Part shown: piece by piece, positions 1 to 64,000 of the stretch
How the letters are laid out: each line of letters starts with the position of its first letter
Numbering within the stretch: the first letter of the stretch is position 1
Assembly: GCA_947372165.1 (NCBI GenBank)
Contig: CANBSP010000002.1
Coordinates: 124,001 to 188,000, forward strand
Length of the DNA stretch: 64,000 nt
From: Actinomycetota bacterium
Lineage (GTDB): Bacteria > Actinomycetota > Actinomycetes > Nanopelagicales > Nanopelagicaceae
Direction: 5' to 3'
Notes under the pieces: generated by a model
Told to the model about the DNA's origin: nothing
The model's input: the letters and a program-made list of their open reading frames with translations, nothing else
Database searches by the model: none
Position numbers and translations under genes: made by a program

Positions 1-357
1 TTTAAGAGCATCAATATGAATTTGAAGTGTCGCTTCGCCATATTCAAGGGCATAGCTATGTGAGTACGCCTCATAGGGCAACTTGCCGCTCTTGCGGATG
101 GGAACGAAACCCTTACCTGTTAATTGCGCAATAGCACTTGCAAAGATGAAGCCACGTGCTTCTACTCCGGCAACAAGATCGTAGGAGTCACTGACTTCAG
201 AGAAGGCGCGAACCGTCTTCGCAAAAGCTGCTCCTTCGCGAAGCAGTGGCGTGATGTCCTTGAAGAGGATGCCTTCACTTGGAAAGTTCGGAACATCACG
301 AATCAGGCCCCGAAGGAGATCCTTCAGAGCCTGATCGGTGATATGTGAGGTATTAAT
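1..357 (-). CDS. apt: Adenine phosphoribosyltransferase, C-terminus cut off by the window edge
   Basis: Converts adenine plus PRPP to AMP in purine salvage. The minus-strand frame reads FPSEGILFKDITPLL, GVEARGFIFAS and PIRKSGKLPYEAYS, which are the Apt N-terminal half; the PRPP-binding loop lies off the left edge. It follows the purine permease directly, so uptake and salvage probably form one operon. No ATG, GTG or TTG exists in frame between the upstream in-frame TAG (366-364) and the conserved core. The options are ATT at 357-355, overlapping the permease stop as TAATT, ATC at 342-340, or CTG at 327-325. The identity is firm; the start is not. Confidence 0.88.
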   Translation of the reverse strand, partial: MNTSHITDQALKDLLRGLIRDVPNFPSEGILFKDITPLLREGAAFAKTVRAFSEVSDSYDLVAGVEARGFIFASAIAQLTGKGFVPIRKSGKLPYEAYSHSYALEYGEATLQIHIDALK

Positions 358-1871
358 TACTTGCTAATCCAAAGATTAATTGGAGATTGCAAGAAGTAGA
401 TCACGAAGAGTCCAGATACTACGTAAAGAAGCGCATGGACTTCCTTAGCGCGACCTTGAACTACGCGGACTAAGACGTGAGACAAGAATCCTGCACCGAT
501 ACCTACTGAGATGTTGTAGGTAAATGGCATCAGAATGATGCTCAAGAACGCTGGGATTCCAATGCCGTAATCAGACCATTCAACTTCCTTGATCTGAGAC
601 ATCATCAAGAAACCAACGATGACGAGAGCAGGGGTTGCAGCCTCGTAAGGAATGACCTTAACGAGAGGTGCGAGGAATGTTGTGAGCAGGAAGAGAACTC
701 CAGTCACGACTGAGGCAAGGCCGGTCCGAGCACCTTCACCAACACCTGAAGCTGATTCAATGTAAGAGGTGTTGGAGGAGATGCTTCCAACGCCGCCTGC
801 AGCTGCTGCAAGTGAGTCAACAAAGAGGATCTTGTTGTTATTAGGGATATTGCCCTGAGCATCGATCAATCCAGCTTCGGTACCAATCGCTGTGACGGTT
901 CCGACTGTATCGAAGAAGTCAGAGAGGAGAAGTGTGAAGACGAGGAGCACTGCTGCAACGATAGATACTCCAGCTACATGGAATCCACCGAAAAGGCTGA
1001 AGTGACCAAAGAGGCTGAAATCTGGCTTAGCAACAATGTTGTGAGGGATCGAAGGAACGTTGAGTCCCCAACCCTTTGGGTTGATGTAATCGCCCGATGG
1101 AATGACGAAACCCTTGTAATCAGCGGGCATCTTGCCGCCGAATACATTCGTGACCACGCCTGCAGGAAGATAGTTTTCACCGATCTTGAAGGCCTTCTCG
1201 ACGATGATGGAGAGAACTGTTGAAGCTACAACTCCGATCAAGATCGCACCCTTGATCTTACGAACCATGAGGATGATCATCAAGATGAGTCCAAAAGCGA
1301 AGACGAGGATTGGCCAGCCAACGAGGTTTCCGTTATCGCCAAGGGTTACAGGAACTGGTCCTTGACCTGTACGACGAACGAATCCGGAGTCGACAAGACC
1401 GATCAAAGTAATGAAGAGTCCGATACCGACTGAAATAGCAATTTTGAGTTGTTGTGGCACAGCACGGAAGACCGCGGTGCGGAATCCGGTGAGTACCAAA
1501 ACGGTAATGATGATTCCCTCAACGACGATAAGGCCCATTGCATCTGCCCAAGTCATTCGAGAAGCAATTCCAACTGCGACGAAGGTGTTAAGACCAAGTC
1601 CGGTTGCAAGCGCTAACGGGAAGTTAGCAAATGCGCCCATAAGCAGGGTAAGTAACCCAGCCATGAGTGCGGTCATCGCAGCGATTGCTGCAAAGTTTGC
1701 ACCAGTGGTTCCACCACCGAGGTAGTGGCCAGTTGAGTCTTTAGCGCCACCAAGAATAAGTGGGTTTAACGCGACGATGTAAGCCATAGTGAAGAAGGTG
1801 ACGAAACCGCCACGAATTTCACGAGCTACAGTCGATCCGCGCTCAGAGATCTTGAAGAACGAATCAAGCAT
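357..1871 (-). CDS. NCS2-family purine permease (AzgA/PbuG-like)
   Basis: A polytopic inner-membrane symporter of 504 residues, the usual length for the AzgA/PbuG branch of NCS2, which imports hypoxanthine, guanine or adenine. It opens with a soluble amphipathic stretch and REIRGGFVTFFTMAYIVALN, typical of this branch, and carries TVTAIGTEAGL and the SNTSYIESASGVGEGARTG signature in the middle. The ATG follows GAAAGG at a good ribosome-binding distance. The neighbouring apt gene favours adenine or a related base as substrate, but substrate cannot be read from sequence. The upstream leader is about 70 bases and can fold. Confidence 0.9.
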   Translation of the reverse strand: MLDSFFKISERGSTVAREIRGGFVTFFTMAYIVALNPLILGGAKDSTGHYLGGGTTGANFAAIAAMTALMAGLLTLLMGAFANFPLALATGLGLNTFVAVGIASRMTWADAMGLIVVEGIIITVLVLTGFRTAVFRAVPQQLKIAISVGIGLFITLIGLVDSGFVRRTGQGPVPVTLGDNGNLVGWPILVFAFGLILMIILMVRKIKGAILIGVVASTVLSIIVEKAFKIGENYLPAGVVTNVFGGKMPADYKGFVIPSGDYINPKGWGLNVPSIPHNIVAKPDFSLFGHFSLFGGFHVAGVSIVAAVLLVFTLLLSDFFDTVGTVTAIGTEAGLIDAQGNIPNNNKILFVDSLAAAAGGVGSISSNTSYIESASGVGEGARTGLASVVTGVLFLLTTFLAPLVKVIPYEAATPALVIVGFLMMSQIKEVEWSDYGIGIPAFLSIILMPFTYNISVGIGAGFLSHVLVRVVQGRAKEVHALLYVVSGLFVIYFLQSPINLWISK

Positions 1872-1950
1872 GAGGGACCTTTCTAATTTTTTAACGAGGG
1901 TGGTTGCGACCTCGTGTGAAGTGACGGCTCACAGACCGGGGAATGGGTAA

Positions 1951-1956
1951 AGGGTA
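1951..1956 (-). promoter_or_regulatory. Candidate -10 box of the purine permease operon
   Basis: TACCCT reads on the minus strand about 7 bases before a predicted start site near 1944. It would give a 5' leader of about 73 bases that contains an ACGAGG/CCTCGT stem and a GTGA/TCAC hairpin. I could not match the leader to a known riboswitch class. Confidence 0.4.
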
Positions 1957-2036
1957 GAAGACAGAACGTACTTTCTCAGGTATCCCACTCTCGACTTTGG
2001 GTTGAGAGTTACGCGTAAAACTGAGGGATATTTCGT

Positions 2037-2042
2037 TACACT
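2037..2042 (+). promoter_or_regulatory. -10 box of crtB, leaderless type
   Basis: TACACT ends 7 bases before the crtB ATG at 2050, so transcription should begin at or next to the start codon. No Shine-Dalgarno sequence precedes the ATG. Confidence 0.55.
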
Positions 2043-2049
2043 CTCCAGA

Positions 2050-2952
2050 ATGAGAGAGCTCGATGCGGCCGGGATAACTGGCGATGATCTGCGCGCCTCC
2101 TATGCCGAATGCAAGCGACTGAATTCACTTCACGGCAAGACCTACTATCTCGCCACACTCTTACTCCCCCAAGCTAAGCGTCCTTATGTTCACGCGCTCT
2201 ATGGTTTCGCTCGCTACGCCGATGAGATAGTCGATGACCTCGAATCAACTCTCACTTTGGATGAGAAGGCGGCAGCTCTTTCCACCTGGGGAGAAGGTGT
2301 CCTCGCCGATCTACGTGCGGGTGAAAGCCACGATGCGATCGGCATGGCGCTCTCTGATACCGTCAATCGCTTTCAGATCCCGATCGAACACTTTGAAGCT
2401 TTTCTCCACTCAATGACGATGGATCTCACCGTCGCTGAATATCAGAGCTATGACGATCTCATGGAATATGTCTATGGCAGTGCCAGTGTCATTGGCCTGC
2501 AGATGGTGCCAATCCTCGGCGCCCTCTCCCCTGATGCCTATCCACTTGCCGAGAAACTCGGAACCGCATTCCAACTAGCAAACTTCATTCGCGATGTATC
2601 TGAAGATCTTGATCGTGGTCGAATCTATCTCCCCATCGAAGAACTCAATGCACATGGGGTTACCTGGGAGATGCTCAATGACCGAGTGGTTACTCCGCAA
2701 CTTCGAAGCGCACTGAAAGAACAGATTGAACGAGTGCGCAGATTGCAGCGGGAGGCAGCCGCCGGTATCCATCTCTTAGAACCATCAAGTCGTCCCTGCA
2801 TTGAAGCTGCAAGCGAGCTTTACTGCGGAATCGTCGATGAAGTCGAAAATATTGATTATCAAATCTTTACCGCACGCGCTACGACATCTCAATGGCGACG
2901 GATGAAGGTTGCGCTGCCGGCATATGCACGAGCAGTTGCAGCAAGGAGGTAA
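2050..2952 (+). CDS. crtB: Phytoene synthase
   Basis: Condenses two geranylgeranyl diphosphates to phytoene, the first committed carotenoid step. The 300-residue protein shows DLRASYAECKRLNSLHGKTYY near the N-terminus, the first aspartate-rich motif DEIVDD at about residue 59 and the second motif DVSEDLDRGRIYLP at about 185. I chose ATG 2050 over an upstream TTG at 2002 because homology begins there and a TACACT -10 box sits just before it. It runs into the lycopene cyclase genes tail to tail with no intergenic base. crtE and crtI are not in the window. Confidence 0.92.
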   Translation: MRELDAAGITGDDLRASYAECKRLNSLHGKTYYLATLLLPQAKRPYVHALYGFARYADEIVDDLESTLTLDEKAAALSTWGEGVLADLRAGESHDAIGMALSDTVNRFQIPIEHFEAFLHSMTMDLTVAEYQSYDDLMEYVYGSASVIGLQMVPILGALSPDAYPLAEKLGTAFQLANFIRDVSEDLDRGRIYLPIEELNAHGVTWEMLNDRVVTPQLRSALKEQIERVRRLQREAAAGIHLLEPSSRPCIEAASELYCGIVDEVENIDYQIFTARATTSQWRRMKVALPAYARAVAARR

Positions 2953-3246
2953 TTACCTTCGACGGCCTAATCGCACCCACAGGGTAAGTACGCCCAAGAT
3001 CAGTGCAAAACCAAAGATCAGATCTTCAAGAGGTGCGGCGGCGATACGAACCCCAATGATCGCGCCACTTCGATACATCACAATATCGCGCGAGGTCAGC
3101 CACCAATTGGTGAGCAACTGAAAGGGCAGAATAATCGCGTAAGAGGTCCAGAATGCACGACGCTCAATGAGACGGATCTGCGTACCAAAGCGATCAAAGA
3201 GGATGCTTGCGATGAGGAACCCAAGTGCGGTGAAGGTATAACTCAT
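2953..3246 (-). CDS. crtYd: Lycopene cyclase subunit, CrtYd type
   Basis: Small membrane protein of 97 residues with three hydrophobic segments and the PLEDLIFGFALIL motif of the second half of the CrtYcd/CarR-type lycopene cyclase. It is expected to work as a heterodimer with CrtYc, closing lycopene ends to cyclic carotenoid rings. Its ATG overlaps the crtYc stop by four bases (ATGA), so the two are translated as a coupled pair. The ring type (beta or epsilon) cannot be read here. Confidence 0.85.
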   Translation of the reverse strand: MSYTFTALGFLIASILFDRFGTQIRLIERRAFWTSYAIILPFQLLTNWWLTSRDIVMYRSGAIIGVRIAAAPLEDLIFGFALILGVLTLWVRLGRRR

Positions 3247-3575
3247 GATTCATCCCCGATGAGCCAGTTCTTCTTCACCCTGCGCACCGCCTCAATCGTC
3301 ATAATCGCAGCAAGCGGGACGACGAGGAAGAATGCATATTCTTCAATCGGAATTTTAAAGGGCCCGTAGAGTCCGAGAATTTGATGGATATCGAAATACC
3401 AATCGTGATGGCCTATTGCGAGTGCATCCCAGATGAGAAAGAGAATTGCAATCGGGAGAATTGCTCGTAGCGCCCTGCCGATTCTGCGAAGCACGCCTAC
3501 CTTCAAGACAAGTTCGAGCCAGAAGGAACCCGCAACCGTAAAGGCGAGCATCCCGACATAACCCCACTTACCCAT
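3243..3575 (-). CDS. crtYc: Lycopene cyclase subunit, CrtYc type
   Basis: First half of the heterodimeric lycopene cyclase, about 110 residues, with membrane helices and the conserved IPIEEYAFFLVVP motif. I place the start at ATG 3575 (MGKWGYVG) rather than the TTG at 3596 because a TACCAT -10 box ends 7 bases before that ATG, matching the leaderless pattern seen elsewhere here. It is divergent from the pnuT riboswitch unit, and the two -10 boxes share a TA step at 3587-3588. Confidence 0.85.
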   Translation of the reverse strand: MGKWGYVGMLAFTVAGSFWLELVLKVGVLRRIGRALRAILPIAILFLIWDALAIGHHDWYFDIHQILGLYGPFKIPIEEYAFFLVVPLAAIMTIEAVRRVKKNWLIGDES

Positions 3576-3582
3576 GGGGCTA

Positions 3583-3588
3583 ATGGTA
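3583..3588 (-). promoter_or_regulatory. -10 box of crtYc, leaderless type
   Basis: TACCAT on the minus strand with a 7-base gap to ATG 3575. Its last two top-strand bases are the TA of the divergent pnuT -10 box. Confidence 0.5.
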
Positions 3589-3592
3589 ACCT
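3587..3592 (+). promoter_or_regulatory. Candidate -10 box of the pnuT riboswitch unit
   Basis: TAACCT lies about 7 bases before the first paired bases of the riboswitch, predicting a start near 3599 so that the aptamer forms at the very 5' end of the mRNA. Confidence 0.5.
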
Positions 3593-3598
3593 TCAATC

Positions 3599-3684
3599 AA
3601 CGGGAGCCGCTCTTTGGCTGAGAGGACTTGAAATCCAAGTCGACCGTATGACCAGTTCGGTAATGCGAATTGGAAAAGGGGTTC
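3599..3684 (+). promoter_or_regulatory. TPP-class (THI-box) riboswitch, divergent form
   Basis: The hallmark GGCTGAGA lies at 3616-3623, preceded by GGGAGCC and followed by an accessory hairpin (GACTTG/CAAGTC) and GACCGTATGACC. P2 pairs ACGG with CCGT and P3 pairs AGCC with GGCT. The second arm has CCA/TGG and TTCG/CGAA stems closed by a GTAATG loop, like the P5 loop of known TPP switches. The internal loop that normally binds pyrophosphate (about GAU opposite GCG) appears reduced to one base on each side. The 3' end runs into the AAGGGG ribosome-binding site, so control is probably translational. Confidence 0.75.
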
Positions 3685-3688
3685 AATC

Positions 3689-4300
3689 GTGCATTCACTT
3701 AACAACATCCTGATGACAACGCTCTTCACCGCGTGGGGTTATCACTTGAGTTACCTCGAATTCTTCGCCTTCATAACATCTGTTGTAGGCGTTGCGCTCG
3801 GCGTCTTTGGTCCGCGCTCAACCTGGCCCTGGTGGAACATCAGCAGTTTGCTCTATGCCGTGCTCTTCTTTGAAGAGAAATATTATGCAAGCGGATTTCT
3901 CCAATTTATCTTTATCGCAGGTGGGTTCTGGGGTTGGTTTGGCTGGGGCGCAGAAGGTGCTCGACCTGGAAAACTCTCTCGGCGTAACGCCTCCTATTGG
4001 CTAGCCGGATTTGCCGTTAGCTGGATCGCACTTAATCCATTGCTGATTCACTTGGGCGCTGCGGCGACTCTTACAGATTCATTTGGATTTGTTGGAAGCT
4101 GTATCGCACAAGTCTTAATGGTCAAAGAGAAGTTCGAAACCTGGCCACTCTGGTTTGTTGTGGATGCTGTCTATACCTACCAGTTCGCGCGTGGTGGGCA
4201 GTACTTGACTTCGATTCTTTATCTCATCTTTGTCGCCATTGCGATCGCTGGATGGGTCCGTTGGAATCGCGAATCAAAAAAGCAGATCACCCTCTCTTAA
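3689..4300 (+). CDS. pnuT: PnuC-family vitamin transporter, probably thiamine (PnuT-like)
   Basis: Membrane protein of 203 residues with about seven hydrophobic segments and Trp/Gly-rich motifs (WPWWNI, GFWGWFGWG) of the PnuC family, which moves vitamins by facilitated diffusion followed by intracellular phosphorylation. The TPP-class riboswitch in its leader points to thiamine rather than nicotinamide riboside. GTG 3689 is preferred because AAGGGG sits 8 bases upstream; ATG 3713 is an alternative. Its stop overlaps the next start as TAATG, coupling it to a P-loop kinase. Confidence 0.85.
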   Translation: MHSLNNILMTTLFTAWGYHLSYLEFFAFITSVVGVALGVFGPRSTWPWWNISSLLYAVLFFEEKYYASGFLQFIFIAGGFWGWFGWGAEGARPGKLSRRNASYWLAGFAVSWIALNPLLIHLGAAATLTDSFGFVGSCIAQVLMVKEKFETWPLWFVVDAVYTYQFARGGQYLTSILYLIFVAIAIAGWVRWNRESKKQITLS

Positions 4301-4800
4301 TGTTCATCATTACAATCGATGGTCCAGCAGGATCTGGCAAGACATCTCTTGCTGGGCTCATTGAAGCGGCGTTGGAAAGTGCTGGCGAAAGCGTCTACAC
4401 CCTCCATATGGATGATCTCTACGACGGGTGGAGTAACGCTCTCAGTGATGAACTAACCCAGAGGCTCGTTGCCATCATTGAGCAGGGAGAGAGCGCCTCG
4501 CAGATCACCATTCCCCGATATGACTGGCACCTCGGCATATTTGGCGAACCAATCACTGTTGATACTCCAAGTACTCTCATCATCGAAGGTGTGGGCAGTG
4601 GGCAATCCGCCACACGCGCGGCTGCCAGAATCAAGCTCTGGCTCGATGCCCCAGAAGAGATTGCGTTGGCGCGGGCGATCGAACGCGATGGCCCCGAACT
4701 CCTCGAAGAGTTACTTCACTGGCTGGTTCTTGAGGCTGAACATTTCGCCAAGGAGCAGAGTGAGAGTGTTGCGGATTACCGCGTAAAGAGCGCGCCTTAG
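4300..4800 (+). CDS. P-loop small-molecule kinase, uridine-kinase-like
   Basis: Soluble 166-residue protein with a Walker A motif DGPAGSGKTSLA at the N-terminus, an HMDDLYDGW motif near residue 34 typical of an actinobacterial uridine-kinase-like group, and IIEGVG near residue 87. Its biochemical role is not established from sequence. Translation is coupled to the thiamine-type transporter (TAATG overlap), so it shares the riboswitch. I infer that it may phosphorylate the imported vitamin and trap it, but relatives of this family also occur without pnuT, so nucleoside or CMP kinase activity remains possible. Confidence 0.75.
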   Translation: MFIITIDGPAGSGKTSLAGLIEAALESAGESVYTLHMDDLYDGWSNALSDELTQRLVAIIEQGESASQITIPRYDWHLGIFGEPITVDTPSTLIIEGVGSGQSATRAAARIKLWLDAPEEIALARAIERDGPELLEELLHWLVLEAEHFAKEQSESVADYRVKSAP

Positions 4801-4824
4801 ACCATCTTCTTCGCTCCGCCTCCT

Positions 4825-4830
4825 TAAACT
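4825..4830 (+). promoter_or_regulatory. -10 box of the PASTA kinase gene, leaderless type
   Basis: TAAACT with a 6-base gap to GTG 4837. No Shine-Dalgarno sequence is present. Confidence 0.55.
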
Positions 4831-4836
4831 TTGATT

Positions 4837-6792
4837 GTGTCTGATCTAACTGGCGAGCTCATTGATGGTCGCTATCAACTTCAGCGTCTAGTAGCAGCCG
4901 GAGGCATGGCCTCCATTTATGTCGGCCTCGATACTCGACTCGACCGTCTTGTTGCAGTCAAGATCATGCATCCCCATCTGGCCAATGATGAAGAGTTCGT
5001 CAATCGTTTTATCCGAGAAGCAAAAGCCGCTGCTGTGCTCTCCCACCCAAACGTTGTTGCAATTCAGGACCAAGGATGGAACGAGGGCGGAAGTCCGGCA
5101 GTCTTCATCGTCATGGAATATATCGACGGTTTCACCTTGCGCGAACTTCTTCACGACGGCGGTCCGCTCTCCAGTGAAGATCTCCTTCGCTACATGGTGC
5201 CCATCGTCAGCGCACTAGCCGAGGCTCACAAATTAGGAATCGTTCATCGAGATATCAAGCCCGAGAATATTTTGATCTCCAAAGATGGCCGAGTAAAACT
5301 CGCCGACTTCGGTCTGGCTCGAGGTGAACAACTTGGTGCGACCATGACGGTTGAATCAAGCGTCGTTCTCGGGAGCGTCTCTTACTTATCACCCGAACAA
5401 GTGCAACGTGGAATTTCTGATCCACGAAGTGATATCTACTCGGTAGGCGTTGTTCTCTTCGAACTTCTCACGGGACGCAAGCCATATGAGGGTGAATCAC
5501 CGATCCAGATTGCTTATAAGCATGTCAATGAAAGGATTCCAGCACCCTCGACTCTCAAGCCTGGAATCGCACCAGCACTCGATGCCATTGTGTTAAAGGC
5601 GACTTCGCCTAATCCTGACCATCGCCACAAGGATGCGGGAGTATTGCTCCTTGAAATGCGATCGGCTCAGATTGAGATTGACCCTCGTAAGCGCCAACTC
5701 ACCTTGGAACTCGATATTCCAGTGATGACATCGAAGAAGCCAACACGTCGACCTAAAGGTGAAGTGCGAATCGGGAACGCCGTTATAGATCGCGTTCGGA
5801 CCCTGACAAATATCACGTCTCAAACACCTGTATCGGAGTCATCTGTGACTGATGTGAAGAAGCCAACTCAATCAGCGGAATCAACTGCCGAGGTAAGACG
5901 CCGCACATCGCGTCGGGTAGTACGTAACCGCTTCGTCGCGATCGCTCTTCTCTTCACTATCGGCATCGGTGGGGCTTGGTATGAATTGATCGGGTCGAAG
6001 ATTTCTATCCCTTCCATTGTGGGCCTGAGTGAAAAAGAGGCACGAAGAACTCTTACGCCACTTGGTCTCACTGTCGCAGTGATAAGCCGAGCATTTAGCG
6101 AAGATGTTCCGGCGGGTGAGATCATCTCCTCTAATCCTGGTGGCGGTGGACATCTCAGCAAAGGCGGGGTTGTCGAACTCGTACTGTCCAAGGGGCCAGA
6201 GCGAATCAAAGTGCCAACTATCGCTGGCATGACACCGGATGCAGCCTCCGCGGCTTTGATATCTGCTGGATTAAGAGTTGGCACAACGTCACAAAGTTAT
6301 AGCTCGACCATTGCAAGTGGCATGGTCGTCGATGGTGATCCAGTAGCGCAGACTCCAGTTAGACGAAACTCGCTTGTGAATATTGTTATAAGTAAAGGTG
6401 TGCAGACAGTTCAACTCACATCTTATGTTGGACTTGGCGGAGATCAGGCGACGAACGAACTTACAACTGCCGGATTTAAGGTTCACTCCACCTTCGGATA
6501 TAGCGACTCCGTTCAAGCTGGACATGTCATTTCACAATCTCCTGCGGGTGGCGCAGTAGCTCCGATTGGATCGGACATCGCCATAGTTGTCTCCCAAGGT
6601 TCGGCCACAGCATTTGTGCCAAATCTCTACAGCCTCACGCAAGGTGCGGCCACAGCGGCGCTCGAGAATCTGGGCTTGAAGGTCAAGGTACGGACAACAA
6701 CGGCCAAGAAGGTAAAGCACGTCACCAACATCTCGCCAAAGGTCGGCAGCAAAGTGAAGCGTGGCTCGACGGTAACCATCACCCTGGGATAA
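4837..6792 (+). CDS. Transmembrane Ser/Thr protein kinase with PASTA repeats
   Basis: PknB/Stk1-type receptor kinase of 651 residues. The kinase domain occupies about residues 12-275: glycine loop AAGGMASIY, catalytic lysine in VAVKIM (about residue 42), HRDIKPEN, DFGLARG and a Pro-Glu activation-segment end (LSPEQ). A basic linker leads to one membrane helix at about 370-390 (FVAIALLFTIGIGGAWY), then about four extracellular PASTA domains, which bind peptidoglycan fragments. It probably senses wall precursors and controls growth or division. The GTG start is supported by homology and a TAAACT -10 box 6 bases before it. It stands as a single-gene unit. Confidence 0.9.
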   Translation: MSDLTGELIDGRYQLQRLVAAGGMASIYVGLDTRLDRLVAVKIMHPHLANDEEFVNRFIREAKAAAVLSHPNVVAIQDQGWNEGGSPAVFIVMEYIDGFTLRELLHDGGPLSSEDLLRYMVPIVSALAEAHKLGIVHRDIKPENILISKDGRVKLADFGLARGEQLGATMTVESSVVLGSVSYLSPEQVQRGISDPRSDIYSVGVVLFELLTGRKPYEGESPIQIAYKHVNERIPAPSTLKPGIAPALDAIVLKATSPNPDHRHKDAGVLLLEMRSAQIEIDPRKRQLTLELDIPVMTSKKPTRRPKGEVRIGNAVIDRVRTLTNITSQTPVSESSVTDVKKPTQSAESTAEVRRRTSRRVVRNRFVAIALLFTIGIGGAWYELIGSKISIPSIVGLSEKEARRTLTPLGLTVAVISRAFSEDVPAGEIISSNPGGGGHLSKGGVVELVLSKGPERIKVPTIAGMTPDAASAALISAGLRVGTTSQSYSSTIASGMVVDGDPVAQTPVRRNSLVNIVISKGVQTVQLTSYVGLGGDQATNELTTAGFKVHSTFGYSDSVQAGHVISQSPAGGAVAPIGSDIAIVVSQGSATAFVPNLYSLTQGAATAALENLGLKVKVRTTTAKKVKHVTNISPKVGSKVKRGSTVTITLG

Positions 6793-6799
6793 CTTCCTA

Positions 6800-6805
6800 T
6801 AGGGT
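6800..6805 (+). promoter_or_regulatory. -10 box of the nfo operon, leaderless type
   Basis: TAGGGT with a 6-base gap to ATG 6812. Confidence 0.5.
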
Positions 6806-6811
6806 GGCGCA

Positions 6812-7729
6812 ATGGCTGCACAGTCGAAAACACCTACAAAAACTTCTCAATCTTCAGGATCTTCAGGATCTTTGAAGCCGAGAATTGGCGCTCACACTCC
6901 GACTTCTGGCGGCATGGCCAAGCGCTCCATTGAGTATGCGCTCACGACAGAGGCCGAAGCGATTCAAGTCTTCGCATCCAACCCACGTGGCTGGGCGATG
7001 CCAGAAGCTAATCCAGTCGCAGACTCACTCTTCATCGAAAAATGTCTCGAATTTGATATCGAAAGTTATGTACACGCACCATTTCTCATCAACCTCGGTT
7101 CGCCAACTGTCGGTACTTACGAGAACTCGCTTGCATCAACGGCCTACTCTCTCACCCGCGGACGTCAGATTGGCGCCAAAGGCGTCGTCATCCATACCGG
7201 ATCAGCTGTCGATGAGAAGCACCTGCCAACTGCATGGAAGCAGATTCACGAAGGCATGATGCCCGTCTTGAGCGCTCTGACCGATGATGATCCATGGCTG
7301 CTCTTGGAACCAACAGCGGGACAAGGCCAATCCCTGGTGAAGAAACTTGAAGATCTCACAAAGTACTTTGATGCCCTTGAGTGGCATCCTAAGGTTGGCG
7401 TCTGTCTCGATACCTGCCATGTCTTCGCCGCTGGTCACGATATTGCGACGAAGGGTGGAATGACTAAGACGCTCGATCTCCTCGTTGATCTCGTTGGCAT
7501 CGAGCGAATCCAACTTATCCACGCTAATGACTCCATGGATATCTGCGGCGCACTCAAAGACCGCCATCAAAATATTGGCAAAGGTGAGATCGGCGAGAAG
7601 CCATTTTCCGAACTCCTCGCCCACCCAGCGGTCGCAAACGCCCCTCTCATCTTGGAGACACCAGGAATGGAGCCAGAACATGGCGCTGAGATCGCACTCC
7701 TTAAGAAGATGAGAGCGAAGCTCGCATGA
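6812..7729 (+). CDS. nfo: Endonuclease IV (AP endonuclease)
   Basis: Zinc-dependent AP endonuclease of base-excision repair, cutting 5' of abasic sites. It shows RIGAHTPTSGG at the barrel start, YVHAPFLINLGSP, VIHTGSAV, GVCLDTCHVFAAGHD, HANDSMDICGALKDRHQNIGKGEIG and LILETPG, which carry the His/Asp/Glu zinc ligands. Length is 305 residues against about 280 for the family because of a Ser/Thr-rich tail of about 22 residues before the barrel. It heads a three-gene unit with an EamA transporter and threonine aldolase, joined by ATGA overlaps. Confidence 0.92.
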   Translation: MAAQSKTPTKTSQSSGSSGSLKPRIGAHTPTSGGMAKRSIEYALTTEAEAIQVFASNPRGWAMPEANPVADSLFIEKCLEFDIESYVHAPFLINLGSPTVGTYENSLASTAYSLTRGRQIGAKGVVIHTGSAVDEKHLPTAWKQIHEGMMPVLSALTDDDPWLLLEPTAGQGQSLVKKLEDLTKYFDALEWHPKVGVCLDTCHVFAAGHDIATKGGMTKTLDLLVDLVGIERIQLIHANDSMDICGALKDRHQNIGKGEIGEKPFSELLAHPAVANAPLILETPGMEPEHGAEIALLKKMRAKLA

Positions 7730-8601
7730 CAGGAAGTCGCAATCGCTTTCTCGTCATCTCACTTGTACTTATCGTCACGGCAATTTGGGGTGGCTCTTTC
7801 GTCATCATGAAAGATACGTTGGCGCGCATTAATGTGAATTCATTTCTTGGGTGGCGCTTCCTCATCGCAACCGTGGTTCTCATTGCATTACGCCCTCAAG
7901 CCCTTCGCCATATTCGCGGAAAATTCCTTCTCAAAGGCGTTGCAGTTGGCTCACTATTAGGTAGCGGCTACATCTTTCAAACATTCGGCCTTACCCAAAC
8001 TACAGTCGCAAAGACCGGTTTTATCACCGGCCTATACGCCATCTTCACGCCCCTCATTGCTGCGGGACTCTTTAAGAAGAATGTCACCAAGATTCAGTGG
8101 GCTGCAACCGCTCTCGCATTTGCCGGTCTTGCCATGCTCTCCTTTAAAGGTCTCTCGCTCGGATTGGGCGAATCACTCGTCTTAATAAGTGCACTCCTTT
8201 TTGCTGGTCATATCATCGCGCTCAGCGAGTGGAGCTCGGGCATGGATACTTACGCCCTCACCATTATCCAGATGGCGACTGTCGGCGCGATCTCATTTCT
8301 TGCCAGCCTCACAACCAAGACGCAAGCCCCACATGATGCCGGCGTCTGGAAGGCAATCCTCTTCACTGCGCTCTTTGCCAGCGCCTTCGCCTTTCTCATT
8401 CAGACCTGGACTCAATCTTTTATGTCAGCGACGACCATTGGGATTCTCTTTACTATGGAATATATCTTCGCTGCCATCTTTGGAGTGATCTTTGGCCATG
8501 AAAGCCTTGGCCTTCGCACTCTCATCGGTGGAACACTAGTCATCATTGCATTGCTTGTGATCATCGGTTCGGAAAAGGCAGTCGAGGAGGTCTCATCATG
8601 A
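7726..8601 (+). CDS. EamA/DMT-family transporter
   Basis: Ten-helix membrane protein of 291 residues with two EamA repeats. WGGSFVIMKDTL near the N-terminus and the second-repeat pattern EYIFAAIFGVIFGHESLG are typical. These proteins usually export metabolites or amino acids; the substrate here is unknown. Its start overlaps the nfo stop (ATGA) and its stop overlaps the threonine aldolase start, so all three are cotranslated. Confidence 0.88.
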   Translation: MTGSRNRFLVISLVLIVTAIWGGSFVIMKDTLARINVNSFLGWRFLIATVVLIALRPQALRHIRGKFLLKGVAVGSLLGSGYIFQTFGLTQTTVAKTGFITGLYAIFTPLIAAGLFKKNVTKIQWAATALAFAGLAMLSFKGLSLGLGESLVLISALLFAGHIIALSEWSSGMDTYALTIIQMATVGAISFLASLTTKTQAPHDAGVWKAILFTALFASAFAFLIQTWTQSFMSATTIGILFTMEYIFAAIFGVIFGHESLGLRTLIGGTLVIIALLVIIGSEKAVEEVSS

Positions 8602-9641
8602 TTGATCTACGTTCAGATACAGTAACAAGACCCTCTGAAGCGATGCGTGAGGTGATCGCTCAGGCACCGGTCGGAGATGATGTTTATGGCGATGACCCAA
8701 CCGTAAATGCCCTGCAAGAGCGAGTTGCGGCACTCTTTGGTAAAGAGGCTGGTCTCTTTACACCCACCGGGTCATTGAGTAACCAACTGGCGATTCGATC
8801 TTTGGTAAAGCCGGGCGAAGAGTTATTGACGGAGACTCAATCTCATATTGTTCGGGCCGAGCTCGGCGCCGGTGCGGTCTTTAGCGGAATTACCACCCGC
8901 ACCTGGCCATCACGCAACGGAATTCTCAAGGCATCCGAACCGCTCGAAATCGCTTCTCCTAACGCCGGCCCATACCTGGTCTCGACGACTGCAATCGCAC
9001 TGGAAAATACCCATAATTTTGGTGGCGGTACGGTCCAATCGATGCACGAGATCGCCGAACTTCGCAGGGAATCGTTAAAGCTTGGATTGACTATGCATTT
9101 AGATGGCGCTCGGATTTGGAATGCGCATGTTGCCACCGGCACATCATTTGCAGAGTTTGGTTCTCATTTTGACACAGTAAGTGTCTGCTTCTCCAAGGGC
9201 CTAGGCGCCCCCGTTGGATCAATGATGCTCAGCACCAGCGATCGTATTGCTGAGGCGAGGCGATGGCGCAAGCGATACGGTGCCGGAATGCGTCAGATCG
9301 GCATCTTGGCAGCCGCTGTTGATTACGCATTCACGCACAACATTGAGCGATTAGCAGAAGATCATCACCGAGCCAAAGTAATTGCCACAGCATGCGCCCA
9401 GGTCTCCCCCACTCTGGTTGACCCAGAACTTACTCACACCAACATTGTTGCTATCGATGTAACTGGTTGCTCGCGTACTGCTGGTGAACTTGTCGCCGAA
9501 TTAGCTGAGGTTGGAATTCTGGCTGGCGCTATGGGATCTAAGTTACTTCGATTAGTCACTCATATGGATTTTGATGACCAGCAACTAGATCGAGTACTAG
9601 AACTCTTACCTGATCTACTCAAGCGCTCCCTCGTGGCGTAA
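8598..9641 (+). CDS. ltaE: Low-specificity L-threonine aldolase
   Basis: PLP enzyme of 347 residues that splits threonine or allo-threonine into glycine and acetaldehyde. It opens with MIDLRSDTVTRPSEAM, the family hallmark, and has GDDVYGDDPTVN, a HLDGARIWN motif and the PLP lysine in VCFSKGLGAPVGSMM at about residue 200. It is last in the nfo-EamA-ltaE unit. Its 3' end overlaps the convergent ogt gene by 27 bases. Confidence 0.92.
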   Translation: MIDLRSDTVTRPSEAMREVIAQAPVGDDVYGDDPTVNALQERVAALFGKEAGLFTPTGSLSNQLAIRSLVKPGEELLTETQSHIVRAELGAGAVFSGITTRTWPSRNGILKASEPLEIASPNAGPYLVSTTAIALENTHNFGGGTVQSMHEIAELRRESLKLGLTMHLDGARIWNAHVATGTSFAEFGSHFDTVSVCFSKGLGAPVGSMMLSTSDRIAEARRWRKRYGAGMRQIGILAAAVDYAFTHNIERLAEDHHRAKVIATACAQVSPTLVDPELTHTNIVAIDVTGCSRTAGELVAELAEVGILAGAMGSKLLRLVTHMDFDDQQLDRVLELLPDLLKRSLVA

Positions 9642-10109
9642 TAAGATCTCCTTCGTCGCTACTCCGAAACCGTAGTTCCCAATAGCGCCATCACTTTTTA
9701 CGATGCGGTGACATGGAATAATCGGCGCGATGAGATTCTTTCCGCACGCTGTTCCTACCGCTCTTACTGCGGCAGGTGAACCGATCTTCTTTGCTAAGTC
9801 GCCATAACTCCACGTCTTACCAGCTGGCACTTTGCGCATCGCCTTCCAGACGCTCTGGGAAAATTCTGATCCAGGTTGTCGCACGGTTATGGCATTAATG
9901 GCTGATAAATTACCCTCGAAATAATCTGAGATGAGATCGCTCAGTATCGGGATGCGCTTGACATCTTTGAAGCCAAGTGCAAACTCTGAATCATCCATGC
10001 GCTGGTGAAGATCGGCGAAGCTTCGAAATCCTGCAGCTAAGAGCACATGCTCGCGGGCGATCAGATAGAGAGTCCCAGCCGGGGTCTTCATCGAGGTCTG
10101 TGCGATCAC
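9615..10109 (-). CDS. ogt: Methylated-DNA--protein-cysteine methyltransferase
   Basis: Suicide repair protein of 164 residues that removes alkyl groups from O6-alkylguanine. The acceptor cysteine lies in IIPCHRIV; the helix-turn-helix reads PAGKTWSYGDLAKKIGSPAAVRAVGTACGKN in the usual place. The N-terminal domain is short as in Ogt. GTG 10109 is supported by a TAATAT -10 box with a 6-base gap. The gene is monocistronic and convergent with ltaE. Confidence 0.93.
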   Translation of the reverse strand: MIAQTSMKTPAGTLYLIAREHVLLAAGFRSFADLHQRMDDSEFALGFKDVKRIPILSDLISDYFEGNLSAINAITVRQPGSEFSQSVWKAMRKVPAGKTWSYGDLAKKIGSPAAVRAVGTACGKNLIAPIIPCHRIVKSDGAIGNYGFGVATKEILLRHEGALE

Positions 10110-10115
10110 AACCCG

Positions 10116-10121
10116 ATATTA
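10116..10121 (-). promoter_or_regulatory. -10 box of ogt, leaderless type
   Basis: TAATAT on the minus strand with a 6-base gap to GTG 10109, the closest match to the canonical TATAAT type among the leaderless promoters here. Confidence 0.6.
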
Positions 10122-10155
10122 ACTACCTATTGAGCGCGTGGGAATATCTCAGGCG

Positions 10156-11499
10156 TCAGCGATCACGCAACATCTCGGCCACTAAAAAGGAGAGCTCGAG
10201 AGATTGTGTGTGATTTAAGCGAGGATCGCAGGCTGATTCATAGCGGTTAGCCAAATCTGCTTCGGAGATCTGCTCTCCCCCGCCCAGACATTCAGTGACA
10301 TCATCACCGGTTAATTCAATATGAACTCCGCCAGGATGGGTGCCAACTGCTTTATGAGATTCGAAGAATCCGCGAACTTCATCCATAACATCATCGAATC
10401 GACGAGTCTTATATCCGGTCGATGTCTCAAAGGTATTTCCATGCATAGGGTCGCAGACCCACAAGACCTTTGCGCCAGAATCATTTATCGCCTTGAGGAG
10501 AGGTGGGAGCTTTTCGCGGATTGCACCTGCACCCATGCGAGTGATGAAGGTCAGGCGACCCGGTTCATTCGATGGATTGAGCTTTGCGATCATCGCAAGT
10601 GCATCTTCTGGAGTTGTCTTTGGACCAAGCTTGATGCCGATCGGATTCTGAATCTTTGCGGCAAAATCCATATGTGCGCCATCCATCTGGCGGGTGCGTT
10701 CACCGATCCAGAGGAAGTGCGCCGAGACATCGTAAGGAAGATTGGTCCGCGAATCGATACGTGTTAGTGGGCGTTCATATTCGAGAATGAGTGCTTCATG
10801 GCTCGAGTAGAAATCGACCGACTTGAAAGATTCTGGATCAACGCCGGCAGATTCCATAAAGGCAAGTGCTCGGCTGATCTCATTCGCCATCTCTTCGTAT
10901 CGTGCGCCAAAACGTGGGTCATTTGCAAAGCCCTTGTTCCACGTATGAACTTGGCGCAGATCGGCAAAGCCGCCCTGAGTAAATGCACGTACCAAATTAA
11001 GAGTCGCAGACGAGGTGTTGTAGACCTGAACGAGTCGTTCTGGATTTGGGGTACGAGCTTCAAGTGTAAATGCAAGATCGTTTACGGCGTCGCCGCGATA
11101 TGCCGGAAGTGTCACGCCATCTCGGGTCTCATCATTGTTGCTGCGCGGCTTAGCGAATTGGCCAGCCATGCGACCAACCTTGATCACTGGCAGGCTGGCG
11201 AAATATTGGAGAACGGCAGCCATCTGCAATATTGTTTTAATGCGATTTCGGATGGAGTCAGCTGTTGCAGCGACGAAGGTCTCGGCGCAATCGCCACCTT
11301 GCAGCCAGAATGCTTTACCTTCTTGAGCTTGAGCAATGCGGGCTTTGAGGTTGTCGCATTCGCCAGCGAAGACTAGAGGTGGCAACTTTGAGAGAGTGGC
11401 GACGGCGGCCTTTACAGCCTCGCCCTCAACGCCTCCGGGCCATTGCGGCTGTTGGGCGGCAACGAGACCCGGAGTAAAGAGGTTATCCAAAGTAGTCAT
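10156..11499 (-). CDS. aroG: 3-deoxy-7-phosphoheptulonate synthase, class II
   Basis: First enzyme of the shikimate pathway, joining phosphoenolpyruvate and erythrose 4-phosphate. The 447-residue protein is of the plant/actinobacterial class II type: QQPQWPGG near the N-terminus, LQGGDCAE, KVGRMAGQFAKPRS, the substrate-binding RMGAGAIREKLP region, WVCDPMHGNT and HPGGVHIELTGDDVTECLGG. This family is feedback-regulated by aromatic amino acids in relatives. It has its own leaderless-type promoter. Confidence 0.95.
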   Translation of the reverse strand: MTTLDNLFTPGLVAAQQPQWPGGVEGEAVKAAVATLSKLPPLVFAGECDNLKARIAQAQEGKAFWLQGGDCAETFVAATADSIRNRIKTILQMAAVLQYFASLPVIKVGRMAGQFAKPRSNNDETRDGVTLPAYRGDAVNDLAFTLEARTPNPERLVQVYNTSSATLNLVRAFTQGGFADLRQVHTWNKGFANDPRFGARYEEMANEISRALAFMESAGVDPESFKSVDFYSSHEALILEYERPLTRIDSRTNLPYDVSAHFLWIGERTRQMDGAHMDFAAKIQNPIGIKLGPKTTPEDALAMIAKLNPSNEPGRLTFITRMGAGAIREKLPPLLKAINDSGAKVLWVCDPMHGNTFETSTGYKTRRFDDVMDEVRGFFESHKAVGTHPGGVHIELTGDDVTECLGGGEQISEADLANRYESACDPRLNHTQSLELSFLVAEMLRDR

Positions 11500-11505
11500 A
11501 AGTGA

Positions 11506-11511
11506 ATCGTA
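11506..11511 (-). promoter_or_regulatory. -10 box of the DAHP synthase gene, leaderless type
   Basis: TACGAT on the minus strand with a 6-base gap to ATG 11499. Confidence 0.55.
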
Positions 11512-11540
11512 CGCATTACTGCCAAGCTCTCGCTGGGCAA

Positions 11541-12566
11541 TTATCCGAAGAAGACCTCTGCTTCCGCGTAGAGCGAAGGCTGAACAAGCTTCAACTCACT
11601 TGTCGCTGAGGCGAGCGGAACGCGAGCAATCGTTGTCCCGTGGAGCGCCATCATCTTGCCGAAATCACCTTCGTGGATTGCGGTAATGGCCTGGAGACCA
11701 AAACGTGTGGAAAGTACTCGGTCAAAGGCCGTTGGTGTTCCACCGCGTTGAATATGTCCAAGGACGGTGCAGCGAGTCTCATACTTTGTGCGCTCGGTAA
11801 TTTCAGCTGCGAGCCAATCGCCGATACCAGAGAGCTTTACATGCCCAAAGGCATCAAGGCTCTGATCTTTAATCACCATATCGCCATCTTGAGGGATTGC
11901 GCCTTCGGCGATCACAATGATGGGTGCGCGATTGGCCTTAAAGGAAGAGAGAACATATTCGCAGACCTTCTCAACTGAGAACTTCACTTCTGGGATGAGT
12001 ACAGCAGCACCACTGCTGGCCATACCTGAATGGAGAGCGATCCAGCCTGCATGGCGTCCCATCACTTCTACGACGATTGGTCGGTGATGTGACTCGGCAG
12101 TTGTGTGGAGGCGATCGATCGCCTCGACTGCAATGTTTACGGCAGTGTCGAATCCGAAGGTGTAATCAGTGTTGTTCAAATCATTATCAATAGTCTTTGG
12201 AACGCCAATGACCTTGACGCCAAGCGCATCGAGCTTGGTAGCAACGCCGAGCGTATCTTCGCCACCGATCGCAATGAGAGCATCAATTCCATGCTTTGCG
12301 AGATTCTCTTTGATCTTCTCTACGCCGCCATCGATCTTAAAAGGGTTGGTGCGCGATGAACCGAGAATGGTTCCACCCTTAGGAAGGATGTCGCGAACGG
12401 TCTCGAGGTTGAGCTCCATGGTGAGTCCTTCAAGTGGACCCTTCCAGCCATCACGAAAACCAACAAAGTCGTAGCCGTACTCTTTGACGCCCTTGGTTAC
12501 AGCCGCACGAATAACGCCATTGAGGCCCGGGCAATCTCCGCCCCCAGTAAGAACACCAATACGCAT
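11541..12566 (-). CDS. pfp: 6-phosphofructokinase, pyrophosphate-dependent type
   Basis: Phosphorylates fructose 6-phosphate in glycolysis. The GGGDCPGLN phosphoryl-donor loop, PKTIDNDLNNTDYTFGFDTA and MGRHAGWIALHSG catalytic motifs are clear in 341 residues. The donor-site residues read GGEDTLG and VPKTIDND: an Asp where ATP enzymes have Gly (GGDGT) and a Lys where they have Gly (PGTIDND). Both changes are the known signature of PPi-using enzymes, so I call it PPi-dependent and probably reversible. ATG 12566 follows GGAGA at a good distance. Confidence 0.85.
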   Translation of the reverse strand: MRIGVLTGGGDCPGLNGVIRAAVTKGVKEYGYDFVGFRDGWKGPLEGLTMELNLETVRDILPKGGTILGSSRTNPFKIDGGVEKIKENLAKHGIDALIAIGGEDTLGVATKLDALGVKVIGVPKTIDNDLNNTDYTFGFDTAVNIAVEAIDRLHTTAESHHRPIVVEVMGRHAGWIALHSGMASSGAAVLIPEVKFSVEKVCEYVLSSFKANRAPIIVIAEGAIPQDGDMVIKDQSLDAFGHVKLSGIGDWLAAEITERTKYETRCTVLGHIQRGGTPTAFDRVLSTRFGLQAITAIHEGDFGKMMALHGTTIARVPLASATSELKLVQPSLYAEAEVFFG

Positions 12567-12641
12567 GAAAATCTCCAAATAAGGTCAGATAAAACTTTGC
12601 CCAAGATTCGGGCAGGATGGTCAACGTTGACGAAATAAGTC

Positions 12642-12647
12642 TACCCT
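12642..12647 (+). promoter_or_regulatory. -10 box of xylB, leaderless type
   Basis: TACCCT with a 6-base gap to ATG 12654. Confidence 0.55.
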
Positions 12648-12653
12648 TGCCCC

Positions 12654-14045
12654 ATGCCATTAGTCGCCGGTGTCGATAGTTCAACCCAATCGGTCAAGAT
12701 CGTTATTCGAGATGCCCAGACGGGCGAGCTGATCCGCGAAGGTCGCGCCGCTCATCCGGCGGGGACAGAGGTTGACCCCGAGCAATGGTGGGCCGCCCTT
12801 CAGAGTGCGATCGTTGCAGCAGGCGGTCTGAATGATGTCGCCGCCATCTCCATCGGCGGGCAACAACATGGCATGGTTGCTCTCGATCGGAACGGCGCTG
12901 TTATTCGCCCGGCACTATTATGGAATGACACCAGATCAGCACAGGCTGCTGAGGCAATCAATGACGAATTCCCAGATATCGCCAACCGTTCTGGCTCTCG
13001 GCTAGTCGCATCTTTTACGGCGAGCAAAGTTCGCTGGCTGGCAGATAACGAGCCTGCAAACGCGCAGAGGGTTGCGGCAATCTGCCTCCCTCATGATTGG
13101 CTCTCTTGGAAACTTGGCGCAGGTACAAACCTCACTGAAATCTTTACCGATCGCAGCGATGCATCAGGCACCGGATACTTCAATCCAGTGAGTTCTGAGT
13201 ATGACTACGAACTCTTTTCAAAGATCATCCGCTCTTCCCAACCAGTAATCCTTCCGAGGATTATCAAGAGTGATGAATGGGGCACAACAACATCGACCGG
13301 CTTAAAAATTGGTGCTGGTTGTGGCGATAACGCTGGAGCTGCCTTTGGCTTACAAGCCGAACCAGGAGATCTCATCATCTCACTTGGTACAAGCGGCACG
13401 GCATTTGCCGTATCACAGACTGCTACTCATGATTCAACTGGTGAAATTGCAGGATTCGCAGATCTTACTGGTCGCTTCCTGCCGCTAGTCTGCACATTAA
13501 ATGCAGCACGAATTCTCGATGCCGCTAAAGATATTTTGGGATGCACTCATGATGAGTTGGGTGCTCTAGCCCTTACCGCACCTGCTGGTGCTCATGGCTT
13601 AACACTTCTCCCCTACTTTGAAGGAGAACGCACTCCTAATCGTCCTGATGCAACAGGTGTGCTCGCGGGAATCACCTTAGCGAACTCCAATCGTGCCGAT
13701 ATCGCACGTGCCTATATTGAAGGCATGCTCTGCGGGTTAGTTGATGCAGCGCAATCACTCATCGCATCTGGTGTTGCAGTAAACCGCATCATGCTCATCG
13801 GTGGCGCAGCTAAGAACCCCGCGATCGCCGAGATCGCATCATCACTCTTTGGCCGCGAAGTCTTGATTCCACCCGCTGGCGAATATGTTGCAGATGGCGC
13901 TGCTCGCCAAGCTGCATGGGCACTGCTTGGTGGCGAAGATGCTCCTAAGTGGGAGCTAGGGAAGGTCGAAAGCGTAAGCGCGCCACATACTCCCGACGTT
14001 CTTAAGCGCTATCGCGAGCTCAAGGATCACACCGTGACTTGGTAG
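12654..14045 (+). CDS. xylB: Xylulokinase
   Basis: FGGY-family sugar kinase of 463 residues that phosphorylates D-xylulose for the pentose phosphate pathway. N-terminal phosphate loop GVDSSTQSVKI, GGQQHGMV and LLWNDTRS (xylulose contacts), CGDNAGAAFGL with the catalytic Asp at about residue 223, SLGTSGTAFAV, and IMLIGGAAKNP in the C-terminal ATP domain. It is divergent from the phosphofructokinase. No xylose isomerase is in the window, so the substrate may be another ketose. The 3' end including its TAG is duplicated just downstream. Confidence 0.9.
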   Translation: MPLVAGVDSSTQSVKIVIRDAQTGELIREGRAAHPAGTEVDPEQWWAALQSAIVAAGGLNDVAAISIGGQQHGMVALDRNGAVIRPALLWNDTRSAQAAEAINDEFPDIANRSGSRLVASFTASKVRWLADNEPANAQRVAAICLPHDWLSWKLGAGTNLTEIFTDRSDASGTGYFNPVSSEYDYELFSKIIRSSQPVILPRIIKSDEWGTTTSTGLKIGAGCGDNAGAAFGLQAEPGDLIISLGTSGTAFAVSQTATHDSTGEIAGFADLTGRFLPLVCTLNAARILDAAKDILGCTHDELGALALTAPAGAHGLTLLPYFEGERTPNRPDATGVLAGITLANSNRADIARAYIEGMLCGLVDAAQSLIASGVAVNRIMLIGGAAKNPAIAEIASSLFGREVLIPPAGEYVADGAARQAAWALLGGEDAPKWELGKVESVSAPHTPDVLKRYRELKDHTVTW

Positions 14046-14071
14046 AAGAGCGCATACTTGGTAGAAGAGCG
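14036..14071 (+). repeat. Direct repeat spanning the xylB stop
   Basis: ACTTGGTAGAAGAGCG occurs at 14036-14051, including the last codons and the TAG of xylB, and again at 14056-14071, with CAT-like spacing bases between. It is a short tandem duplication of the gene end in the xylB-glgC convergent gap. Confidence 0.9.
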
Positions 14072-14081
14072 AAATCAATAA

Positions 14082-15305
14082 TTAACGAGTAACTATCTCA
14101 CCCTTGCCAACAACGACAATTCCCGCCGGAGAGATGGTGTAACGCTGACGATCGCGCTCGAGATCAACGCCGATCTGGGCACCTGGCTCGACAACAACAT
14201 TCTTATCGAGGATGGCGTTGCGAACGATGGCACCGCGTCCAACTCGAACCGAAGGCATCAAGACTGCCCCTTGAACGATCGCATGATCTCCAACTAAGAC
14301 GTCGAAGGATGCAACGCTTCGTTCCATTCGGCCACCAGCGATGATCGAACCAGCGCCAACGATCGAATCGACAGCCGAGCCATTCTCTGAGAATTTCGCG
14401 GGTGGAAGCGATGGTGGATTAGTCAGCAAAGGCCAATCACGGTTGTAAAGATTAAAGATTGGATGGATCGAGACGAGATCCATATGTGCTTCGTAATATG
14501 CATCGATGCTTCCTACATCTCGCCAATAACCCTTATCGCGCTCGGTCTCACCTGGCACATGATTATTAGCAAAGTCATAAGCAAATGCGCGTCCTTGGGC
14601 TGTCAGCATCGGAATAATATTTGCACCAAGATCATGTCGGCTAGCGAGATCATCAGCATCTTCAAGAAGTGCTTCTTCCATGACATCTCGCTTAAAGATG
14701 TAATTGCCCATCGAGACTAATGTGTAATCCGGATTACCTGGCATTGCCGGCGGATTAACTGGCTTCTCATGGAAGGCCTTGATTGTGATTCCATCCTGAG
14801 CTAATTCAATGCAGCCGAATTCAGATGCTTCTGATCGCTTGACGCGAATTGCAGCGACCGTGACGCCTGCGCCAGTCTCTAAATGGAAATCAAACATCTG
14901 CTCGGGATCCATGCGGTACACGTGATCTGCGCCGAAGACGAGAATGTGACGTGGGTCTTCATCCTGAATGAGATTGAAATTTTGCAAAATCGCATCGGCC
15001 GAACCGGTATACCACCGAGGTCCTAGTCGTTGTTGGGCCGGTACCGGCGTGATGTAATTTCCAAGCAAGGTGGACATCCGCCAGGTGGTTGTGATGTGCC
15101 GATCGAGAGAATGAGACTTATATTGAGTCAAAACGGCGATCTTGCGAAGATCTGCATTGACCAAGTTCGATAGAACAAAATCGATGAGGCGATAGGCGCC
15201 ACCAAATGGCACCGCTGGCTTGGCACGATCTGCAGTGAGCGGCATCAGACGCTTGCCCTCGCCACCCGCGAGCACGATTCCTAGGGGTACTTCGCGTCGG
15301 CTCAT
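14082..15305 (-). CDS. glgC: Glucose-1-phosphate adenylyltransferase
   Basis: Makes ADP-glucose from glucose 1-phosphate and ATP for glycogen synthesis. The 407-residue protein has the nucleotide motif [37 protein letters not shown] with the catalytic Asp, AFHEKP and a C-terminal left-handed beta-helix (repeated hexapeptides [14 protein letters not shown]). It is divergent from the glycogen synthase, sharing a compact 43-bp control region. Confidence 0.95.
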
Positions 15306-15311
15306 GGCTTA

Positions 15312-15317
15312 ACGATA
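15312..15317 (-). promoter_or_regulatory. -10 box of glgC, leaderless type
   Basis: TATCGT on the minus strand with a 6-base gap to ATG 15305. Its TA step at 15316-15317 is also the start of a top-strand TACCCT. Confidence 0.5.
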
Positions 15318-15321
15318 CCCT
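15316..15321 (+). promoter_or_regulatory. Candidate -10 box of the glgA unit
   Basis: TACCCT, immediately followed by a second candidate TACGGT at 15322-15327, gives a short leader that still contains GGGAAGG before GTG 15349. Either could serve. Confidence 0.4.
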
Positions 15322-15348
15322 TACGGTCTAGCTTCGGGAAGGTTCATT

Positions 15349-16515
15349 GTGAAGATTGGTTTGTTCACCAAAGAGTGGCCCCCTCATATCTACGGCGGCG
15401 CCGGTGTCCATGCGCTTCAATTGACCACTGCGCTTCGAGCAAAGATCGAAGTCGATGTGCATACCTTTGGCAACAACGCAGATCTAGATACCCCTGATGC
15501 AACTATTCATCCCCTGCCCCCTCAATACTCTGCTTTCAATCCGGCACTCACAGCGCTCCTCACCGATATTGAGATCGCTCAAGCAGCATCTGGTCTTGAG
15601 CTTCTTCACTCTCATACGTGGTACGCCAATATGGCCGGTCACCTTGGTGGACTCCTTCATGGAGTGCCGCATGTCATCACCGCACACTCGCTTGAACCAG
15701 ATCGTCCGTGGAAAGCTGAACAACTTGGCGGTGGCTATCGAATCTCCTCGTGGGCCGAGAAAACTGCGTATGAGAGTGCTGATGCGATTATCGCCGTGAG
15801 CAATGGCATGAGAGCCGATGTCTTGAAAGCCTATCCAGACCTTAATCCAGAGAAAGTCCATGTGATTCTTAATGGAGTAGATACCCAATCTTTCACTCCC
15901 ACCGTAGATCCAGGTATTCAAAGCGAATATGGAATCACTGGCAGATATGCGATCTTTATCGGGCGGATCACTCGACAAAAGGGTTTAGCGCATCTGCTTC
16001 GCGCATGGAAGAAGGTAAATCCTGACGTTGGGCTTGTCATTGCAGCAGGTAACGCCGACGAACCGGGAATTGGCGCTGAAATAGCATCGCTGATCGAAGA
16101 ACTTCACAGCGAACGTACCAATGTCTGGTGGATCCAAGAACGCCTGCGCCTTGATCACATGAAAGTTCTTCTCACTGGCGCAGATCTCTTTCTCTGCCCA
16201 TCTATCTACGAACCTCTGGGCATCGTAAATCTAGAAGCAATGGCGTGCGAAACTGCTGTTCTCGCATCAGCCGTGGGTGGAATTCCTGAAGTTGTGCAAG
16301 ATGGCATTACTGGAAAACTCGTTCCCTATTCTGGCGATGGCGACGCTTTTGAAAGAGCCTTTGCCGAGGCAGCAAATGTTCTTCTCGCAGACCCAGCAAA
16401 ACTCTCATTATTTGGCGTTGCTGGACGCAAGCGCGCGATTGCGGATTTCTCCTGGGATGCGATTGCCGATCAAACCATTGACTTGTATAAAGCAGTCATC
16501 GCGGGACGAAAGTAA
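15349..16515 (+). CDS. glgA: Glycogen synthase, actinobacterial GT4 type (GlgA/GlgM)
   Basis: GT-B fold glycosyltransferase of 388 residues. It opens with KIGLFTKEWPPHIYGGAGVHA and has HSHTWYANMAGHLGG, AVSNGMRADVL, FIGRITRQKGLAHLL and the donor-site motif PSIYEPLGIVNLEAMAC. Length and motifs fit the actinobacterial GlgA group, whose mycobacterial member (GlgM) joins ADP-glucose and glucose 1-phosphate to maltose 1-phosphate; direct glycogen synthase activity is the alternative. Adjacent divergent glgC supplies ADP-glucose. The stop overlaps the next start (TAATG). Confidence 0.9.
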   Translation: MKIGLFTKEWPPHIYGGAGVHALQLTTALRAKIEVDVHTFGNNADLDTPDATIHPLPPQYSAFNPALTALLTDIEIAQAASGLELLHSHTWYANMAGHLGGLLHGVPHVITAHSLEPDRPWKAEQLGGGYRISSWAEKTAYESADAIIAVSNGMRADVLKAYPDLNPEKVHVILNGVDTQSFTPTVDPGIQSEYGITGRYAIFIGRITRQKGLAHLLRAWKKVNPDVGLVIAAGNADEPGIGAEIASLIEELHSERTNVWWIQERLRLDHMKVLLTGADLFLCPSIYEPLGIVNLEAMACETAVLASAVGGIPEVVQDGITGKLVPYSGDGDAFERAFAEAANVLLADPAKLSLFGVAGRKRAIADFSWDAIADQTIDLYKAVIAGRK

Positions 16516-17381
16516 TGAGTCGCAAGAACTGGGCGCTCTTCATCACAATTGGACTCTTGTGGGGAATTCCTTACCTGCTTCTCAAAGTATCTGTAGCCGA
16601 ACTCTCGGTTCCAGTGATCGTCTGTAGCCGCACCTTTATCGGCGCTTTGATTTTGATTCCACTCGCGATTCATCAAAAGGGATTGCTTCCAGCATTGAAG
16701 AAGTTTCATTACGTTCTGCTCTATGCCGTGCTTGAGATGTTTGTACCTTGGATGCTGATTACATCTGCAGAGCAGAAAATCTCATCTGGTCTTGCGGGAC
16801 TCCTTGTCGCCACTGTTCCAATCTGGGCCTCAATTCTCGCCTCACTCAAAGGCGATAAAACGGTCTGGCATTCAAAACGACTGGGCGGAATGATCGTTGG
16901 CTTCATTGGAGTGCTCTTGGTCGTTGGTATTGAAAGCATTAAATCTCAAGTCAATCCGATTGCTATTTGCATGATTCTTATCGCCGCCCTCTCCTACGCA
17001 ACCGCGGTTATGACTGTCACGACGAAGATTCCCGAGATCAATCCGACCGCCATCAATGGGCTAGCGATGGCTGCTACCTCTCTCTTCTATCTGCCATTCG
17101 CGCTCGCCAGCCTGCCTCACCACCTGCCATCCATGAAGGTGATCGCTGCTCAAGGTGCGCTCGGACTTCTGCCCACCGCCCTTGCCTTCATACTCTTCTT
17201 TGAATTACTGCGTGAGGTCGGTTCGGCTCGCGCTTCGATGGTCACCTATTTGAATACCGCATTTGCAGTGGTCCTTGGTGTCTTTATCTTGGGCGAGCCA
17301 CTCACGATCGGCATCCTCATTGGATTGCCGTTGGTTTTGATCGGCTCATACTTTGCCGGGCGAAAACTCGTTACTCAGTAA
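16515..17381 (+). CDS. EamA/DMT-family transporter
   Basis: Second EamA protein, 288 residues with about ten membrane helices; WGIPYLLLKVSVAELS near the N-terminus and the terminal VVLGVFILGEPLTIGILIG motif are typical. It is translationally coupled to the glycogen synthase by TAATG although no functional link is evident. Its 3' end overlaps the convergent era gene by 11 bases. Substrate unknown. Confidence 0.87.
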   Translation: MSRKNWALFITIGLLWGIPYLLLKVSVAELSVPVIVCSRTFIGALILIPLAIHQKGLLPALKKFHYVLLYAVLEMFVPWMLITSAEQKISSGLAGLLVATVPIWASILASLKGDKTVWHSKRLGGMIVGFIGVLLVVGIESIKSQVNPIAICMILIAALSYATAVMTVTTKIPEINPTAINGLAMAATSLFYLPFALASLPHHLPSMKVIAAQGALGLLPTALAFILFFELLREVGSARASMVTYLNTAFAVVLGVFILGEPLTIGILIGLPLVLIGSYFAGRKLVTQ

Positions 17382-18279
17382 AACCCATTCGTGCCAGGGC
17401 TTTAGGGTCGCGTTGCCACTCTTTCGATACCTTGACGTGTAGTCCGAGGAAAGCTTTTCCACCAAGGAAGTTCTCGATATTCCCGCGAGCTGTCGTACCA
17501 ATTGCTTTCAAGCGTGAGCCCTGCGGTCCAATAATGATTGATTTCTGACTATCGCGCTCCACATGCAATGTGGCGTGGATATCGAAGAAGTTCTTACCTT
17601 CACGTTTAGAAAATTCATCAATGGTGATCATGACTGAGTGGGGCAACTCTTCGTAGAGATCTTCGATCGCTGCTTCCCGGATCAACTCAGTGATAGTGAG
17701 TTCGGCCGCTTGATCGGTTGAGATATCTTCTGGGTAGAGCGAAGGTGAGAGCGGAAGCGCGCCAGAGAGGAGCTCCATTAAGAGTTCGGTCTGCTCTTCA
17801 CGCTTTGCCGAAACCGGTACAACTTCTCGAACAGATATGCCGAGTCGATCAATGAAGGAAGATACTTCAACAAGCTTTGCAATCAGAATCTCGGGCTTCG
17901 TCGCCTTATCTACCTTTGTGACAGCGATAAAGATATTTCGAATATGCCCTAATTGCTTGACGATAAATTCATCGCCAGCACCGATTGCTTCATCGACTGG
18001 AAGACAGATCAGCGCTGCATCTACTGATTCCAAATTCTCGGCGACCATTGCATTCAGACGAGTTCCGAGGAGTGTCTTTGGCTTATGGACGCCAGGAGTA
18101 TCTACCAGGATCATCTGATAATCGGGCTTAGAGATAATCCCACGAATTGGGTTACGGGTCGTATTGGGGTGATGGGAAGTGATAACAATCTTCTTACCCA
18201 CGAGCGCATTGACCAAGGTGGATTTTCCTACATTGGGACGCCCAATGACGGCTACAAATCCAGCTCTATGTTCACTCAT
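17371..18279 (-). CDS. era: GTPase Era
   Basis: Ribosome-assembly GTPase that binds the 3' end of 16S rRNA. G1 GRPNVGKSTLVN, G2 region TRNPIRG, G3 DTPGVHKP, G4 TKVD and G5 SAK are all present; the C-terminal KH domain has IIGPQGSRLKAIG at about residue 240. Length 302 residues is normal. Its ATG lies 14 bases after a TATAGT box that overlaps the dprA stop, so the mRNA leader is only a few bases. Confidence 0.95.
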   Translation of the reverse strand: MSEHRAGFVAVIGRPNVGKSTLVNALVGKKIVITSHHPNTTRNPIRGIISKPDYQMILVDTPGVHKPKTLLGTRLNAMVAENLESVDAALICLPVDEAIGAGDEFIVKQLGHIRNIFIAVTKVDKATKPEILIAKLVEVSSFIDRLGISVREVVPVSAKREEQTELLMELLSGALPLSPSLYPEDISTDQAAELTITELIREAAIEDLYEELPHSVMITIDEFSKREGKNFFDIHATLHVERDSQKSIIIGPQGSRLKAIGTTARGNIENFLGGKAFLGLHVKVSKEWQRDPKALARMGFTE

Positions 18280-18293
18280 TGGCCAATCATCTC

Positions 18294-18299
18294 ACTATA
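18294..18299 (-). promoter_or_regulatory. -10 box of era
   Basis: TATAGT on the minus strand covers the dprA stop codon (TAG 18297-18295) and would give a leader of about 7 bases before ATG 18279. Confidence 0.45.
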
Positions 18300-19185
18300 A
18301 CGGCGAGACCAAACCCACTATCTCCTCGACCGATGAGACGAGTTCTGCCTTCCGTTCATTGATAAGGCGATGGCACCCTTCGCTCGTCGGTGTATTAATG
18401 GGTCCTGGAATGGCCATAACTGGGCGCATCAACTCTGCCGCATCTCGAGCTGTGCGAAGTGAACCGCTGCGGTGGGCTGCTTCGACTACAAGGAGTCCAC
18501 GCGAGAGTGCTGCGATCAATCGATTGCGAATCAAAAACCTATGGGGAACGGCCGGAACAGTCGGAAGTACTTCAGAGAGCAGAAGTCCGTGCGTCGCTAT
18601 CTCGGTGAAGAGGCGATCATTTCCAGAAGGGAAGATACTTCGCACTCCCCCACCCAAGATGGCAACTGTCTCGCCCTCTACCGCTAGCGCGCCTCTATGA
18701 GCTGCGCTATCAATTCCAAATGCGCCACCGCTCGCGATCGCCCAGCCACGATCACAGAGCGACGCTGCAAATTCACTGGCAATTCGAGATCCGTAATGAG
18801 TGGGATTGCGAGTTCCGACTATTCCTATCGCACGGCTTAGAGTGGGAAGGATTTCCCGTTCACCAAGGCCTATCAGCCCAAACGGTGGCGCAGGAAGATC
18901 ATCTAATTGTGATGGCCAATCAAGTGATGAGGGCGTGAGCAGAAAGGAGTCCTGCAAGTTATCGATCACCTCTTCAGATGAAATCTTCTGCAACCTCGCC
19001 GAAATCTTCTCACCAGAATGAATTCCCGTTGAATAGGAGTTCTTACGTAATCGATCAACTACTTCAGGGGCGCCGTAGGTGGAAACCTCCTTCGACCAGT
19101 ACTTGGAATTTCCCTCTATTGTGGCCATCAAAAGGAGTCGGGCTTTCTCATCGTCGCTGGTGATGAGGGATGGCTGGCTCGTCAC
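18295..19185 (-). CDS. dprA: DNA-processing protein DprA
   Basis: Loads RecA on incoming single-stranded DNA during natural transformation. The Rossmann-like core has GIVGTRNPTHYG, AIASGGAFGIDSAAHRGAL, VAILGGGV and SEVLPTVPAVPHRFLIRNRLIAALS. Length 296 residues. The start overlaps the comM stop (ATGA). It closes the rplS-lepB-rnhB-yraN-comM-dprA series, conserved in Actinobacteria, and suggests DNA uptake ability. Confidence 0.94.
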   Translation of the reverse strand: MTSQPSLITSDDEKARLLLMATIEGNSKYWSKEVSTYGAPEVVDRLRKNSYSTGIHSGEKISARLQKISSEEVIDNLQDSFLLTPSSLDWPSQLDDLPAPPFGLIGLGEREILPTLSRAIGIVGTRNPTHYGSRIASEFAASLCDRGWAIASGGAFGIDSAAHRGALAVEGETVAILGGGVRSIFPSGNDRLFTEIATHGLLLSEVLPTVPAVPHRFLIRNRLIAALSRGLLVVEAAHRSGSLRTARDAAELMRPVMAIPGPINTPTSEGCHRLINERKAELVSSVEEIVGLVSPL

Positions 19186-20699
19186 AAGAGCGTCCCCTCG
19201 CGCATCGCAAAAGCAGCTTCGACATCATCTCGAGATGGAATAGACCTGCCATCTCGGTCTGCCAGAGACCAGGCAACACGGAGTACTTTATGAAAGCCGC
19301 GGGCACTTAAACGTTCGGAATCTAATTCATTGTGCAGAAAAGCCATGCCCTCACGGCTCGCTTTGAACCTGCCACGCAATTCACTCGATGGAATCTGAGA
19401 GTTGATCGACCATCTCTCTGCCTTAAATCGTTCTGCCGCAATCGCTCGAGAGATATTGACGCGATTCCTTACCTCGTGGCTCGACTCTCCCCGCACCGGC
19501 GATGCCATCTCTACCCGAGTTGGCGCCTCGACAAAGGTTCGGATATCTATGCGATCGAGCAGCGGGCCAGATAATTTCTTCAAGTAATTTCTGATCTGCA
19601 TCGCCGAGCACGAACAGGCCCTACCTCGGCCATTAAATCGACCACAGGGACAGGGGTTAGCGGCAAGAACAAGTAAGAAATTAGCCGGATAAGTAACAGT
19701 ACTTACCGATCGAGAGATCGTGATCTTTCCAGATTCAAGCGGCTGTCGGAGCGAATCAAGTACGCCGCTTGCGCACTCCGGTGCTTCATCAATAAAGAGA
19801 ACCCCAGCATGGGCAAGTGAGACAACACCTGGCCTCACAGCATGGGATCCCCCGCCAACCATGGCAGTGATCGTCGTTGTGTGATGAGGTGCGACAAAGG
19901 GCGGTTGCTTCGTCAATACCCCACGCTCGGTTAATGAACCCGCGACGGAATGAATAGCGCTCACTTCTAGTGATTGAGTTGGTGTTAATTCAGGAAGAAT
20001 TGTTGGAATGCGTTCTGCCAGCATCGTCTTCCCGGTACCTGGTGGGCCGATCAGCAACAAGTGATGTCCTCCGATCGCAGCAATTTCTAGCGCCTGCCTC
20101 GCTGGTATCTGACCCACAACATCGAGTAAATCCAATTCATAGTTATGTTTGGGATTGTCGGTCTGCGAATGATCTTCTACTCTCTCGCCCGTACTTAAGA
20201 AAGAGATCGCATCCGCTAGCGATCGACTTGGTGCAACCTCAATCCCAGGAACAGCACGCGCTTCATGCAAGTTTTCAAAGGGCACAATCGCAGTATCGGA
20301 GCCGAATGAGAGTGCAGAAATCATTGTTGGTAAGACTCCGCGAACAAATTTCACAGCACCATCGAGGCCAAGCTCGCCCAAGATGACGAGTGACTCAGGA
20401 ATCTCAGCGGTGATCACTCCCATTGCCGCAAGGATTGCAATTGCAATGGGTAGGTCGTAATGCGAACCGCTCTTTGGAAGCCAAGCAGGTGAGAGCGAGA
20501 TTGTTACCTTCTTATTTGGCCAGAGAAAACCGCTATTCAGAAGGGCCGAGCGGAGTCGTTCTCTTGATTCAGAGAGCGCTGCATCTGGAAGGCCAAGGAG
20601 TGAATAACCTGGCAGACCATCAGAGATATCTACCTCTACATCGATGAGATGGCCGACTAGCCCAACGAGGGCGACGGTGTGAACCTTTGCCAGCGCCAC
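19182..20699 (-). CDS. comM: ComM/YifB family AAA+ helicase-like protein
   Basis: 505-residue protein with an N-terminal Lon-like domain (VDVSIS-type GLPGYSLLGLPDAALSESRERLRSAL), a Mg-chelatase AAA+ core with Walker A IGPPGTGKTMLAERIP and Walker B LFIDEAPE, and a C-terminal Mg-chelatase domain (NPCPCGRFNGRG cysteine motif, DRIDI). ComM promotes branch migration of transforming DNA in relatives. I chose GTG 20699, which overlaps the yraN stop as TAGTG, over a longer upstream frame lacking homology. Confidence 0.94.
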   Translation of the reverse strand: MALAKVHTVALVGLVGHLIDVEVDISDGLPGYSLLGLPDAALSESRERLRSALLNSGFLWPNKKVTISLSPAWLPKSGSHYDLPIAIAILAAMGVITAEIPESLVILGELGLDGAVKFVRGVLPTMISALSFGSDTAIVPFENLHEARAVPGIEVAPSRSLADAISFLSTGERVEDHSQTDNPKHNYELDLLDVVGQIPARQALEIAAIGGHHLLLIGPPGTGKTMLAERIPTILPELTPTQSLEVSAIHSVAGSLTERGVLTKQPPFVAPHHTTTITAMVGGGSHAVRPGVVSLAHAGVLFIDEAPECASGVLDSLRQPLESGKITISRSVSTVTYPANFLLVLAANPCPCGRFNGRGRACSCSAMQIRNYLKKLSGPLLDRIDIRTFVEAPTRVEMASPVRGESSHEVRNRVNISRAIAAERFKAERWSINSQIPSSELRGRFKASREGMAFLHNELDSERLSARGFHKVLRVAWSLADRDGRSIPSRDDVEAAFAMREGTLL

Positions 20700-21055
20700 T
20701 ACAGAACGCCTTCGCGATAGTCGATCTCTGTTCGACCATCCGATAAGTAGAGAACTCCGGCGCAATCAATTCGGAAGGGACTCCCCCAGTGACCGTGGAC
20801 TGCAAGCCAGGCGAGGGCCAATCGCTGCAAACGTTCGGCTTTTATCGGAGTGATCGCTTCAAGCGGATCACCATATTTTCGGGATGTTCTACTTTTTACC
20901 TCAACAAAGATGATTTCACCATCTGGGGTAAGAGCAACGAGATCTATCTCGCCCTCCTTGATTCGCCAATTGCGATCAAGTACTGCCGCCCCTTTACCCT
21001 CTAAGTAGCGCCGGATCTCTTCTTCCCCGCGTGCGCCTAACAACTGCTTGTTCAT
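20699..21055 (-). CDS. yraN: YraN family (UPF0102) putative nuclease
   Basis: 118-residue protein with the endonuclease-like fold motif: RNWRIKEGEIDLVA followed by EIIFVEVKSRTS, giving the E-x(n)-D-x(n)-E-x-K pattern. Function is not firmly known; it is found beside rnhB and comM in many bacteria. It has its own TACCCT -10 box 6 bases before ATG 21055, and its stop overlaps the comM start. Confidence 0.92.
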   Translation of the reverse strand: MNKQLLGARGEEEIRRYLEGKGAAVLDRNWRIKEGEIDLVALTPDGEIIFVEVKSRTSRKYGDPLEAITPIKAERLQRLALAWLAVHGHWGSPFRIDCAGVLYLSDGRTEIDYREGVL

Positions 21056-21061
21056 GACCGG

Positions 21062-21067
21062 AGGGTA
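21062..21067 (-). promoter_or_regulatory. -10 box of yraN-comM-dprA, leaderless type
   Basis: TACCCT on the minus strand with a 6-base gap to ATG 21055, inside the 92-base gap after rnhB. Confidence 0.55.
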
Positions 21068-21147
21068 GATCCGAGAGAGTTGCTAGAAGATGAGAGTTAT
21101 CGCAACTGTGGATATGCCTTCGCTGTTGGGAAACTGCAGAAGGATTG

Positions 21148-21753
21148 TCAGGCGAGCAAAGCAGCGATATTCGCAAAACTCTTTCGATGAATTGGTGTGA
21201 CGCCGAGAGTTCGAATCGCTTCCAAATGAGTCGCTGCGCTATATCCCTTATGTGATGCAAAGCCATATCCAGGATACTGCTTATCCATTTCGATCATGAT
21301 GCGATCTCGATAAACCTTTGCAATAACTGAGGCTGCGCTAATTGTTATTGCCACTTGATCGCCTTTCCAGATGCCAAGTGTTGGCATCGACATTCCTTCA
21401 ATGGCATAACCATCAGTTAAGACATAGTCCGGCGTGATCTCAAGCGCACTGACTGCCCGCCTAAATCCCGCGAGATTTGATTTATGCAATCCGATCTGAT
21501 CGATCTCTTCGCTCGATATTTCGATAATGGAATAGGCAAGAGAGTTCTCAAGGATGATCTCGTATAACTTCTCACGCTTATTCGCGGTCAGCGCTTTAGA
21601 ATCTCGAACTTCAGCTAAGGCAGGCGAAAATGGATCTTTGAGAATGAGGGCAACAACGACAAGTGGTCCAGCACATGGTCCTCTGCCAGCCTCATCAACT
21701 CCAGCTATTGCATTCATGCCAGCAACACGAAGTGTCTGCTCTATCGCTGTCAT
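21148..21753 (-). CDS. rnhB: Ribonuclease HII
   Basis: Cleaves RNA of RNA/DNA hybrids and misincorporated ribonucleotides. AGVDEAGRGPCAGPLVV supplies the DEAGRG motif, with RDSKAL-type, VLTDGYAI and the C-terminal SVIAKVYRDRIM...YGFASHKGYSAATHLEAI motifs. Length 201 residues is normal. It starts 4 bases after the lepB stop. Confidence 0.95.
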   Translation of the reverse strand: MTAIEQTLRVAGMNAIAGVDEAGRGPCAGPLVVVALILKDPFSPALAEVRDSKALTANKREKLYEIILENSLAYSIIEISSEEIDQIGLHKSNLAGFRRAVSALEITPDYVLTDGYAIEGMSMPTLGIWKGDQVAITISAASVIAKVYRDRIMIEMDKQYPGYGFASHKGYSAATHLEAIRTLGVTPIHRKSFANIAALLA

Positions 21754-21757
21754 CGCT

Positions 21758-22435
21758 TTACTTCTTAGCGGCTACCTTAGAGAGATCATGGGATACCGAT
21801 AAGAATTTCACATCTTTGATCGGCCAGACTGTCGCAAAGGCTCGACCGACGACATCTCCGAGCGGGACCATGCCATGGTGAATATCATCAGTGTGGAATC
21901 GTGAATCTGCAGAGGCACCGCGATGATCACCCATCACCCAGATGAAATTCTTCGGGACAATTACTTTGAAAGTTGAGTCGCTTGGCTTATTCCCAGCAAA
22001 GATATAAGGCTCATTAATGGCTTTGCCATTTACCGTGATGCGATCTTTTGCATCACAACAGATGACGGTGTCACCCCCGACGCCAATGACTCGCTTAATG
22101 AGGTACTGCTTGGCTGGATCAGGAAGAACTCCGACGGTTACGAGTGCATTCTTGATTGCGACGACAGTCTTCGAGCCAGTCTCCCCTGGAGCTTGGCCGA
22201 GCCACTTTGCCGGATCTTTAAAGACAACAACTTCGCCGCGCTTGATATCTGAGAAATAATTCGCAAATTTATTAACAGCGATTCGATCGCCAATTTTGAG
22301 TGTGTTCTCCATCGAGCCCGAAGGAATGTAGAAGAAGTGAATCAAGAAGGTCTTCACAAAGATCGAAACGACAAGAGCCGCCACGACAATGATGGGAATT
22401 TCGCGAAGTACTGAGCCCTTCTTAGGAAGGCGCAT
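21758..22435 (-). CDS. lepB: Signal peptidase I
   Basis: Membrane serine protease that removes signal peptides. One N-terminal membrane helix (IPIIVVAALVVSIFVKTFLI), catalytic Ser in YIPSGSMENTL, catalytic Lys in YLIKRVIGVGGDTV and the terminal GDHRGASADSR box. ATG 22435 (MRLPKKGS) is preferred over a further-upstream start that would overlap rplS. Follows rplS by 10 bases, in the conserved actinobacterial order. Confidence 0.94.
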   Translation of the reverse strand: MRLPKKGSVLREIPIIVVAALVVSIFVKTFLIHFFYIPSGSMENTLKIGDRIAVNKFANYFSDIKRGEVVVFKDPAKWLGQAPGETGSKTVVAIKNALVTVGVLPDPAKQYLIKRVIGVGGDTVICCDAKDRITVNGKAINEPYIFAGNKPSDSTFKVIVPKNFIWVMGDHRGASADSRFHTDDIHHGMVPLGDVVGRAFATVWPIKDVKFLSVSHDLSKVAAKK

Positions 22436-22445
22436 GAAAAGCTTC

Positions 22446-22985
22446 TTAAGCTTCTGGAGTTGCTTCAGGAGTTGCTTCAGCAACAACCTCAGCTACAGGT
22501 GCTTCTGCAGGAGTTTCGACCACTGCTTCAACAACCGTCTCGACTACTGGAGTCTCAACAACCGTCTCGACTACTGGAGTCTCGACCACTGCTTCGACAA
22601 CAGGTGCTTCGATAACATCTTCAACGATAAATGCACCACCGGCGCCGCGCTTCTCTTTAATCTTTGCAGCCTTACCGCGAAGATCACGGAGGTAGTAGAG
22701 CTTGGCACGACGGACATCGCCACGGCGAACCATCTCGTACTTCTCAATAACTGGTGTGTGTACTGGGAAGGTACGTTCTACTCCGACACCGTAAGCAAGC
22801 TTGCGGATTGTGAAGGTCTCACGCACGCCAGATCCCTGGCGACGGATGACAATTCCCTGGAAGAGCTGGATACGGCTCTTGTTACCCTCGATAACACGAA
22901 CGTGGATCTTGATTTCATCTCCTGGGCGGAAGTTAACAACATCCTTGCGGAGTGAAGCAGCATCGACTGCATCTAACACGTTCAT
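22446..22985 (-). CDS. rplS: 50S ribosomal protein L19 with long acidic C-terminal tail
   Basis: The L19 core occupies about residues 1-118: [46 protein letters not shown] and [21 protein letters not shown]. Bacterial L19 normally ends there. Here about 60 extra residues follow, made of Val-Val-Glu-Thr-Pro-like repeats rich in V, E, A, T and P, with no Lys or Arg. The nucleotide sequence is repetitive in step (ACTGGAGTCTCAACAACCG-type units). The tail's role is unknown. Confidence 0.95.
22480..22620 (-). repeat. Short repeats coding the L19 acidic tail
   Basis: Imperfect tandem units of about 15-30 bases (top strand CAACCGTCTCGACTACTGG and variants) encode the V-V-E-T-P tail of L19. Boundaries are approximate. 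Confidence 0.75.
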
Positions 22986-23018
22986 CTGTGGGTCCTAACG
23001 TTTTCGTAAATATTTAAG

Positions 23019-23036
23019 TCGCAGGTCTGCCTGCGA
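23019..23036 (-). other. Perfect hairpin upstream of rplS
   Basis: A 7-bp stem (TCGCAGG/CCTGCGA) with a four-base loop lies between the inositol-phosphatase gene and rplS, followed on the minus strand by CTTAAATATTT. It could be a weak terminator of the upstream gene or a leader hairpin for L19 autoregulation; the sequence does not decide. Confidence 0.45.
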
Positions 23037-23065
23037 AGGCCCAATCCTGCCATATTTGGGGCTGA

Positions 23066-23845
23066 TCACCCAATTCGAGCGGTGAGCTCCCGGTGGAGGG
23101 CAGGCCCAGCGGCGATCACCATCGCCTCCCCAGCTTCGCCCCCGTTGCGACCAGCGACGACCGCCCCCGCCTCACGGGCGATCAGGCCTCCTGCCGCTAA
23201 ATCCCACTCTTTCAGGTCGATCTCGAAGTAGCCATCGACGGCTCCCATAGCCACGTGGCAGAGATCAACGGCTGCCGCCCCAGCCCGGCGAATATCTCGG
23301 ACGTGCGGAATCAGATTTTTGGCGAACTCGGCCTGGCCGATCCGCTTCTCGAGCGAATAGGAGAAGCCCGTGGCAAGTAGAGCGCGATCTAGGGTAATCG
23401 GGTCGTTACAGGCGATCGGCTTTGAATTCCAGAAAGCTCCGCCACCTCGAGTAGCGCTCCAGAGCGAGTTGATAGTCGGCGCAGCGACCACTCCAACCAG
23501 GACGCCATCAGCATCCTTTGCGGCAATCGACACATTCCAACCGGGTAAGCCGTAGAAGTAATTAACCGTACCGTCGAGTGGATCAATGACCCAGGTAATT
23601 CCTGATTGTGAATCCCGGGCCGCGCCTTCTTCGCCGATGATGCCATCGTCTGGCCGTGCCGCGAGCAACCGCTCGACGATTAACTTCTCACTCGCATGAT
23701 CCATTTGTGTTGCAAAATCCACCGTCGAACTCTTCTGGTTAATCTCAAAGTTTGAGGGGCGATCAGAGAGAAGGGTTGCGGCATCTGTGGCCACCTCGAT
23801 CGCCAACGCCAAAAGATCCGAGAGGTTTACCGTGATATCACTCAT
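23066..23845 (-). CDS. Inositol-monophosphatase-family phosphatase
   Basis: 259-residue Mg/Li-sensitive phosphatase fold. IIGEEGA, WVIDPLDGTVNYFYGLPGW and EWDLAAGGLIAREAGA carry the metal ligands of the IMPase/SuhB family. Substrates in relatives include inositol 1-phosphate, histidinol phosphate and other sugar phosphates; none can be chosen from sequence. It has its own leaderless-type promoter and is divergent from sepH. Confidence 0.9.
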   Translation of the reverse strand: MSDITVNLSDLLALAIEVATDAATLLSDRPSNFEINQKSSTVDFATQMDHASEKLIVERLLAARPDDGIIGEEGAARDSQSGITWVIDPLDGTVNYFYGLPGWNVSIAAKDADGVLVGVVAAPTINSLWSATRGGGAFWNSKPIACNDPITLDRALLATGFSYSLEKRIGQAEFAKNLIPHVRDIRRAGAAAVDLCHVAMGAVDGYFEIDLKEWDLAAGGLIAREAGAVVAGRNGGEAGEAMVIAAGPALHRELTARIG

Positions 23846-23852
23846 AGGACAG

Positions 23853-23858
23853 ATCTTA
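23853..23858 (-). promoter_or_regulatory. -10 box of the inositol-phosphatase gene, leaderless type
   Basis: TAAGAT on the minus strand with a 7-base gap to ATG 23845. Confidence 0.5.
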
Positions 23859-23889
23859 GCGGTGCTGGGCTCGGTGCAGGTGAGTCGCT

Positions 23890-23895
23890 ATCCTT
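23890..23895 (+). promoter_or_regulatory. -10 box of sepH, leaderless type
   Basis: TATCCT with a 6-base gap to ATG 23902. Confidence 0.55.
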
Positions 23896-23901
23896 TGGGC
23901 A

Positions 23902-24764
23902 TGACAGATCTGCGGTTGGTAGGGCGCTCTGAAGATGGCACAGAGCTCGAGCTCACTGATAACGATGGCGCAACCTATTCACTTCGGATCAGCGATCAAC
24001 TTCGCGCAACGATCAATCAACCACGTCTCGTCGCCGTCGCATCACCAGATGAGGTGATCTTCACCCCTGTAAAAGAGATTCAATCTCGGCTACGCAGTGG
24101 TGAATCTGCAGATTCAATCGCGCGCTCTACTGAATGGGATATTGAGAAGATTGAAAAATTCTCTGGGCCTATTATGCAAGAGCGGGCATTCCTCATTGGT
24201 CAGGCGCTAGAAACGCCATTACGCCGTGATCCACATTCACCAACCTTGATGGCTGCAACAATTGCTCAACTCTCACCACGCGGCGTTGATATGCAACTCG
24301 TTGAATGGAACACCTGGCGTCGCGATGATGGCCTATGGAACATCATCCTTACCTATCCAATTTCAACAGGTTCAAGTGTTGCTAATTGGACCTTTGATCC
24401 TAATAACCGAACTCTGCTCTCTGAAGATGAGGGCGCGCGATGGATTAGTGGTGAAGAAAAGCCTTCTCGGCCAACCACCCCAACTCACGGTATGGTCTTT
24501 CCAACCGAGGCCACATCACCTGCCCCGCGTCTTGTTGCAGTGAAGCCAGAAGAGCCGATTCGCATTTCAACGACACCGACTATTCAAGCCGTTCAAGCTG
24601 TTCAAGCCGAACAAGCACCCGGTGATATTGCGACAGCCGATATAAAAGAAGAAGTTGAGCCAGATGCTAAGCGTGATGGAATAACCAAGCGAATTCGCAT
24701 TCCATCATGGGATGACATTATGTTCGGCAAGAAAGAAGAGGGATCAGAACCTCGTCCCGAGTAA
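23902..24764 (+). CDS. sepH: Septation protein SepH (DUF3071)
   Basis: Actinobacterial FtsZ-binding protein that promotes Z-ring assembly. MTDLRLVGRSEDGTELEL and the following DUF3071 helix-turn-helix-like domain (LRSGESADSIARSTEWDIEKIEKFSGPIMQER) occupy about residues 1-170; the rest is a low-complexity linker with repeated VQAVQAVQAEQ and a basic C-terminal patch (KRIRIPSWDDIMFGKK) typical of the family. ATG 23902 is fixed by the -10 box and homology. The 3' end overlaps the convergent hydrolase by 47 bases. Confidence 0.9.
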
Positions 24765-25842
24765 ATCCGCCGTGATGGCCAACCATCTTGCCTTCTCGAT
24801 CAGCGATTGCCGGATCTAGCAACAATAAAGTTCCGCGCGGCACGGCAACGATATCTCCCATCCGATCGAGGGAGTCTTCGCTTACCTCATCACCAAAGAG
24901 TTTCGCAGCATCGCTTCGCGTGAAGATATCCACGCTCTCACCAAAGGTTGACCGCCAAGCGATTACCGTCTCCTCCACCGCACCTTCGCGGATGTAGATA
25001 TGTCTTGCCCGCGCTTCCCCGCCAATGAGTGTCACATTATCAAGGAGTGAATTTCCATCACCAAGAATGATCTTCTCTCCTGCGTTAATCATGCCGTGAT
25101 CAGCGGTGAGATAGATCTGAACACCTTTTGGCAATTTCTCCAATAACAATGTCAACAACTGCGCAACAGCCCCAAGGGCGGCCAGCCACTTATCTGAACC
25201 CACTCCATCACTGTGACCTGCAACATCGAGCACGTTGAGATAAATATAAGAGAAGGATTTTTCACGGCCATGTGCAATGACTGCCTTATCAACCATATCG
25301 GTGATGTAATTTGCGCCAAGGTAATCTGCTCCGCGCATGCCAGCTCGTGTGAAGCCACTTCCTTCATATCGCTTCTCCGCGATATGTGACACGTGAATTC
25401 CGTGCGCGATCGCTCGCTCATACATCGTCGGCACTTTCTGCCACACCACCGGATCAACGCGTTCATCCCATTTCAAAGCATTAAGCAATCTTCCGGGTTC
25501 GCCAGATCTCGGGACTCGAACGGTGTAACCCAACATGCCGTGAAGGCCGGGCATCACACCTGTTCCAAGTGAGACGAGATTGGTCGCAGTTGTAGTCGGG
25601 AAGTGTGAATGAAGTGGTAGATGTTCGATAAATTCTTTAAAGATCGGAAATTCTTCGCGATAGGCAACGAGTGAGTTGTAACCAAGACCATCGATAAGAA
25701 TGAGTGCAACTTTTGAACTCTGGTCGAAGGCACAGTAATTGATGGCACTAGGAAGGCCGAGGGAGGCAAAGATGGATTGAGAGAGGTGGGCCAGTTGCGC
25801 TATCTCTTCACCGTGAATCGGGCCGGAATCCATCATGGGCAT
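24718..25842 (-). CDS. Alkaline-phosphatase-superfamily phosphodiesterase (nucleotide pyrophosphatase-like)
   Basis: 374-residue cytosolic hydrolase of the type I phosphodiesterase/nucleotide pyrophosphatase group. It shows VALILIDGLGYNSL (metal Asp), the nucleophile region HFPTTTATNLVSLGTG, LNVLDVAGHSDG and TADHGMI, then HHGGFTRDEVLIPLL at the end. Substrate unknown. Both its C-terminal motif and the SepH tail are conserved-looking, so the 47-base antisense overlap of the two coding ends seems real. Start could also be one of the two ATG codons 6-9 bases inside. Confidence 0.85.
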   Translation of the reverse strand: MPMMDSGPIHGEEIAQLAHLSQSIFASLGLPSAINYCAFDQSSKVALILIDGLGYNSLVAYREEFPIFKEFIEHLPLHSHFPTTTATNLVSLGTGVMPGLHGMLGYTVRVPRSGEPGRLLNALKWDERVDPVVWQKVPTMYERAIAHGIHVSHIAEKRYEGSGFTRAGMRGADYLGANYITDMVDKAVIAHGREKSFSYIYLNVLDVAGHSDGVGSDKWLAALGAVAQLLTLLLEKLPKGVQIYLTADHGMINAGEKIILGDGNSLLDNVTLIGGEARARHIYIREGAVEETVIAWRSTFGESVDIFTRSDAAKLFGDEVSEDSLDRMGDIVAVPRGTLLLLDPAIADREGKMVGHHGGFTRDEVLIPLLSCRT

Positions 25843-25897
25843 ATCATCCCATCGAAGAGCTATCTGGCGTCGAAAACGAGTCGCTCCCCTGCTTTCG

Positions 25898-25903
25898 TAG
25901 GCT
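25898..25903 (+). promoter_or_regulatory. Candidate -10 box of parC
   Basis: TAGGCT, 20 bases before ATG 25924, would give a leader of about 14 bases without a clear ribosome-binding site. Confidence 0.35.
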
Positions 25904-25923
25904 TAGTTGGCAAGATACGCACC

Positions 25924-27426
25924 ATGGCAACAAAGACCCCAAAAGTCGTTCTCCCAAAGCCCGGTGAGAACCCAGGAAAGATCGTCGATATTGATGTATC
26001 GGCCGAGATGTCCGACTCTTTCCTCGAATATGCGTATTCGGTTATTTACTCTCGCGCGCTTCCTGATGCCCGCGATGGCTTGAAGCCGGTTCAACGACGA
26101 ATTCTTCACATGATGTTCGATATGGGTCTTCGCCCGGATAAGGGCCACGTCAAGTGTGCTCGAGTCGTCGGTGAAGTGATGGGTAAGTTGCACCCACATG
26201 GCGATGGCGCGATCTACGATGCCGCCGTTCGATTGGCGCAGCCTTTCACAACGAGACTTCCGCTGATCGATGGCCACGGAAATTTTGGCTCACTCGATGC
26301 CGGTCCTGCCGCGATGCGTTACACCGAGGCCAGGCTGGCACCTGCAGCACTCGCCATGGTCAACGAGTCCGATGAGAATACGGTCGACTTCGGCGGCAAT
26401 TACGATGGCCAACTTCTTGAGCCACTCGTTCTCCCTGCCGCATTTCCAAATCTGCTCGTCAATGGCGCAACCGGTATTGCCGTGGGTATGGCGACAAATA
26501 TGGCACCGCACAATCTCGGTGAGGTAGTCGCTGCGACCAAGCACCTCATTGATAATCCAAAGGCGACTCTTAAAGCGTTGATGAAGTTTGTCCCCGCACC
26601 TGATTTCCCTACAGGTGGCGAAATTGTTGGACTCTCTGGTGTTGAAGAGGCATATGCGACTGGTCGTGGATCCTTCAAGGTCCGCGCAACTGCCGTGATT
26701 GAAAAGGTAACCACTCGCAAGCAAGGCATCGTTATCACTGAATTTCCATTCAACATTGGACCTGAGAAGGTCGTCGAGAAGATTGCCGATCTCGTGAAGG
26801 CAAAGAAGATCCAGGGCATCTCAGATATCGTCGATCTCTCTGATGGTCAGCAAGGAACCAAGGTTGTCGTAGAGATTAAGAATGGCTACGAACCAGAAGA
26901 GATCCTTGAAAAGCTCTACAAGCTCACTCCAATGGAAGATCAATTCTCAGTCAATGCCGTTGCGCTCGTCAATGGTCGTCCGCTGACACTTGGACTGAAG
27001 GATCTGCTGCAGGTATTTATCGATCACCGTATCGATGTCGTTCGACGTCGTTCGGCATTCCGACTCGAGAAGGCGCAGGCTCGCCTCAACCTCGTCGATG
27101 GATTGCTTAAGGCAATCATTGATATCGATAAGGTCATCAAGATTATTCGCGCATCAGATGATGCCGCAACCGCCAAGGCTGATTTGATTAAGTCATTTAA
27201 GCTCTCAGATGAGCAGGCGACCTACATCCTCGATATGCCACTTCGCCGTCTCACCAAGATGAGCAAGCTCGAACTAGAGACCGAGCAGAAGGAGTTGAGC
27301 AGCACGATCAAGGCGCTCACAACACTCCTGAATTCTGAAGAAGCGATTCGCAAGCAGGTTTCAGCCGAACTCACCGAAGTTGCAAAGAATTTTGCTACAC
27401 CTCGTCGCAGTCGAATTGGTGAATAA
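25924..27426 (+). CDS. parC: DNA topoisomerase IV subunit A lacking the C-terminal domain
   Basis: Breakage-reunion subunit of a type IIA topoisomerase. Present are EYAYSVIYSRALPDARDGLKP, the QRRILHMMFDMG helix, HPHGDGAIYDAAVRLAQ, and AAMRYTEARL with the active-site Tyr at about residue 127, followed by the tower and coiled-coil region. The protein stops at 500 residues with LTEVAKNFATPRRSRIGE, exactly where the DNA-wrapping beta-pinwheel domain (about 300 residues) normally begins. No remnant follows, because the next gene starts 15 bases on, on the other strand. The partner parE is 2 kb away. Confidence 0.9.
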   Translation: MATKTPKVVLPKPGENPGKIVDIDVSAEMSDSFLEYAYSVIYSRALPDARDGLKPVQRRILHMMFDMGLRPDKGHVKCARVVGEVMGKLHPHGDGAIYDAAVRLAQPFTTRLPLIDGHGNFGSLDAGPAAMRYTEARLAPAALAMVNESDENTVDFGGNYDGQLLEPLVLPAAFPNLLVNGATGIAVGMATNMAPHNLGEVVAATKHLIDNPKATLKALMKFVPAPDFPTGGEIVGLSGVEEAYATGRGSFKVRATAVIEKVTTRKQGIVITEFPFNIGPEKVVEKIADLVKAKKIQGISDIVDLSDGQQGTKVVVEIKNGYEPEEILEKLYKLTPMEDQFSVNAVALVNGRPLTLGLKDLLQVFIDHRIDVVRRRSAFRLEKAQARLNLVDGLLKAIIDIDKVIKIIRASDDAATAKADLIKSFKLSDEQATYILDMPLRRLTKMSKLELETEQKELSSTIKALTTLLNSEEAIRKQVSAELTEVAKNFATPRRSRIGE

Positions 27427-27440
27427 GACCTTTTTCCACA

Positions 27441-29255
27441 CTACTTGAGAAGTGAGATCAAGGTTGGCGCGAGAGATCGCGACGTACTCACGCTGATATG
27501 TGAGCCATCTCGGTAGGTATTGCGACCGGCAAAGAGGGCGGTACAGATATCTGCCGGACAGAGCAACCCATTGAGGTTGAGGTAGTGAATTCCAGATCTC
27601 GAAAGCCCCTTGCGAATTGCCAAGGTTGCTGCAGATCTCGTCAATGCGAAATTACAGGTATTGATCTGCCCAGCGTTCTTTGAGAGACATTCTGCCGGCG
27701 ACTGCGGCGGGTGGGGCGTATCTTCAATGAGGTAGATCGAACTCTTCGGGGCTTTGAGTGAGGCGATAAAACTCACTTCGCCTTCGGCATAACGGGTGGC
27801 GTAATCCCCTCCCCCAACGAGAGCATATGAATACTCGCTATAGGAGGTAAGGATCACTCGATCTGGCTTATCGGCCGCGATCCGAGCTGAAATATATCTC
27901 TGCCACTTCGCACAACTCGTATCCGCAATAGCGCTGCGTTTTGTGGGAAGAAAACTCGCCGGGCATGAGGACTTTGTGAAGACCAGCAACTTCCAATGAT
28001 TGTGAATCGCGGCAGCTTCGACGGCGTTAAACCACTGTGCCGAATGTGAATCGCCAGCCAGGACCACCTCGCTCTTCGATCTCAGATCACCGAAGAGACA
28101 CGGTGAGGTTGGCGCTGATACTCCAAAGTCGAGGTGGCAGCCATCGTGATAAATGATCGGCTCGCTGCGATCGAGTTGAATCTTTGAATTCTTCGCGGCC
28201 GCTGCTTCGAAAGAACTTGCACCAAAGAGAAGAAGAGCGACACAGCCGATAGCAACGCCCCACGTCGGCATTTTCCAAGCAAAGCGTTGATTAAAGCGGA
28301 AAGGTCGTTCAACTATCTTCGCAATGACGAATCCGAGGATGATCGAAAGTCCTGCGAGAAGAATTTTCGCAGTGGCGCTCAATCCTTGATAACGAGAGAG
28401 CGCTATCACGATCAATGGCCAGTGAACGAGATAAATAGAGAATGAGTAGTCGCCGAACCATCCTAAGAGCCGATCCCATGGGCTTGTGGTAGATCCGACC
28501 AAGACTGCCATTGCTCCAGCAATCGGAAGCAAGGTGCTCACGCCAGGCACAGGAAGATCAGTGCCGATGAATAGAATCGAGAAGGCGAGAACGGCCCAGC
28601 CACCGAACGCTAGATATCTACCAGAGCGAAGACTTTTCGGTACGAGAAGTGCAACAAAAATGCCGGCCAAGAATTCCCAGGCACGAGAGATGGGCAGATA
28701 GAAGGAATTAACTGGCGAGACTGATGTGTACCAAATGGCGAAACCAGTGGAGAGTACAAAAAGTGGCAGGATTAAATATTTACGGGCCTTGATCAAGAGA
28801 AGAAAGAGGATCGGCCAGAGAAGATAGAACTGCTCCTCAACACCCAAAGACCAATAGTGAAGATAGGGGGTTGGGCTCGTCGATTGATTGAGATAGTCGT
28901 TGCCTTGGCTGGCGAATCGAAAGTTCCCGGCGAATAACGTTGCGGCGATGCCATCATGCGTAAATTGTGCAAGGGCGATCGGTGCGAGAAAGATCCATGA
29001 GAGAAATGCCGTCAGGAGAATAGTGACGAGTGATGCAGGCAAGATGCGTTTTGCTCGGCGGCGGTAGAAGTTCAGAATCTGATTCGGGATAGCGCCATCC
29101 GCCTGCGCGAGACGTTCGGTAATGACAAAGCCAGAGATGACAAAGAAGATATCGACACCGAGGAAGCCACCCTTAAAGGAAGCAATCTGAAGATGGAATA
29201 GCAGGACCGCCAGAACGGAGAAGCCGCGAAGCGCCTGGATATCTCTGCGCTTCAT
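27441..29255 (-). CDS. OafA/YrhL-type membrane acyltransferase with SGNH domain
   Basis: 604 residues. The N-terminal acyltransferase-3 domain (about residues 1-350, ten helices) begins RRDIQALRGFSVLAVLLFHL, with the His/Arg of the active site, FFVISGFVIT and YWSLGVEEQFYLLWPI. The C-terminal SGNH domain has VVLAGDSHSAQW and a final DGSHIS catalytic Asp-His pair. Such proteins O-acetylate cell-surface sugars. ATG 29255 follows a TAGAGT -10 box by 7 bases. It sits between parC and parE. Confidence 0.9.
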   Translation of the reverse strand: MKRRDIQALRGFSVLAVLLFHLQIASFKGGFLGVDIFFVISGFVITERLAQADGAIPNQILNFYRRRAKRILPASLVTILLTAFLSWIFLAPIALAQFTHDGIAATLFAGNFRFASQGNDYLNQSTSPTPYLHYWSLGVEEQFYLLWPILFLLLIKARKYLILPLFVLSTGFAIWYTSVSPVNSFYLPISRAWEFLAGIFVALLVPKSLRSGRYLAFGGWAVLAFSILFIGTDLPVPGVSTLLPIAGAMAVLVGSTTSPWDRLLGWFGDYSFSIYLVHWPLIVIALSRYQGLSATAKILLAGLSIILGFVIAKIVERPFRFNQRFAWKMPTWGVAIGCVALLLFGASSFEAAAAKNSKIQLDRSEPIIYHDGCHLDFGVSAPTSPCLFGDLRSKSEVVLAGDSHSAQWFNAVEAAAIHNHWKLLVFTKSSCPASFLPTKRSAIADTSCAKWQRYISARIAADKPDRVILTSYSEYSYALVGGGDYATRYAEGEVSFIASLKAPKSSIYLIEDTPHPPQSPAECLSKNAGQINTCNFALTRSAATLAIRKGLSRSGIHYLNLNGLLCPADICTALFAGRNTYRDGSHISVSTSRSLAPTLISLLK

Positions 29256-29262
29256 GGTCGAA

Positions 29263-29268
29263 ACTCTA
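29263..29268 (-). promoter_or_regulatory. -10 box of the acyltransferase gene, leaderless type
   Basis: TAGAGT on the minus strand with a 7-base gap to ATG 29255. Confidence 0.5.
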
Positions 29269-29283
29269 GCGCGACAATCCGGC

Positions 29284-29325
29284 ACAAGGTGGAGAAGGTG
29301 CAGAAGGTGCGGAAGGTGCGGAAGA
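29284..29325. repeat. Nine-base tandem repeats downstream of parE
   Basis: About four imperfect copies of AAGGTGCGG lie between the parE stop and the acyltransferase promoter, directly abutting the parE TAA. The unit length keeps a reading frame open on both strands. Confidence 0.8.
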
Positions 29326-31419
29326 TTAAGCGTCGATCCGATCGCGGTCGATCTCGGCAGTCGCAATAAATTCCTTACGAGGCGCCACATCATTACCCAT
29401 CAAGAGTTCGAACATAGCTTCGGCTGCAGTCGCATCCTTCATCGTAATTCGGCGAAGGGTGCGCTTATCGGGATCCATCGTGGTCTCGCGAAGTTGATCG
29501 GCATCCATCTCGCCTAGGCCTTTGTAACGCTGGACCGGTTCTTTCCAACGCTTGCCATTCTTCGTGAGATCAGCCAAGACGCGCTTCATCTCATCATCAG
29601 AGTAGGTGTAATGGACCTCGCCCCGCTTGCCTCCCACGACATCAATGCGATGGAGTGGTGGGATCGCGGCAAAGACTCGACCATCTTCAATGAGTGGGCG
29701 CATGTAACGACAAAGCAAGGTGAGCAAGAGGCATCGAATATGCGCGCCATCGACATCCGCATCAGACATCAAGATGATGCGGCCATAGCGGGCATCTTCG
29801 AGCGTGAATGATTTGCCAGAGCCGGCACCGATCACCTGGATGATCGAAGCGCACTCGGTATTTTCGAGCATCTGCGAGAGTGAAGCCTTCTGAACATTGA
29901 GAATTTTTCCGCGAATCGGGAGGATCGCTTGGAACTCAGAGTTTCGAGCAGCCTTTGTTGTACCGAGAGCAGAATCTCCCTCAACGATAAAGAGCTCGGT
30001 CCGATCGGTATCGTCCGAACGGCAATCAGAGAGCTTGGTTGGAAGTGAGGATGATTCAAGGGCATTCTTCCGGCGCTGAAGATCTTTATGTGCGCGAGCA
30101 GAGACGCGAGTACGAGAAGCATTAGCAATCTTCTCCAGGATTAACTTTCCAGTCGCCTTCTCAATGCGCTTGGTCGTGTTGAAGAACTTCTCCATCTCTT
30201 CAGTTACTACTGCGGCGACAATCTTGGTCGCAGCGGCAGTTCCGAGAACTTCCTTCGTCTGGCCTTCAAATTGTGGTTCAGACATTCGGACAGTGACGAC
30301 TGCCGTGAGGCCTTCGAGCACATCGTCTTTAATAACATCTGCTTCGTTATTCTTTAAAGTCTTGGTTGATCGCAACATATCGTTCATCACCTTAGTGATG
30401 GCGCGTTCAAATCCTTGAGTATGGGTTCCACCCTTTGGAGTGGAGATGATGTTTACAAATGAGGCACCTGTAGCTTCGTAGCCATTGCCCCACTGCATGG
30501 CGATATCGACGCCCATGGTCCGCTCAACCTCAGTTGGCATCATGTGGCCCTTTTCATCGAGTACTGGGACAGTCTCGGTGTAATCGCCCGTGCCAGAGAT
30601 TCGAATAACTTCACCGACGGGTTCATCAGGTCGCAAGAAGGAACAGAACTCAGAGATGCCGCCCTTATGGAAGAAGGTCTCTGATGTCTTGCTCTTGGTG
30701 CGATTATCGTTGACGACGAGGGTGAGGCCTGGGACGAGATAAGAAGTCTGTCTGGCGCGAGCATAGATATCTTCAATCGAAAGTTCGGCCTCTTTGAGGA
30801 AGATCTGCCGGTCGAACCACCACTTCACACGGGTACCAGTTACCTTGGCAGCGACCTTGCCAATCTGGCGAAGGCCAGATGACTCTTCAAAGGCAGCTTT
30901 TGGTCCATCGCCATCAAAGATTCCGGCATTTCCACGCTGGAATGACATCCAATAAATCTTGCCATTGCGATCAACTTCAACATCTAACCGAGAAGCGAGT
31001 GCATTCACGACCGATGCACCAACACCGTGGAGTCCGCCGGAGGCTGCGTATGAACCGCCACCGAACTTTCCACCTGCGTGCAATTTGGTGAAGACAACTT
31101 CAACGCCGGTTAAGCCAGTCTTTGGTTCCTTATCAACCGGGATACCTCGACCATTGTCATGTACTTCAACCGAACCATCTGCTTCAAGATTAATTTCAAT
31201 GCTGGTACAAAATCCAGCGAGCGCCTCATCGACGGAGTTATCAATAATCTCCCAGAGGCAGTGCATGAGGCCACGAGAATCGGTGGTACCGATATACATA
31301 CCAGGGCGCTTACGAACGGCATCTAAGCCTTCGAGAACAGAGAGATCCTTCGCCGTATATTGGTTATCGGCAGATACCTCATTGTTCGTATTGTTGGTTT
31401 TATTACTTTTAGTCGCCAC
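29326..31419 (-). CDS. parE: DNA topoisomerase IV subunit B
   Basis: ATPase subunit partner of ParC. LEGLDAVRKRPGMYIG, the ATP-site NSVDEALAGF and DNGRGIPVD, GLHGVGASVVNALA, TOPRIM motifs IVEGDSALGT and DADVDGAHIR, then PLHRI and QRYKGLGEMDADQL. I prefer GTG 31419 (697 residues): the homologous region starts soon after and a TAGCCT box ends 8 bases before it. A longer frame from 31488 adds 23 residues without homology. A Thr/Asn-rich N-terminal stretch precedes the GHKL domain. Confidence 0.93.
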   Translation of the reverse strand: MATKSNKTNNTNNEVSADNQYTAKDLSVLEGLDAVRKRPGMYIGTTDSRGLMHCLWEIIDNSVDEALAGFCTSIEINLEADGSVEVHDNGRGIPVDKEPKTGLTGVEVVFTKLHAGGKFGGGSYAASGGLHGVGASVVNALASRLDVEVDRNGKIYWMSFQRGNAGIFDGDGPKAAFEESSGLRQIGKVAAKVTGTRVKWWFDRQIFLKEAELSIEDIYARARQTSYLVPGLTLVVNDNRTKSKTSETFFHKGGISEFCSFLRPDEPVGEVIRISGTGDYTETVPVLDEKGHMMPTEVERTMGVDIAMQWGNGYEATGASFVNIISTPKGGTHTQGFERAITKVMNDMLRSTKTLKNNEADVIKDDVLEGLTAVVTVRMSEPQFEGQTKEVLGTAAATKIVAAVVTEEMEKFFNTTKRIEKATGKLILEKIANASRTRVSARAHKDLQRRKNALESSSLPTKLSDCRSDDTDRTELFIVEGDSALGTTKAARNSEFQAILPIRGKILNVQKASLSQMLENTECASIIQVIGAGSGKSFTLEDARYGRIILMSDADVDGAHIRCLLLTLLCRYMRPLIEDGRVFAAIPPLHRIDVVGGKRGEVHYTYSDDEMKRVLADLTKNGKRWKEPVQRYKGLGEMDADQLRETTMDPDKRTLRRITMKDATAAEAMFELLMGNDVAPRKEFIATAEIDRDRIDA

Positions 31420-31427
31420 GGGTGCAG

Positions 31428-31433
31428 AGGCTA
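31428..31433 (-). promoter_or_regulatory. Candidate -10 box of parE
   Basis: TAGCCT on the minus strand, 8 bases before GTG 31419. Confidence 0.4.
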
Positions 31434-31664
31434 TCTCTGGAATCCCCCAAAGGAGCCCATCACGCGCCGAGTAGCTCGCTTTTTCCACGTCTTGGCCAAA
31501 AATGACCGCTCAGATCGTGAGATATCTCCCAGAATGTGGGCTGAAATAAGAATTTAACAAGCGAGGGAATAACTATCCATGATTTACTGTTCCAGTATCA
31601 CCTAGGATCTCCCAAGATCCAGAAGATGGGCAGTCGGTCCGACCGATCGCCAGAAGGAGTGAAG

Positions 31665-31895
31665 ATGTCAGAGCAGTTGATTCTCGAACCAACACCCTTG
31701 AATGCCGTCGATCGTTGCGATCGTTGCGGAGCTCAGGCCTATGTTCGTGCAACCTTGCTCAATGGCGGAGAACTTCTCTTCTGTGCCCACCACGCCAAGC
31801 AATATGCCGAGGGCTTAAAGCCGGTTGTTGCGGCGATTCAAGATGAGACTGCAAAGCTCACTGCTTCTGCTATCTCGATTCCTGACGAGGATTAA
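31665..31895 (+). CDS. Small zinc-ribbon-like protein (DUF7455-type)
   Basis: 76-residue soluble protein with CDRCGAQAYVRATLL and LLFCAHHAKQY, giving a CxxC...CxxH metal-binding pattern found in a small conserved actinobacterial family near sigA. Function unknown. ATG 31665 has AGGAG nearby. The 245 bases upstream, back to parE, hold a GGATCT/AGATCC hairpin and a CGGTC/GACCG hairpin; no -10 box is convincing. Confidence 0.8.
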   Translation: MSEQLILEPTPLNAVDRCDRCGAQAYVRATLLNGGELLFCAHHAKQYAEGLKPVVAAIQDETAKLTASAISIPDED

Positions 31896-31911
31896 TCCCC
31901 TTTTATAACCG

Positions 31912-32154
31912 TTACTCCTGAGAGGCCTGCGCCTCTTTAATCTCTGTAACCTCTTTTAACTCTTTAATCTCTTTGTGTGAGCCATCGCAATATGGCTTAT
32001 CTTTCGAGCGGCCGCAGCCACATAATTTCACGTTACTTTCGCTGCGAATAACCGAACCTTCTGCATCAATAAAATCCACATCCCCCGAAATTCTGATCGA
32101 TCCAGATTTCGGGTTGATGAAGATCTGAGTTTTACTCTCTTCAGATTCGTTCAA
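31912..32154 (-). CDS. CDGSH-type iron-sulfur protein
   Basis: 80-residue protein with the motif CGCGRSKDKPYCDGSH, which binds a 2Fe-2S cluster through three Cys and one His. The N-terminal part has the usual beta strands; the C-terminal 20 residues are a Lys/Glu-rich repeat (KEIKELKEVTEIKE). It starts at TTG 32154, only 13 bases after the sigA stop, so it is probably expressed with sigA. Redox or electron-transfer role inferred from family only. Confidence 0.88.
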   Translation of the reverse strand: MNESEESKTQIFINPKSGSIRISGDVDFIDAEGSVIRSESNVKLCGCGRSKDKPYCDGSHKEIKELKEVTEIKEAQASQE

Positions 32155-32167
32155 GTTTTAATTCCGA

Positions 32168-33739
32168 TTAATCGAGATAATCGCGAAGAACTTGAGATCT
32201 CGATGGGTGGCGCAACTTCGACATCGTCTTGCTCTCGATCTGGCGAATACGTTCGCGAGTTACCCCGTAAACCTTTCCGATCTCATCGAGTGTCTTAGGT
32301 TGGCCATCAGTAAGTCCAAAGCGCATAGCAACTACTCCAGCCTCACGCTCTGAGAGCGTATCGAGCACTGAGTGGAGCTGCTCTTGAAGTAAAGTGAAGG
32401 AGACTGCATCTGCAGGAACGATTGCTTCCGAGTCTTCAATGAGATCACCGAACTCGGAATCGCCCTCTTCACCCAATGGTGTGTGAAGTGAGATTGGCTC
32501 GCGGCCATACTTCTGAACTTCAACGACCTTTTCAGGTGTCATATCGAGTTCTTTAGCGAGCTCTTCTGGAGTCGGTTCGCGGCCGAGGTCTTGCAACATC
32601 TGGCGCTGAACGCGAGCGAGTTTATTAATAACTTCAACCATGTGGACCGGGATACGAATGGTTCGAGCTTGATCTGCCATTGCACGAGTGATCGCCTGAC
32701 GAATCCACCAGGTTGCATAGGTCGAGAACTTATAGCCCTTGGTGTAATCGAATTTCTCAACGGCACGGATCAAACCGAGGTTGCCTTCTTGAATGAGGTC
32801 TAAGAAGAGCATTCCGCGCCCGGTATAACGCTTTGCGAGCGATACAACCAGACGTAGGTTCGCCTCAAGGAGGTGATTCTTTGCGCGCTTTCCTTGTAGA
32901 ACTAATTGTTCATATTCACGCTTTAACTTCTTATCCATCTTCTTATCCAGGGTGATCTTCTCTTCTGCAAAGAGACCAGCCTCTACCTGGAGTGAGAGTT
33001 CTACTTCCATCTCCGCATTAAGAAGCGGAACGCGTCCGATAAGTTTGAGGTAATCCTTAACCGGGTCGGCAGTTGCACCCGCTGTCATTACCGTCTGGAC
33101 AGGTGCGTCATCTTCCTCTGAATCTTTAATGGTGAAGGCATTCGCCTCGTTCTGAGATTCTTCTGCGACATTGACAACGCGAATCTCATTCTCTTTATCT
33201 TCGGTTGCAACAATCTCGGTAACTTCTTCAACGAGGGTCTCAAGATCTTCGAGCTCAACTTCTTCAAGTTCAACTTCTTCGCCATCAATCTTGGTAACGA
33301 CGGTCTTGCCGCCCTTGCCGGCTGGCGCTGCAGCAGGTGCTTCTTTTGCAGCAGGTGTTGCAGCCTTCGGATTCTTAAGTGCTTCTTCTGCAAGGCGCTT
33401 TGCTTCAAGTTCTGCCTTTGTTGGGAAGAGTTTGCGTCCTGCAGCTTTCTTCGCAGCCGCCGCTTCTGCCTCTGCTGCCTTAGCTACCTTGAGCGCTTCG
33501 AGCTCTGCCTTTGTTGGAAACTTTCGTGGACCTGCTCCCGCTTTCTTTGCAACAACTTTCTTTGCAACAACCTTCTTTGCTGGAGCAGCCTTCTTCGCAG
33601 GCGCAACTTTCTTGGCTACCACCTTTTTAGCCGGTGCAGATTTTGAGACAACCGCCTTCTTTGCAGCAACCTTCTTTGCAGGTGCAGCCTTCTTTGCTGT
33701 TGCGTTAGCGCCGTTTTTGGGCGCACTTGTTCCAGGCAC
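32168..33739 (-). CDS. sigA: Principal RNA polymerase sigma factor with Lys/Ala-rich N-terminus
   Basis: Housekeeping sigma-70, 523 residues. Region 1.2 is near [16 protein letters not shown], region 2 has [32 protein letters not shown] and [19 protein letters not shown], region 3 IRIPVHM, region 4 [20 protein letters not shown]. Before these lie about 200 residues of Lys/Ala/Pro-rich and acidic sequence, including two copies of [12 protein letters not shown] 33739 follows AAGGA by 6 bases. The promoters listed here (TANNNT) are presumably read by this factor. Confidence 0.96.
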
Positions 33740-33795
33740 AGGACATCCTTTTGTTTATCTGACTCACTGTCGGGTCAGGGAAAGTTGCTGGCTAT

Positions 33796-33801
33796 ATTAT
33801 A
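33796..33801 (-). promoter_or_regulatory. Candidate -10 box of sigA
   Basis: TATAAT on the minus strand about 57 bases before the sigA GTG, with TGCAAT 17 bases upstream as a weak -35. Unlike the leaderless genes, sigA has a leader with a clear ribosome-binding site. Confidence 0.5.
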
Positions 33802-33836
33802 AATTGTCCACAGGGTAAATTGCACATCTTGCCTTG

Positions 33837-34931
33837 CTATTGCAGGTGTTTTGACCCCGCCGCAACCGCCCGCCGAAGGAATTCGCCCACGGTTTCGACC
33901 TCAATGAGGAAGCCATCATGGCCAAAAGGTGAGTTAAGACGCTCAATCGGAGCCGCGCTAGGCGTAAGTTCGGCAATCTCCTCCTGCAACCTGGGCGGAA
34001 AGAGGCGATCGGTCTCAATCGCCATGACAAAGGTCGGAGTCGTAATGGTGGCGAGCGCAGCTGCAACTCCCCCACGGCCACGGCCCACATCATGAGAGTT
34101 CATCGCATCGGTGAGGCTGATATAGGTATTGGCATCAAATCGTCGGGCCAACTTCTCGGCATGGTGGTCCAGATATGACTCAACCGCCCAACGCCCCGTC
34201 TCATCTCCTTGAAGTTCGCGGCCAAAGCGGACATCCATTTCCGACTCAGTCCGATAGGTGAGGTGGGCGATTCGGCGAGCGATGCCCATGCCATTGGTAG
34301 GTCCATCAGCTTGTTCGTAATAATCACCATGGTTGAAATGCGAATCGGTCTGGATCGCCCGAATCTGAATCGAGGCGGTAGCAATCTGATCGCCCGTTGC
34401 GACAGCCGATGAGCCGATAGTGGCGATAGCGCCGACTCGATCCGGATGGCTGATCGCCCATTCCAATGAGCGCATTCCACCCAGGGATGGACCTACTGCA
34501 AGGACAAACTTCTTAATGTCGAGCAGATCAGCAAGGGCGAGTTCGGCCGCAACCATGTCGCGGATCGTTATTCGTGGAAAGCGCGATCCCCATCGCTTGC
34601 CATCTGGCGCAAGAGATGATGGCCCGGTACTTCCTTGGCAACCACCAATCACATTGGGACAGATGATGAAATATTTATCCGAGTCCAGCGGCATACCTGG
34701 CCCGACCATCGACGGCCACCAGCCCGGGACATCGGCCCAACCAGTGAGAGCATGATTCACGAGAATGGCATTGTCACGATTCAAGTTGAGTTCTCCCCAA
34801 CTTTGATAAGCAATCGTGATGTCGGTCAAAATTTCGCCAGATTCGAGTTCGAGATCGCCGATCTTTGCAAAGAGGCGATCACCAGGATCATGGTCTTCAA
34901 ACCATGCCCCAGAGACTCGATGCGTAACGAT
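33837..34931 (-). CDS. metX: Homoserine O-acetyltransferase (non-canonical start)
   Basis: Alpha/beta hydrolase-fold enzyme acylating homoserine for methionine synthesis. HALTGWADVPGWWPSMVG, ICPNVIGGCQGSTGP, the nucleophile in VGPSLGGMRSLEW, Asp in MAIETDRLFPP and His in PFGHDGFL form the triad. The conserved N-terminal part GAWFEDHDPGDRLFAKIGDLELESG lies upstream of the first TTG (34829), and no NTG codon occurs in frame between that TTG and the stop at 34964-34962. ATC at 34931-34929 sits 5 bases after AGGAG and is my best start. A SAM-IV riboswitch precedes it. Confidence 0.85.
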   Translation of the reverse strand: MVTHRVSGAWFEDHDPGDRLFAKIGDLELESGEILTDITIAYQSWGELNLNRDNAILVNHALTGWADVPGWWPSMVGPGMPLDSDKYFIICPNVIGGCQGSTGPSSLAPDGKRWGSRFPRITIRDMVAAELALADLLDIKKFVLAVGPSLGGMRSLEWAISHPDRVGAIATIGSSAVATGDQIATASIQIRAIQTDSHFNHGDYYEQADGPTNGMGIARRIAHLTYRTESEMDVRFGRELQGDETGRWAVESYLDHHAEKLARRFDANTYISLTDAMNSHDVGRGRGGVAAALATITTPTFVMAIETDRLFPPRLQEEIAELTPSAAPIERLNSPFGHDGFLIEVETVGEFLRRAVAAGSKHLQ

Positions 34932-34936
34932 GATGA

Positions 34937-34982
34937 CTCCTTTAGATACTTCAGGAGGGTCTTACCTGCTCTGTGAGACCCA
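34937..34982 (-). promoter_or_regulatory. Expression platform of the SAM riboswitch
   Basis: Two stems: GGGTCT/AGACCC (arms at 34976-34981 and 34957-34962) and CTCCT/AGGAG (34953-34957 and 34937-34941). The second would hide the metX ribosome-binding site. Control at translation initiation is the natural reading. Confidence 0.6.
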
Positions 34983-35090
34983 CGCTTGCCGTTGCACTGT
35001 GCAATCGGCCAGGTCTTCACCCGGAGCACCCCGCCGTGGTGGAGGGTTGCCGTCCAGTAAGCCGGGGCTAAACACTGGAACTCGTGACCT
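34975..35090 (-). promoter_or_regulatory. SAM-IV riboswitch of metX
   Basis: The minus strand carries the conserved SAM-IV core: CACGAGTTCCAG, AGCCCCGGCTTACTGG, CGGCAACCCTCC, GGCGGGGTGCTCCGGGTGAAG and CTGGCC, then CGGCAAGCGTGGG. SAM-IV is an actinobacterial relative of SAM-I and turns methionine genes off when S-adenosylmethionine is plentiful. Position directly before metX agrees. Confidence 0.88.
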
Positions 35091-35096
35091 GGCTCA

Positions 35097-35102
35097 ATAA
35101 TA
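35097..35102 (-). promoter_or_regulatory. -10 box of the SAM-IV/metX unit
   Basis: TATTAT on the minus strand places the start near 35090, at the first bases of the aptamer. Confidence 0.5.
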
Positions 35103-35140
35103 CCTCAAGAATTACGAGTTAATAATGGGGCCGACGAGGG

Positions 35141-36829
35141 CTAGTTGCTCTCACTCCAATGGGAGGTGATGGGTAGGCGCCGATCTTTTCCAAATGCGCG
35201 CGATGAGATCTTTGTGCCAGGTGGATACTGTCGACGTTTATATTCGGCTCGATCGACCATTCGAATCGTGCGCATCGCTAGTTCTGGATCAAAGCCAGCT
35301 GCAAGCAATCCATCGAGGCCGCCATCATCATCGATGTAAATGGTGAGCATTCGATCAAGGGTTGGGTAATCCGGCAGAGAGTCAGAGTCCTTCTGATCTG
35401 GCCGCAATTCAGCTGATGGCTCTTTTGAAATCGAGTTCTCGGGGATGGGCGCGACTGCGCCTTCTCGCAGAGCCTGCGCATTACGCCACTTGGCGATCGC
35501 CCAAACTTCCATCTTGAGGAGATCTTTGATGGGGGCATATCCCCCAACCGCATCGCCATACAGTGTTGAGTACCCAACGGCTAACTCAGATTTATTTCCG
35601 GTGGCTAATACGAGATGGCCATCTTGATTTGAGAGCCCCATCAAAGTTGTGCCGCGCACCCGCGCCTGAAGATTCTCTTCGGCAACGCCCGTAAGTCCAA
35701 GCTCAGTTAAGAAGGTGTTGACCATGGGCTGGATATGAATCACTGAGTAATGCAGACCAAGTCGCGAAGCCGAATCTTCTGCATCGCTCAGTGAATGATG
35801 ACTTGAGTACTGACTTGGAAGTGAAACTCCATAGACCCGGCGCGGACCAATGGCATCTACTGCGATTGCTGCAACCACTGCCGAATCGATACCGCCAGAT
35901 AACCCAAGGAGAACGCTCTTAAAACCATTCTTCTCGACGTAATCGCGCAAGCCAACAACGAGCGCCTGCCAAATCTCGGCTGGATCATCAAGCCGTGTGG
36001 CGATGCCGGGAGTAAGAGCTTTGTACCTCGCCAGCGGTACTTCGCTGAGGATGAGATCTGGTGTTGAGGTTGAATTCTCAAGGTCGAGATCGACCATCAT
36101 CAAGCCATCATAAAATTGCGGTGCACGTGCGATCGCGCGACCTTGTGCATCAACGACTATCGAGTCACCATCAAAGACGAGATCATCTTGGGCGCCAGTC
36201 ATGTTGACGTAGCACAGTGGCGCGCCGATATCTCGAGCTCGTTGGGAGACGAGTGATGAACGACGATCATCTTTCTTGCGTTCATAGGGACTGCCATTAG
36301 GGACAACCACCAGGCCAGGTTTGCGAGCTGCGAGATCGGCTACTGGTCCTTGGGCGTGCCAGATATCTTCACAGATCGCTACGCCGATATCGATGCCGTG
36401 CAATCGAAAGACGAGTGACTGCGATCCTGGAACGAAATTTCTAAATTCATCAAAGACGCCATAGTTAGGAAGGTGATGCTTGATATAAGTGGCTCGGATC
36501 TGGCCTCGATAAATAACTGCGACTGCATTTTGCGGGGCGCCGTTACGATCTTCATCTAAATACCCCACGACAGCGGCGAGATTCGGTGCGACCTCACCCA
36601 AGGAATCTGCGACTTCGGCGATGACCCGACGAGATGCTTTTCGAAAGGTCTGGCGAAGTGCGAGATCCTCAACGGGATAGCCGGTGAGAACCATCTCCGG
36701 AAAGAGCAAAAGGTGGGCGCCAGCGAGCGCAGCCTTCTCGGCATACTCCAGAATCAAGGCACGGTTATTGATCAGGTCGCCCACCGTAGGGTTGACCTGA
36801 GCTAATCCCACCCGTAGCTGACTGCTCAT
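35141..36829 (-). CDS. nadE: Glutamine-dependent NAD+ synthetase
   Basis: 562-residue enzyme making NAD+ from nicotinate adenine dinucleotide. The nitrilase-like glutaminase domain (about 1-270) has the Glu in LFPEMVLTGYP, Lys in KHHLPNYGVFDE and Cys in AICEDIWHA. The synthetase domain has the PP-loop LGLSGGIDSAVVAAI and LATGNKSELAVGYSTLYGD. It carries its own TAGGCT box 6 bases before ATG 36829 and precedes the metX unit on the same strand. Confidence 0.95.
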   Translation of the reverse strand: MSSQLRVGLAQVNPTVGDLINNRALILEYAEKAALAGAHLLLFPEMVLTGYPVEDLALRQTFRKASRRVIAEVADSLGEVAPNLAAVVGYLDEDRNGAPQNAVAVIYRGQIRATYIKHHLPNYGVFDEFRNFVPGSQSLVFRLHGIDIGVAICEDIWHAQGPVADLAARKPGLVVVPNGSPYERKKDDRRSSLVSQRARDIGAPLCYVNMTGAQDDLVFDGDSIVVDAQGRAIARAPQFYDGLMMVDLDLENSTSTPDLILSEVPLARYKALTPGIATRLDDPAEIWQALVVGLRDYVEKNGFKSVLLGLSGGIDSAVVAAIAVDAIGPRRVYGVSLPSQYSSHHSLSDAEDSASRLGLHYSVIHIQPMVNTFLTELGLTGVAEENLQARVRGTTLMGLSNQDGHLVLATGNKSELAVGYSTLYGDAVGGYAPIKDLLKMEVWAIAKWRNAQALREGAVAPIPENSISKEPSAELRPDQKDSDSLPDYPTLDRMLTIYIDDDGGLDGLLAAGFDPELAMRTIRMVDRAEYKRRQYPPGTKISSRAFGKDRRLPITSHWSESN

Positions 36830-36835
36830 ACGTAG

Positions 36836-36841
36836 AGCCTA
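36836..36841 (-). promoter_or_regulatory. -10 box of nadE, leaderless type
   Basis: TAGGCT on the minus strand with a 6-base gap to ATG 36829. Confidence 0.55.
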
Positions 36842-36848
36842 CAGGGGC

Positions 36849-36930
36849 TACTATTTTCTTACTCGTCCTTGCCTCATCGGTAAGGCGCAACGGGGACCAC
36901 TCTGGCCTCGATTGCTCGAAGGGGTTTTCT
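36849..36930 (+). promoter_or_regulatory. panB promoter and folded leader
   Basis: TACTAT at 36849-36854 is a candidate -10 box. The 70-base leader has a hairpin CCTTGCC/GGTAAGG at 36867-36885 and a second one in which CCTCGA pairs with TCGAAGG, covering part of the AAGGGG ribosome-binding site before ATG 36931. It matches no riboswitch class I recognise. Confidence 0.45.
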
Positions 36931-37722
36931 ATGCGCACCACCATCTCAGATCTTGCCGCCCGTAAACGCCGCGGTGAAAAGTGGGCCATGCTCACTGCCT
37001 ATGACTCCATGACTGCCTCGATCCTCGATCAGGCAAAGATTCCCGTGCTCCTTGTCGGCGACTCTGCTGGCAATAACTTCTTGGGTGAAGAGAACACAAT
37101 CCCAGTCACCGTCGATCACCTCATCGCCCTCTCTCGCGCAGTTGTCTTGGGATCCCAATCAGCGATGGTTGTGGCGGACTTTCCATTTGGCTCATACGAA
37201 AGTGGCGTCGATGCTGCGCTCGCTACCGGTATTAGATTCTTTAAAGAGGCGAAGGTGCAGGCCGTTAAATTGGAAGGTGGCGCTAAGGTCGCACCGCAGA
37301 TTCAGGCGCTTATCGCAGCTGGAATTCCCGTTATGGGCCACCTTGGTTTAACCCCGCAATCTGTTCATGCACTTGGTGGCTTTAAGGTCCAAGGTCGCGG
37401 CGATGATGGCGAACGGATCAAGGCCGATGCCAGGGCCCTTGCTGCCGCTGGTGTCTTCGCCATTGTTTTGGAATTAGTTCCTGAGGAGTTGGCCGCAGAA
37501 ATCGCTGCCGAACTCTCCATCCCTATTATCGGAATCGGGGCGGGCAAAGGCGTTGATGCACAAGTACTTGTCTGGACTGATTTGATGGGCCTCACTGTTG
37601 GAGCCCCAAAGTTTTCCAAGGCCTATCTCGATGGTCGCGCCTTGATGGTTGAGGCTGCCAGTCGGTGGGCGACCGATGTCGCCGAAGGGACTTTTCCTGG
37701 ACCCGAACAAACCTTCCATTAA
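36931..37722 (+). CDS. panB: 3-methyl-2-oxobutanoate hydroxymethyltransferase
   Basis: First enzyme of pantothenate synthesis, adding a hydroxymethyl group from methylene-tetrahydrofolate to ketoisovalerate. 263 residues with MLTAYDSMTASILDQ, VLLVGDSAGN, VVADFPFGSYE, AVKLEGGAKVAPQ, MGHLGLTPQSVHALGGFKVQGR and IIGIGAGKGVDAQVLV. ATG 36931 follows AAGGGG. It is followed 30 bases later by an MFS transporter on the same strand. Confidence 0.95.
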   Translation: MRTTISDLAARKRRGEKWAMLTAYDSMTASILDQAKIPVLLVGDSAGNNFLGEENTIPVTVDHLIALSRAVVLGSQSAMVVADFPFGSYESGVDAALATGIRFFKEAKVQAVKLEGGAKVAPQIQALIAAGIPVMGHLGLTPQSVHALGGFKVQGRGDDGERIKADARALAAAGVFAIVLELVPEELAAEIAAELSIPIIGIGAGKGVDAQVLVWTDLMGLTVGAPKFSKAYLDGRALMVEAASRWATDVAEGTFPGPEQTFH

Positions 37723-37752
37723 TTTTCACCAAACCCTGAATAAGGTGCTCCA

Positions 37753-39015
37753 ATGAGTAAATTTGCGATCGACCTGACACCGCTGAAGAAGTATCGCGAA
37801 CTCCGATTGCTCTTCACTTCCGGACTCATCACCCGGCTTGGATCGATGGTCACCTATGTGGCTCTGCCGTTCCAGATTAAGGATCTCACCAACTCGTACG
37901 TAGCAGTGGGCCTCATGGGTGCTGCCCAGATCATTCCGCTCATCCTCTTTAGTCTCTATGGCGGCGTTCTCGCCGACTCTCTTGATCGCAAGAAGATGAT
38001 CTTTCTTACCGAGTTTGGGTCGCTCGCACTCTCCTCTCTCCTCTTGGTGAATTCCCTCCTACCAAAGCCTCATCTCATCCTGCTCTATTTCATCGCAGCC
38101 AGCTTTACCGCACTCGATGGCCTACAAACCCCAAGTCTTTCTGCGATCGTTCCGCGGATTGTTGACCACGAGGACATGCCATCAGTAACGGCGCTTATGG
38201 GAATTCGTTGGCAGGTCGGTGCCGTAGTTGCACCAGCTATTGGTGGAATCATGATCTCGACCATGGGTGTGAAATCGGCATACATCATGGATGTCGCGAC
38301 TTACATCATCTCCCTTGCTTTGATCTTCCGAATGAAGCCAGTGCCACCGAGTGAAAAAGCCACCCCCGCTTCACTTTCGTCGCTGATCGATGGCGTGAAG
38401 TATGCGGTTGGTCGCAAAGATTTGATGGGCACCTATCTCATCGATTTTGCCGCGATGTTCTTTGCAATGCCGAATGCACTCTTTCCATTCTGGGCCGATC
38501 ACATCCATGCCCGGTGGGCGCTTGGCCTCTTCTACTCGGCGGGAATTCTCGGTGCGATTGTTGTGACTCTCACCAGCGGCTGGATGAAGTCCTACCCATT
38601 TCATGGAAAGGCAATCACCTATGCCGCATTGGGCTGGGCCGCGGCGATTGCACTTTCGGCATCGACCAATAATTTATGGCTAGTCCTCTTCTTCTTAGCC
38701 CTGGCCGGGGCATCCGATCAGGTCTCGGCGATGATGAGAGGAAATATCTGGAATCAATCGATCGCCGATGAATATCGCGGTCGACTGGCCGGAATCGAAT
38801 TGCTCTCTTATGCGGTCGGACCAATGAGTGGTCAACTTCGCGCCGGCACCATGGCGGCCTGGACAACTCTGCGAATCTCTGTCGCTGGCGGCGGATTGAT
38901 GTGCCTCGGATTTGTCGCTTTGACCGCCAAACTGATGCCCGATTTCCTCAAATATGACGTCCGAACCAACAAATATGCGCTCGAGAAGCGTGATTCTCGC
39001 CCTGAGAATCAATAA
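37753..39015 (+). CDS. MFS transporter, EntS-like
   Basis: 420-residue, twelve-helix major facilitator protein. LFTSGLITRLGSMVTYVALPFQ and GGVLADSLDRKKMI (the MFS loop 2-3 signature) are near the N-terminus; GIRWQVGAVVAPAIGG and DEYRGRLAGIELLSYAVGP are typical of the EntS / transmembrane secretion effector group. Substrate unknown; with panB just upstream a link to pantothenate is possible but not shown. An AAGGTG ribosome-binding site precedes ATG 37753. Confidence 0.87.
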   Translation: MSKFAIDLTPLKKYRELRLLFTSGLITRLGSMVTYVALPFQIKDLTNSYVAVGLMGAAQIIPLILFSLYGGVLADSLDRKKMIFLTEFGSLALSSLLLVNSLLPKPHLILLYFIAASFTALDGLQTPSLSAIVPRIVDHEDMPSVTALMGIRWQVGAVVAPAIGGIMISTMGVKSAYIMDVATYIISLALIFRMKPVPPSEKATPASLSSLIDGVKYAVGRKDLMGTYLIDFAAMFFAMPNALFPFWADHIHARWALGLFYSAGILGAIVVTLTSGWMKSYPFHGKAITYAALGWAAAIALSASTNNLWLVLFFLALAGASDQVSAMMRGNIWNQSIADEYRGRLAGIELLSYAVGPMSGQLRAGTMAAWTTLRISVAGGGLMCLGFVALTAKLMPDFLKYDVRTNKYALEKRDSRPENQ

Positions 39016-39261
39016 TTTTCCCCTTCTTCTAATTTCTCGGACGATTTAGGAGTATCGACAACCGGTTCGCAATTCATTTCTCTCTAGTCTCTCTAGTCTT
39101 TCGAGTAAAAATTACGAAAATGCATAAAAAAATAAAAAAATAATGTTGCGACACGCACTCGTTTTTTTATCGAAAATAGTGGCGCATTTCTCTAATTGAT
39201 GACACGCTTCTCCTTGAACAGGTTCGGTGACGGATCGAACTATTCTGATAGGAGACTCACT
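39016..39261. other. AT-rich intergenic region before the H1-like gene
   Basis: 246 bases without a gene. It holds CTCTCTAGT repeated twice near 39081-39097, a strongly A-rich stretch (AAAAAAATAAAAAAATAAT) near 39123-39144, an inverted repeat GTTCG/CGAAC at 39223-39241 and a TATTCT -10 candidate at 39241-39246. The A-tract stretch may be bent DNA or an upstream promoter element. Confidence 0.6.
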
Positions 39262-39699
39262 ATGGCTGCAGCTAAGAAAACTGCTCCAAAGCGTCGCAAG
39301 GCTGTTGCAAAGAAGGCTGCTCCTGCAGCTAAGAAGGCAGCTCCAAAGCGTCGTAAGAAGGCCGCTGCAAAGAAGGCTGCTCCAGCAGCTAAGAAGGCAG
39401 CTCCAAAGCGTCGTAAGAAGGCAGCTGCTAAGGCAGCTCCAGCAAAGAAGGCCGCTCCAAAGCGCCGCAAGAAGGCTGCTGCTAAGAAGGCTGCTCCAGC
39501 AGCTAAGAAGGCAGCTCCAAAGCGTCGTAAGAAGGCTGCTGCTAAGAAGGCTGCTCCAGCAGCTAAGAAGGCAGCTCCAAAGCGCCGCAAGAAGGCCGCT
39601 GCTAAGCCAGCAGCTGCAAAGAAGGCTGCTCCTAAGAAGGCCGCAGCTAAGAAGGCAGCTCCAAAGCGCCGCAAGAAGGCAGTAGCAAAGAAGAAGTAA
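39262..39699 (+). CDS. Histone H1-like Lys/Ala-rich DNA-binding protein
   Basis: 145-residue very basic protein built almost only from K, A, P and R, with the motif AAPKRRKKAAAKK repeated about every 20 residues and no globular domain. It resembles the C-terminal tails of histone H1 and of actinobacterial HupB-type proteins, and likely binds and compacts DNA. ATG 39262 follows AGGAGA. The strong terminator just after it and the A-rich promoter region suggest high expression. Repeat number could vary between strains. Confidence 0.85.
   Translation: MAAAKKTAPKRRKAVAKKAAPAAKKAAPKRRKKAAAKKAAPAAKKAAPKRRKKAAAKAAPAKKAAPKRRKKAAAKKAAPAAKKAAPKRRKKAAAKKAAPAAKKAAPKRRKKAAAKPAAAKKAAPKKAAAKKAAPKRRKKAVAKKK
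39310..39640 (+). repeat. About 60-bp tandem repeats in the H1-like gene
   Basis: Repeated codons for AAPKRRKKAAAKK and linkers recur in steps near 60 bases with near-identical nucleotides, for example GCAGCTCCAAAGCGTCGTAA. Boundaries are approximate. Confidence 0.8.
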
Positions 39700-39707
39700 T
39701 TGCCTTA

Positions 39708-39745
39708 TTAAAAAAGCCCGCCACGAAAGTGGCGGGCTTTTTTAA
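39708..39745 (+). terminator. Rho-independent terminator of the H1-like gene
   Basis: Perfect 12-bp stem AAGCCCGCCAC/GTGGCGGGCTT with a GAAA loop, A-run before and T-run after. It is symmetric and could also end the convergent marR transcript. Confidence 0.95.
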
Positions 39746-39759
39746 TTCTCAGATGAAAG

Positions 39760-40254
39760 TTATTTACTCGTTCCATCTTCCTCAATAAATTGTCCGCGAA
39801 GTTGCGATTGCAGGCGATCAAAAATCTTTGCTAAATCCTCTTGATCCTTCACAGTGAGGTGATCAAGGAAGCGATTGCGCACACTCCCCACATGAGTTGG
39901 GGCAGCCTTCTCGATCGCCTTAAAACCTTTATCAGTCATCACGGCGAAGTAGCCACGGCGATCTTCCGGACACTCCTCCCGCCGAACCCAACCGGCAGCC
40001 TCCATCACCTTCATGCGGTGGGAGAGGCGAGATTTTGAGACCATGGCGATTTCGGCAAGTTCGGACATTCGAAGCCGGCGCCCTGGGGCATCGGAGAGTT
40101 GGGCAAGAACTTCGTAATCAGCCATCGTAAGTTCAAAGCCAGCGAGGTCGCCATCAAGGGCTTCGAGCATTCGACGGCTAGCAATAATGTAACTGCGCCA
40201 GGCCTTCATCTCTCGTGGATTGAGCCAGCGAACATCGGTCTTCGTAGGTGCCAT
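39760..40254 (-). CDS. MarR-family transcriptional regulator
   Basis: 164-residue winged helix-turn-helix dimer. Helix-turn-helix region RMSELAEIAMVSKSRLSHRMKVMEAAGWVRRE and wing DRRGYFAVMTDKG are typical MarR. The TACCCT -10 box ends 6 bases before ATG 40254. Just upstream lies a site related to a 24-bp palindrome found at a LigB-type dioxygenase 13 kb away, suggesting autoregulation plus control of that gene. Ligand unknown; aromatic compounds are common in the family. Confidence 0.92.
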   Translation of the reverse strand: MAPTKTDVRWLNPREMKAWRSYIIASRRMLEALDGDLAGFELTMADYEVLAQLSDAPGRRLRMSELAEIAMVSKSRLSHRMKVMEAAGWVRREECPEDRRGYFAVMTDKGFKAIEKAAPTHVGSVRNRFLDHLTVKDQEDLAKIFDRLQSQLRGQFIEEDGTSK

Positions 40255-40260
40255 GAGTAA

Positions 40261-40266
40261 AGGGTA
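40261..40266 (-). promoter_or_regulatory. -10 box of marR, leaderless type
   Basis: TACCCT on the minus strand with a 6-base gap to ATG 40254. Confidence 0.55.
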
Positions 40267-40277
40267 CGCCGATATCG

Positions 40278-40301
40278 ATATAGTTGAAAGTTAAAGTACT
40301 T
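40278..40301. promoter_or_regulatory. Candidate MarR operator between marR and the M13 peptidase
   Basis: The 24 bases match the palindrome at 53625-53648 at 17 of 24 positions; one half-site is 11 of 12 identical to the arm ATTTAGTTGAAT allowing one change. It covers the marR -35 region. A separate perfect palindrome ATATCGATAT lies at 40272-40281. Confidence 0.5.
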
Positions 40302-40321
40302 CATCTACGGCCCTTCTCAGT

Positions 40322-40327
40322 TATCGT
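40322..40327 (+). promoter_or_regulatory. -10 box of the M13 peptidase gene, leaderless type
   Basis: TATCGT with a 6-base gap to ATG 40334. Confidence 0.55.
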
Positions 40328-40333
40328 TTCCCC

Positions 40334-42289
40334 ATGAAATCAGGCCTCAATCTCCAGAACATCAAGAGCTCTATCCGCCCACAAGATGACCTCTTCCGAT
40401 TCACAAATGGCACTTGGCTAGATTCGACGGAGATACCTGCCGACCGATCTTGGTGGGGCGCCCCGGTAGAACTTCGCGAACTCTCTGAAGCCAGAGTCAA
40501 GGCGATCGTCGATGACCTCACATCTACGCCGCAGCCGACTGGAACAAATGGCCAGAAGATCGCCGATCTCTATAAATCATTTATGAACGAGAGCGCGATC
40601 GAAGCGGCTGGGATCGACCCTATTCGCGAAGACCTCGCAAAGGCTGCTGGAATCTCTTCACTCCCAGAGTTCATCGCCTTCATGGCCGATCTGGAGAATC
40701 GCGGAACTGGTGGCCTCTTCTATGGATATATCAGTGGTGATGCGAAAGATGTCGAGACCAACATTATCCATATTGGCCAAAGCGGAATCGGCCTGCCTGA
40801 TGAGGCCTATTACACCGATGATGAGTTTGCGCAGATTAGAACTGCTTACATCGCCCACGTGGAGAAGATGTTAGAAATTGCCGGCATCGCGAACGCTCAT
40901 GAGCATGCGGCACGAGTCATGGATCTGGAGAGTGAGATCGCTTCCCACCATTGGGATCAGGTCAAAGATCGCGATGCAAACCTCACCTACAACAAATTCA
41001 CCCTTGCCGAATTGAAGGCGATCTCACCTGCCTTTGATTGGGATCTCTATCTTTCGGCCGGCAAGGTCCCGGCCAATGTCTTCTCCCAAGCGATCGTTGC
41101 CGAGCCATCCTTCTTTGAAGGAATCTCCGCGATGCTTGAAAAGTTTGAATTAGAGAAGTGGCGTTCTTGGTTGATCTGGAACATCATCCATGGCAGTGCC
41201 GCTTATCTTCATACTCCCCTGGTTCAAGAGAACTTTAATTTCTACGGAAAGACTTTAAGTGGTGCACCAGAGATGCGGGCTCGTTGGAAGCGGGCAATCT
41301 CATTGACTGAGGGTGGGCTCGGCGAGGCGATCGGTCAGATCTACGTCGAACGCCACTTCCCGCAAGCTGCCAAAGATCGCATGGAAGAGCTCGTTGCCAA
41401 TCTGATCGAGGCCTACCGAATGAGCATTACCAATTTGGATTGGATGACCGAGGCGACGAAGGTGAAGGCGCTTGAGAAACTCTCGAAGTTTCGCAGCAAG
41501 ATTGGTTACCCAGATAAGTGGCGAGATTATTCATCGCTGACTATCGTTGGCGATGACCTAATCGGTAATCTCGCTCGTATCAATGCATTTTCACTTGCGA
41601 TTGAATTCGCCAAGATCGGCAGCCCCGTTGATCGCGATCTCTGGCTCATGTTCCCGCAGACCGTGAATGCGTACTATCGCCCAGACCTCAACGAGATCGT
41701 CTTCCCGGCGGCCTACCTTCAGCCACCATTCTTTGATTTAGATGCCGATGATGCAGCCAACTATGCCGGCGTCGGTTCAACCATCGGCCATGAGATTGGC
41801 CATGGCTTTGATGACCAAGGTTCTAAATATGATGGCGATGGCTTCTTGCAGAACTGGTGGAGCGATGAGGATCTCGAAGAATTCGAGAAGCGGGCAGAGA
41901 TGCTCATCAAACAATTCGATGAATGCTTCCCAGAAGATCTGCCGGAGATGCACGTCAATGGCGCCCTCACAGTGGGTGAAAATATTGGCGACCTAGGTGG
42001 AGTCTGTATCGCTTACATGGCCTACCAACTAGCACTAGGTGGAGAAGCGGCGCCCGTCATTGATGGATATACCGGCGCCCAGCGCTTCTTTATCGCCTTC
42101 GGCCAATCCAACAAGGCGAAGTGGCGGCCCGAGATGCTCCGCACTTTGATCTCATCAGATCCGCACTCCCCTGATGAATTCCGCACCAATCAGATCGTGA
42201 AGAATGTCAATGAGTTCTACGACGCATTCGATGTGAAGCCAGGAGATGGTCTCTATCTGCCACCGCAGGAGCGCGTCCGAATCTGGTAA
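40334..42289 (+). CDS. pepO: M13-family (PepO/neprilysin-like) metallopeptidase
   Basis: 651-residue zinc endopeptidase acting on short peptides. The HEIGHGFD motif (zinc His pair and catalytic Glu) is at about residue 489 within STIGHEIGHGFDDQGSKYDGDG; the third ligand Glu lies in VGENIGDLGG at about 553; VNAYYRPDLNEIVFPAAYLQPPFF precedes them. No signal peptide, so it is probably cytoplasmic and may process imported peptides. Divergent from marR, which may control it. Confidence 0.93.
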   Translation: MKSGLNLQNIKSSIRPQDDLFRFTNGTWLDSTEIPADRSWWGAPVELRELSEARVKAIVDDLTSTPQPTGTNGQKIADLYKSFMNESAIEAAGIDPIREDLAKAAGISSLPEFIAFMADLENRGTGGLFYGYISGDAKDVETNIIHIGQSGIGLPDEAYYTDDEFAQIRTAYIAHVEKMLEIAGIANAHEHAARVMDLESEIASHHWDQVKDRDANLTYNKFTLAELKAISPAFDWDLYLSAGKVPANVFSQAIVAEPSFFEGISAMLEKFELEKWRSWLIWNIIHGSAAYLHTPLVQENFNFYGKTLSGAPEMRARWKRAISLTEGGLGEAIGQIYVERHFPQAAKDRMEELVANLIEAYRMSITNLDWMTEATKVKALEKLSKFRSKIGYPDKWRDYSSLTIVGDDLIGNLARINAFSLAIEFAKIGSPVDRDLWLMFPQTVNAYYRPDLNEIVFPAAYLQPPFFDLDADDAANYAGVGSTIGHEIGHGFDDQGSKYDGDGFLQNWWSDEDLEEFEKRAEMLIKQFDECFPEDLPEMHVNGALTVGENIGDLGGVCIAYMAYQLALGGEAAPVIDGYTGAQRFFIAFGQSNKAKWRPEMLRTLISSDPHSPDEFRTNQIVKNVNEFYDAFDVKPGDGLYLPPQERVRIW

Positions 42290-42298
42290 CGATGCGAG

Positions 42299-42304
42299 TA
42301 CGCT
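42299..42304 (+). promoter_or_regulatory. -10 box of the ZIP transporter gene, leaderless type
   Basis: TACGCT with a 6-base gap to ATG 42311. Confidence 0.5.
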
Positions 42305-42310
42305 AACCAC

Positions 42311-43048
42311 ATGAATGCGGTCCTCTTAGCGGCTCTCACGTCGATTTCTACATCGCTGGGTGGTTTATTTACCCTGCGTACAAAAGACCGTTTCCACCTC
42401 GTTCTAGGGCTCTCTGCGGGCCTTTTATTGGGACTTGTAGCCTTCGACCTCAATCCGCAGATTTATACCCATATGACAATCACCTGGGGCGGATTACCGG
42501 CAGTTCCAGTCGCCTTCTGTCTGGGCTTTCTTATTCTTCATTTCATCGAGAAGTGGGTTGGTGGCCATGAAGGACACTCCCACCATTACGAAGATGATCA
42601 CACCCATGCCGACCATGTCGCCGGGGTCTTCGGAGCCGTTGCAATGGCTGGCCACGTCTTTATGGATGGAGTCGCTCTCGGCGTCGCCTTCCATGTCTCG
42701 CACGCGTTGGGAATGGCAGTCTTCTTCGCCCTTCTCGTTCACGCCTTTAGTGATGGCCTAAATACCGTGGCGATGTTGGTCCGTGCCGGGTCGTGGAGTC
42801 AGAAGGCGATCTCGCTTTTGGCAATCGATGCGATTGTTCGTATCTCAGGAGCTGCCTTGGGCAACTCGATTCATCTCAGCCAAGATGCGGTAGCGATCTA
42901 TCTCGCCTTCTTCAGCGGCTTCGTTATCTATATTGCGACATCACATATCTTGCCCGAAGCCCATGCCAGCCACCCATCGCGTTTTACGATGGGGGCTACA
43001 GCACTTGGTGTGGCGATCATGTGGGTTGTTGTTCGAACCCTTGGATAA
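42311..43048 (+). CDS. ZIP-family metal transporter
   Basis: 245 residues with about eight hydrophobic segments, a His-rich cytoplasmic loop (GGHEGHSHHYEDDHTHADH) and metal-site helices GHVFMDGVALGVAF and VHAFSDGLNT, the ZIP helix IV/V pattern. Predicted to bring in zinc or another divalent metal. It follows the zinc peptidase gene by 21 bases but has its own promoter. Confidence 0.88.
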   Translation: MNAVLLAALTSISTSLGGLFTLRTKDRFHLVLGLSAGLLLGLVAFDLNPQIYTHMTITWGGLPAVPVAFCLGFLILHFIEKWVGGHEGHSHHYEDDHTHADHVAGVFGAVAMAGHVFMDGVALGVAFHVSHALGMAVFFALLVHAFSDGLNTVAMLVRAGSWSQKAISLLAIDAIVRISGAALGNSIHLSQDAVAIYLAFFSGFVIYIATSHILPEAHASHPSRFTMGATALGVAIMWVVVRTLG

Positions 43049-43092
43049 GTCGAGCTAGATCTGGATAATCCGGATCACTCCGAATTAATGAA

Positions 43093-44739
43093 TTACTTAG
43101 CTGCGAGCCGTGCTTCGCGGCGAAGCGCTTGTTCAGCCGGGTTTGGTACCGGAACTGCTGCAAGCAATCGCTGAGTGTAAGGATCTTGAGGATTCTTCAA
43201 GATCGAATCACGATCTCCTGATTCAACCAAACGACCATTCTGCATTACTGCAATGCGGTGCGCCAAGATATCGACGACTGCTAAGTCATGGCTAATGAAG
43301 AGACATGCGAAGTTCAACTTACCTTGAAGCTCTTGGAGCAATTCAAGGAAGCGAGCTTGGACTGATACATCGAGCGCTGATGTTGGTTCATCGGCGATCA
43401 AGAGATCTGGCGTCAAAGCTAAAGCGCGTGCAATGCCAACACGTTGGCGCTGTCCGCCAGAGAGTTCGTGTGGATAACGGTTGCGATAGCTTCGTGGGAG
43501 TTCGACTGAGTTGAGAAGTTCTTCAACCTTGTGGTCGAGATCCGCACCCTTTGCAAGGCCCGCTAAGAAGATCGGCTCGCCAATGGATTCACCGATTGGC
43601 AGACGTGGGTTTAATGAAGAGGCAGGATCCTGGAAGACGATACCTGTGTGGCGACGGATGCCTTTGAGCTCCTTGAGCGTCGCTTGAGAGATGTCATTTC
43701 CAACGATATTGATCGAGCCTTCCTTGATTGGAATTAACCCAATCGAGGCACGACCGACAGTCGTCTTACCTGAACCAGATTCACCAACGAGCCCGACAAT
43801 CTCACCTGGATAGATCTCGAGCGAGAAATCTTTTACTGCGGTGAAGGCAGGAATTCGACCACGCTTGGGATATTCGATCGTGACATTCTCAAGTTTGATG
43901 ACTGGAGCTGGCTTTGCATCCACTTTGTAAGGGAATGGTCGTGCCTTGGTTGAGCCAAGCTTTGGAACGGCGCCAAGAAGTTCTTGGGTGTATGGATGCT
44001 GCGGGCGATTGAAGATCTGGTCAGCGCTGCCATGTTCGACAGTGTTTCCATCCTTCATAACCAAGATCTCATCGGCCATATCGGCGACAACGCCCATATC
44101 GTGGGTGATCAAGAGAATCGCAGAGTTGAGACGAGTCTTGAGGCCACGCATCAAATCGAGAATTTCGGCCTGGACTGTCACATCAAGTGCCGTCGTTGGC
44201 TCATCGGCAACCAAGAGCGCAGGATCGCAGGCAAGTGATTGCGCGATCATTGCACGTTGGCGCTGTCCACCTGAGAGCTGATGTGGGTACTTATCAAAAG
44301 CGGTCTCTGGCTCTGGAATTTCGACCATGCCAATTAATTCGATGGCACGAAGACGAGCCTCGGTTGGACCGATATCAAAGTGGGTGCGAAGTGTCTCAAC
44401 GATCTGGAAACCGACGGTATAGACCGGATTCAGAGCAGTCATTGGCTCCTGGAAGATGTAAGCAACTTCCTTGCCTCGGAACTTACGCAAGGTCGCATTA
44501 TCTGCGCCAAGAACTTCAGAGCCCTTGATCTTGATACTTCCCGATGTGCGCGCATTGGTTGCGAGCAAGGACATGATGCCCATTGCAGTCGTCGACTTAC
44601 CAGAGCCTGACTCGCCCACGATCGCGAGGACTTGGCCAGCGGCGACTTCAAAGTTCATATCGATGGCGGCTGGATACCAGGTGCCATCTACCCAGAACTC
44701 AACGGTGTAGTTCTGTACTTTCAGTACTGGATCGCTCAT
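43093..44739 (-). CDS. Dipeptide/oligopeptide ABC transporter, fused double ATPase (DppD-DppF)
   Basis: 548 residues with two complete ABC modules. First: Walker [15 protein letters not shown], signature [15 protein letters not shown], Walker [13 protein letters not shown]. Second: [44 protein letters not shown]. It energises the DppB/DppC channel encoded upstream on the same strand, from which it is separated by a 591-bp gene on the other strand. Its ATG overlaps by four bases (ATGA) a long open frame filling that gap. Confidence 0.93.
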
Positions 44740-44783
44740 TCTTGTGACCCTTCCAATCCAGGTTGCTGTGAGAAGATTGCGTT

Positions 44784-45374
44784 ATGAGTAATGTTTTTAG
44801 TTATCGCCCGCGCACGATCTGGCTCTCCGCCGGCGTTACTGCCTTCATTGTTCTTGCCTTGGTCGTCGAGACGATTGCGAGCCGCGGCCTCAAGGCCGAT
44901 CTGGTTGCGATCGCTTGGGCGAGCTTTGTATTGAGCAGCGCTTACCTGCTCTTCGTCCATCCCAAGATCGAAATCTTCGATGAGGGAATTCGTATTACCA
45001 ATCCCCTGCAACAAATTACCGTTGGCTGGCATCGAGTAGAGACCATCGAAGCTCGATACACCATGAGTATTCAAGTCGCTGGAAAGACCATCTACGCCTG
45101 GGCTGCTCCAGCCCCAGGTAGATACCATGCCAGAAGTGTTCATCACACTGAGGTCAAAGGGATGGATATTGGGTTCAATGGCGAGATCAGACCCGGTGAA
45201 TCCCCACGCAGTGATAGCGGACAGGCCAGCTACCTCGCGAAGTTGCGCCTCAAAGAGTTCGAGGAGAAGGGTCTCATCGGTTGCGAGAGCAAGGTGAGCA
45301 TCAATTACCTGGGTGCCGGAATTGTGATGGGCAGCCTGATAATCTCCCTTGCCTTCTACGCTCTGGGCTTTTGA
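44784..45374 (+). CDS. Membrane protein with bacterial PH-like domain, inside the importer operon
   Basis: 196 residues. Two membrane helices at about 11-30 and 38-55, then a PH-like domain with EIFDEGIRITNPLQQITVGWHRVETIEARYTM and AWAAPAPGRYHARS, a pattern of a conserved actinobacterial membrane family, and a further C-terminal membrane helix. Function unknown. It runs against its neighbours: dppA-B-C lie before and dppDF after, all on the minus strand. Its last codons and stop are tandemly repeated (45362-45409). GAGAAG precedes the ATG. Confidence 0.78.
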   Translation: MSNVFSYRPRTIWLSAGVTAFIVLALVVETIASRGLKADLVAIAWASFVLSSAYLLFVHPKIEIFDEGIRITNPLQQITVGWHRVETIEARYTMSIQVAGKTIYAWAAPAPGRYHARSVHHTEVKGMDIGFNGEIRPGESPRSDSGQASYLAKLRLKEFEEKGLIGCESKVSINYLGAGIVMGSLIISLAFYALGF

Positions 45375-45409
45375 AACCTGGGCTTTTGAAACCTGGGCTT
45401 TTGAAATTT
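45362..45409 (+). repeat. Three 15-bp tandem copies spanning the PH-protein stop
   Basis: CTGGGCTTTTGAAAC repeats three times at a 15-base period, the first copy containing the gene's final Leu-Gly-Phe and TGA. On the plus strand each copy repeats the stop; on the minus strand the copies stay open and read Ser-Lys-Ala-Gln-Val. Confidence 0.9.
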
Positions 45410-45412
45410 CAC

Positions 45413-46483
45413 TCATGAGAGCGATTCACGCTCCTTCTTAATCTCGGATGCGCGCGCACGATCTTTCTTTGTGATGCGCCGGCGCTGACGAGGATCGAAG
45501 GCATCACGAAGGCCATCGCCAATGAAGTTAATGCTGAGGGCGATTGTGATGATGAAGAGACCTGGATACCAGAAGAGCCACGGACGAGTCGTGAACGAAT
45601 CTTGATACTTAGAGATCAGCAAACCGAGTGAGACATCTGGCTCGACCACACCAAAACCAAGGTAGGAGAGAGCAGTCTCAAGCAAGATCGCACCCGACAT
45701 CAGGAGGGTGACCGAAACAATAATCACACCAACTGCATTAGGGAGAATGTGCTTGAAGATAATTCGACGATTTGATGCACCGGCCACACGAGCTGCATCG
45801 ACGAAGTCGCGCTCACGAAGTGTGAGGAATTCACCACGGACAAGACGAGAGAGCCCAGTCCAGGCGAAGAGACCAAGATAGAGCGCCAAGAAGGTCGCGC
45901 CGAGATTACCGAAGTGGTAACCGATAACTGAACCGATGATGATTGATGGAATCGTGATCAAGAAGTCAACGAGACGCATCAAGGCATTGTCTACTCGGCC
46001 GCGGTAGAAACCTGCGATAGAACCGATAACAGTTCCGATAGTTCCGGCGATGAGTCCAATGATGAAGGTGACGAGGAGTGAGCGCTGGGCTCCGCGCATC
46101 ACAAGGGCAAAGTAATCATGACCGATATCGTCCTGGCCGAATGGATGAGCTCCAAGGCCAAAGTTCTTACCTGGCGTGATCGTGAGAGTTGGGCAGCCAA
46201 CATTTCCATTTGGGCAACGGAGAAGGTCTGGCGCATCGTTGATCGTGTAGTGCCACCAGCCATTCCAACCGACTGGTCCGATGTGGAATTCACTTGCAGT
46301 GAAGACGAAGACCACAACAGAGATCAAGACGAAGAGGGAGATCATCGCTGCGCGGTGGCGGACAAAACGACGGAGAACAATTTGGCGTTGGCTTAAGCCT
46401 TCGACCTCTTTGTTGGCGATGGCATTCTCGCCGCCATCTGTCTGTGAGACTTCTACTGAATTCTTCTTACGACCGAATGCCAT
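45413..46483 (-). CDS. dppC: Peptide ABC transporter permease DppC
   Basis: 356 residues with six membrane helices, an N-terminal cytoplasmic tail and the BPD permease loop DAARVAGASNRRIIFKHILPNAVG that contacts the ATPase (EAA motif). The extracellular loop after helix 1 carries two Cys (RCPNGNVGCP). Its start overlaps the dppB stop by one base (TAATG). Ends with RESLS and a TGA inside ATGA. Confidence 0.93.
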   Translation of the reverse strand: MAFGRKKNSVEVSQTDGGENAIANKEVEGLSQRQIVLRRFVRHRAAMISLFVLISVVVFVFTASEFHIGPVGWNGWWHYTINDAPDLLRCPNGNVGCPTLTITPGKNFGLGAHPFGQDDIGHDYFALVMRGAQRSLLVTFIIGLIAGTIGTVIGSIAGFYRGRVDNALMRLVDFLITIPSIIIGSVIGYHFGNLGATFLALYLGLFAWTGLSRLVRGEFLTLRERDFVDAARVAGASNRRIIFKHILPNAVGVIIVSVTLLMSGAILLETALSYLGFGVVEPDVSLGLLISKYQDSFTTRPWLFWYPGLFIITIALSINFIGDGLRDAFDPRQRRRITKKDRARASEIKKERESLS

Positions 46484-48024
46484 TATTTGCTCCCTACGCG
46501 AATACGTGGATCAAGTGCGGAATAGAGAAGATCTGATACCAAGTTTGCGAGTACTGAAAGCGTCGCGGTACAGAAGAAGACGCCCATCAAGAGGTTGAGA
46601 TCAAGACCTGAGATCGCACCATTAAAGAGGGTACCCATACCCGACCATCCGAAGACGCGCTCGGTGATGATCGCTCCCCCGATAATTCCCGCGAGATCTA
46701 CCACGATGATCGTGGTGAGCGGAATCATGGTGTTACGGAATGCGTGACGCATAATCACCGTTCGCTCAGAAAGACCCTTAGCGCGAGCGGTACGGATGTA
46801 ATCCTGATTCAAGACTTCGAGGAGTGTGCCGCGAGAGAAGCGGATATATCCGGCGAAGGAGATCAAGGTGAGTGCGATAGTTGGCAAGAATAAGTGAACC
46901 GAACGATCCAAGAGGTTGGTCCAAAAATCAGGCTCGGTGAGCAATGGATCCTGTTGGCCAACTGTTGGAATTGGGCGACCATTGACGCCATCCATCTGAA
47001 GATACGGTGTCCACGTCTGCATGAGACGATCGAGCACGATAATCGCGCCCATGAGTCCACCAGAGATCATTGCAGTGCGGATAACCGGACCACGATCAAT
47101 CTTCGACCAGTAGAGCCCTGCAGCCCAAGCCGTTGCAAATGTCGCGGCAAGGAGAGCCAGGAGCAGCCAGACGCTTGAGTAGTGATTGAAGAGATAATTC
47201 ACTGGGTAGTACATGATGAGAGTGACTACTGCCATGGTCTGTGCGGCGCGAAGTGCCGGCTTAAGCTCCAGCCCTGTTGAGATTGCAGTTACACCATAAG
47301 CAATACCGACGGCAAAGATGAAGACAACAATCGGACCAAGCTTGGGAGTAAGGAACCAATGTGAAAGCGAGAGAAATTCAAGGAGGGCGAAGTTTGAGAG
47401 AAAGGCAGCACCGAGAACCTTTAAGAAGGTCTCGCGCTTGCTGCCGATGATTCCCGCCCAGAAGAAGGCGGTTGCAATCGATAGTCCGATCGCCCATCCC
47501 ATTGGGATCTGCCCCTTCCCTAAGAAGTCATTGAATTTGATCGCCAAGAACTGCTTGAGAAGCACGGCAACCCAGAAAATTGGGAGTGAGAACATCAAGA
47601 ATGAGAAGAATGTGACGACATAGTCAAAGCGGCTGTATTGACGTAGAGCGGTCGTGACTCCAAGAGCAATACCAAGAACAATCGCAATCAGAGCTGCTGC
47701 GGTAACGAGGCGTAGTGTCGTTGGGATCGCGCTAGCAAGACGTGCTGATACAAATTCATTTGTACGGGTCATGCCGAAATCAATGTGACCAGTAAAGGCC
47801 TTCAGGATTCCCTTGAGCCACTTGAAATAGCGAACTGGTGGCGGGGTGTTGAGGTCGAGCTGGCGAACAAGGGCGATCATCTGCTGCTTCGCCTTTGGGT
47901 CAGTCGAGAATTTCAACTGCTCGGTTGGGTCGCCCGAGATAGCGGTGAGGTTATAGAGGATAAAGCTTGAGCCAAAGAGGATCACAACGAGTGTCCCAAG
48001 TCGGCGCATAATAAATGCAAACAT
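46483..48024 (-). CDS. dppB: Peptide ABC transporter permease DppB with a large membrane insertion
   Basis: 513 residues against about 310-340 for ordinary DppB. The N-terminal part (MRRLGTLVVILFGSSFILYNL...ISGDP) and C-terminal BPD domain (IRFSRGTLLEVLNQDYIRTARAKGLSERTVIMRHAFRN, EAA loop) are standard. Between about residues 180 and 345 lies extra sequence with roughly four hydrophobic segments. ATG 48024 has AGAGGAG upstream. Located between dppA and dppC. Confidence 0.9.
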   Translation of the reverse strand: MFAFIMRRLGTLVVILFGSSFILYNLTAISGDPTEQLKFSTDPKAKQQMIALVRQLDLNTPPPVRYFKWLKGILKAFTGHIDFGMTRTNEFVSARLASAIPTTLRLVTAAALIAIVLGIALGVTTALRQYSRFDYVVTFFSFLMFSLPIFWVAVLLKQFLAIKFNDFLGKGQIPMGWAIGLSIATAFFWAGIIGSKRETFLKVLGAAFLSNFALLEFLSLSHWFLTPKLGPIVVFIFAVGIAYGVTAISTGLELKPALRAAQTMAVVTLIMYYPVNYLFNHYSSVWLLLALLAATFATAWAAGLYWSKIDRGPVIRTAMISGGLMGAIIVLDRLMQTWTPYLQMDGVNGRPIPTVGQQDPLLTEPDFWTNLLDRSVHLFLPTIALTLISFAGYIRFSRGTLLEVLNQDYIRTARAKGLSERTVIMRHAFRNTMIPLTTIIVVDLAGIIGGAIITERVFGWSGMGTLFNGAISGLDLNLLMGVFFCTATLSVLANLVSDLLYSALDPRIRVGSK

Positions 48025-48208
48025 CTAACTCCTCTTTCTACTTCACTTTATCCCAGATGACTTTCAGGAAAGTACGGGTAACAGTAAATCGTGGAGTCCG
48101 AGATTACTCTCGAACTCCACGATCGTCTTACTGATTCTTACTAGGTTTTATCAGTTTTACAGGTATTACTAGATCTTACTAAGTGATACTAAGTGACTTA
48201 TCGTCGAC
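48025..48208 (-). other. dppA-dppB intergenic region with strong hairpin and short repeats
   Basis: 184 bases. A 16-bp stem with one mismatch (arms 48086-48102 and 48107-48123, ATCGTGGAGT...ACTCCACGAT) could block RNase or partly terminate, a common way to make more binding protein than permease. Next to dppA lie CACTTAGTA repeats, and several TAGTAA/CAGTAA units follow. The end carries the dppB ribosome-binding site. Confidence 0.7.
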
Positions 48209-50059
48209 TTAGTATGTCCACTCCCAATAGTTCCAAACGAGGTTTGGAGTAATTGAGGATGGCTTTACACCCTTGAGATCTGAGTTAACAGCTGTAACGC
48301 CAGGCCACTGGAAGAGACCGATTGTGTATGCCTCTGCATAGAGAGCACGCTCAACCTGGATCCACTTCGCGTTGCGAGCAGAATCTGAAAGCGCTGAAGC
48401 GCCTAGATCCTTACAGACCTTATCGATGGTTGCATTTGACCAGCCGTAGTGGTTATTTCCACCAGTTGTCTGGACCTGTGGGCAATCTCCGACCTGGACA
48501 GGAAGACCTGCACCCCAAGCGTAGAAGTTCACATCGTATGAGTCATCAGATGTATGAGCAGACCAATCAGGAATTCCTGGTCCGTACATATCGAAGCCAA
48601 CCTTGGCCTCTGCTGCCTGGTAGAGCTGGAATTCAGCTGTACGACGAGCATTGTTACGGAACAAGGTGTGAACCTTAATTGGCTTCTTCAAGAAGTCAGC
48701 ACCGTAGTACTGCTTCATGATACGAATTGCCTGTGCTGTGCGATCAGCTTGTGATCCTGCTGTGTAGATTGATGATCCGTTACCGGCAATCTGTGCAGCA
48801 TATGCAGCAGTTGAGTCAGGCATCACGAAACGTGAGTTGAGGACAACAGCGTTTGACTGAACAGGTGTGACGATCTTGTTGACCATATCTTCACGTGGAA
48901 GAGCAAGCAAGAACGCCTTACGAGTTGCAATCGCCTTTGCTGATTCACCAGCGAATGGACCTGTGTATGTGCCGCCAGTACCTGAACCAACACGCATTGA
49001 CATCTGCTCGTATGTAGCCAATGGGCCTGGAACGAGTGAGATGCCCTTGACTGCCTGGAGCTGAGTTACAGCGTCAGCAGTTGGCTGACCCTGGTAGAGG
49101 TCAACTTCCTTGTTGCCAAGTGCCTGTGGAGCAGATGTATCTGCAACATCGTAACGGAAGACAATCTTTGTGATTCCTGTGGTCTTTGGACCAGAAGTAC
49201 CGTTTGTCTTCTCATCGATAACGAGTGTGCAAGAGATCTGATCTACGCAGTTATCAATCTTGAAGTCGCCGTTTCCAACAAGGAGAAGTGGGTTAGTTGA
49301 AGAGTTAACAGTTGAGATGTTAAAGCTCTTTGACCAGATTGCGCCCATTGCCTTGAGTGAAGCTGTGCTCTTCGATGTGAAATCTGCGAGGAACTTATCT
49401 GTCGCAGCGTTAGCTTCTGCGACTGAAGGAAGAGTCTTCTTTCCAGCAGCAAGGAGCTCGAGTGTGTGCACTGGGAATACGCCAGGAGCATAGAGCTGCC
49501 AATCTGGAATACGTGCATCGTACTTAACTGTAAGTGTGAGCTTGTCAGCTGAGAGGACTGGGTTGCCTGCGACATGCTCGTCGTAAACTCCACCGTATCC
49601 ACCTGAATCAAATGATGATCCAGCTGAAGATGCTGGGTCACCAAGACCGGCAGCCTTTGAGTACACAGATGAACCTGTGACGTGTGAGAGAAGAAGATCG
49701 ACAGCAGTGATTGGTGCGCCATCGTTCCAGATCAATCCCTTGTTAATTGTGTACGCAACCTGGAAATCAGTTGCGCCATTCTTAACAACCTTCCATGAAC
49801 CAAACTTTGTGTTTGGAACAACTTGCTTTTGGTTGTTTGCATAGTAGAAACCAAAACCTGTTGGGTAAACAAGATCCTCGTTTGATGCGAGGTTCATGTT
49901 ATTAACGCCATAGTTAAGGCTGTTAATAGGTGTTGGCTCAGTCATAACGACTGTTGTCTTAGTTGCGGCATGTGCCGGTGCAACAATTACACCGGTTACT
50001 GCGATCGCTGATGCTGATGCAAGAGCGAGAACAGTGCGCGCGGAAATGCGTGCTTTCAT
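48209..50059 (-). CDS. dppA: Peptide ABC transporter substrate-binding protein, family 5
   Basis: 616 residues with a Sec signal peptide (MKARISARTVLALASASAI...APAHA, cleavage after AHA) and the family 5 extracellular solute-binding domain (VAYTINKGLIWNDGAPITAVDLL, LTVKYDARIPDW). It delivers peptides or other solutes to DppBC. No lipobox Cys is present, unusual for a Gram-positive binding protein. Two Cys pairs are present in the mature part. AAGGAG precedes ATG 50059. First gene of the importer operon. Confidence 0.92.
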   Translation of the reverse strand: MKARISARTVLALASASAIAVTGVIVAPAHAATKTTVVMTEPTPINSLNYGVNNMNLASNEDLVYPTGFGFYYANNQKQVVPNTKFGSWKVVKNGATDFQVAYTINKGLIWNDGAPITAVDLLLSHVTGSSVYSKAAGLGDPASSAGSSFDSGGYGGVYDEHVAGNPVLSADKLTLTVKYDARIPDWQLYAPGVFPVHTLELLAAGKKTLPSVAEANAATDKFLADFTSKSTASLKAMGAIWSKSFNISTVNSSTNPLLLVGNGDFKIDNCVDQISCTLVIDEKTNGTSGPKTTGITKIVFRYDVADTSAPQALGNKEVDLYQGQPTADAVTQLQAVKGISLVPGPLATYEQMSMRVGSGTGGTYTGPFAGESAKAIATRKAFLLALPREDMVNKIVTPVQSNAVVLNSRFVMPDSTAAYAAQIAGNGSSIYTAGSQADRTAQAIRIMKQYYGADFLKKPIKVHTLFRNNARRTAEFQLYQAAEAKVGFDMYGPGIPDWSAHTSDDSYDVNFYAWGAGLPVQVGDCPQVQTTGGNNHYGWSNATIDKVCKDLGASALSDSARNAKWIQVERALYAEAYTIGLFQWPGVTAVNSDLKGVKPSSITPNLVWNYWEWTY

Positions 50060-50229
50060 TTATTCTCCTTATCGAGGGACCGCAAGTGAAGTGGGCCTAG
50101 CTAGTGTCCACCCCGACGCTGCGGTAGTGGAGGAAGTCTGCACTATATGTCCGAATATGGGCAAGATTTTGGGGCAATGTAACGAAAACTTAACCTGGCC
50201 CCACGCTGAGGGTGATGGCCGCTGGGGCC
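50060..50229 (-). promoter_or_regulatory. Leader and promoter region of the peptide importer operon
   Basis: 170 bases between dppA and an MFS gene. TATAGT at about 50133-50138 on the minus strand is the best -10 candidate, giving a leader of about 70 bases with AAGGAG before the ATG. No clear -35 or riboswitch. Confidence 0.45.
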
Positions 50230-51552
50230 TTACGTAGCGCTATCGCGAGCTGCTTGCAACTTGGCGCTGGTAAAGGAGTTTCGGACAACAAGCCAGTTCA
50301 GCAAACCAATGGCCCCGGCCACCAAGAAGGGCACCCGAAGGGCCAATTCGCGGTCAATGTGGCGGGCCAAGATCGAGACGAGCAGGCCTCCCGTGATCGA
50401 GCCAAGAGGCATCGACCCCCAGCCAAAGAAGCGATAGCCGCTATTGACCCGGCCGAGTAACTCCGACGGAATGATCGTCTGCCTAAAACTGACCGTAACA
50501 ATGTTCCACATGAGCGAAAGGAAGGTCTCAAGAAAAATCGCCAAATAAAGGATGTACCAGGTATGGATGAAGAAGCAGAGCGCCGTAATCGCCGGCATGC
50601 CAATGAGCGCGCAGGTGAGAGCCCTTCCGTCGCCAATCTTCTTGATGATCTTCGGGCTTACCAATCCCCCAAGGAATCCACCAGCAGCTCCTGCCGTACC
50701 AAGGGCAGCAAAGATGAAGACAGATACATGCAACACCTCTTGTACATAGAGGATGTATGAGGCGAAAGCTATCTGACTGAAGAAGTTCAAGGTTCCTAAT
50801 GTGAATGCCATCGGCCGCAATATCTCGTGGCCCATGAGCCAAGCGAAACCCTCTTTCAGCTCTGCAATAAAAGCCGAGGCGCCCTTGAGATCTACATCGT
50901 TCTTACTTTTAACAATCGCTCTTGCTTGAACCGAAATGAGCGAGATCAGTGCGGCCGAGATAAAGAAGGAGCCAGCATCAAAGAGGAAAGGCAAATAGAT
51001 CACAACGCCAAGTAAGAGCGAACCAAGTGCTGGCCCGATAAAACTATTCGTTAGATACTCAGCCGACCACATCTGGCCATTTCCTTTGGCGAGATCTTCG
51101 GCCGGTAGAACATCTGGCATGAATGTTTGGGATGAGTTATTTCCCAACACCTCTGCCGACCCAAGCAAGAAACTGGCGATCATCATGGTTGCAAGGATGA
51201 GATGGGTTGAAGATCCCTGATGGGCATCGAGTGGATTCTTCACGTGGCTAAATTCATTGCGATGAATGACTAGAACGACGGTGGCCAATAAAGTAACAAC
51301 CCCCCGCACGACATCTGTCGCCACGATGATCTTCTTTCGATCTAACCGATCAGTGATGACGCCAGCGGGAAGAGTAAAGAGCAGCCATGGCAGTTGGCTC
51401 ATTAGACCAACAATGGCGATGGTGAGTGGAGATCTGGTTAGTGCAGAGGCGAGCCACGGGAAGGCAATCGCGCTTACCCCGTTACCGATATTGGAGATGA
51501 AGGTGGCGCTCCAGAGCTTCCAATAGTTAAGAGGCAAGCGTGCTTTCGACAT
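50230..51552 (-). CDS. MFS transporter
   Basis: 440-residue twelve-helix major facilitator protein: LWSATFISNIGNGVSAIAFPW, the loop 2-3 signature PAGVITDRLDRKKII, and FRQTIIPSELLGRVNSGYRFFGWGSMPLG in the second half, as in the EntS/MefA-like efflux group. Substrate unknown. ATG 51552 follows TACTCT by 6 bases; the same 7 bp serve tgt on the other strand. Confidence 0.88.
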   Translation of the reverse strand: MSKARLPLNYWKLWSATFISNIGNGVSAIAFPWLASALTRSPLTIAIVGLMSQLPWLLFTLPAGVITDRLDRKKIIVATDVVRGVVTLLATVVLVIHRNEFSHVKNPLDAHQGSSTHLILATMMIASFLLGSAEVLGNNSSQTFMPDVLPAEDLAKGNGQMWSAEYLTNSFIGPALGSLLLGVVIYLPFLFDAGSFFISAALISLISVQARAIVKSKNDVDLKGASAFIAELKEGFAWLMGHEILRPMAFTLGTLNFFSQIAFASYILYVQEVLHVSVFIFAALGTAGAAGGFLGGLVSPKIIKKIGDGRALTCALIGMPAITALCFFIHTWYILYLAIFLETFLSLMWNIVTVSFRQTIIPSELLGRVNSGYRFFGWGSMPLGSITGGLLVSILARHIDRELALRVPFLVAGAIGLLNWLVVRNSFTSAKLQAARDSAT

Positions 51553-51557
51553 AAAGG

Positions 51558-51564
51558 TAGAGTA
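51558..51564. promoter_or_regulatory. Shared bidirectional -10 sequence of MFS and tgt
   Basis: TAGAGTA contains TAGAGT on the top strand (7 bases before tgt GTG 51571) and TACTCT on the bottom strand (6 bases before MFS ATG 51552). The whole intergenic gap is 18 bp, and both mRNAs would be leaderless. Confidence 0.6.
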
Positions 51565-51570
51565 ACCCGA

Positions 51571-52812
51571 GTGAGCGCCAAATCCCAGAACTCTTTTTCC
51601 TACACACAAAAGATTCAACTCGATGGCGCCTTGGGTCGTACCGGTGAGATCACCACTCCCCACGGAACTATTCAGACCCCTGCCTTCATTCCGGTCGGAA
51701 CCAAGGCGACCGTCAAAGCGGTATTACCTGAATCGATGGGCGATCTTGGCGCCCAAGCTCTCTTAGCAAATGCATACCATCTCTATTTGCAACCAGGACC
51801 AGATATTGTCGATGAGGCAGGTGGTCTCGGAAAGTTCATGAACTGGTCTGGCCCGACCTTCACCGATAGCGGTGGTTTCCAAGTTCTCTCACTAGGAGTC
51901 GGCTTCAAAAAAGTGATCGCGATGAATGAAGATACCTTTCGCGATGATCAGGTGATAGCCGACGGTAAAGATCGCTTGGCCCACGTTGATGACGACGGAG
52001 TTACCTTCAAATCTCACTTAGATGGATCGATGCATCGCTTTACTCCCGAAGTATCGATTGGAATTCAACACCAACTCGGCGCCGACATCATGTTTGCCTT
52101 CGACGAGTGCACAACGCTTCATAACACTCGTGGGTATCAACAGAAATCTCTCGAGCGAACACGGCTCTGGGCAAAACGGTGCTTAGCCGAACATGGTCGA
52201 CTCACCGAGTTGCGTTCGGATAAGCCTTATCAGGCTCTCTTCGGTGTCTTGCAAGGCGCCCAATATGAAGATCTCCGTCGTAAGGCTGCAAAAGATTTAT
52301 CAGGCCTCAATGAAGATGGCATTACCTTTGATGGCTTTGGACTTGGTGGCGCACTCGATAAAGAGAAGCTCGGCACAATTGTTGGATGGCTCTGCGAAGA
52401 GTTGCCAGTCAACAAGCCACGTCACCTGCTCGGTATTGGCGAACCTGATGATCTCTTTGTTGGCGTCGAAAATGGCGCAGATACCTTTGACTGTGTAGCG
52501 CCATCTCGCCAAGCTCGCACCAGTGCAGTCTTTACCCAGGATGGCCGTGTGAACCTGACAAATAGTAAGTATCAACGCCAGTTCTCTCCCATTGATGAGA
52601 GCTGTGATTGCTATACCTGCAAGCACTACACGGCGGCCTATCTCAACCATCTCTTTAAAGCTAAAGAGATGCTCGCATCAACCTTGGCCACCATTCACAA
52701 CGAGCGATTTATTGTGAGGTTAGTTGATCAGATGCGCGAGGCCATCACCAAGGGTGAGTTCTACAACTTAAAGACGGAGTTTCTGGGACGCTTCTACAGC
52801 GCCAAAATCTAA
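51571..52812 (+). CDS. tgt: tRNA-guanine transglycosylase
   Basis: Exchanges guanine 34 of certain tRNAs for the queuosine precursor or queuine. 413 residues with LLANAYHLYLQPGPDIV, FTDSGGFQVLSLG (active-site Asp), ADIMFAFDECTTL, GVLQGAQYEDLR, GFGLGGALDKEK, HLLGIGEPDDLF and the zinc site CDCYTCKHYTAAYLNHLF with a distal His. No queuosine biosynthesis genes are in the window, so precursor may be salvaged. GTG 51571 is fixed by the promoter and homology. Confidence 0.94.
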   Translation: MSAKSQNSFSYTQKIQLDGALGRTGEITTPHGTIQTPAFIPVGTKATVKAVLPESMGDLGAQALLANAYHLYLQPGPDIVDEAGGLGKFMNWSGPTFTDSGGFQVLSLGVGFKKVIAMNEDTFRDDQVIADGKDRLAHVDDDGVTFKSHLDGSMHRFTPEVSIGIQHQLGADIMFAFDECTTLHNTRGYQQKSLERTRLWAKRCLAEHGRLTELRSDKPYQALFGVLQGAQYEDLRRKAAKDLSGLNEDGITFDGFGLGGALDKEKLGTIVGWLCEELPVNKPRHLLGIGEPDDLFVGVENGADTFDCVAPSRQARTSAVFTQDGRVNLTNSKYQRQFSPIDESCDCYTCKHYTAAYLNHLFKAKEMLASTLATIHNERFIVRLVDQMREAITKGEFYNLKTEFLGRFYSAKI

Positions 52813-52818
52813 GAACCG

Positions 52819-53607
52819 TTAGACAACCTGGAATGAGCGCTTGCTCAGCCCCATCCAATATCCATCGATCGTTATCTCTGGCGCAACGTCAGCAACTGCG
52901 GCGGCACCGAGTGTGATGAAGATCGGCGCAAAGTGTTCGACCGTGGGATGCGCATATGGCATTCCTGGTGCAAGCGATTTGTAATTCATGAGTTCATCTA
53001 CTGCCCCACGACCTAAAGCTTCTGCAGCCCAAATATCAAACTCTTTCGACCAGCCAGGTGGTGTGGCATTGATAGACCAATCCCTCAGAAATGGCAGGCC
53101 ATGAGTCATAAAGCCGCTACCGATAATCATGACTCCTTCATCGCGAAGCGGGGCTAACTTCTTGCCAAGTGCGAAGAGTTTCTCTGGATCAAAAGTAGGG
53201 ATCGACATCTGAATAACAGGGACATCGGCCTCTGGATAAAGCTTCATCAGTGGGACATATGCGCCATGGTCTAGCCCGCGGCGATGTTCGACCACTGGCT
53301 CACCAACAATCGCTTTAATTCGCGCCGCTAACTCTGGCGCAACAGGCGCTGGGTATTGCAATTGGTAATAGCGCGGAGCGAAGCCACCAAAATCATAGAT
53401 AAGCGGAACTCCAGGTTCGGTAGCACTCAAAGATAACGGCTCTGATTCCCAGTGGGCGCTCACGATCAAGATCGCCTTCGGCTTTACGAGTTGCTTGCTC
53501 CACGATGAAAGTTCGCCACCCCAGATCTCATCATCAAGAAGTGGAGGTGCGCCGTGGCTCAGATAGAGCGCTGCAGCTCGTGATGTACTGCCTTGGGTCT
53601 CACTCAT
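52819..53607 (-). CDS. ygiD: LigB-type extradiol dioxygenase (YgiD/DODA family)
   Basis: 262-residue non-heme metal enzyme of the class III extradiol dioxygenase family, opening aromatic catechol rings. Metal and catalytic His motifs: YLSHGAPPLLDD, VSAHWES, YDFGGFAPRYYQLQYPAP, RRGLDHGAYVPLM and HPTVEHFAPIF. The YgiD subgroup can cleave DOPA; the natural substrate is not known. Its -35 region is covered by a perfect 24-bp palindrome, so it is probably repressed by a MarR-type regulator. Confidence 0.9.
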   Translation of the reverse strand: MSETQGSTSRAAALYLSHGAPPLLDDEIWGGELSSWSKQLVKPKAILIVSAHWESEPLSLSATEPGVPLIYDFGGFAPRYYQLQYPAPVAPELAARIKAIVGEPVVEHRRGLDHGAYVPLMKLYPEADVPVIQMSIPTFDPEKLFALGKKLAPLRDEGVMIIGSGFMTHGLPFLRDWSINATPPGWSKEFDIWAAEALGRGAVDELMNYKSLAPGMPYAHPTVEHFAPIFITLGAAAVADVAPEITIDGYWMGLSKRSFQVV

Positions 53608-53613
53608 GATCAG

Positions 53614-53619
53614 AGGGTA
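53614..53619 (-). promoter_or_regulatory. -10 box of the dioxygenase gene, leaderless type
   Basis: TACCCT on the minus strand with a 6-base gap to ATG 53607. Confidence 0.55.
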
Positions 53620-53624
53620 ATACT

Positions 53625-53648
53625 ATTTAGTTGAATATTCAACTAAAT
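53625..53648. promoter_or_regulatory. Perfect 24-bp palindrome, predicted MarR-type operator
   Basis: ATTTAGTTGAAT followed by its exact reverse complement. It spans about -18 to -41 of the dioxygenase promoter, so a bound dimer would block RNA polymerase. The sequence style (TTGAATATTCAA core) is that of MarR-family sites. It also overlaps the stop of the DUF2236 gene. Confidence 0.75.
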
Positions 53649-54527
53649 CACAGAACCCGCTATCCGCGCTATCCGTTCGCGTGCAACCTGTTGGCTTGGT
53701 GATTCTTTGCCGAGGGTCCACGAGAGCAGTGCTAAAAGCGTCGAGGTTGCAACTACCCAGCCTTTGCTCACTTGCTTGAGCCCCAAAATTTCTCGCTGCT
53801 TCGGTGTTAAGGAGTAGACCGCTGACTTCGCCAAGAATCGATAGAAGAGCAATGGTGCACTTCCGAGCGGTGGCTTCAAGATAAATCGCACAACGTTGGA
53901 AGTGTGTACTGAAGGCGCTAATTGCGTATCGGCAAATTCATCCATCACAGATTTCAATTCAGCCATGTTCTGCGGCGCATTGGTGAGTCCAAGACCTATT
54001 GCGCTCTTTGACCACTGCTTCACATATTCATCACCATCAGCGAACTCGGGGTGAAATTCACGATGAGTCTGCAGAAACGAATCGGTAAATGCGCAATGCA
54101 CCCAGAGCAAATATTGTGGGTCAGAAGCTTGATATGGCGCACTCTCCCCCGACTTACTTTGGTAGGTGCCCGTTACTCGTTTGTGCATTTCATTGACGCG
54201 CGCCGCTTCTCGGGCAATCGCCTCAGTCGATCCAAAAGTTGTGATCGTCAGCCAGCGAGAGGTTCCGGCTAATCTTCCAAGTGGGTCACTCTCGAAACGC
54301 GAATGCTCGGCTACCCCAGTAAGTGCGGCTGGGTGTGCAGCTTGCAATAAGAGAGCGCGAACTCCACCCACGAGTGTTGCAATGTCGCCATGAACTTTCC
54401 ATACGGGACTATCTACGCCGAAGAGACCAACGTCATCGCCGATCGCAATCTGTTTTACCCAATCGGGTCGACCATCTGGTGATCCGGAGACAATCTGCCG
54501 AAATCGATTCGCAATCCGATTCTTCAT
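53643..54527 (-). CDS. DUF2236 / MpaB-like oxygenase-family protein
   Basis: 294-residue protein of the oxygenase MpaB/rubber-oxygenase-catalytic-like family. LLLQAAHPAALTGVAEHSRFESDPLGRLAGTSRWLTITTFG holds the His and Arg residues expected at the heme-binding site, and WVHCAFTDSFL supplies another conserved His. Substrate unknown. It starts 21 bases after the gabT stop, so it is cotranscribed with that gene. ATG 54527 chosen; an upstream TTG would add one residue. Confidence 0.82.
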   Translation of the reverse strand: MKNRIANRFRQIVSGSPDGRPDWVKQIAIGDDVGLFGVDSPVWKVHGDIATLVGGVRALLLQAAHPAALTGVAEHSRFESDPLGRLAGTSRWLTITTFGSTEAIAREAARVNEMHKRVTGTYQSKSGESAPYQASDPQYLLWVHCAFTDSFLQTHREFHPEFADGDEYVKQWSKSAIGLGLTNAPQNMAELKSVMDEFADTQLAPSVHTSNVVRFILKPPLGSAPLLFYRFLAKSAVYSLTPKQREILGLKQVSKGWVVATSTLLALLSWTLGKESPSQQVARERIARIAGSVI

Positions 54528-54548
54528 CAAAGGTGAGTCTTGCAGCGA

Positions 54549-55889
54549 TTAGAGCGTTGCAAACCCAGCTTCAAGAACATCGAGTGCATCACGAAGAAGT
54601 TCTTCAGTGATGACGACGGGTGGCAAGAATCGAATGACATTCGCATAAGTTCCAGCGGTAAGAATGAGTACACCGTTCTGCTGGCAGTACTTAATGACCT
54701 TAGCCATCGCCTCAGGATTTGGCTCCTTTGAACCTGGCTTGATGAGTTCGATCGCCTGCATTGCGCCACGGCCGCGAACTTCACCGATCACTGAATACTT
54801 CGACTTCATCTCATTGAGGCGGGTAGAGAGAATCTCACCGAGCATTCGCCCACGAGCCACAAGACCTTCGGCTTCAATCGTCTCAAAGACACCAAGTGCA
54901 GCAGCACATGCGAGCGGATTTCCGCCATACGTTCCGCCAAGACCTGCGACATGGCTTGAGTCCATAACATCAGCTCGGCCTGTGACAGCAGCGAGTGGCA
55001 ACCCACCACCAATGCCCTTTGCAGTTGTGACGAGATCTGGGACAACGCCTTCCTCTTCACATGCGAAGAGATGGCCAGTGCGAGCAAAACCAGATTGCAC
55101 TTCGTCAGCGATAAAGAGAATGCCATTCTCGTTTGCATACTTCTGCAATCCTGGAAGGAATCCCTTCGGTGGAACGATAAATCCACCTTCACCAAGAATA
55201 GGTTCGATCAGAATGGCTGCAACATTCTTTGCGCCAATCTCCTTTTCAATCTTATGAGTGATGTGATCGAGTGACTCGGCAGTGATATTCGCGAGATCGC
55301 CTTCATAACGATATGGATATGGCATTGGCATGCGATAGATCTCGGGTGCGAATGGACCGAAGCCATCCTTGTAAGGCATGTTCTTTGCAGTAAGTGCCAT
55401 CGTAAGATTTGTGCGACCGTGATAGGCATGCTCGAAGACAACGATCGCCTGACGTTTTGTGAAGTGGCGAGCAATCTTGATGGCATTTTCAACTGCTTCG
55501 GCACCAGAGTTCACGAGAACTGACTTCTTTGCAAAAGTTCCGGGCGTATTCTTATTGAGCCATTCGCAGACTTCGATGTAGTTCTCATATGGCGCGGTTG
55601 TGAAATTTGTATGTGTGAATTCGCGGACCTGCTTGATGACACGCTCGACTACGCGAGGTGCGCTATTGCCAACAGTGGTAACGCCGATACCAGCACCGAG
55701 ATCGATGATCTGATTGCCATCGATATCGAGGATGATCGCATCATGCGCCTTTTCAACGATGACTGGGATCGCCATGCCAAGTCCACCAGAAGTCGCTTCG
55801 GTACGGCGCTTAAGCACCTCGGCTGACTTGGGTCCAGGAATAGCAGTGACTACTCGGCGAACCTGCGGAAGGGCATCTGTATCGATCAT
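54549..55889 (-). CDS. gabT: 4-aminobutyrate aminotransferase-type class III transaminase
   Basis: 446-residue PLP enzyme of the ornithine/GABA aminotransferase class. LDIDGNQIIDLGAGIGVTTVGN, VNSGAEAVENAIKIAR, AYHGRTNLTMALT, EPILGEGGF, FIADEVQSGFARTG and the PLP lysine in TTAKGIGGGLPLAAV. GABA to succinate semialdehyde is the likely reaction. Its divergent neighbours (arginine-type decarboxylase and ureohydrolase) make putrescine or GABA precursors, which fits. Confidence 0.9.
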   Translation of the reverse strand: MIDTDALPQVRRVVTAIPGPKSAEVLKRRTEATSGGLGMAIPVIVEKAHDAIILDIDGNQIIDLGAGIGVTTVGNSAPRVVERVIKQVREFTHTNFTTAPYENYIEVCEWLNKNTPGTFAKKSVLVNSGAEAVENAIKIARHFTKRQAIVVFEHAYHGRTNLTMALTAKNMPYKDGFGPFAPEIYRMPMPYPYRYEGDLANITAESLDHITHKIEKEIGAKNVAAILIEPILGEGGFIVPPKGFLPGLQKYANENGILFIADEVQSGFARTGHLFACEEEGVVPDLVTTAKGIGGGLPLAAVTGRADVMDSSHVAGLGGTYGGNPLACAAALGVFETIEAEGLVARGRMLGEILSTRLNEMKSKYSVIGEVRGRGAMQAIELIKPGSKEPNPEAMAKVIKYCQQNGVLILTAGTYANVIRFLPPVVITEELLRDALDVLEAGFATL

Positions 55890-55895
55890 GGGTAA

Positions 55896-55901
55896 AGTCT
55901 A
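55896..55901 (-). promoter_or_regulatory. -10 box of gabT, leaderless type
   Basis: TAGACT on the minus strand with a 6-base gap to ATG 55889. Confidence 0.55.
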
Positions 55902-55941
55902 AAGCCATGGGAGTGGTGCAGCGCGCCGAGAAAAGTGAAGT

Positions 55942-55947
55942 TAGGCT
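55942..55947 (+). promoter_or_regulatory. -10 box of the decarboxylase-ureohydrolase unit, leaderless type
   Basis: TAGGCT with a 7-base gap to ATG 55955. This decides the start against ATG 55907 upstream. Confidence 0.55.
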
Positions 55948-55954
55948 TAACCTT

Positions 55955-57385
55955 ATGAGCGAGTTACGAGCGAGCGCACCACTGCTGGATGCCTACCTCT
56001 CCTACTTCGAGAGCGAGCGCCTGCCCTTCACCATCCCTGGGCATAAACAGAAGGCAGCCCGTTTAGATGCTGGACTAGGCGCAATCGTGGATAGCGATAC
56101 CCCGCTCTACGGTGGCCTCGATGAGATCAAGTTAACGAACCAAGTTCTGCGCCAAGCCGAAGGTCTCGCAGCTCGTTTGTGGGGTGCCGACTACGCGCGG
56201 TTCTCGACCGGTGGATCGACACATGCGAATCAAGCGATCATCTTGGCTCTGGGCAAGCCTGGCGAGAAGATCGCGGTCACACGCACTGCTCACCGATCAG
56301 TTCTCTCAGCCCTTGTCCTCGCTGGACTCGAACCGATCTGGCTCTCCCCCGAGATTGATGAAGCAACTGGAGTCCCGACAGGAATCGCTCTCTCAGAACT
56401 ACAACGCGTTATTGATCAGAAGCCAATCGCGCTCTTGCTGACCGAACCGGGGTACTTGGGGACAATCTCTGATCTGCCAGCTCTGATCGCAGAAGCTCAC
56501 TCGCACTCAATTCCCGTCATCATTGATGCAGCGTGGGGTGGCCACTTTGGTTTCCACAACGACCTGCCTCGACACTGCTTGCAGCTTGGCGCAGATGCGC
56601 TGATCACCAGCGTTCACAAAGCTCTGCCGGGTTATAGCGCGAGCGCACTCTTGATCGCTCAAGGTAAGTACCTCAATCTTGACCGCATCGAACAATCTTT
56701 CGAGACAACTCACACGACTTCCCCTGCAGGCGCACCACTCGCCTCGATTGATAGCGTTCGTGCCTTACTTGAAACGCGAGGCGAAGAGTTGCTTGGCAGC
56801 CTTATGGCCAACATCGCAAATTTCACTTCGAGAGTTGCGGCCGAGTTCGCACTCCCAATCTTTCTTACTGTCAAAGATTTTCCGGCAGGCCGTTTTGATC
56901 CATCGAAGATTGTGCTGCGGGCTAACCAACTCGGTGCATCTGGCATAGAGATTGAACAGGCGCTGGGCAAGGCAGGGATTCGGGTAGAGATGGCTGATCG
57001 TGACACCGTCGTCTTCTTGGCAACTCTCGCCGATTCATCAGGAGATTTCGACCGCCTCGCCGACGTACTCATTCCTATTATTAAGAGTCAACAACAAGCC
57101 CCGAGAGCCTCTGCCACAGCACTGAGTTGGTCGGTTATTCCACAGCGCGGTATCTCAATGCGCGATGCCTACTTCGCGCAGACCGAAATGGTGGATGCCG
57201 CGAAGGCACTGGGTCGAATCTCAGCTGATCTCATTGCTCCGTATCCACCAGGAGTTGCCGTTGTTGCACCAGGTGAAGTCCTTACCGAGCAGATCATCGA
57301 TGGACTCGCTGCATCAAAGGCAGCCGGAGTTCGAATCGCTTATGCAACCGACGCCACCCTCGCCACCTATCGAGTAGTTAAGTAG
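55955..57385 (+). CDS. Orn/Lys/Arg decarboxylase, fold type I
   Basis: 476-residue PLP decarboxylase of the short YaaO/SpeA-like branch. FTIPGHKQKA, DTPLYGGLDEIK, RFSTGGSTHANQAIILAL, IDAAWGGHFGFH and the PLP lysine in LITSVHKALPGYSASAL; C-terminal domain with SVIPQRGISMRDAYFA and IAPYPPGVAVVAPGE. Arginine to agmatine is the best guess because an agmatinase-type enzyme follows 10 bases on; lysine or ornithine remain possible. Confidence 0.87.
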   Translation: MSELRASAPLLDAYLSYFESERLPFTIPGHKQKAARLDAGLGAIVDSDTPLYGGLDEIKLTNQVLRQAEGLAARLWGADYARFSTGGSTHANQAIILALGKPGEKIAVTRTAHRSVLSALVLAGLEPIWLSPEIDEATGVPTGIALSELQRVIDQKPIALLLTEPGYLGTISDLPALIAEAHSHSIPVIIDAAWGGHFGFHNDLPRHCLQLGADALITSVHKALPGYSASALLIAQGKYLNLDRIEQSFETTHTTSPAGAPLASIDSVRALLETRGEELLGSLMANIANFTSRVAAEFALPIFLTVKDFPAGRFDPSKIVLRANQLGASGIEIEQALGKAGIRVEMADRDTVVFLATLADSSGDFDRLADVLIPIIKSQQQAPRASATALSWSVIPQRGISMRDAYFAQTEMVDAAKALGRISADLIAPYPPGVAVVAPGEVLTEQIIDGLAASKAAGVRIAYATDATLATYRVVK

Positions 57386-57394
57386 GATCATTTC

Positions 57395-58393
57395 ATGGCT
57401 TATATCGGCAATATGTATGGACCAGCATTTACCTTCCTAGGCATCCCTTCGTGTGATCTTGAGATCCCCGAGAGTTTTGCTGGTGCTGATGTCGTCATCA
57501 TTGGCGCCCCAATCGATTCTGGAACATCATTCCGATCAGGTGCAAAGTTTGGACCACAAGCAATTCGTGGCACTGATTATCTCCCTCACGATGGCGAACG
57601 TCCTCACATGGCACTTCGTACCGACGGCCTGAAAGATCTCAAGGTCGTTGATGCTGGCGATCTCCTTATGCCGCCAGATGATTTAGTGAAGGCGCTCAAG
57701 ATGTTAGAAGAGGCGACCGAGAAGATCACCACGAGTGGTGCGATCCCGCTCATTCTTGGTGGAGATCACTCCATCACTTCGGCAGATGTTGTCGGTATCG
57801 CCAACAAGATTGGCTGGGGCAAAGTCTCGATGATTCACTTTGATGCCCATGCAGATACTGGTGATACTCAGAATGGATCACTCGTTGGCCACGGAACTCC
57901 GATGCGTCGATTAATTGAATCAGGTGCGGTGCGCGGGGATCGATTCTTGCAACTTGGTCTTCGTGGATACTGGCCCGAGCCTGTCACTCTTGATTGGATG
58001 CGCGATCAGAAGATGCGATCCTACGAAATGACCGAGATCCATCATCGAGGTCTTACTGCTGTCCTTGATGAATCCTTTGCCACATTGACGAATGAATGTG
58101 ACGGGGTCTTCCTCTCTGTCGATATCGATGTTGTTGATCCTGGCATGGCACCTGGCACTGGCACTCCCGAACCAGGCGGCATGACTTCGCGCGAACTTCT
58201 TGAAGCGGTGCGTCGCATCTGCCTCGAACTTCCTATCGTCGGAATCGATGTCGTTGAGGTAGCACCGGCCTTTGATAGTTCGGATATCACCGCAATGCTG
58301 GCAAACCGAGTTGTCCTTGAGGCACTGAGTGCGATCGCACTTCGTCGCAAAGGTGGGACATACTCCCCTGTTCGCAATCTCCTCGATCGATAA
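57395..58393 (+). CDS. speB: Ureohydrolase, probably agmatinase
   Basis: 332-residue arginase-superfamily enzyme. Manganese ligands are in GGDHSIT, HFDAHADTGDT and SVDIDVVDPGMAPGTGTPEPGG. Agmatine to putrescine plus urea fits the decarboxylase upstream, while 4-guanidinobutyrate to GABA fits the nearby gabT; guanidine hydrolase relatives also exist in this superfamily. It starts 10 bases after the decarboxylase stop and shares its mRNA. Confidence 0.9.
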   Translation: MAYIGNMYGPAFTFLGIPSCDLEIPESFAGADVVIIGAPIDSGTSFRSGAKFGPQAIRGTDYLPHDGERPHMALRTDGLKDLKVVDAGDLLMPPDDLVKALKMLEEATEKITTSGAIPLILGGDHSITSADVVGIANKIGWGKVSMIHFDAHADTGDTQNGSLVGHGTPMRRLIESGAVRGDRFLQLGLRGYWPEPVTLDWMRDQKMRSYEMTEIHHRGLTAVLDESFATLTNECDGVFLSVDIDVVDPGMAPGTGTPEPGGMTSRELLEAVRRICLELPIVGIDVVEVAPAFDSSDITAMLANRVVLEALSAIALRRKGGTYSPVRNLLDR

Positions 58394-58404
58394 GTTAAGG
58401 CTGC

Positions 58405-59757
58405 TTATAGGGTCGCGAGGATCGCTTCGATATCGCTGACTTGTGTCCAAGGATTCACAATTGCGAATCGCAAAATTGGTTGACCTTTGTGCGCTGATGG
58501 CGTAACAAAACCAATCTGATCTGCCAGCAACTTATCGCTCCACGCTTGATACTCCGCAGCATCCCAACCAGGGCGAGTGAAAGCGACGATCGAAAGTTTT
58601 GGTTTGACGAGAAGTTCGAGTCGCGGATGGGCCTTAATGAGATCAGCCGCAGTTCTGGCAACTGCCATCGTCTTATCCATCGCTTCGGCATAGGCATCTG
58701 TGCCATGAGTTGCGAGTGAGAACCAGAGCGGCAGTCCACGTGATCTGCGAGTGAGTTGAATGGCGTAATCCGATGGATTCCATTCACCATCGTCATTGAG
58801 GGTATCCAGATACTCGGCGTGTTGAAGGTGAGCCTTCTTGGCTAGATCTGGATTGCGGTAGATCAATGCGCATGCATCAAAGGGAGCGAAGAGCCACTTG
58901 TGCGGATCAACTATCAACGAGTCAGCTTTCTCGACCCCGCTGAATTTTGATTTAACGGTAGGAGAACAGAGCGCTGCTAGCCCATATGCACCATCGACAT
59001 GGAACCAGATACCGCGCGAATTCGCGTAATCGGCAATGCCGTGCAGATCATCAATAATGCCAAGATTTGTCGTGCCGGCGGTAGCGACGATTGCAAAGAC
59101 CCGGTGGCCGGCATGGCTTGACTCATACTCCTCAATGGCGCTTTGTGCCGCCTTGCCTTGCATGATGCCATCGCGATCAGTCGCGACTTTAAGAAGTTCG
59201 ATATCCATCACATCGGCGGCAGATTTAATAGATGAATGAGCCTCACCGCTACATGCGACAACCCACCGCGTTACATCTGTGAATAAGGTCCGCGCATGAT
59301 GACGAGCGGCCACAAGTGCTGAGAGATTTCCAATTGTGCCGCCTTGAACAAAGACGCCACCAGCAGATTCTGGGAGTCCTGCGAGATCACTGATCCAACG
59401 AAGTGCTTGATTCTCGGCAAAGACCGCGCCGGCACCTTCGAGCCATGAACCGCCATAGAGTGCACTTGCACCCACAACGAGGTCGAATAAGTTTGCCGCC
59501 TCGGTAGGAGCAGAAGGAATAAAAGCTAAATAGCGAGGGTGATCGGTAGAGATACATGCAGGGGCTAAGACATCTTTAAAGAGCGCTAGAGCAGCGCTTC
59601 CGCCCAATCCATTCGATGTAATCGTATTTCCCACTAATGCGAAGAGTTCTTCAACGCTCTTTGGTCCATCAAGTGGTGGATTATCTTTTAAGCGAATGAG
59701 TGAATAATCAAGAATCTCTTTCGCGAGGGATTCGACCTCAGGAGTGAACTCATGCAT
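58405..59757 (-). CDS. Group II PLP-dependent amino acid decarboxylase
   Basis: 450-residue enzyme of the aromatic-L-amino-acid/glutamate decarboxylase group. HPRYLAFIPSAPTEA near residue 78, GGSWLEGAGAVFAENQALRWI, GGVFVQGGTIGNLSAL, SGEAHSSIKSAADVM, WFHVDGAYG (PLP Asp) and the PLP lysine in VDPHKWLFAPFD. Substrate could be an aromatic amino acid or another; it cannot be chosen. Convergent with speB. Confidence 0.88.
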   Translation of the reverse strand: MHEFTPEVESLAKEILDYSLIRLKDNPPLDGPKSVEELFALVGNTITSNGLGGSAALALFKDVLAPACISTDHPRYLAFIPSAPTEAANLFDLVVGASALYGGSWLEGAGAVFAENQALRWISDLAGLPESAGGVFVQGGTIGNLSALVAARHHARTLFTDVTRWVVACSGEAHSSIKSAADVMDIELLKVATDRDGIMQGKAAQSAIEEYESSHAGHRVFAIVATAGTTNLGIIDDLHGIADYANSRGIWFHVDGAYGLAALCSPTVKSKFSGVEKADSLIVDPHKWLFAPFDACALIYRNPDLAKKAHLQHAEYLDTLNDDGEWNPSDYAIQLTRRSRGLPLWFSLATHGTDAYAEAMDKTMAVARTAADLIKAHPRLELLVKPKLSIVAFTRPGWDAAEYQAWSDKLLADQIGFVTPSAHKGQPILRFAIVNPWTQVSDIEAILATL

Positions 59758-59781
59758 GGCGAGAGTCTGCCACGATCGTCA

Positions 59782-60396
59782 CTAGGAAGCCCGCCAGCAA
59801 TACCACGCGACGACGCTTCGCATCCCGGAGAATTGTTCGCCTAATTCATGAAGCGCCTTTGGCTTGATGGGATCGGCATTCTTATGAAGGATGTCCCATC
59901 CCCTTCGAACTGCAAGATCTCCGACAGGCCAGATATCAAGGCGCCCGAGTTGGAAGATGAGAAACATTTCAACGGTCCATTGCCCAATGCCGAAGAGTGG
60001 GACGAGCTCTTTGATGATCTCCTGATCGTTCATAAAAGGAAAGCGCTTGAAGTTCACAACACCTGAAAGCGTTGCTTGCGTGAGTTCATCAATTGTTCGA
60101 ACCTTCGCGCCAGTCAGTCCTACAGATTGGAGTTCTTGAGGCGATAGCGCACCTACTTTTGCGGCGGTGATCGAACCCCCGCACCTTTCTCGAAGCCTGC
60201 CACCGATAGTGCGGGCCGCAGCCGAACTTACCTGTTGAGCAATAACAGCACGGATGAGCGATTGGTAATGGGTCTGCTTGGGTTTCTCTAACCCGAAAGT
60301 GCAGGGTGCAAGTTTCTTAATTGGTTCGGCAAAGACCGGATCGATTTTGGGAATTCGACGTTTGATTGCAGCGAGTTCCTTATTACGGTCAAGCAT
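59782..60396 (-). CDS. alkA: DNA-3-methyladenine glycosylase II family
   Basis: 204-residue HhH-GPD base-excision glycosylase. AVIAQQVSSAAARTI opens the core, LTGAKVRTIDEL and FGIGQWTVEMFLIFQLGRLDIWPVGDLAVRRG give the helix-hairpin-helix and catalytic Asp. It lacks the N-terminal TATA-box-like domain of E. coli AlkA, as do many short homologues. It begins 12 bases after the SDR gene stop. Confidence 0.9.
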   Translation of the reverse strand: MLDRNKELAAIKRRIPKIDPVFAEPIKKLAPCTFGLEKPKQTHYQSLIRAVIAQQVSSAAARTIGGRLRERCGGSITAAKVGALSPQELQSVGLTGAKVRTIDELTQATLSGVVNFKRFPFMNDQEIIKELVPLFGIGQWTVEMFLIFQLGRLDIWPVGDLAVRRGWDILHKNADPIKPKALHELGEQFSGMRSVVAWYCWRAS

Positions 60397-60408
60397 GATC
60401 GATCGCCA

Positions 60409-61158
60409 TCACTGTGTGCGATGAACTTTGTGATTTGCCGCTTGCGCAATCGGGCGAATAACCATGGAGTCAACATTGAAATGTGCCGGCAACATAACGG
60501 ACCAACGGATCGCTTCCGCCACATCCTCGGCAACTAGTGGTGCCGCCACTCCCTTGTAAACATTCTCTGCTTTTTGCACATCGCCAAGTCGGACAAGTGA
60601 GAACTCTTCAGTCTTCACCATCCCTGGCGCGATCTCTGTGACTCGGATTGGCTCGCCATTTAATTCCAGGCGAAGGGTTCGGGCAAGAGATGTCTCGGCA
60701 TGTTTTGCAGCAACATAACTTCCACCATTTTCATAGGCGGTATGTCCTGCCGTTGAGGAGATGATGACGATATGTCCCTCACCATTTTTACGAAGAACAG
60801 GTGTCAAAGCCTTTACGACGCGAACCGTGCCGATGACATTTACGTCATAGGTCTTCTGCCAAATAGCTGGGTCTGACTCCAATACGGGTGAGGCATCGAA
60901 TGCACCCCCTGCGCAATTGATCAAAATATCCAAAGGACGTTCGGCAAAGAGCGCGGCTAAGAGATCGACGCTCGCCTGGTCTGTGACATCGAGTGCGACG
61001 GTCTCAATGTTCTTGTTCTGTGCCGCAAGTTCGGCAAGGCGATCGGTTCTGCGCGCAGCCGCTATGACCTGGTAACCATTTTCGGCAAGTAACAGTGCAG
61101 TGGCAGCACCTATTCCGCTACTTGCACCAGTTACGACTGCGGTCTTCTTGTGGCTCAT
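60409..61158 (-). CDS. Short-chain dehydrogenase/reductase
   Basis: 249-residue NAD(P)-dependent SDR. TGASSGIGAAT (cofactor loop), NCAGGA, IIISSTAGHTAYENGGSYVAAKHAE (Ser-Tyr-Lys catalytic set) and APGMVKTEEF. The YdfG-like branch acts on 3-hydroxy acids such as serine in some bacteria; substrate here unknown. The start overlaps the upstream N-demethylase-like gene by four bases (ATGA), implying a shared pathway or at least coupled synthesis. Confidence 0.9.
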   Translation of the reverse strand: MSHKKTAVVTGASSGIGAATALLLAENGYQVIAAARRTDRLAELAAQNKNIETVALDVTDQASVDLLAALFAERPLDILINCAGGAFDASPVLESDPAIWQKTYDVNVIGTVRVVKALTPVLRKNGEGHIVIISSTAGHTAYENGGSYVAAKHAETSLARTLRLELNGEPIRVTEIAPGMVKTEEFSLVRLGDVQKAENVYKGVAAPLVAEDVAEAIRWSVMLPAHFNVDSMVIRPIAQAANHKVHRTQ

Positions 61159-62039
61159 AGCGCAATCATAAGCGTGCGGACGATTCTCTGGTGATCTGCA
61201 CTCAGGCCCTTATATTCAATGGTTTCCGGGGACATGGATTCGAGAGTGGCGGCAAAGGCGCCTGCCTCATCTGGCCGCGCCATTATCCACGAAAGCGGTT
61301 CGGCTCGATTGCGAATCGTAAAGAGGATCGATTCTGATTCGGCACTTCGGGTGAGAGTCTGGCGTTCGGTACGCCACCAATACATCTGCGGATCCACCGC
61401 TTCGTGAATCGATTCCGGTTGGTGGAGATCACTCGTTGAGTGCAGCGACCAGTTCTTACGCCAGACTGCGCGATCTGATGTGATCTTGTCAAAGGTTGGA
61501 GTCATATATGGCTGTAACCCTTGGGTATAGCCCGGCACCGGCGTATGAATCTGATCAAGGTTTTTGCCAAGTTTTTCAGAGAGCCGCCAACGCGATGGAA
61601 AAAGTACGGCGCCTGCGACAAGGGTCCAAGCTCCTTCAATCTTCTTGAGAAGACAGAGATCTTCGGCGATCACTCGAGAGAGTTCTAAGAGTGGATCTGT
61701 CGAATCGAGATCAGCCGATAGGCCAGTCTCATTGTGACGAATGGAAGAAGCCCCGAACTCGTAATCAGATGCGTGAAAGTTTTTTAGATGAGTGATCATC
61801 GCATCAATGAAATAATCAACCTCGGCATCATAGCCAGGTAATTTCCCGTAGATAATCTCTCGCTTGGTAGCGATGAGGTGAGCTCGCTCGCGTAATTGCG
61901 CAGAGAGATCTGGACCTCCTTCTAGCCATGAGGATGGGTCGAGTGTGCGAAGACCCATTGCCAACTTAAAAGGCTTGCCATCGATCGGCGGTCCATAGAC
62001 ATACTCGGCAGAGTCACTCACGCGGTAATCATCTCGCAT
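61155..62039 (-). CDS. DUF3445 / heme-dependent oxidative N-demethylase-like protein
   Basis: 294-residue protein of the HODM alpha-subunit-like family. YGPPIDGKPFKLAMGLRTLDPSSWLE at the start, LVAGAVLFPSRWRLSEKLGKNLDQIHTPVPGY in the middle and WRTERQTLTRSAESESILFTIRN near the end match that family, whose members use heme to demethylate amines such as dimethylamine. The specific substrate is unknown. TAGCCT lies 5 bases before ATG 62039. Confidence 0.85.
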   Translation of the reverse strand: MRDDYRVSDSAEYVYGPPIDGKPFKLAMGLRTLDPSSWLEGGPDLSAQLRERAHLIATKREIIYGKLPGYDAEVDYFIDAMITHLKNFHASDYEFGASSIRHNETGLSADLDSTDPLLELSRVIAEDLCLLKKIEGAWTLVAGAVLFPSRWRLSEKLGKNLDQIHTPVPGYTQGLQPYMTPTFDKITSDRAVWRKNWSLHSTSDLHQPESIHEAVDPQMYWWRTERQTLTRSAESESILFTIRNRAEPLSWIMARPDEAGAFAATLESMSPETIEYKGLSADHQRIVRTLMIAL

Positions 62040-62044
62040 AGATG

Positions 62045-62050
62045 AGGCTA
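62045..62050 (-). promoter_or_regulatory. -10 box of the N-demethylase-like unit
   Basis: TAGCCT on the minus strand, 5 bases before ATG 62039, slightly closer than usual. Confidence 0.4.
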
Positions 62051-62054
62051 AAGG

Positions 62055-62060
62055 TAGGCT
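62055..62060 (+). promoter_or_regulatory. -10 box of yaaA, leaderless type
   Basis: TAGGCT with a 6-base gap to ATG 62067. Confidence 0.55.
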
Positions 62061-62066
62061 CGCCAG

Positions 62067-62723
62067 ATGTTGATCCTGCTGCCTCCGAGTGAGGGGAAAA
62101 GTTCGCCCGAGACTGGCAAGGCTCTCAACCTCAACACACTTACCGCTGCACGCGAGTTACGTGATGCCCGAACAATTGCGCTCCAAGGATTCCAAGCGCT
62201 CGATCGCTCGTGCGCCAGACCTGCCCATGAGATTTACAGTGGTGTTCTCTATCAATCCCTTGATTGGCAGAACCTGCCCCCAGCAGCACAGGCACGAGGT
62301 GAGAAATCCATCATTATTATCTCGGCGCTCTTTGGAATCGTTGGAATAAACGATGCTATTTGCTCATACAAGGCGAAGATTAAGAATTCAATCTGGCGAG
62401 ATCCGGTCGCCTTCTATCTCGAAGCTAGAAAAGATGATCTGATCGTCGATGCCAGATCTTCCACCTATCAAGGTATTTGGACTCCCCCATCAGAGAAGAC
62501 GGTCTGCATACGTGTCTTCCAGATTAAAGGCGGAAAGAAGAGTGTCATCACACATATGTCAAAGAAGTACCGCGGTGAACTCGTGAGATGGATACTCCAG
62601 AAGAAATCGCCCACAACACCCGAAGAACTCTATGAAATCGCCAGCCAGAAATTTCGCTGCACTCTCACTCCGGCCAAGAAAAAAGAACCGTGGTTTCTCG
62701 ATCTCTTGATCGAGGTTTCGTAA
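62067..62723 (+). CDS. yaaA: YaaA family (DUF328) peroxide-stress protein
   Basis: 218-residue protein with MLILLPPSEGKS at the start, YSGVLYQSLDW and IIIISALFGIVGINDAICSYK, and a C-terminal MSKKYRGELVRWIL segment, all as in YaaA. In E. coli it lowers intracellular iron during peroxide stress and binds DNA. It is divergent from the heme-enzyme-like gene with a 27-bp gap. Confidence 0.92.
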   Translation: MLILLPPSEGKSSPETGKALNLNTLTAARELRDARTIALQGFQALDRSCARPAHEIYSGVLYQSLDWQNLPPAAQARGEKSIIIISALFGIVGINDAICSYKAKIKNSIWRDPVAFYLEARKDDLIVDARSSTYQGIWTPPSEKTVCIRVFQIKGGKKSVITHMSKKYRGELVRWILQKKSPTTPEELYEIASQKFRCTLTPAKKKEPWFLDLLIEVS

Positions 62724-62731
62724 TAAGGAAG

Positions 62732-63058
62732 TTAGTTGCTGCTTGCTTCAGTAATTGGTTGCCCAGCCCATACCCACGACATGATTCCATCTTTAAGATG
62801 GTGAATATCAATGATGCCTCGAGCATTGAGTAATTCGATAGCACCTAACGAGCGCTTTCCACTTCGACAATAGACGGCATAGGTTAGGGATGGATCAAGA
62901 TCGGCGATCTTGATCTCAAAACTTGCATCGTTGTAATCAATCAAGGTCGCCCCAGAAATATGTCCGGCGAGAAATTCTTCAGGAGTGCGAACATCTAAGA
63001 GAAAGATGCCATCTTCTTGCAATGTCTCGGCAAATGAGGCCGGATCCTCGTTAATCAT
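62732..63058 (-). CDS. Rhodanese-domain sulfurtransferase
   Basis: 108-residue single rhodanese domain with LLDVRTPEEFLAGHI and the active-site loop YCRSGKRS. It moves sulfane sulfur or acts as a thiol protein; partner unknown. The start overlaps the GNAT gene stop by four bases. Confidence 0.92.
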   Translation of the reverse strand: MINEDPASFAETLQEDGIFLLDVRTPEEFLAGHISGATLIDYNDASFEIKIADLDPSLTYAVYCRSGKRSLGAIELLNARGIIDIHHLKDGIMSWVWAGQPITEASSN

Positions 63059-63570
63059 TGATGAAGGGTATCTAAAGGAAGCGAATCGCGAATCATATGA
63101 ATATAGAAGAGCCCAGGGCGGCTCGAGCTCGGCATTGGCTCGCCGGCGAAATCAAAGCCCAACGCTTTGTATGCCGCGATCGCCGAATCATTATGGCGCC
63201 AGACGCCAAGTCCCTGGCGGTTCCAGCCACGTGCATCTGCCTCTTGATCTACAAAATTAAAGAGCGCTCGGAAGGCGCCGCTACCTCGTGCGCCTGGATC
63301 GCTCCAGCATCCACCAATCCAGCAGGTAGCACCGTGATCTCCTTCGAGTACTTCAATTGTCATGGCAGCAATGTCGGTGCCATTTCTTGATGCAACTACT
63401 GGCGAAAACTTCTGAAGTTGCTCACGCCACTGATCCTCTGACCAGAGCGATTCAACCTCGTGCTTACCACCAAAGGCCTCAGGATTAATCTCGAGTGAGC
63501 GAAGTCGAATATCTCGATACCGTTGCCAATCATCTGCCGTGAGTAGGTGGACGGGGGTCTGCTCAGTCAT
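63055..63570 (-). CDS. GNAT-family N-acetyltransferase
   Basis: 171-residue acetyltransferase fold. RLRSLEINPEAFGG near the start and WIGGCWSDPGARGSGAFRALFNFV followed by LGVWRHNDSAIAAYKALGFDFAGE form the acetyl-CoA site. Substrate unknown. Coupled to the rhodanese gene after it and overlapping the YdeI-like gene before it by 8 bases. Confidence 0.9.
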   Translation of the reverse strand: MTEQTPVHLLTADDWQRYRDIRLRSLEINPEAFGGKHEVESLWSEDQWREQLQKFSPVVASRNGTDIAAMTIEVLEGDHGATCWIGGCWSDPGARGSGAFRALFNFVDQEADARGWNRQGLGVWRHNDSAIAAYKALGFDFAGEPMPSSSRPGLFYIHMIRDSLPLDTLHQ

Positions 63571-63937
63571 TCAGACCCTTGCCAGCCAAGATCTTTGGTG
63601 CGCATTTCTCAACACGAGCCAGACGAGTCGCCTCTTGTTTTGCAGAGGTGAAATGAAGAAGATAGGCCCGTTGCCGTCCGGGCGTGAGTTTCTTGAAAGC
63701 CGGAAGTAGCCCCGTGGTCTTCTTCAGAGCTGTAGAGATCTCATCTGGAATTGCGAAATCAGCGGCCTTCTTCATCGAAACTTGCACGCCGGATTCTTCA
63801 ATGGCAATTGCCTCATTGAGATATTTCTTGATCGTTGCAGTCGAACTCTTTACCTGGGCTAGGGATGTGAAGCGAATTTGACGAGCCGATTGCACATTCT
63901 CAGTCTGTTGGATCAAGATCTTCTTTGGATCCTTCAT
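63563..63937 (-). CDS. YdeI-family protein, short form
   Basis: 124 residues ending in LTPGRQRAYLLHFTSAKQEATRLARVEKCAPKILAGKGLND, the C-terminal signature of the YdeI/OmpD-associated (bacteriocin-protection-like) family. About 60-70 N-terminal residues of the usual DUF1801 domain are missing. ATG 63937 is preferred because AAAGGTG precedes it; ATG 63952 is the alternative. Function unknown. The last 48 bases of the window show no gene. Confidence 0.82.
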   Translation of the reverse strand: MKDPKKILIQQTENVQSARQIRFTSLAQVKSSTATIKKYLNEAIAIEESGVQVSMKKAADFAIPDEISTALKKTTGLLPAFKKLTPGRQRAYLLHFTSAKQEATRLARVEKCAPKILAGKGLND

Positions 63938-64000
63938 GAGTGCACCTTTCATAAAAAGGATCGCACAATAATTTTTAAAGCCATGGATCAGGAAGACATT

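Follow-up and report, generated by a model that had tools for sequence, protein, structure and literature searches.

The TPP riboswitch binds its ligand in a two-part pocket, one arm of the RNA being devoted to the pyrimidine and the other to the pyrophosphate, and in the canonical fold loop L5 docks on helix P3. Highly conserved positions of this class include U59-A80, G60 and C77-G78, and the pyrophosphate is held by a metal that G60, C77 and G78 contact (PMC3764141). The terminal phosphate is directly contacted by a C and the G following it, in the numbering of the respective study (PMC6414600). With thiamine and thiamine monophosphate (TMP), the E. coli aptamer reaches only a weakly bound state (PMC4775224), and repression has been stated to require recognition of the pyrophosphate (PMC4112796). 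For four acI genomes, thiamine auxotrophy has been reported together with a THI element that precedes putative pnuC genes, for whose product the designation PnuT has been proposed (PMC5301498). Gene, element and auxotrophy are of the same kind as at the locus described here, but the parts of that article considered by us regard the element as a regular TPP riboswitch and do not mention a missing loop, a kinase partner or salvage via ThiL only. In view of this resemblance and of a genome size of 1.36 Mb, we take the host of our locus to be an acI-like actinobacterium of the small, freshwater type. The thiS motif or HMP-PP riboswitch is likewise a thiamin-pathway RNA sensing a ligand other than TPP, but has an unrelated, terminator-embedded architecture (PMC6478431). 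The NAD+-II riboswitch (pnuC motif) is also found upstream of pnuC-family genes, but represents another RNA family (PMC7749635). Neither of the two gives an Rfam match at our locus. In the open-licence literature, a scope outside which the variant survey Weinberg 2017 falls, we found no account of TPP riboswitches without J4/5.

The window analyzed here is a stretch of 64,000 nucleotides from a member of the actinobacterial family Nanopelagicaceae. A sequence-only reading had singled out positions 3599-3684 as a TPP-class riboswitch apparently devoid of the pyrophosphate-sensing internal loop, and its coordinates and sequence are correct. cmscan places the TPP riboswitch model (THI element, RF00059) at 3590-3695 on the forward strand with 32.9 bits (E 8.1e-5 for a 401-base stretch), which is below the gathering score of 54.3 bits, and a genome-wide search identified this as the sole RF00059 match in the source genome. 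In the alignment, two J4/5 positions are deleted on the 5' side and two on the 3' side, everything else being aligned. A strong match to a SAM-IV riboswitch (107.8 bits) resides elsewhere in the window, at 34977-35089 on the reverse strand. The thiamine-related RNA is composed of the following elements:

3601-3646, forward strand: pyrimidine-sensing arm, P2 enclosing P3, J3/2 and P3a (cmscan alignment, invariant motifs, covariation)
3652-3673, forward strand: P4/P5 as a single continuous helix without J4/5 pyrophosphate loop, 3652-3659 (CCAGTTCG) pairing with 3666-3673 (CGAATTGG)
3660-3665, forward strand: L5 loop GTAATG (TAATG invariant in a 43-row alignment of the variant)

In the first arm, P2 is formed by 3601-3603 with 3644-3646, P3 by 3606-3608 with 3616-3618 and P3a by 3625-3630 with 3636-3641, and J3/2 with the sequence TGAGA occupies 3619-3623. 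The U39-G40-A41-G42-A43 feature is present, CTGAGA being aligned and invariant in the variant, CGGGAGC and GCTGAGAGG are invariant in the 43-row alignment, and P3 and P3a show covariation. With RF00059 aligning the arm and its key motifs invariant, the pyrimidine-binding part was rightly regarded as intact. The second arm reads C3652-C3653-A3654-G3655-TTCG and CGAA-T3670-T3671-G3672-G3673, where 3654/3655 and 3670/3671 correspond to canonical positions 59/60 and 77/78. It had been described as retaining a one-by-one loop; G3655, however, can form a G-U wobble with the opposite T3670 inside an 8-bp P4/P5 helix, so that the loss was slightly understated. This leaves the arm without a loop; its free fold is an unbroken 8-bp hairpin, and a J4/5 internal loop with G60, C77 and G78 as pyrophosphate site is absent from the window RNA. 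The alignment to the TPP family that had been proposed as a check does not bring the canonical J4/5 back, and a rescue by realignment is ruled out since the curated model itself sets the deletions. In summary, the RNA shares P2, P3, P3a, TGAGA in J3/2, the A in J2/4, TAAT in L5 and a place ahead of a gene for vitamin B1 transport with the TPP riboswitch (RF00059), but J4/5 is converted to a continuous helix, C77-G78 is mostly gone, P1 is missing and the score always stays below the cut-off.

A family-wide search yielded RF00059 matches in 113 of 201 genomes, in only 15 of them above the cut-off, and no pnuT-linked variant from this search passes it. Two weak matches (L111 and L112) were judged by eye to be false positives. 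The family matches comprise two RNA types, canonical (ACCTGATCCGGGTAATGCCGGCGTAGGGA) and variant (ACCAGTTCGGTAATGCGAATTGGAAAGG). R1, a covariance model built from the variant, assigns 57-107 bits to variants, among which its own training sequences are counted, and at most 42.5 bits to canonical RNAs. At 57 bits or more it finds the variant in 134 of the 151 genomes of the order, all belonging to one family. Ninety-three matches in related species have an intact pyrimidine arm and L5, the latter reading GTAATG or ATAATG with a single exception, which differs by one C. When these 93 sequences are aligned, the eight P4/P5 pairs form in 98.2% of the cells, both-side changes occur at three pairs and the complete structure outperforms all shuffles in covariation score as well as all slides, bearing in mind that the alignment was fitted to the tested structure and is biased in its favor. 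Arms found in the variant are AGTTCG/CGAATT, CGTCCG/CGGACG, AATCCG/CGGATT, AGTTCG/CGAACT and GGTCCG/CGGATC; zero to two additional bases, on the 3' side only, precede the closing pairs, giving a bulge of 1-2 nt in some relatives. On a PnuT tree, the minimum numbers of state changes at the three inner P4/P5 pairs are 6, 8 and 5. A separate covariation count on sequences selected for P5 pairing is biased and carries no weight here. The arm thus covaries as a continuous helix, in agreement with the reported absence of the loop; conservation and covariation rule out a chance resemblance, and conservation across many genera bears out the suggestion of a distinct riboswitch variant. A low Rfam score and the loss of a conserved site would fit a decaying TPP riboswitch that binds nothing and persists as a leader hairpin, but this is highly improbable given an invariant pyrimidine core and L5 and helices that covary over many genera. 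Pyrimidine pocket, junction and L5 are all retained in the variant, with pocket and L5 near-invariant.

C77-G78 is kept in 42 of 44 RNAs with a full J4/5 and in 35 of 36 with a loop one base short (together 77 of 80), in 29 of 75 compact RNAs outside the family and in 9 of the 93 variants, among them one subgroup that retains it, all counts including close relatives. It is quite possible that the RNA is still a TPP riboswitch, in which the compact P4/P5 would contact the pyrophosphate differently, through backbone, G60 and Mg2+, with ligand and logic unchanged. The remaining C77-G78 residues and a G60 that is still G in 90 of the 93 variants are in line with this. On the other hand, both direct phosphate contacts are replaced in 84 of 93 by bases that pair and covary with positions 59/60, and in most family members the arm lacks any unpaired base.

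More arguments for TPP as the ligand are provided by other organisms. By a pattern scan of public genomes, compact J4/5 RNAs were detected in Pseudonocardia, Coriobacteria, Chloroflexi, Clostridia and others; among the matches listed, they precede thiC, thiD, cytX, TPK, thiM, thiG and pnuT-like genes, names that were derived from translations and local matches. Ahead of the thiC, thiD, thiG, thiM and TPK genes, TPP would be the effector to expect. Pseudonocardia genomes carry the compact RNA before thiC or thiD and a canonical TPP RNA before thiO; compact loci of this type include L165, L176, L181, L186, L191, L231 and others, which are below the RF00059 cut-off, and not one of 20 compact loci outside the family reaches it. 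Furthermore, J4/5 comes in graded lengths, its 5' strand measuring 4, 3 or 2 nt, and class-wide these lengths go mostly with the gene that follows, the loop being full before thiO and thiB and one base short before thiC. Within the same class, locus L154 exhibits the same arrangement of variant, pnuT and kinase gene, and at L344 pnuT is combined with an 8-nt near-canonical J4/5 arm. A strict coupling of loop loss to pnuT is ruled out by L344 and by the compact RNAs before thiC, thiD, cytX, TPK, thiM and thiG. At locus L155, the RNA of a pnuT gene has a P5 of 5 bp and a small asymmetric loop, and the gene after pnuT is another kind of P-loop kinase-like gene. In view of the gradation of J4/5 and of the compact RNAs before biosynthetic genes, we do not claim a change of ligand as established.

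Two genes are located immediately downstream of the RNA:

3689-4300, forward strand: pnuT-like transporter gene, PnuC/NMN_transporter family (PF04973, E 3.3e-35; TIGR01528; PnuC structure 4QTN, E 2.3e-6)
4300-4800, forward strand: PRK06547-like P-loop kinase gene (domain matches), overlapping the pnuT stop (TAATG)

The order variant, pnuT-like gene and PRK06547-like kinase gene is found wherever the contig is long enough, and canonical RNAs of the same family are situated before thiC, thiO or thiamine ABC genes, judged from translations in the case of thiC, thiO and genes for a ThiB-like binding protein or YkoE-like protein. Across a 37-genome panel, PnuT is matched strongly in the variant carriers, and canonical carriers have none or weak paralogs. 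Thiamine pyrophosphokinase (TPK) was found in none of the 37, ThiE is clear only in the canonical, biosynthetic genomes, with weak partial barrel matches in variant genomes, and ThiL is present in all 37, once just under the cut-off. Variant genomes, having ThiL without ThiE and TPK, therefore need import of thiamine and a step converting it to TMP. The RNA thus precedes a pnuT-like gene in the gene background of a thiamine auxotroph, and the absence of TPK and ThiE in the presence of ThiL is consistent with the idea, already expressed on the basis of the letters alone, that the transporter takes up unphosphorylated thiamine. The kinase occurs in 32 of 37 genomes, i.e. in all importers except G268, which has a different kinase-like gene after pnuT. 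It was not found in G005, G020, G032 and G014, which possess ThiE and thiO-type RNAs. Since its presence follows thiamine import in the 37 genomes, it is a candidate thiamine kinase acting in place of ThiK/TPK, a pattern that is suggestive only, as three of the four genomes lacking it share a genus.

The same gene inventory bears on whether HMP or another pyrimidine without thiazole could be sensed. The pyrimidine pocket is the only one that is intact, and compact RNAs elsewhere precede cytX, which encodes a proposed HMP permease, as well as thiC and thiD. However, the controlled gene codes for a PnuC-family transporter and variant genomes have no ThiE beyond the weak barrel matches, so that HMP could not be turned into thiamine and would hardly be a useful ligand. 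We regard this alternative as very unlikely.

As to expression, two further elements flank the aptamer:

3587-3592, forward strand: predicted -10 box TAACCT, 14 nt before the aptamer, transcript start around 3599
3674-3681, forward strand: Shine-Dalgarno stretch AAAAGGGG, directly after P4 and 7 nt before the GTG start

A TANNNT motif is present in the -18 to -5 window in 89 of 89 related leaders, compared to about 17 expected from shuffles, by far most commonly 13-16 nt upstream of the aptamer, and most canonical RNAs of the family show the same spacing. With a -10 box at a set distance, the transcript should begin at P2. The predicted promoter position thus leaves no room for P1, and a P1 switch helix was not found, complementarity between the flanks being no greater than that between swapped partners. 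On the reverse strand, divergently from pnuT, two small lycopene cyclase subunits are encoded by separate, overlapping genes (2953-3246 and 3243-3596). A distance of 3 nt separates the annotated lycopene cyclase TTG start from the aptamer, and the pnuT promoter therefore probably sits over the 5' end of these genes. In most relatives, a purine-rich AAAGG adjoins the 3' end of P4, and occlusion of the Shine-Dalgarno stretch by the ligand-stabilized fold would be the natural reading. In canonical thiB leaders (L013-L019 and L118), CCCGTG 3' of the aptamer complements CACGGG at its 5' end, which likely constitutes an alternative pairing of the expression platform.

Taken together, we have moderate confidence that the RNA descends from the TPP riboswitch, is still functional without the pyrophosphate half of the pocket and acts as a translational off-switch for a thiamine moiety. 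Lacking a phosphate pocket, it would most likely respond to the imported substrate itself, thiamine (or TMP). Transcription would start at the aptamer, hence the absence of P1, the pyrimidine arm would bind the 4-amino-2-methylpyrimidine ring of thiamine and the three-way junction and L5 would hold P4/P5 alongside. The ligand-stabilized fold would pin the Shine-Dalgarno stretch and lower translation of pnuT, an effect that the TAATG overlap could carry on to the kinase. PnuT would import thiamine, the kinase would probably form thiamine monophosphate and ThiL would convert it to TPP. A switch for thiamine only would need compensation for the missing contacts, and none is visible in the variant. 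Given the weak binding of thiamine and TMP by known aptamers, either some compensation exists or the remodeled site still accommodates TPP. J4/5-less TPP-type RNAs represent a variant of a known riboswitch class, and the link between pnuT and THI elements has been published before. We tentatively suggest that we may be dealing with a naturally occurring sensor of unphosphorylated thiamine (or TMP), a riboswitch that arose from a TPP riboswitch by zipping up the pyrophosphate pocket and is near-universal in one streamlined actinobacterial family, as part of a broader group of compact TPP-like RNAs under the Rfam threshold.

The second half of a textbook two-part pocket has apparently been removed while the switch stayed under selection, in a family that also holds canonical relatives. 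RNAs with a full loop, a loop one or two bases short and a zipped arm form a natural series for studying shifts in RNA ligand specificity, and standard Rfam annotation misses these thiamine controls. For the organisms themselves, our observations suggest a thiamine salvage route consisting of PnuT, a candidate kinase and ThiL in auxotrophs without TPK and ThiE.
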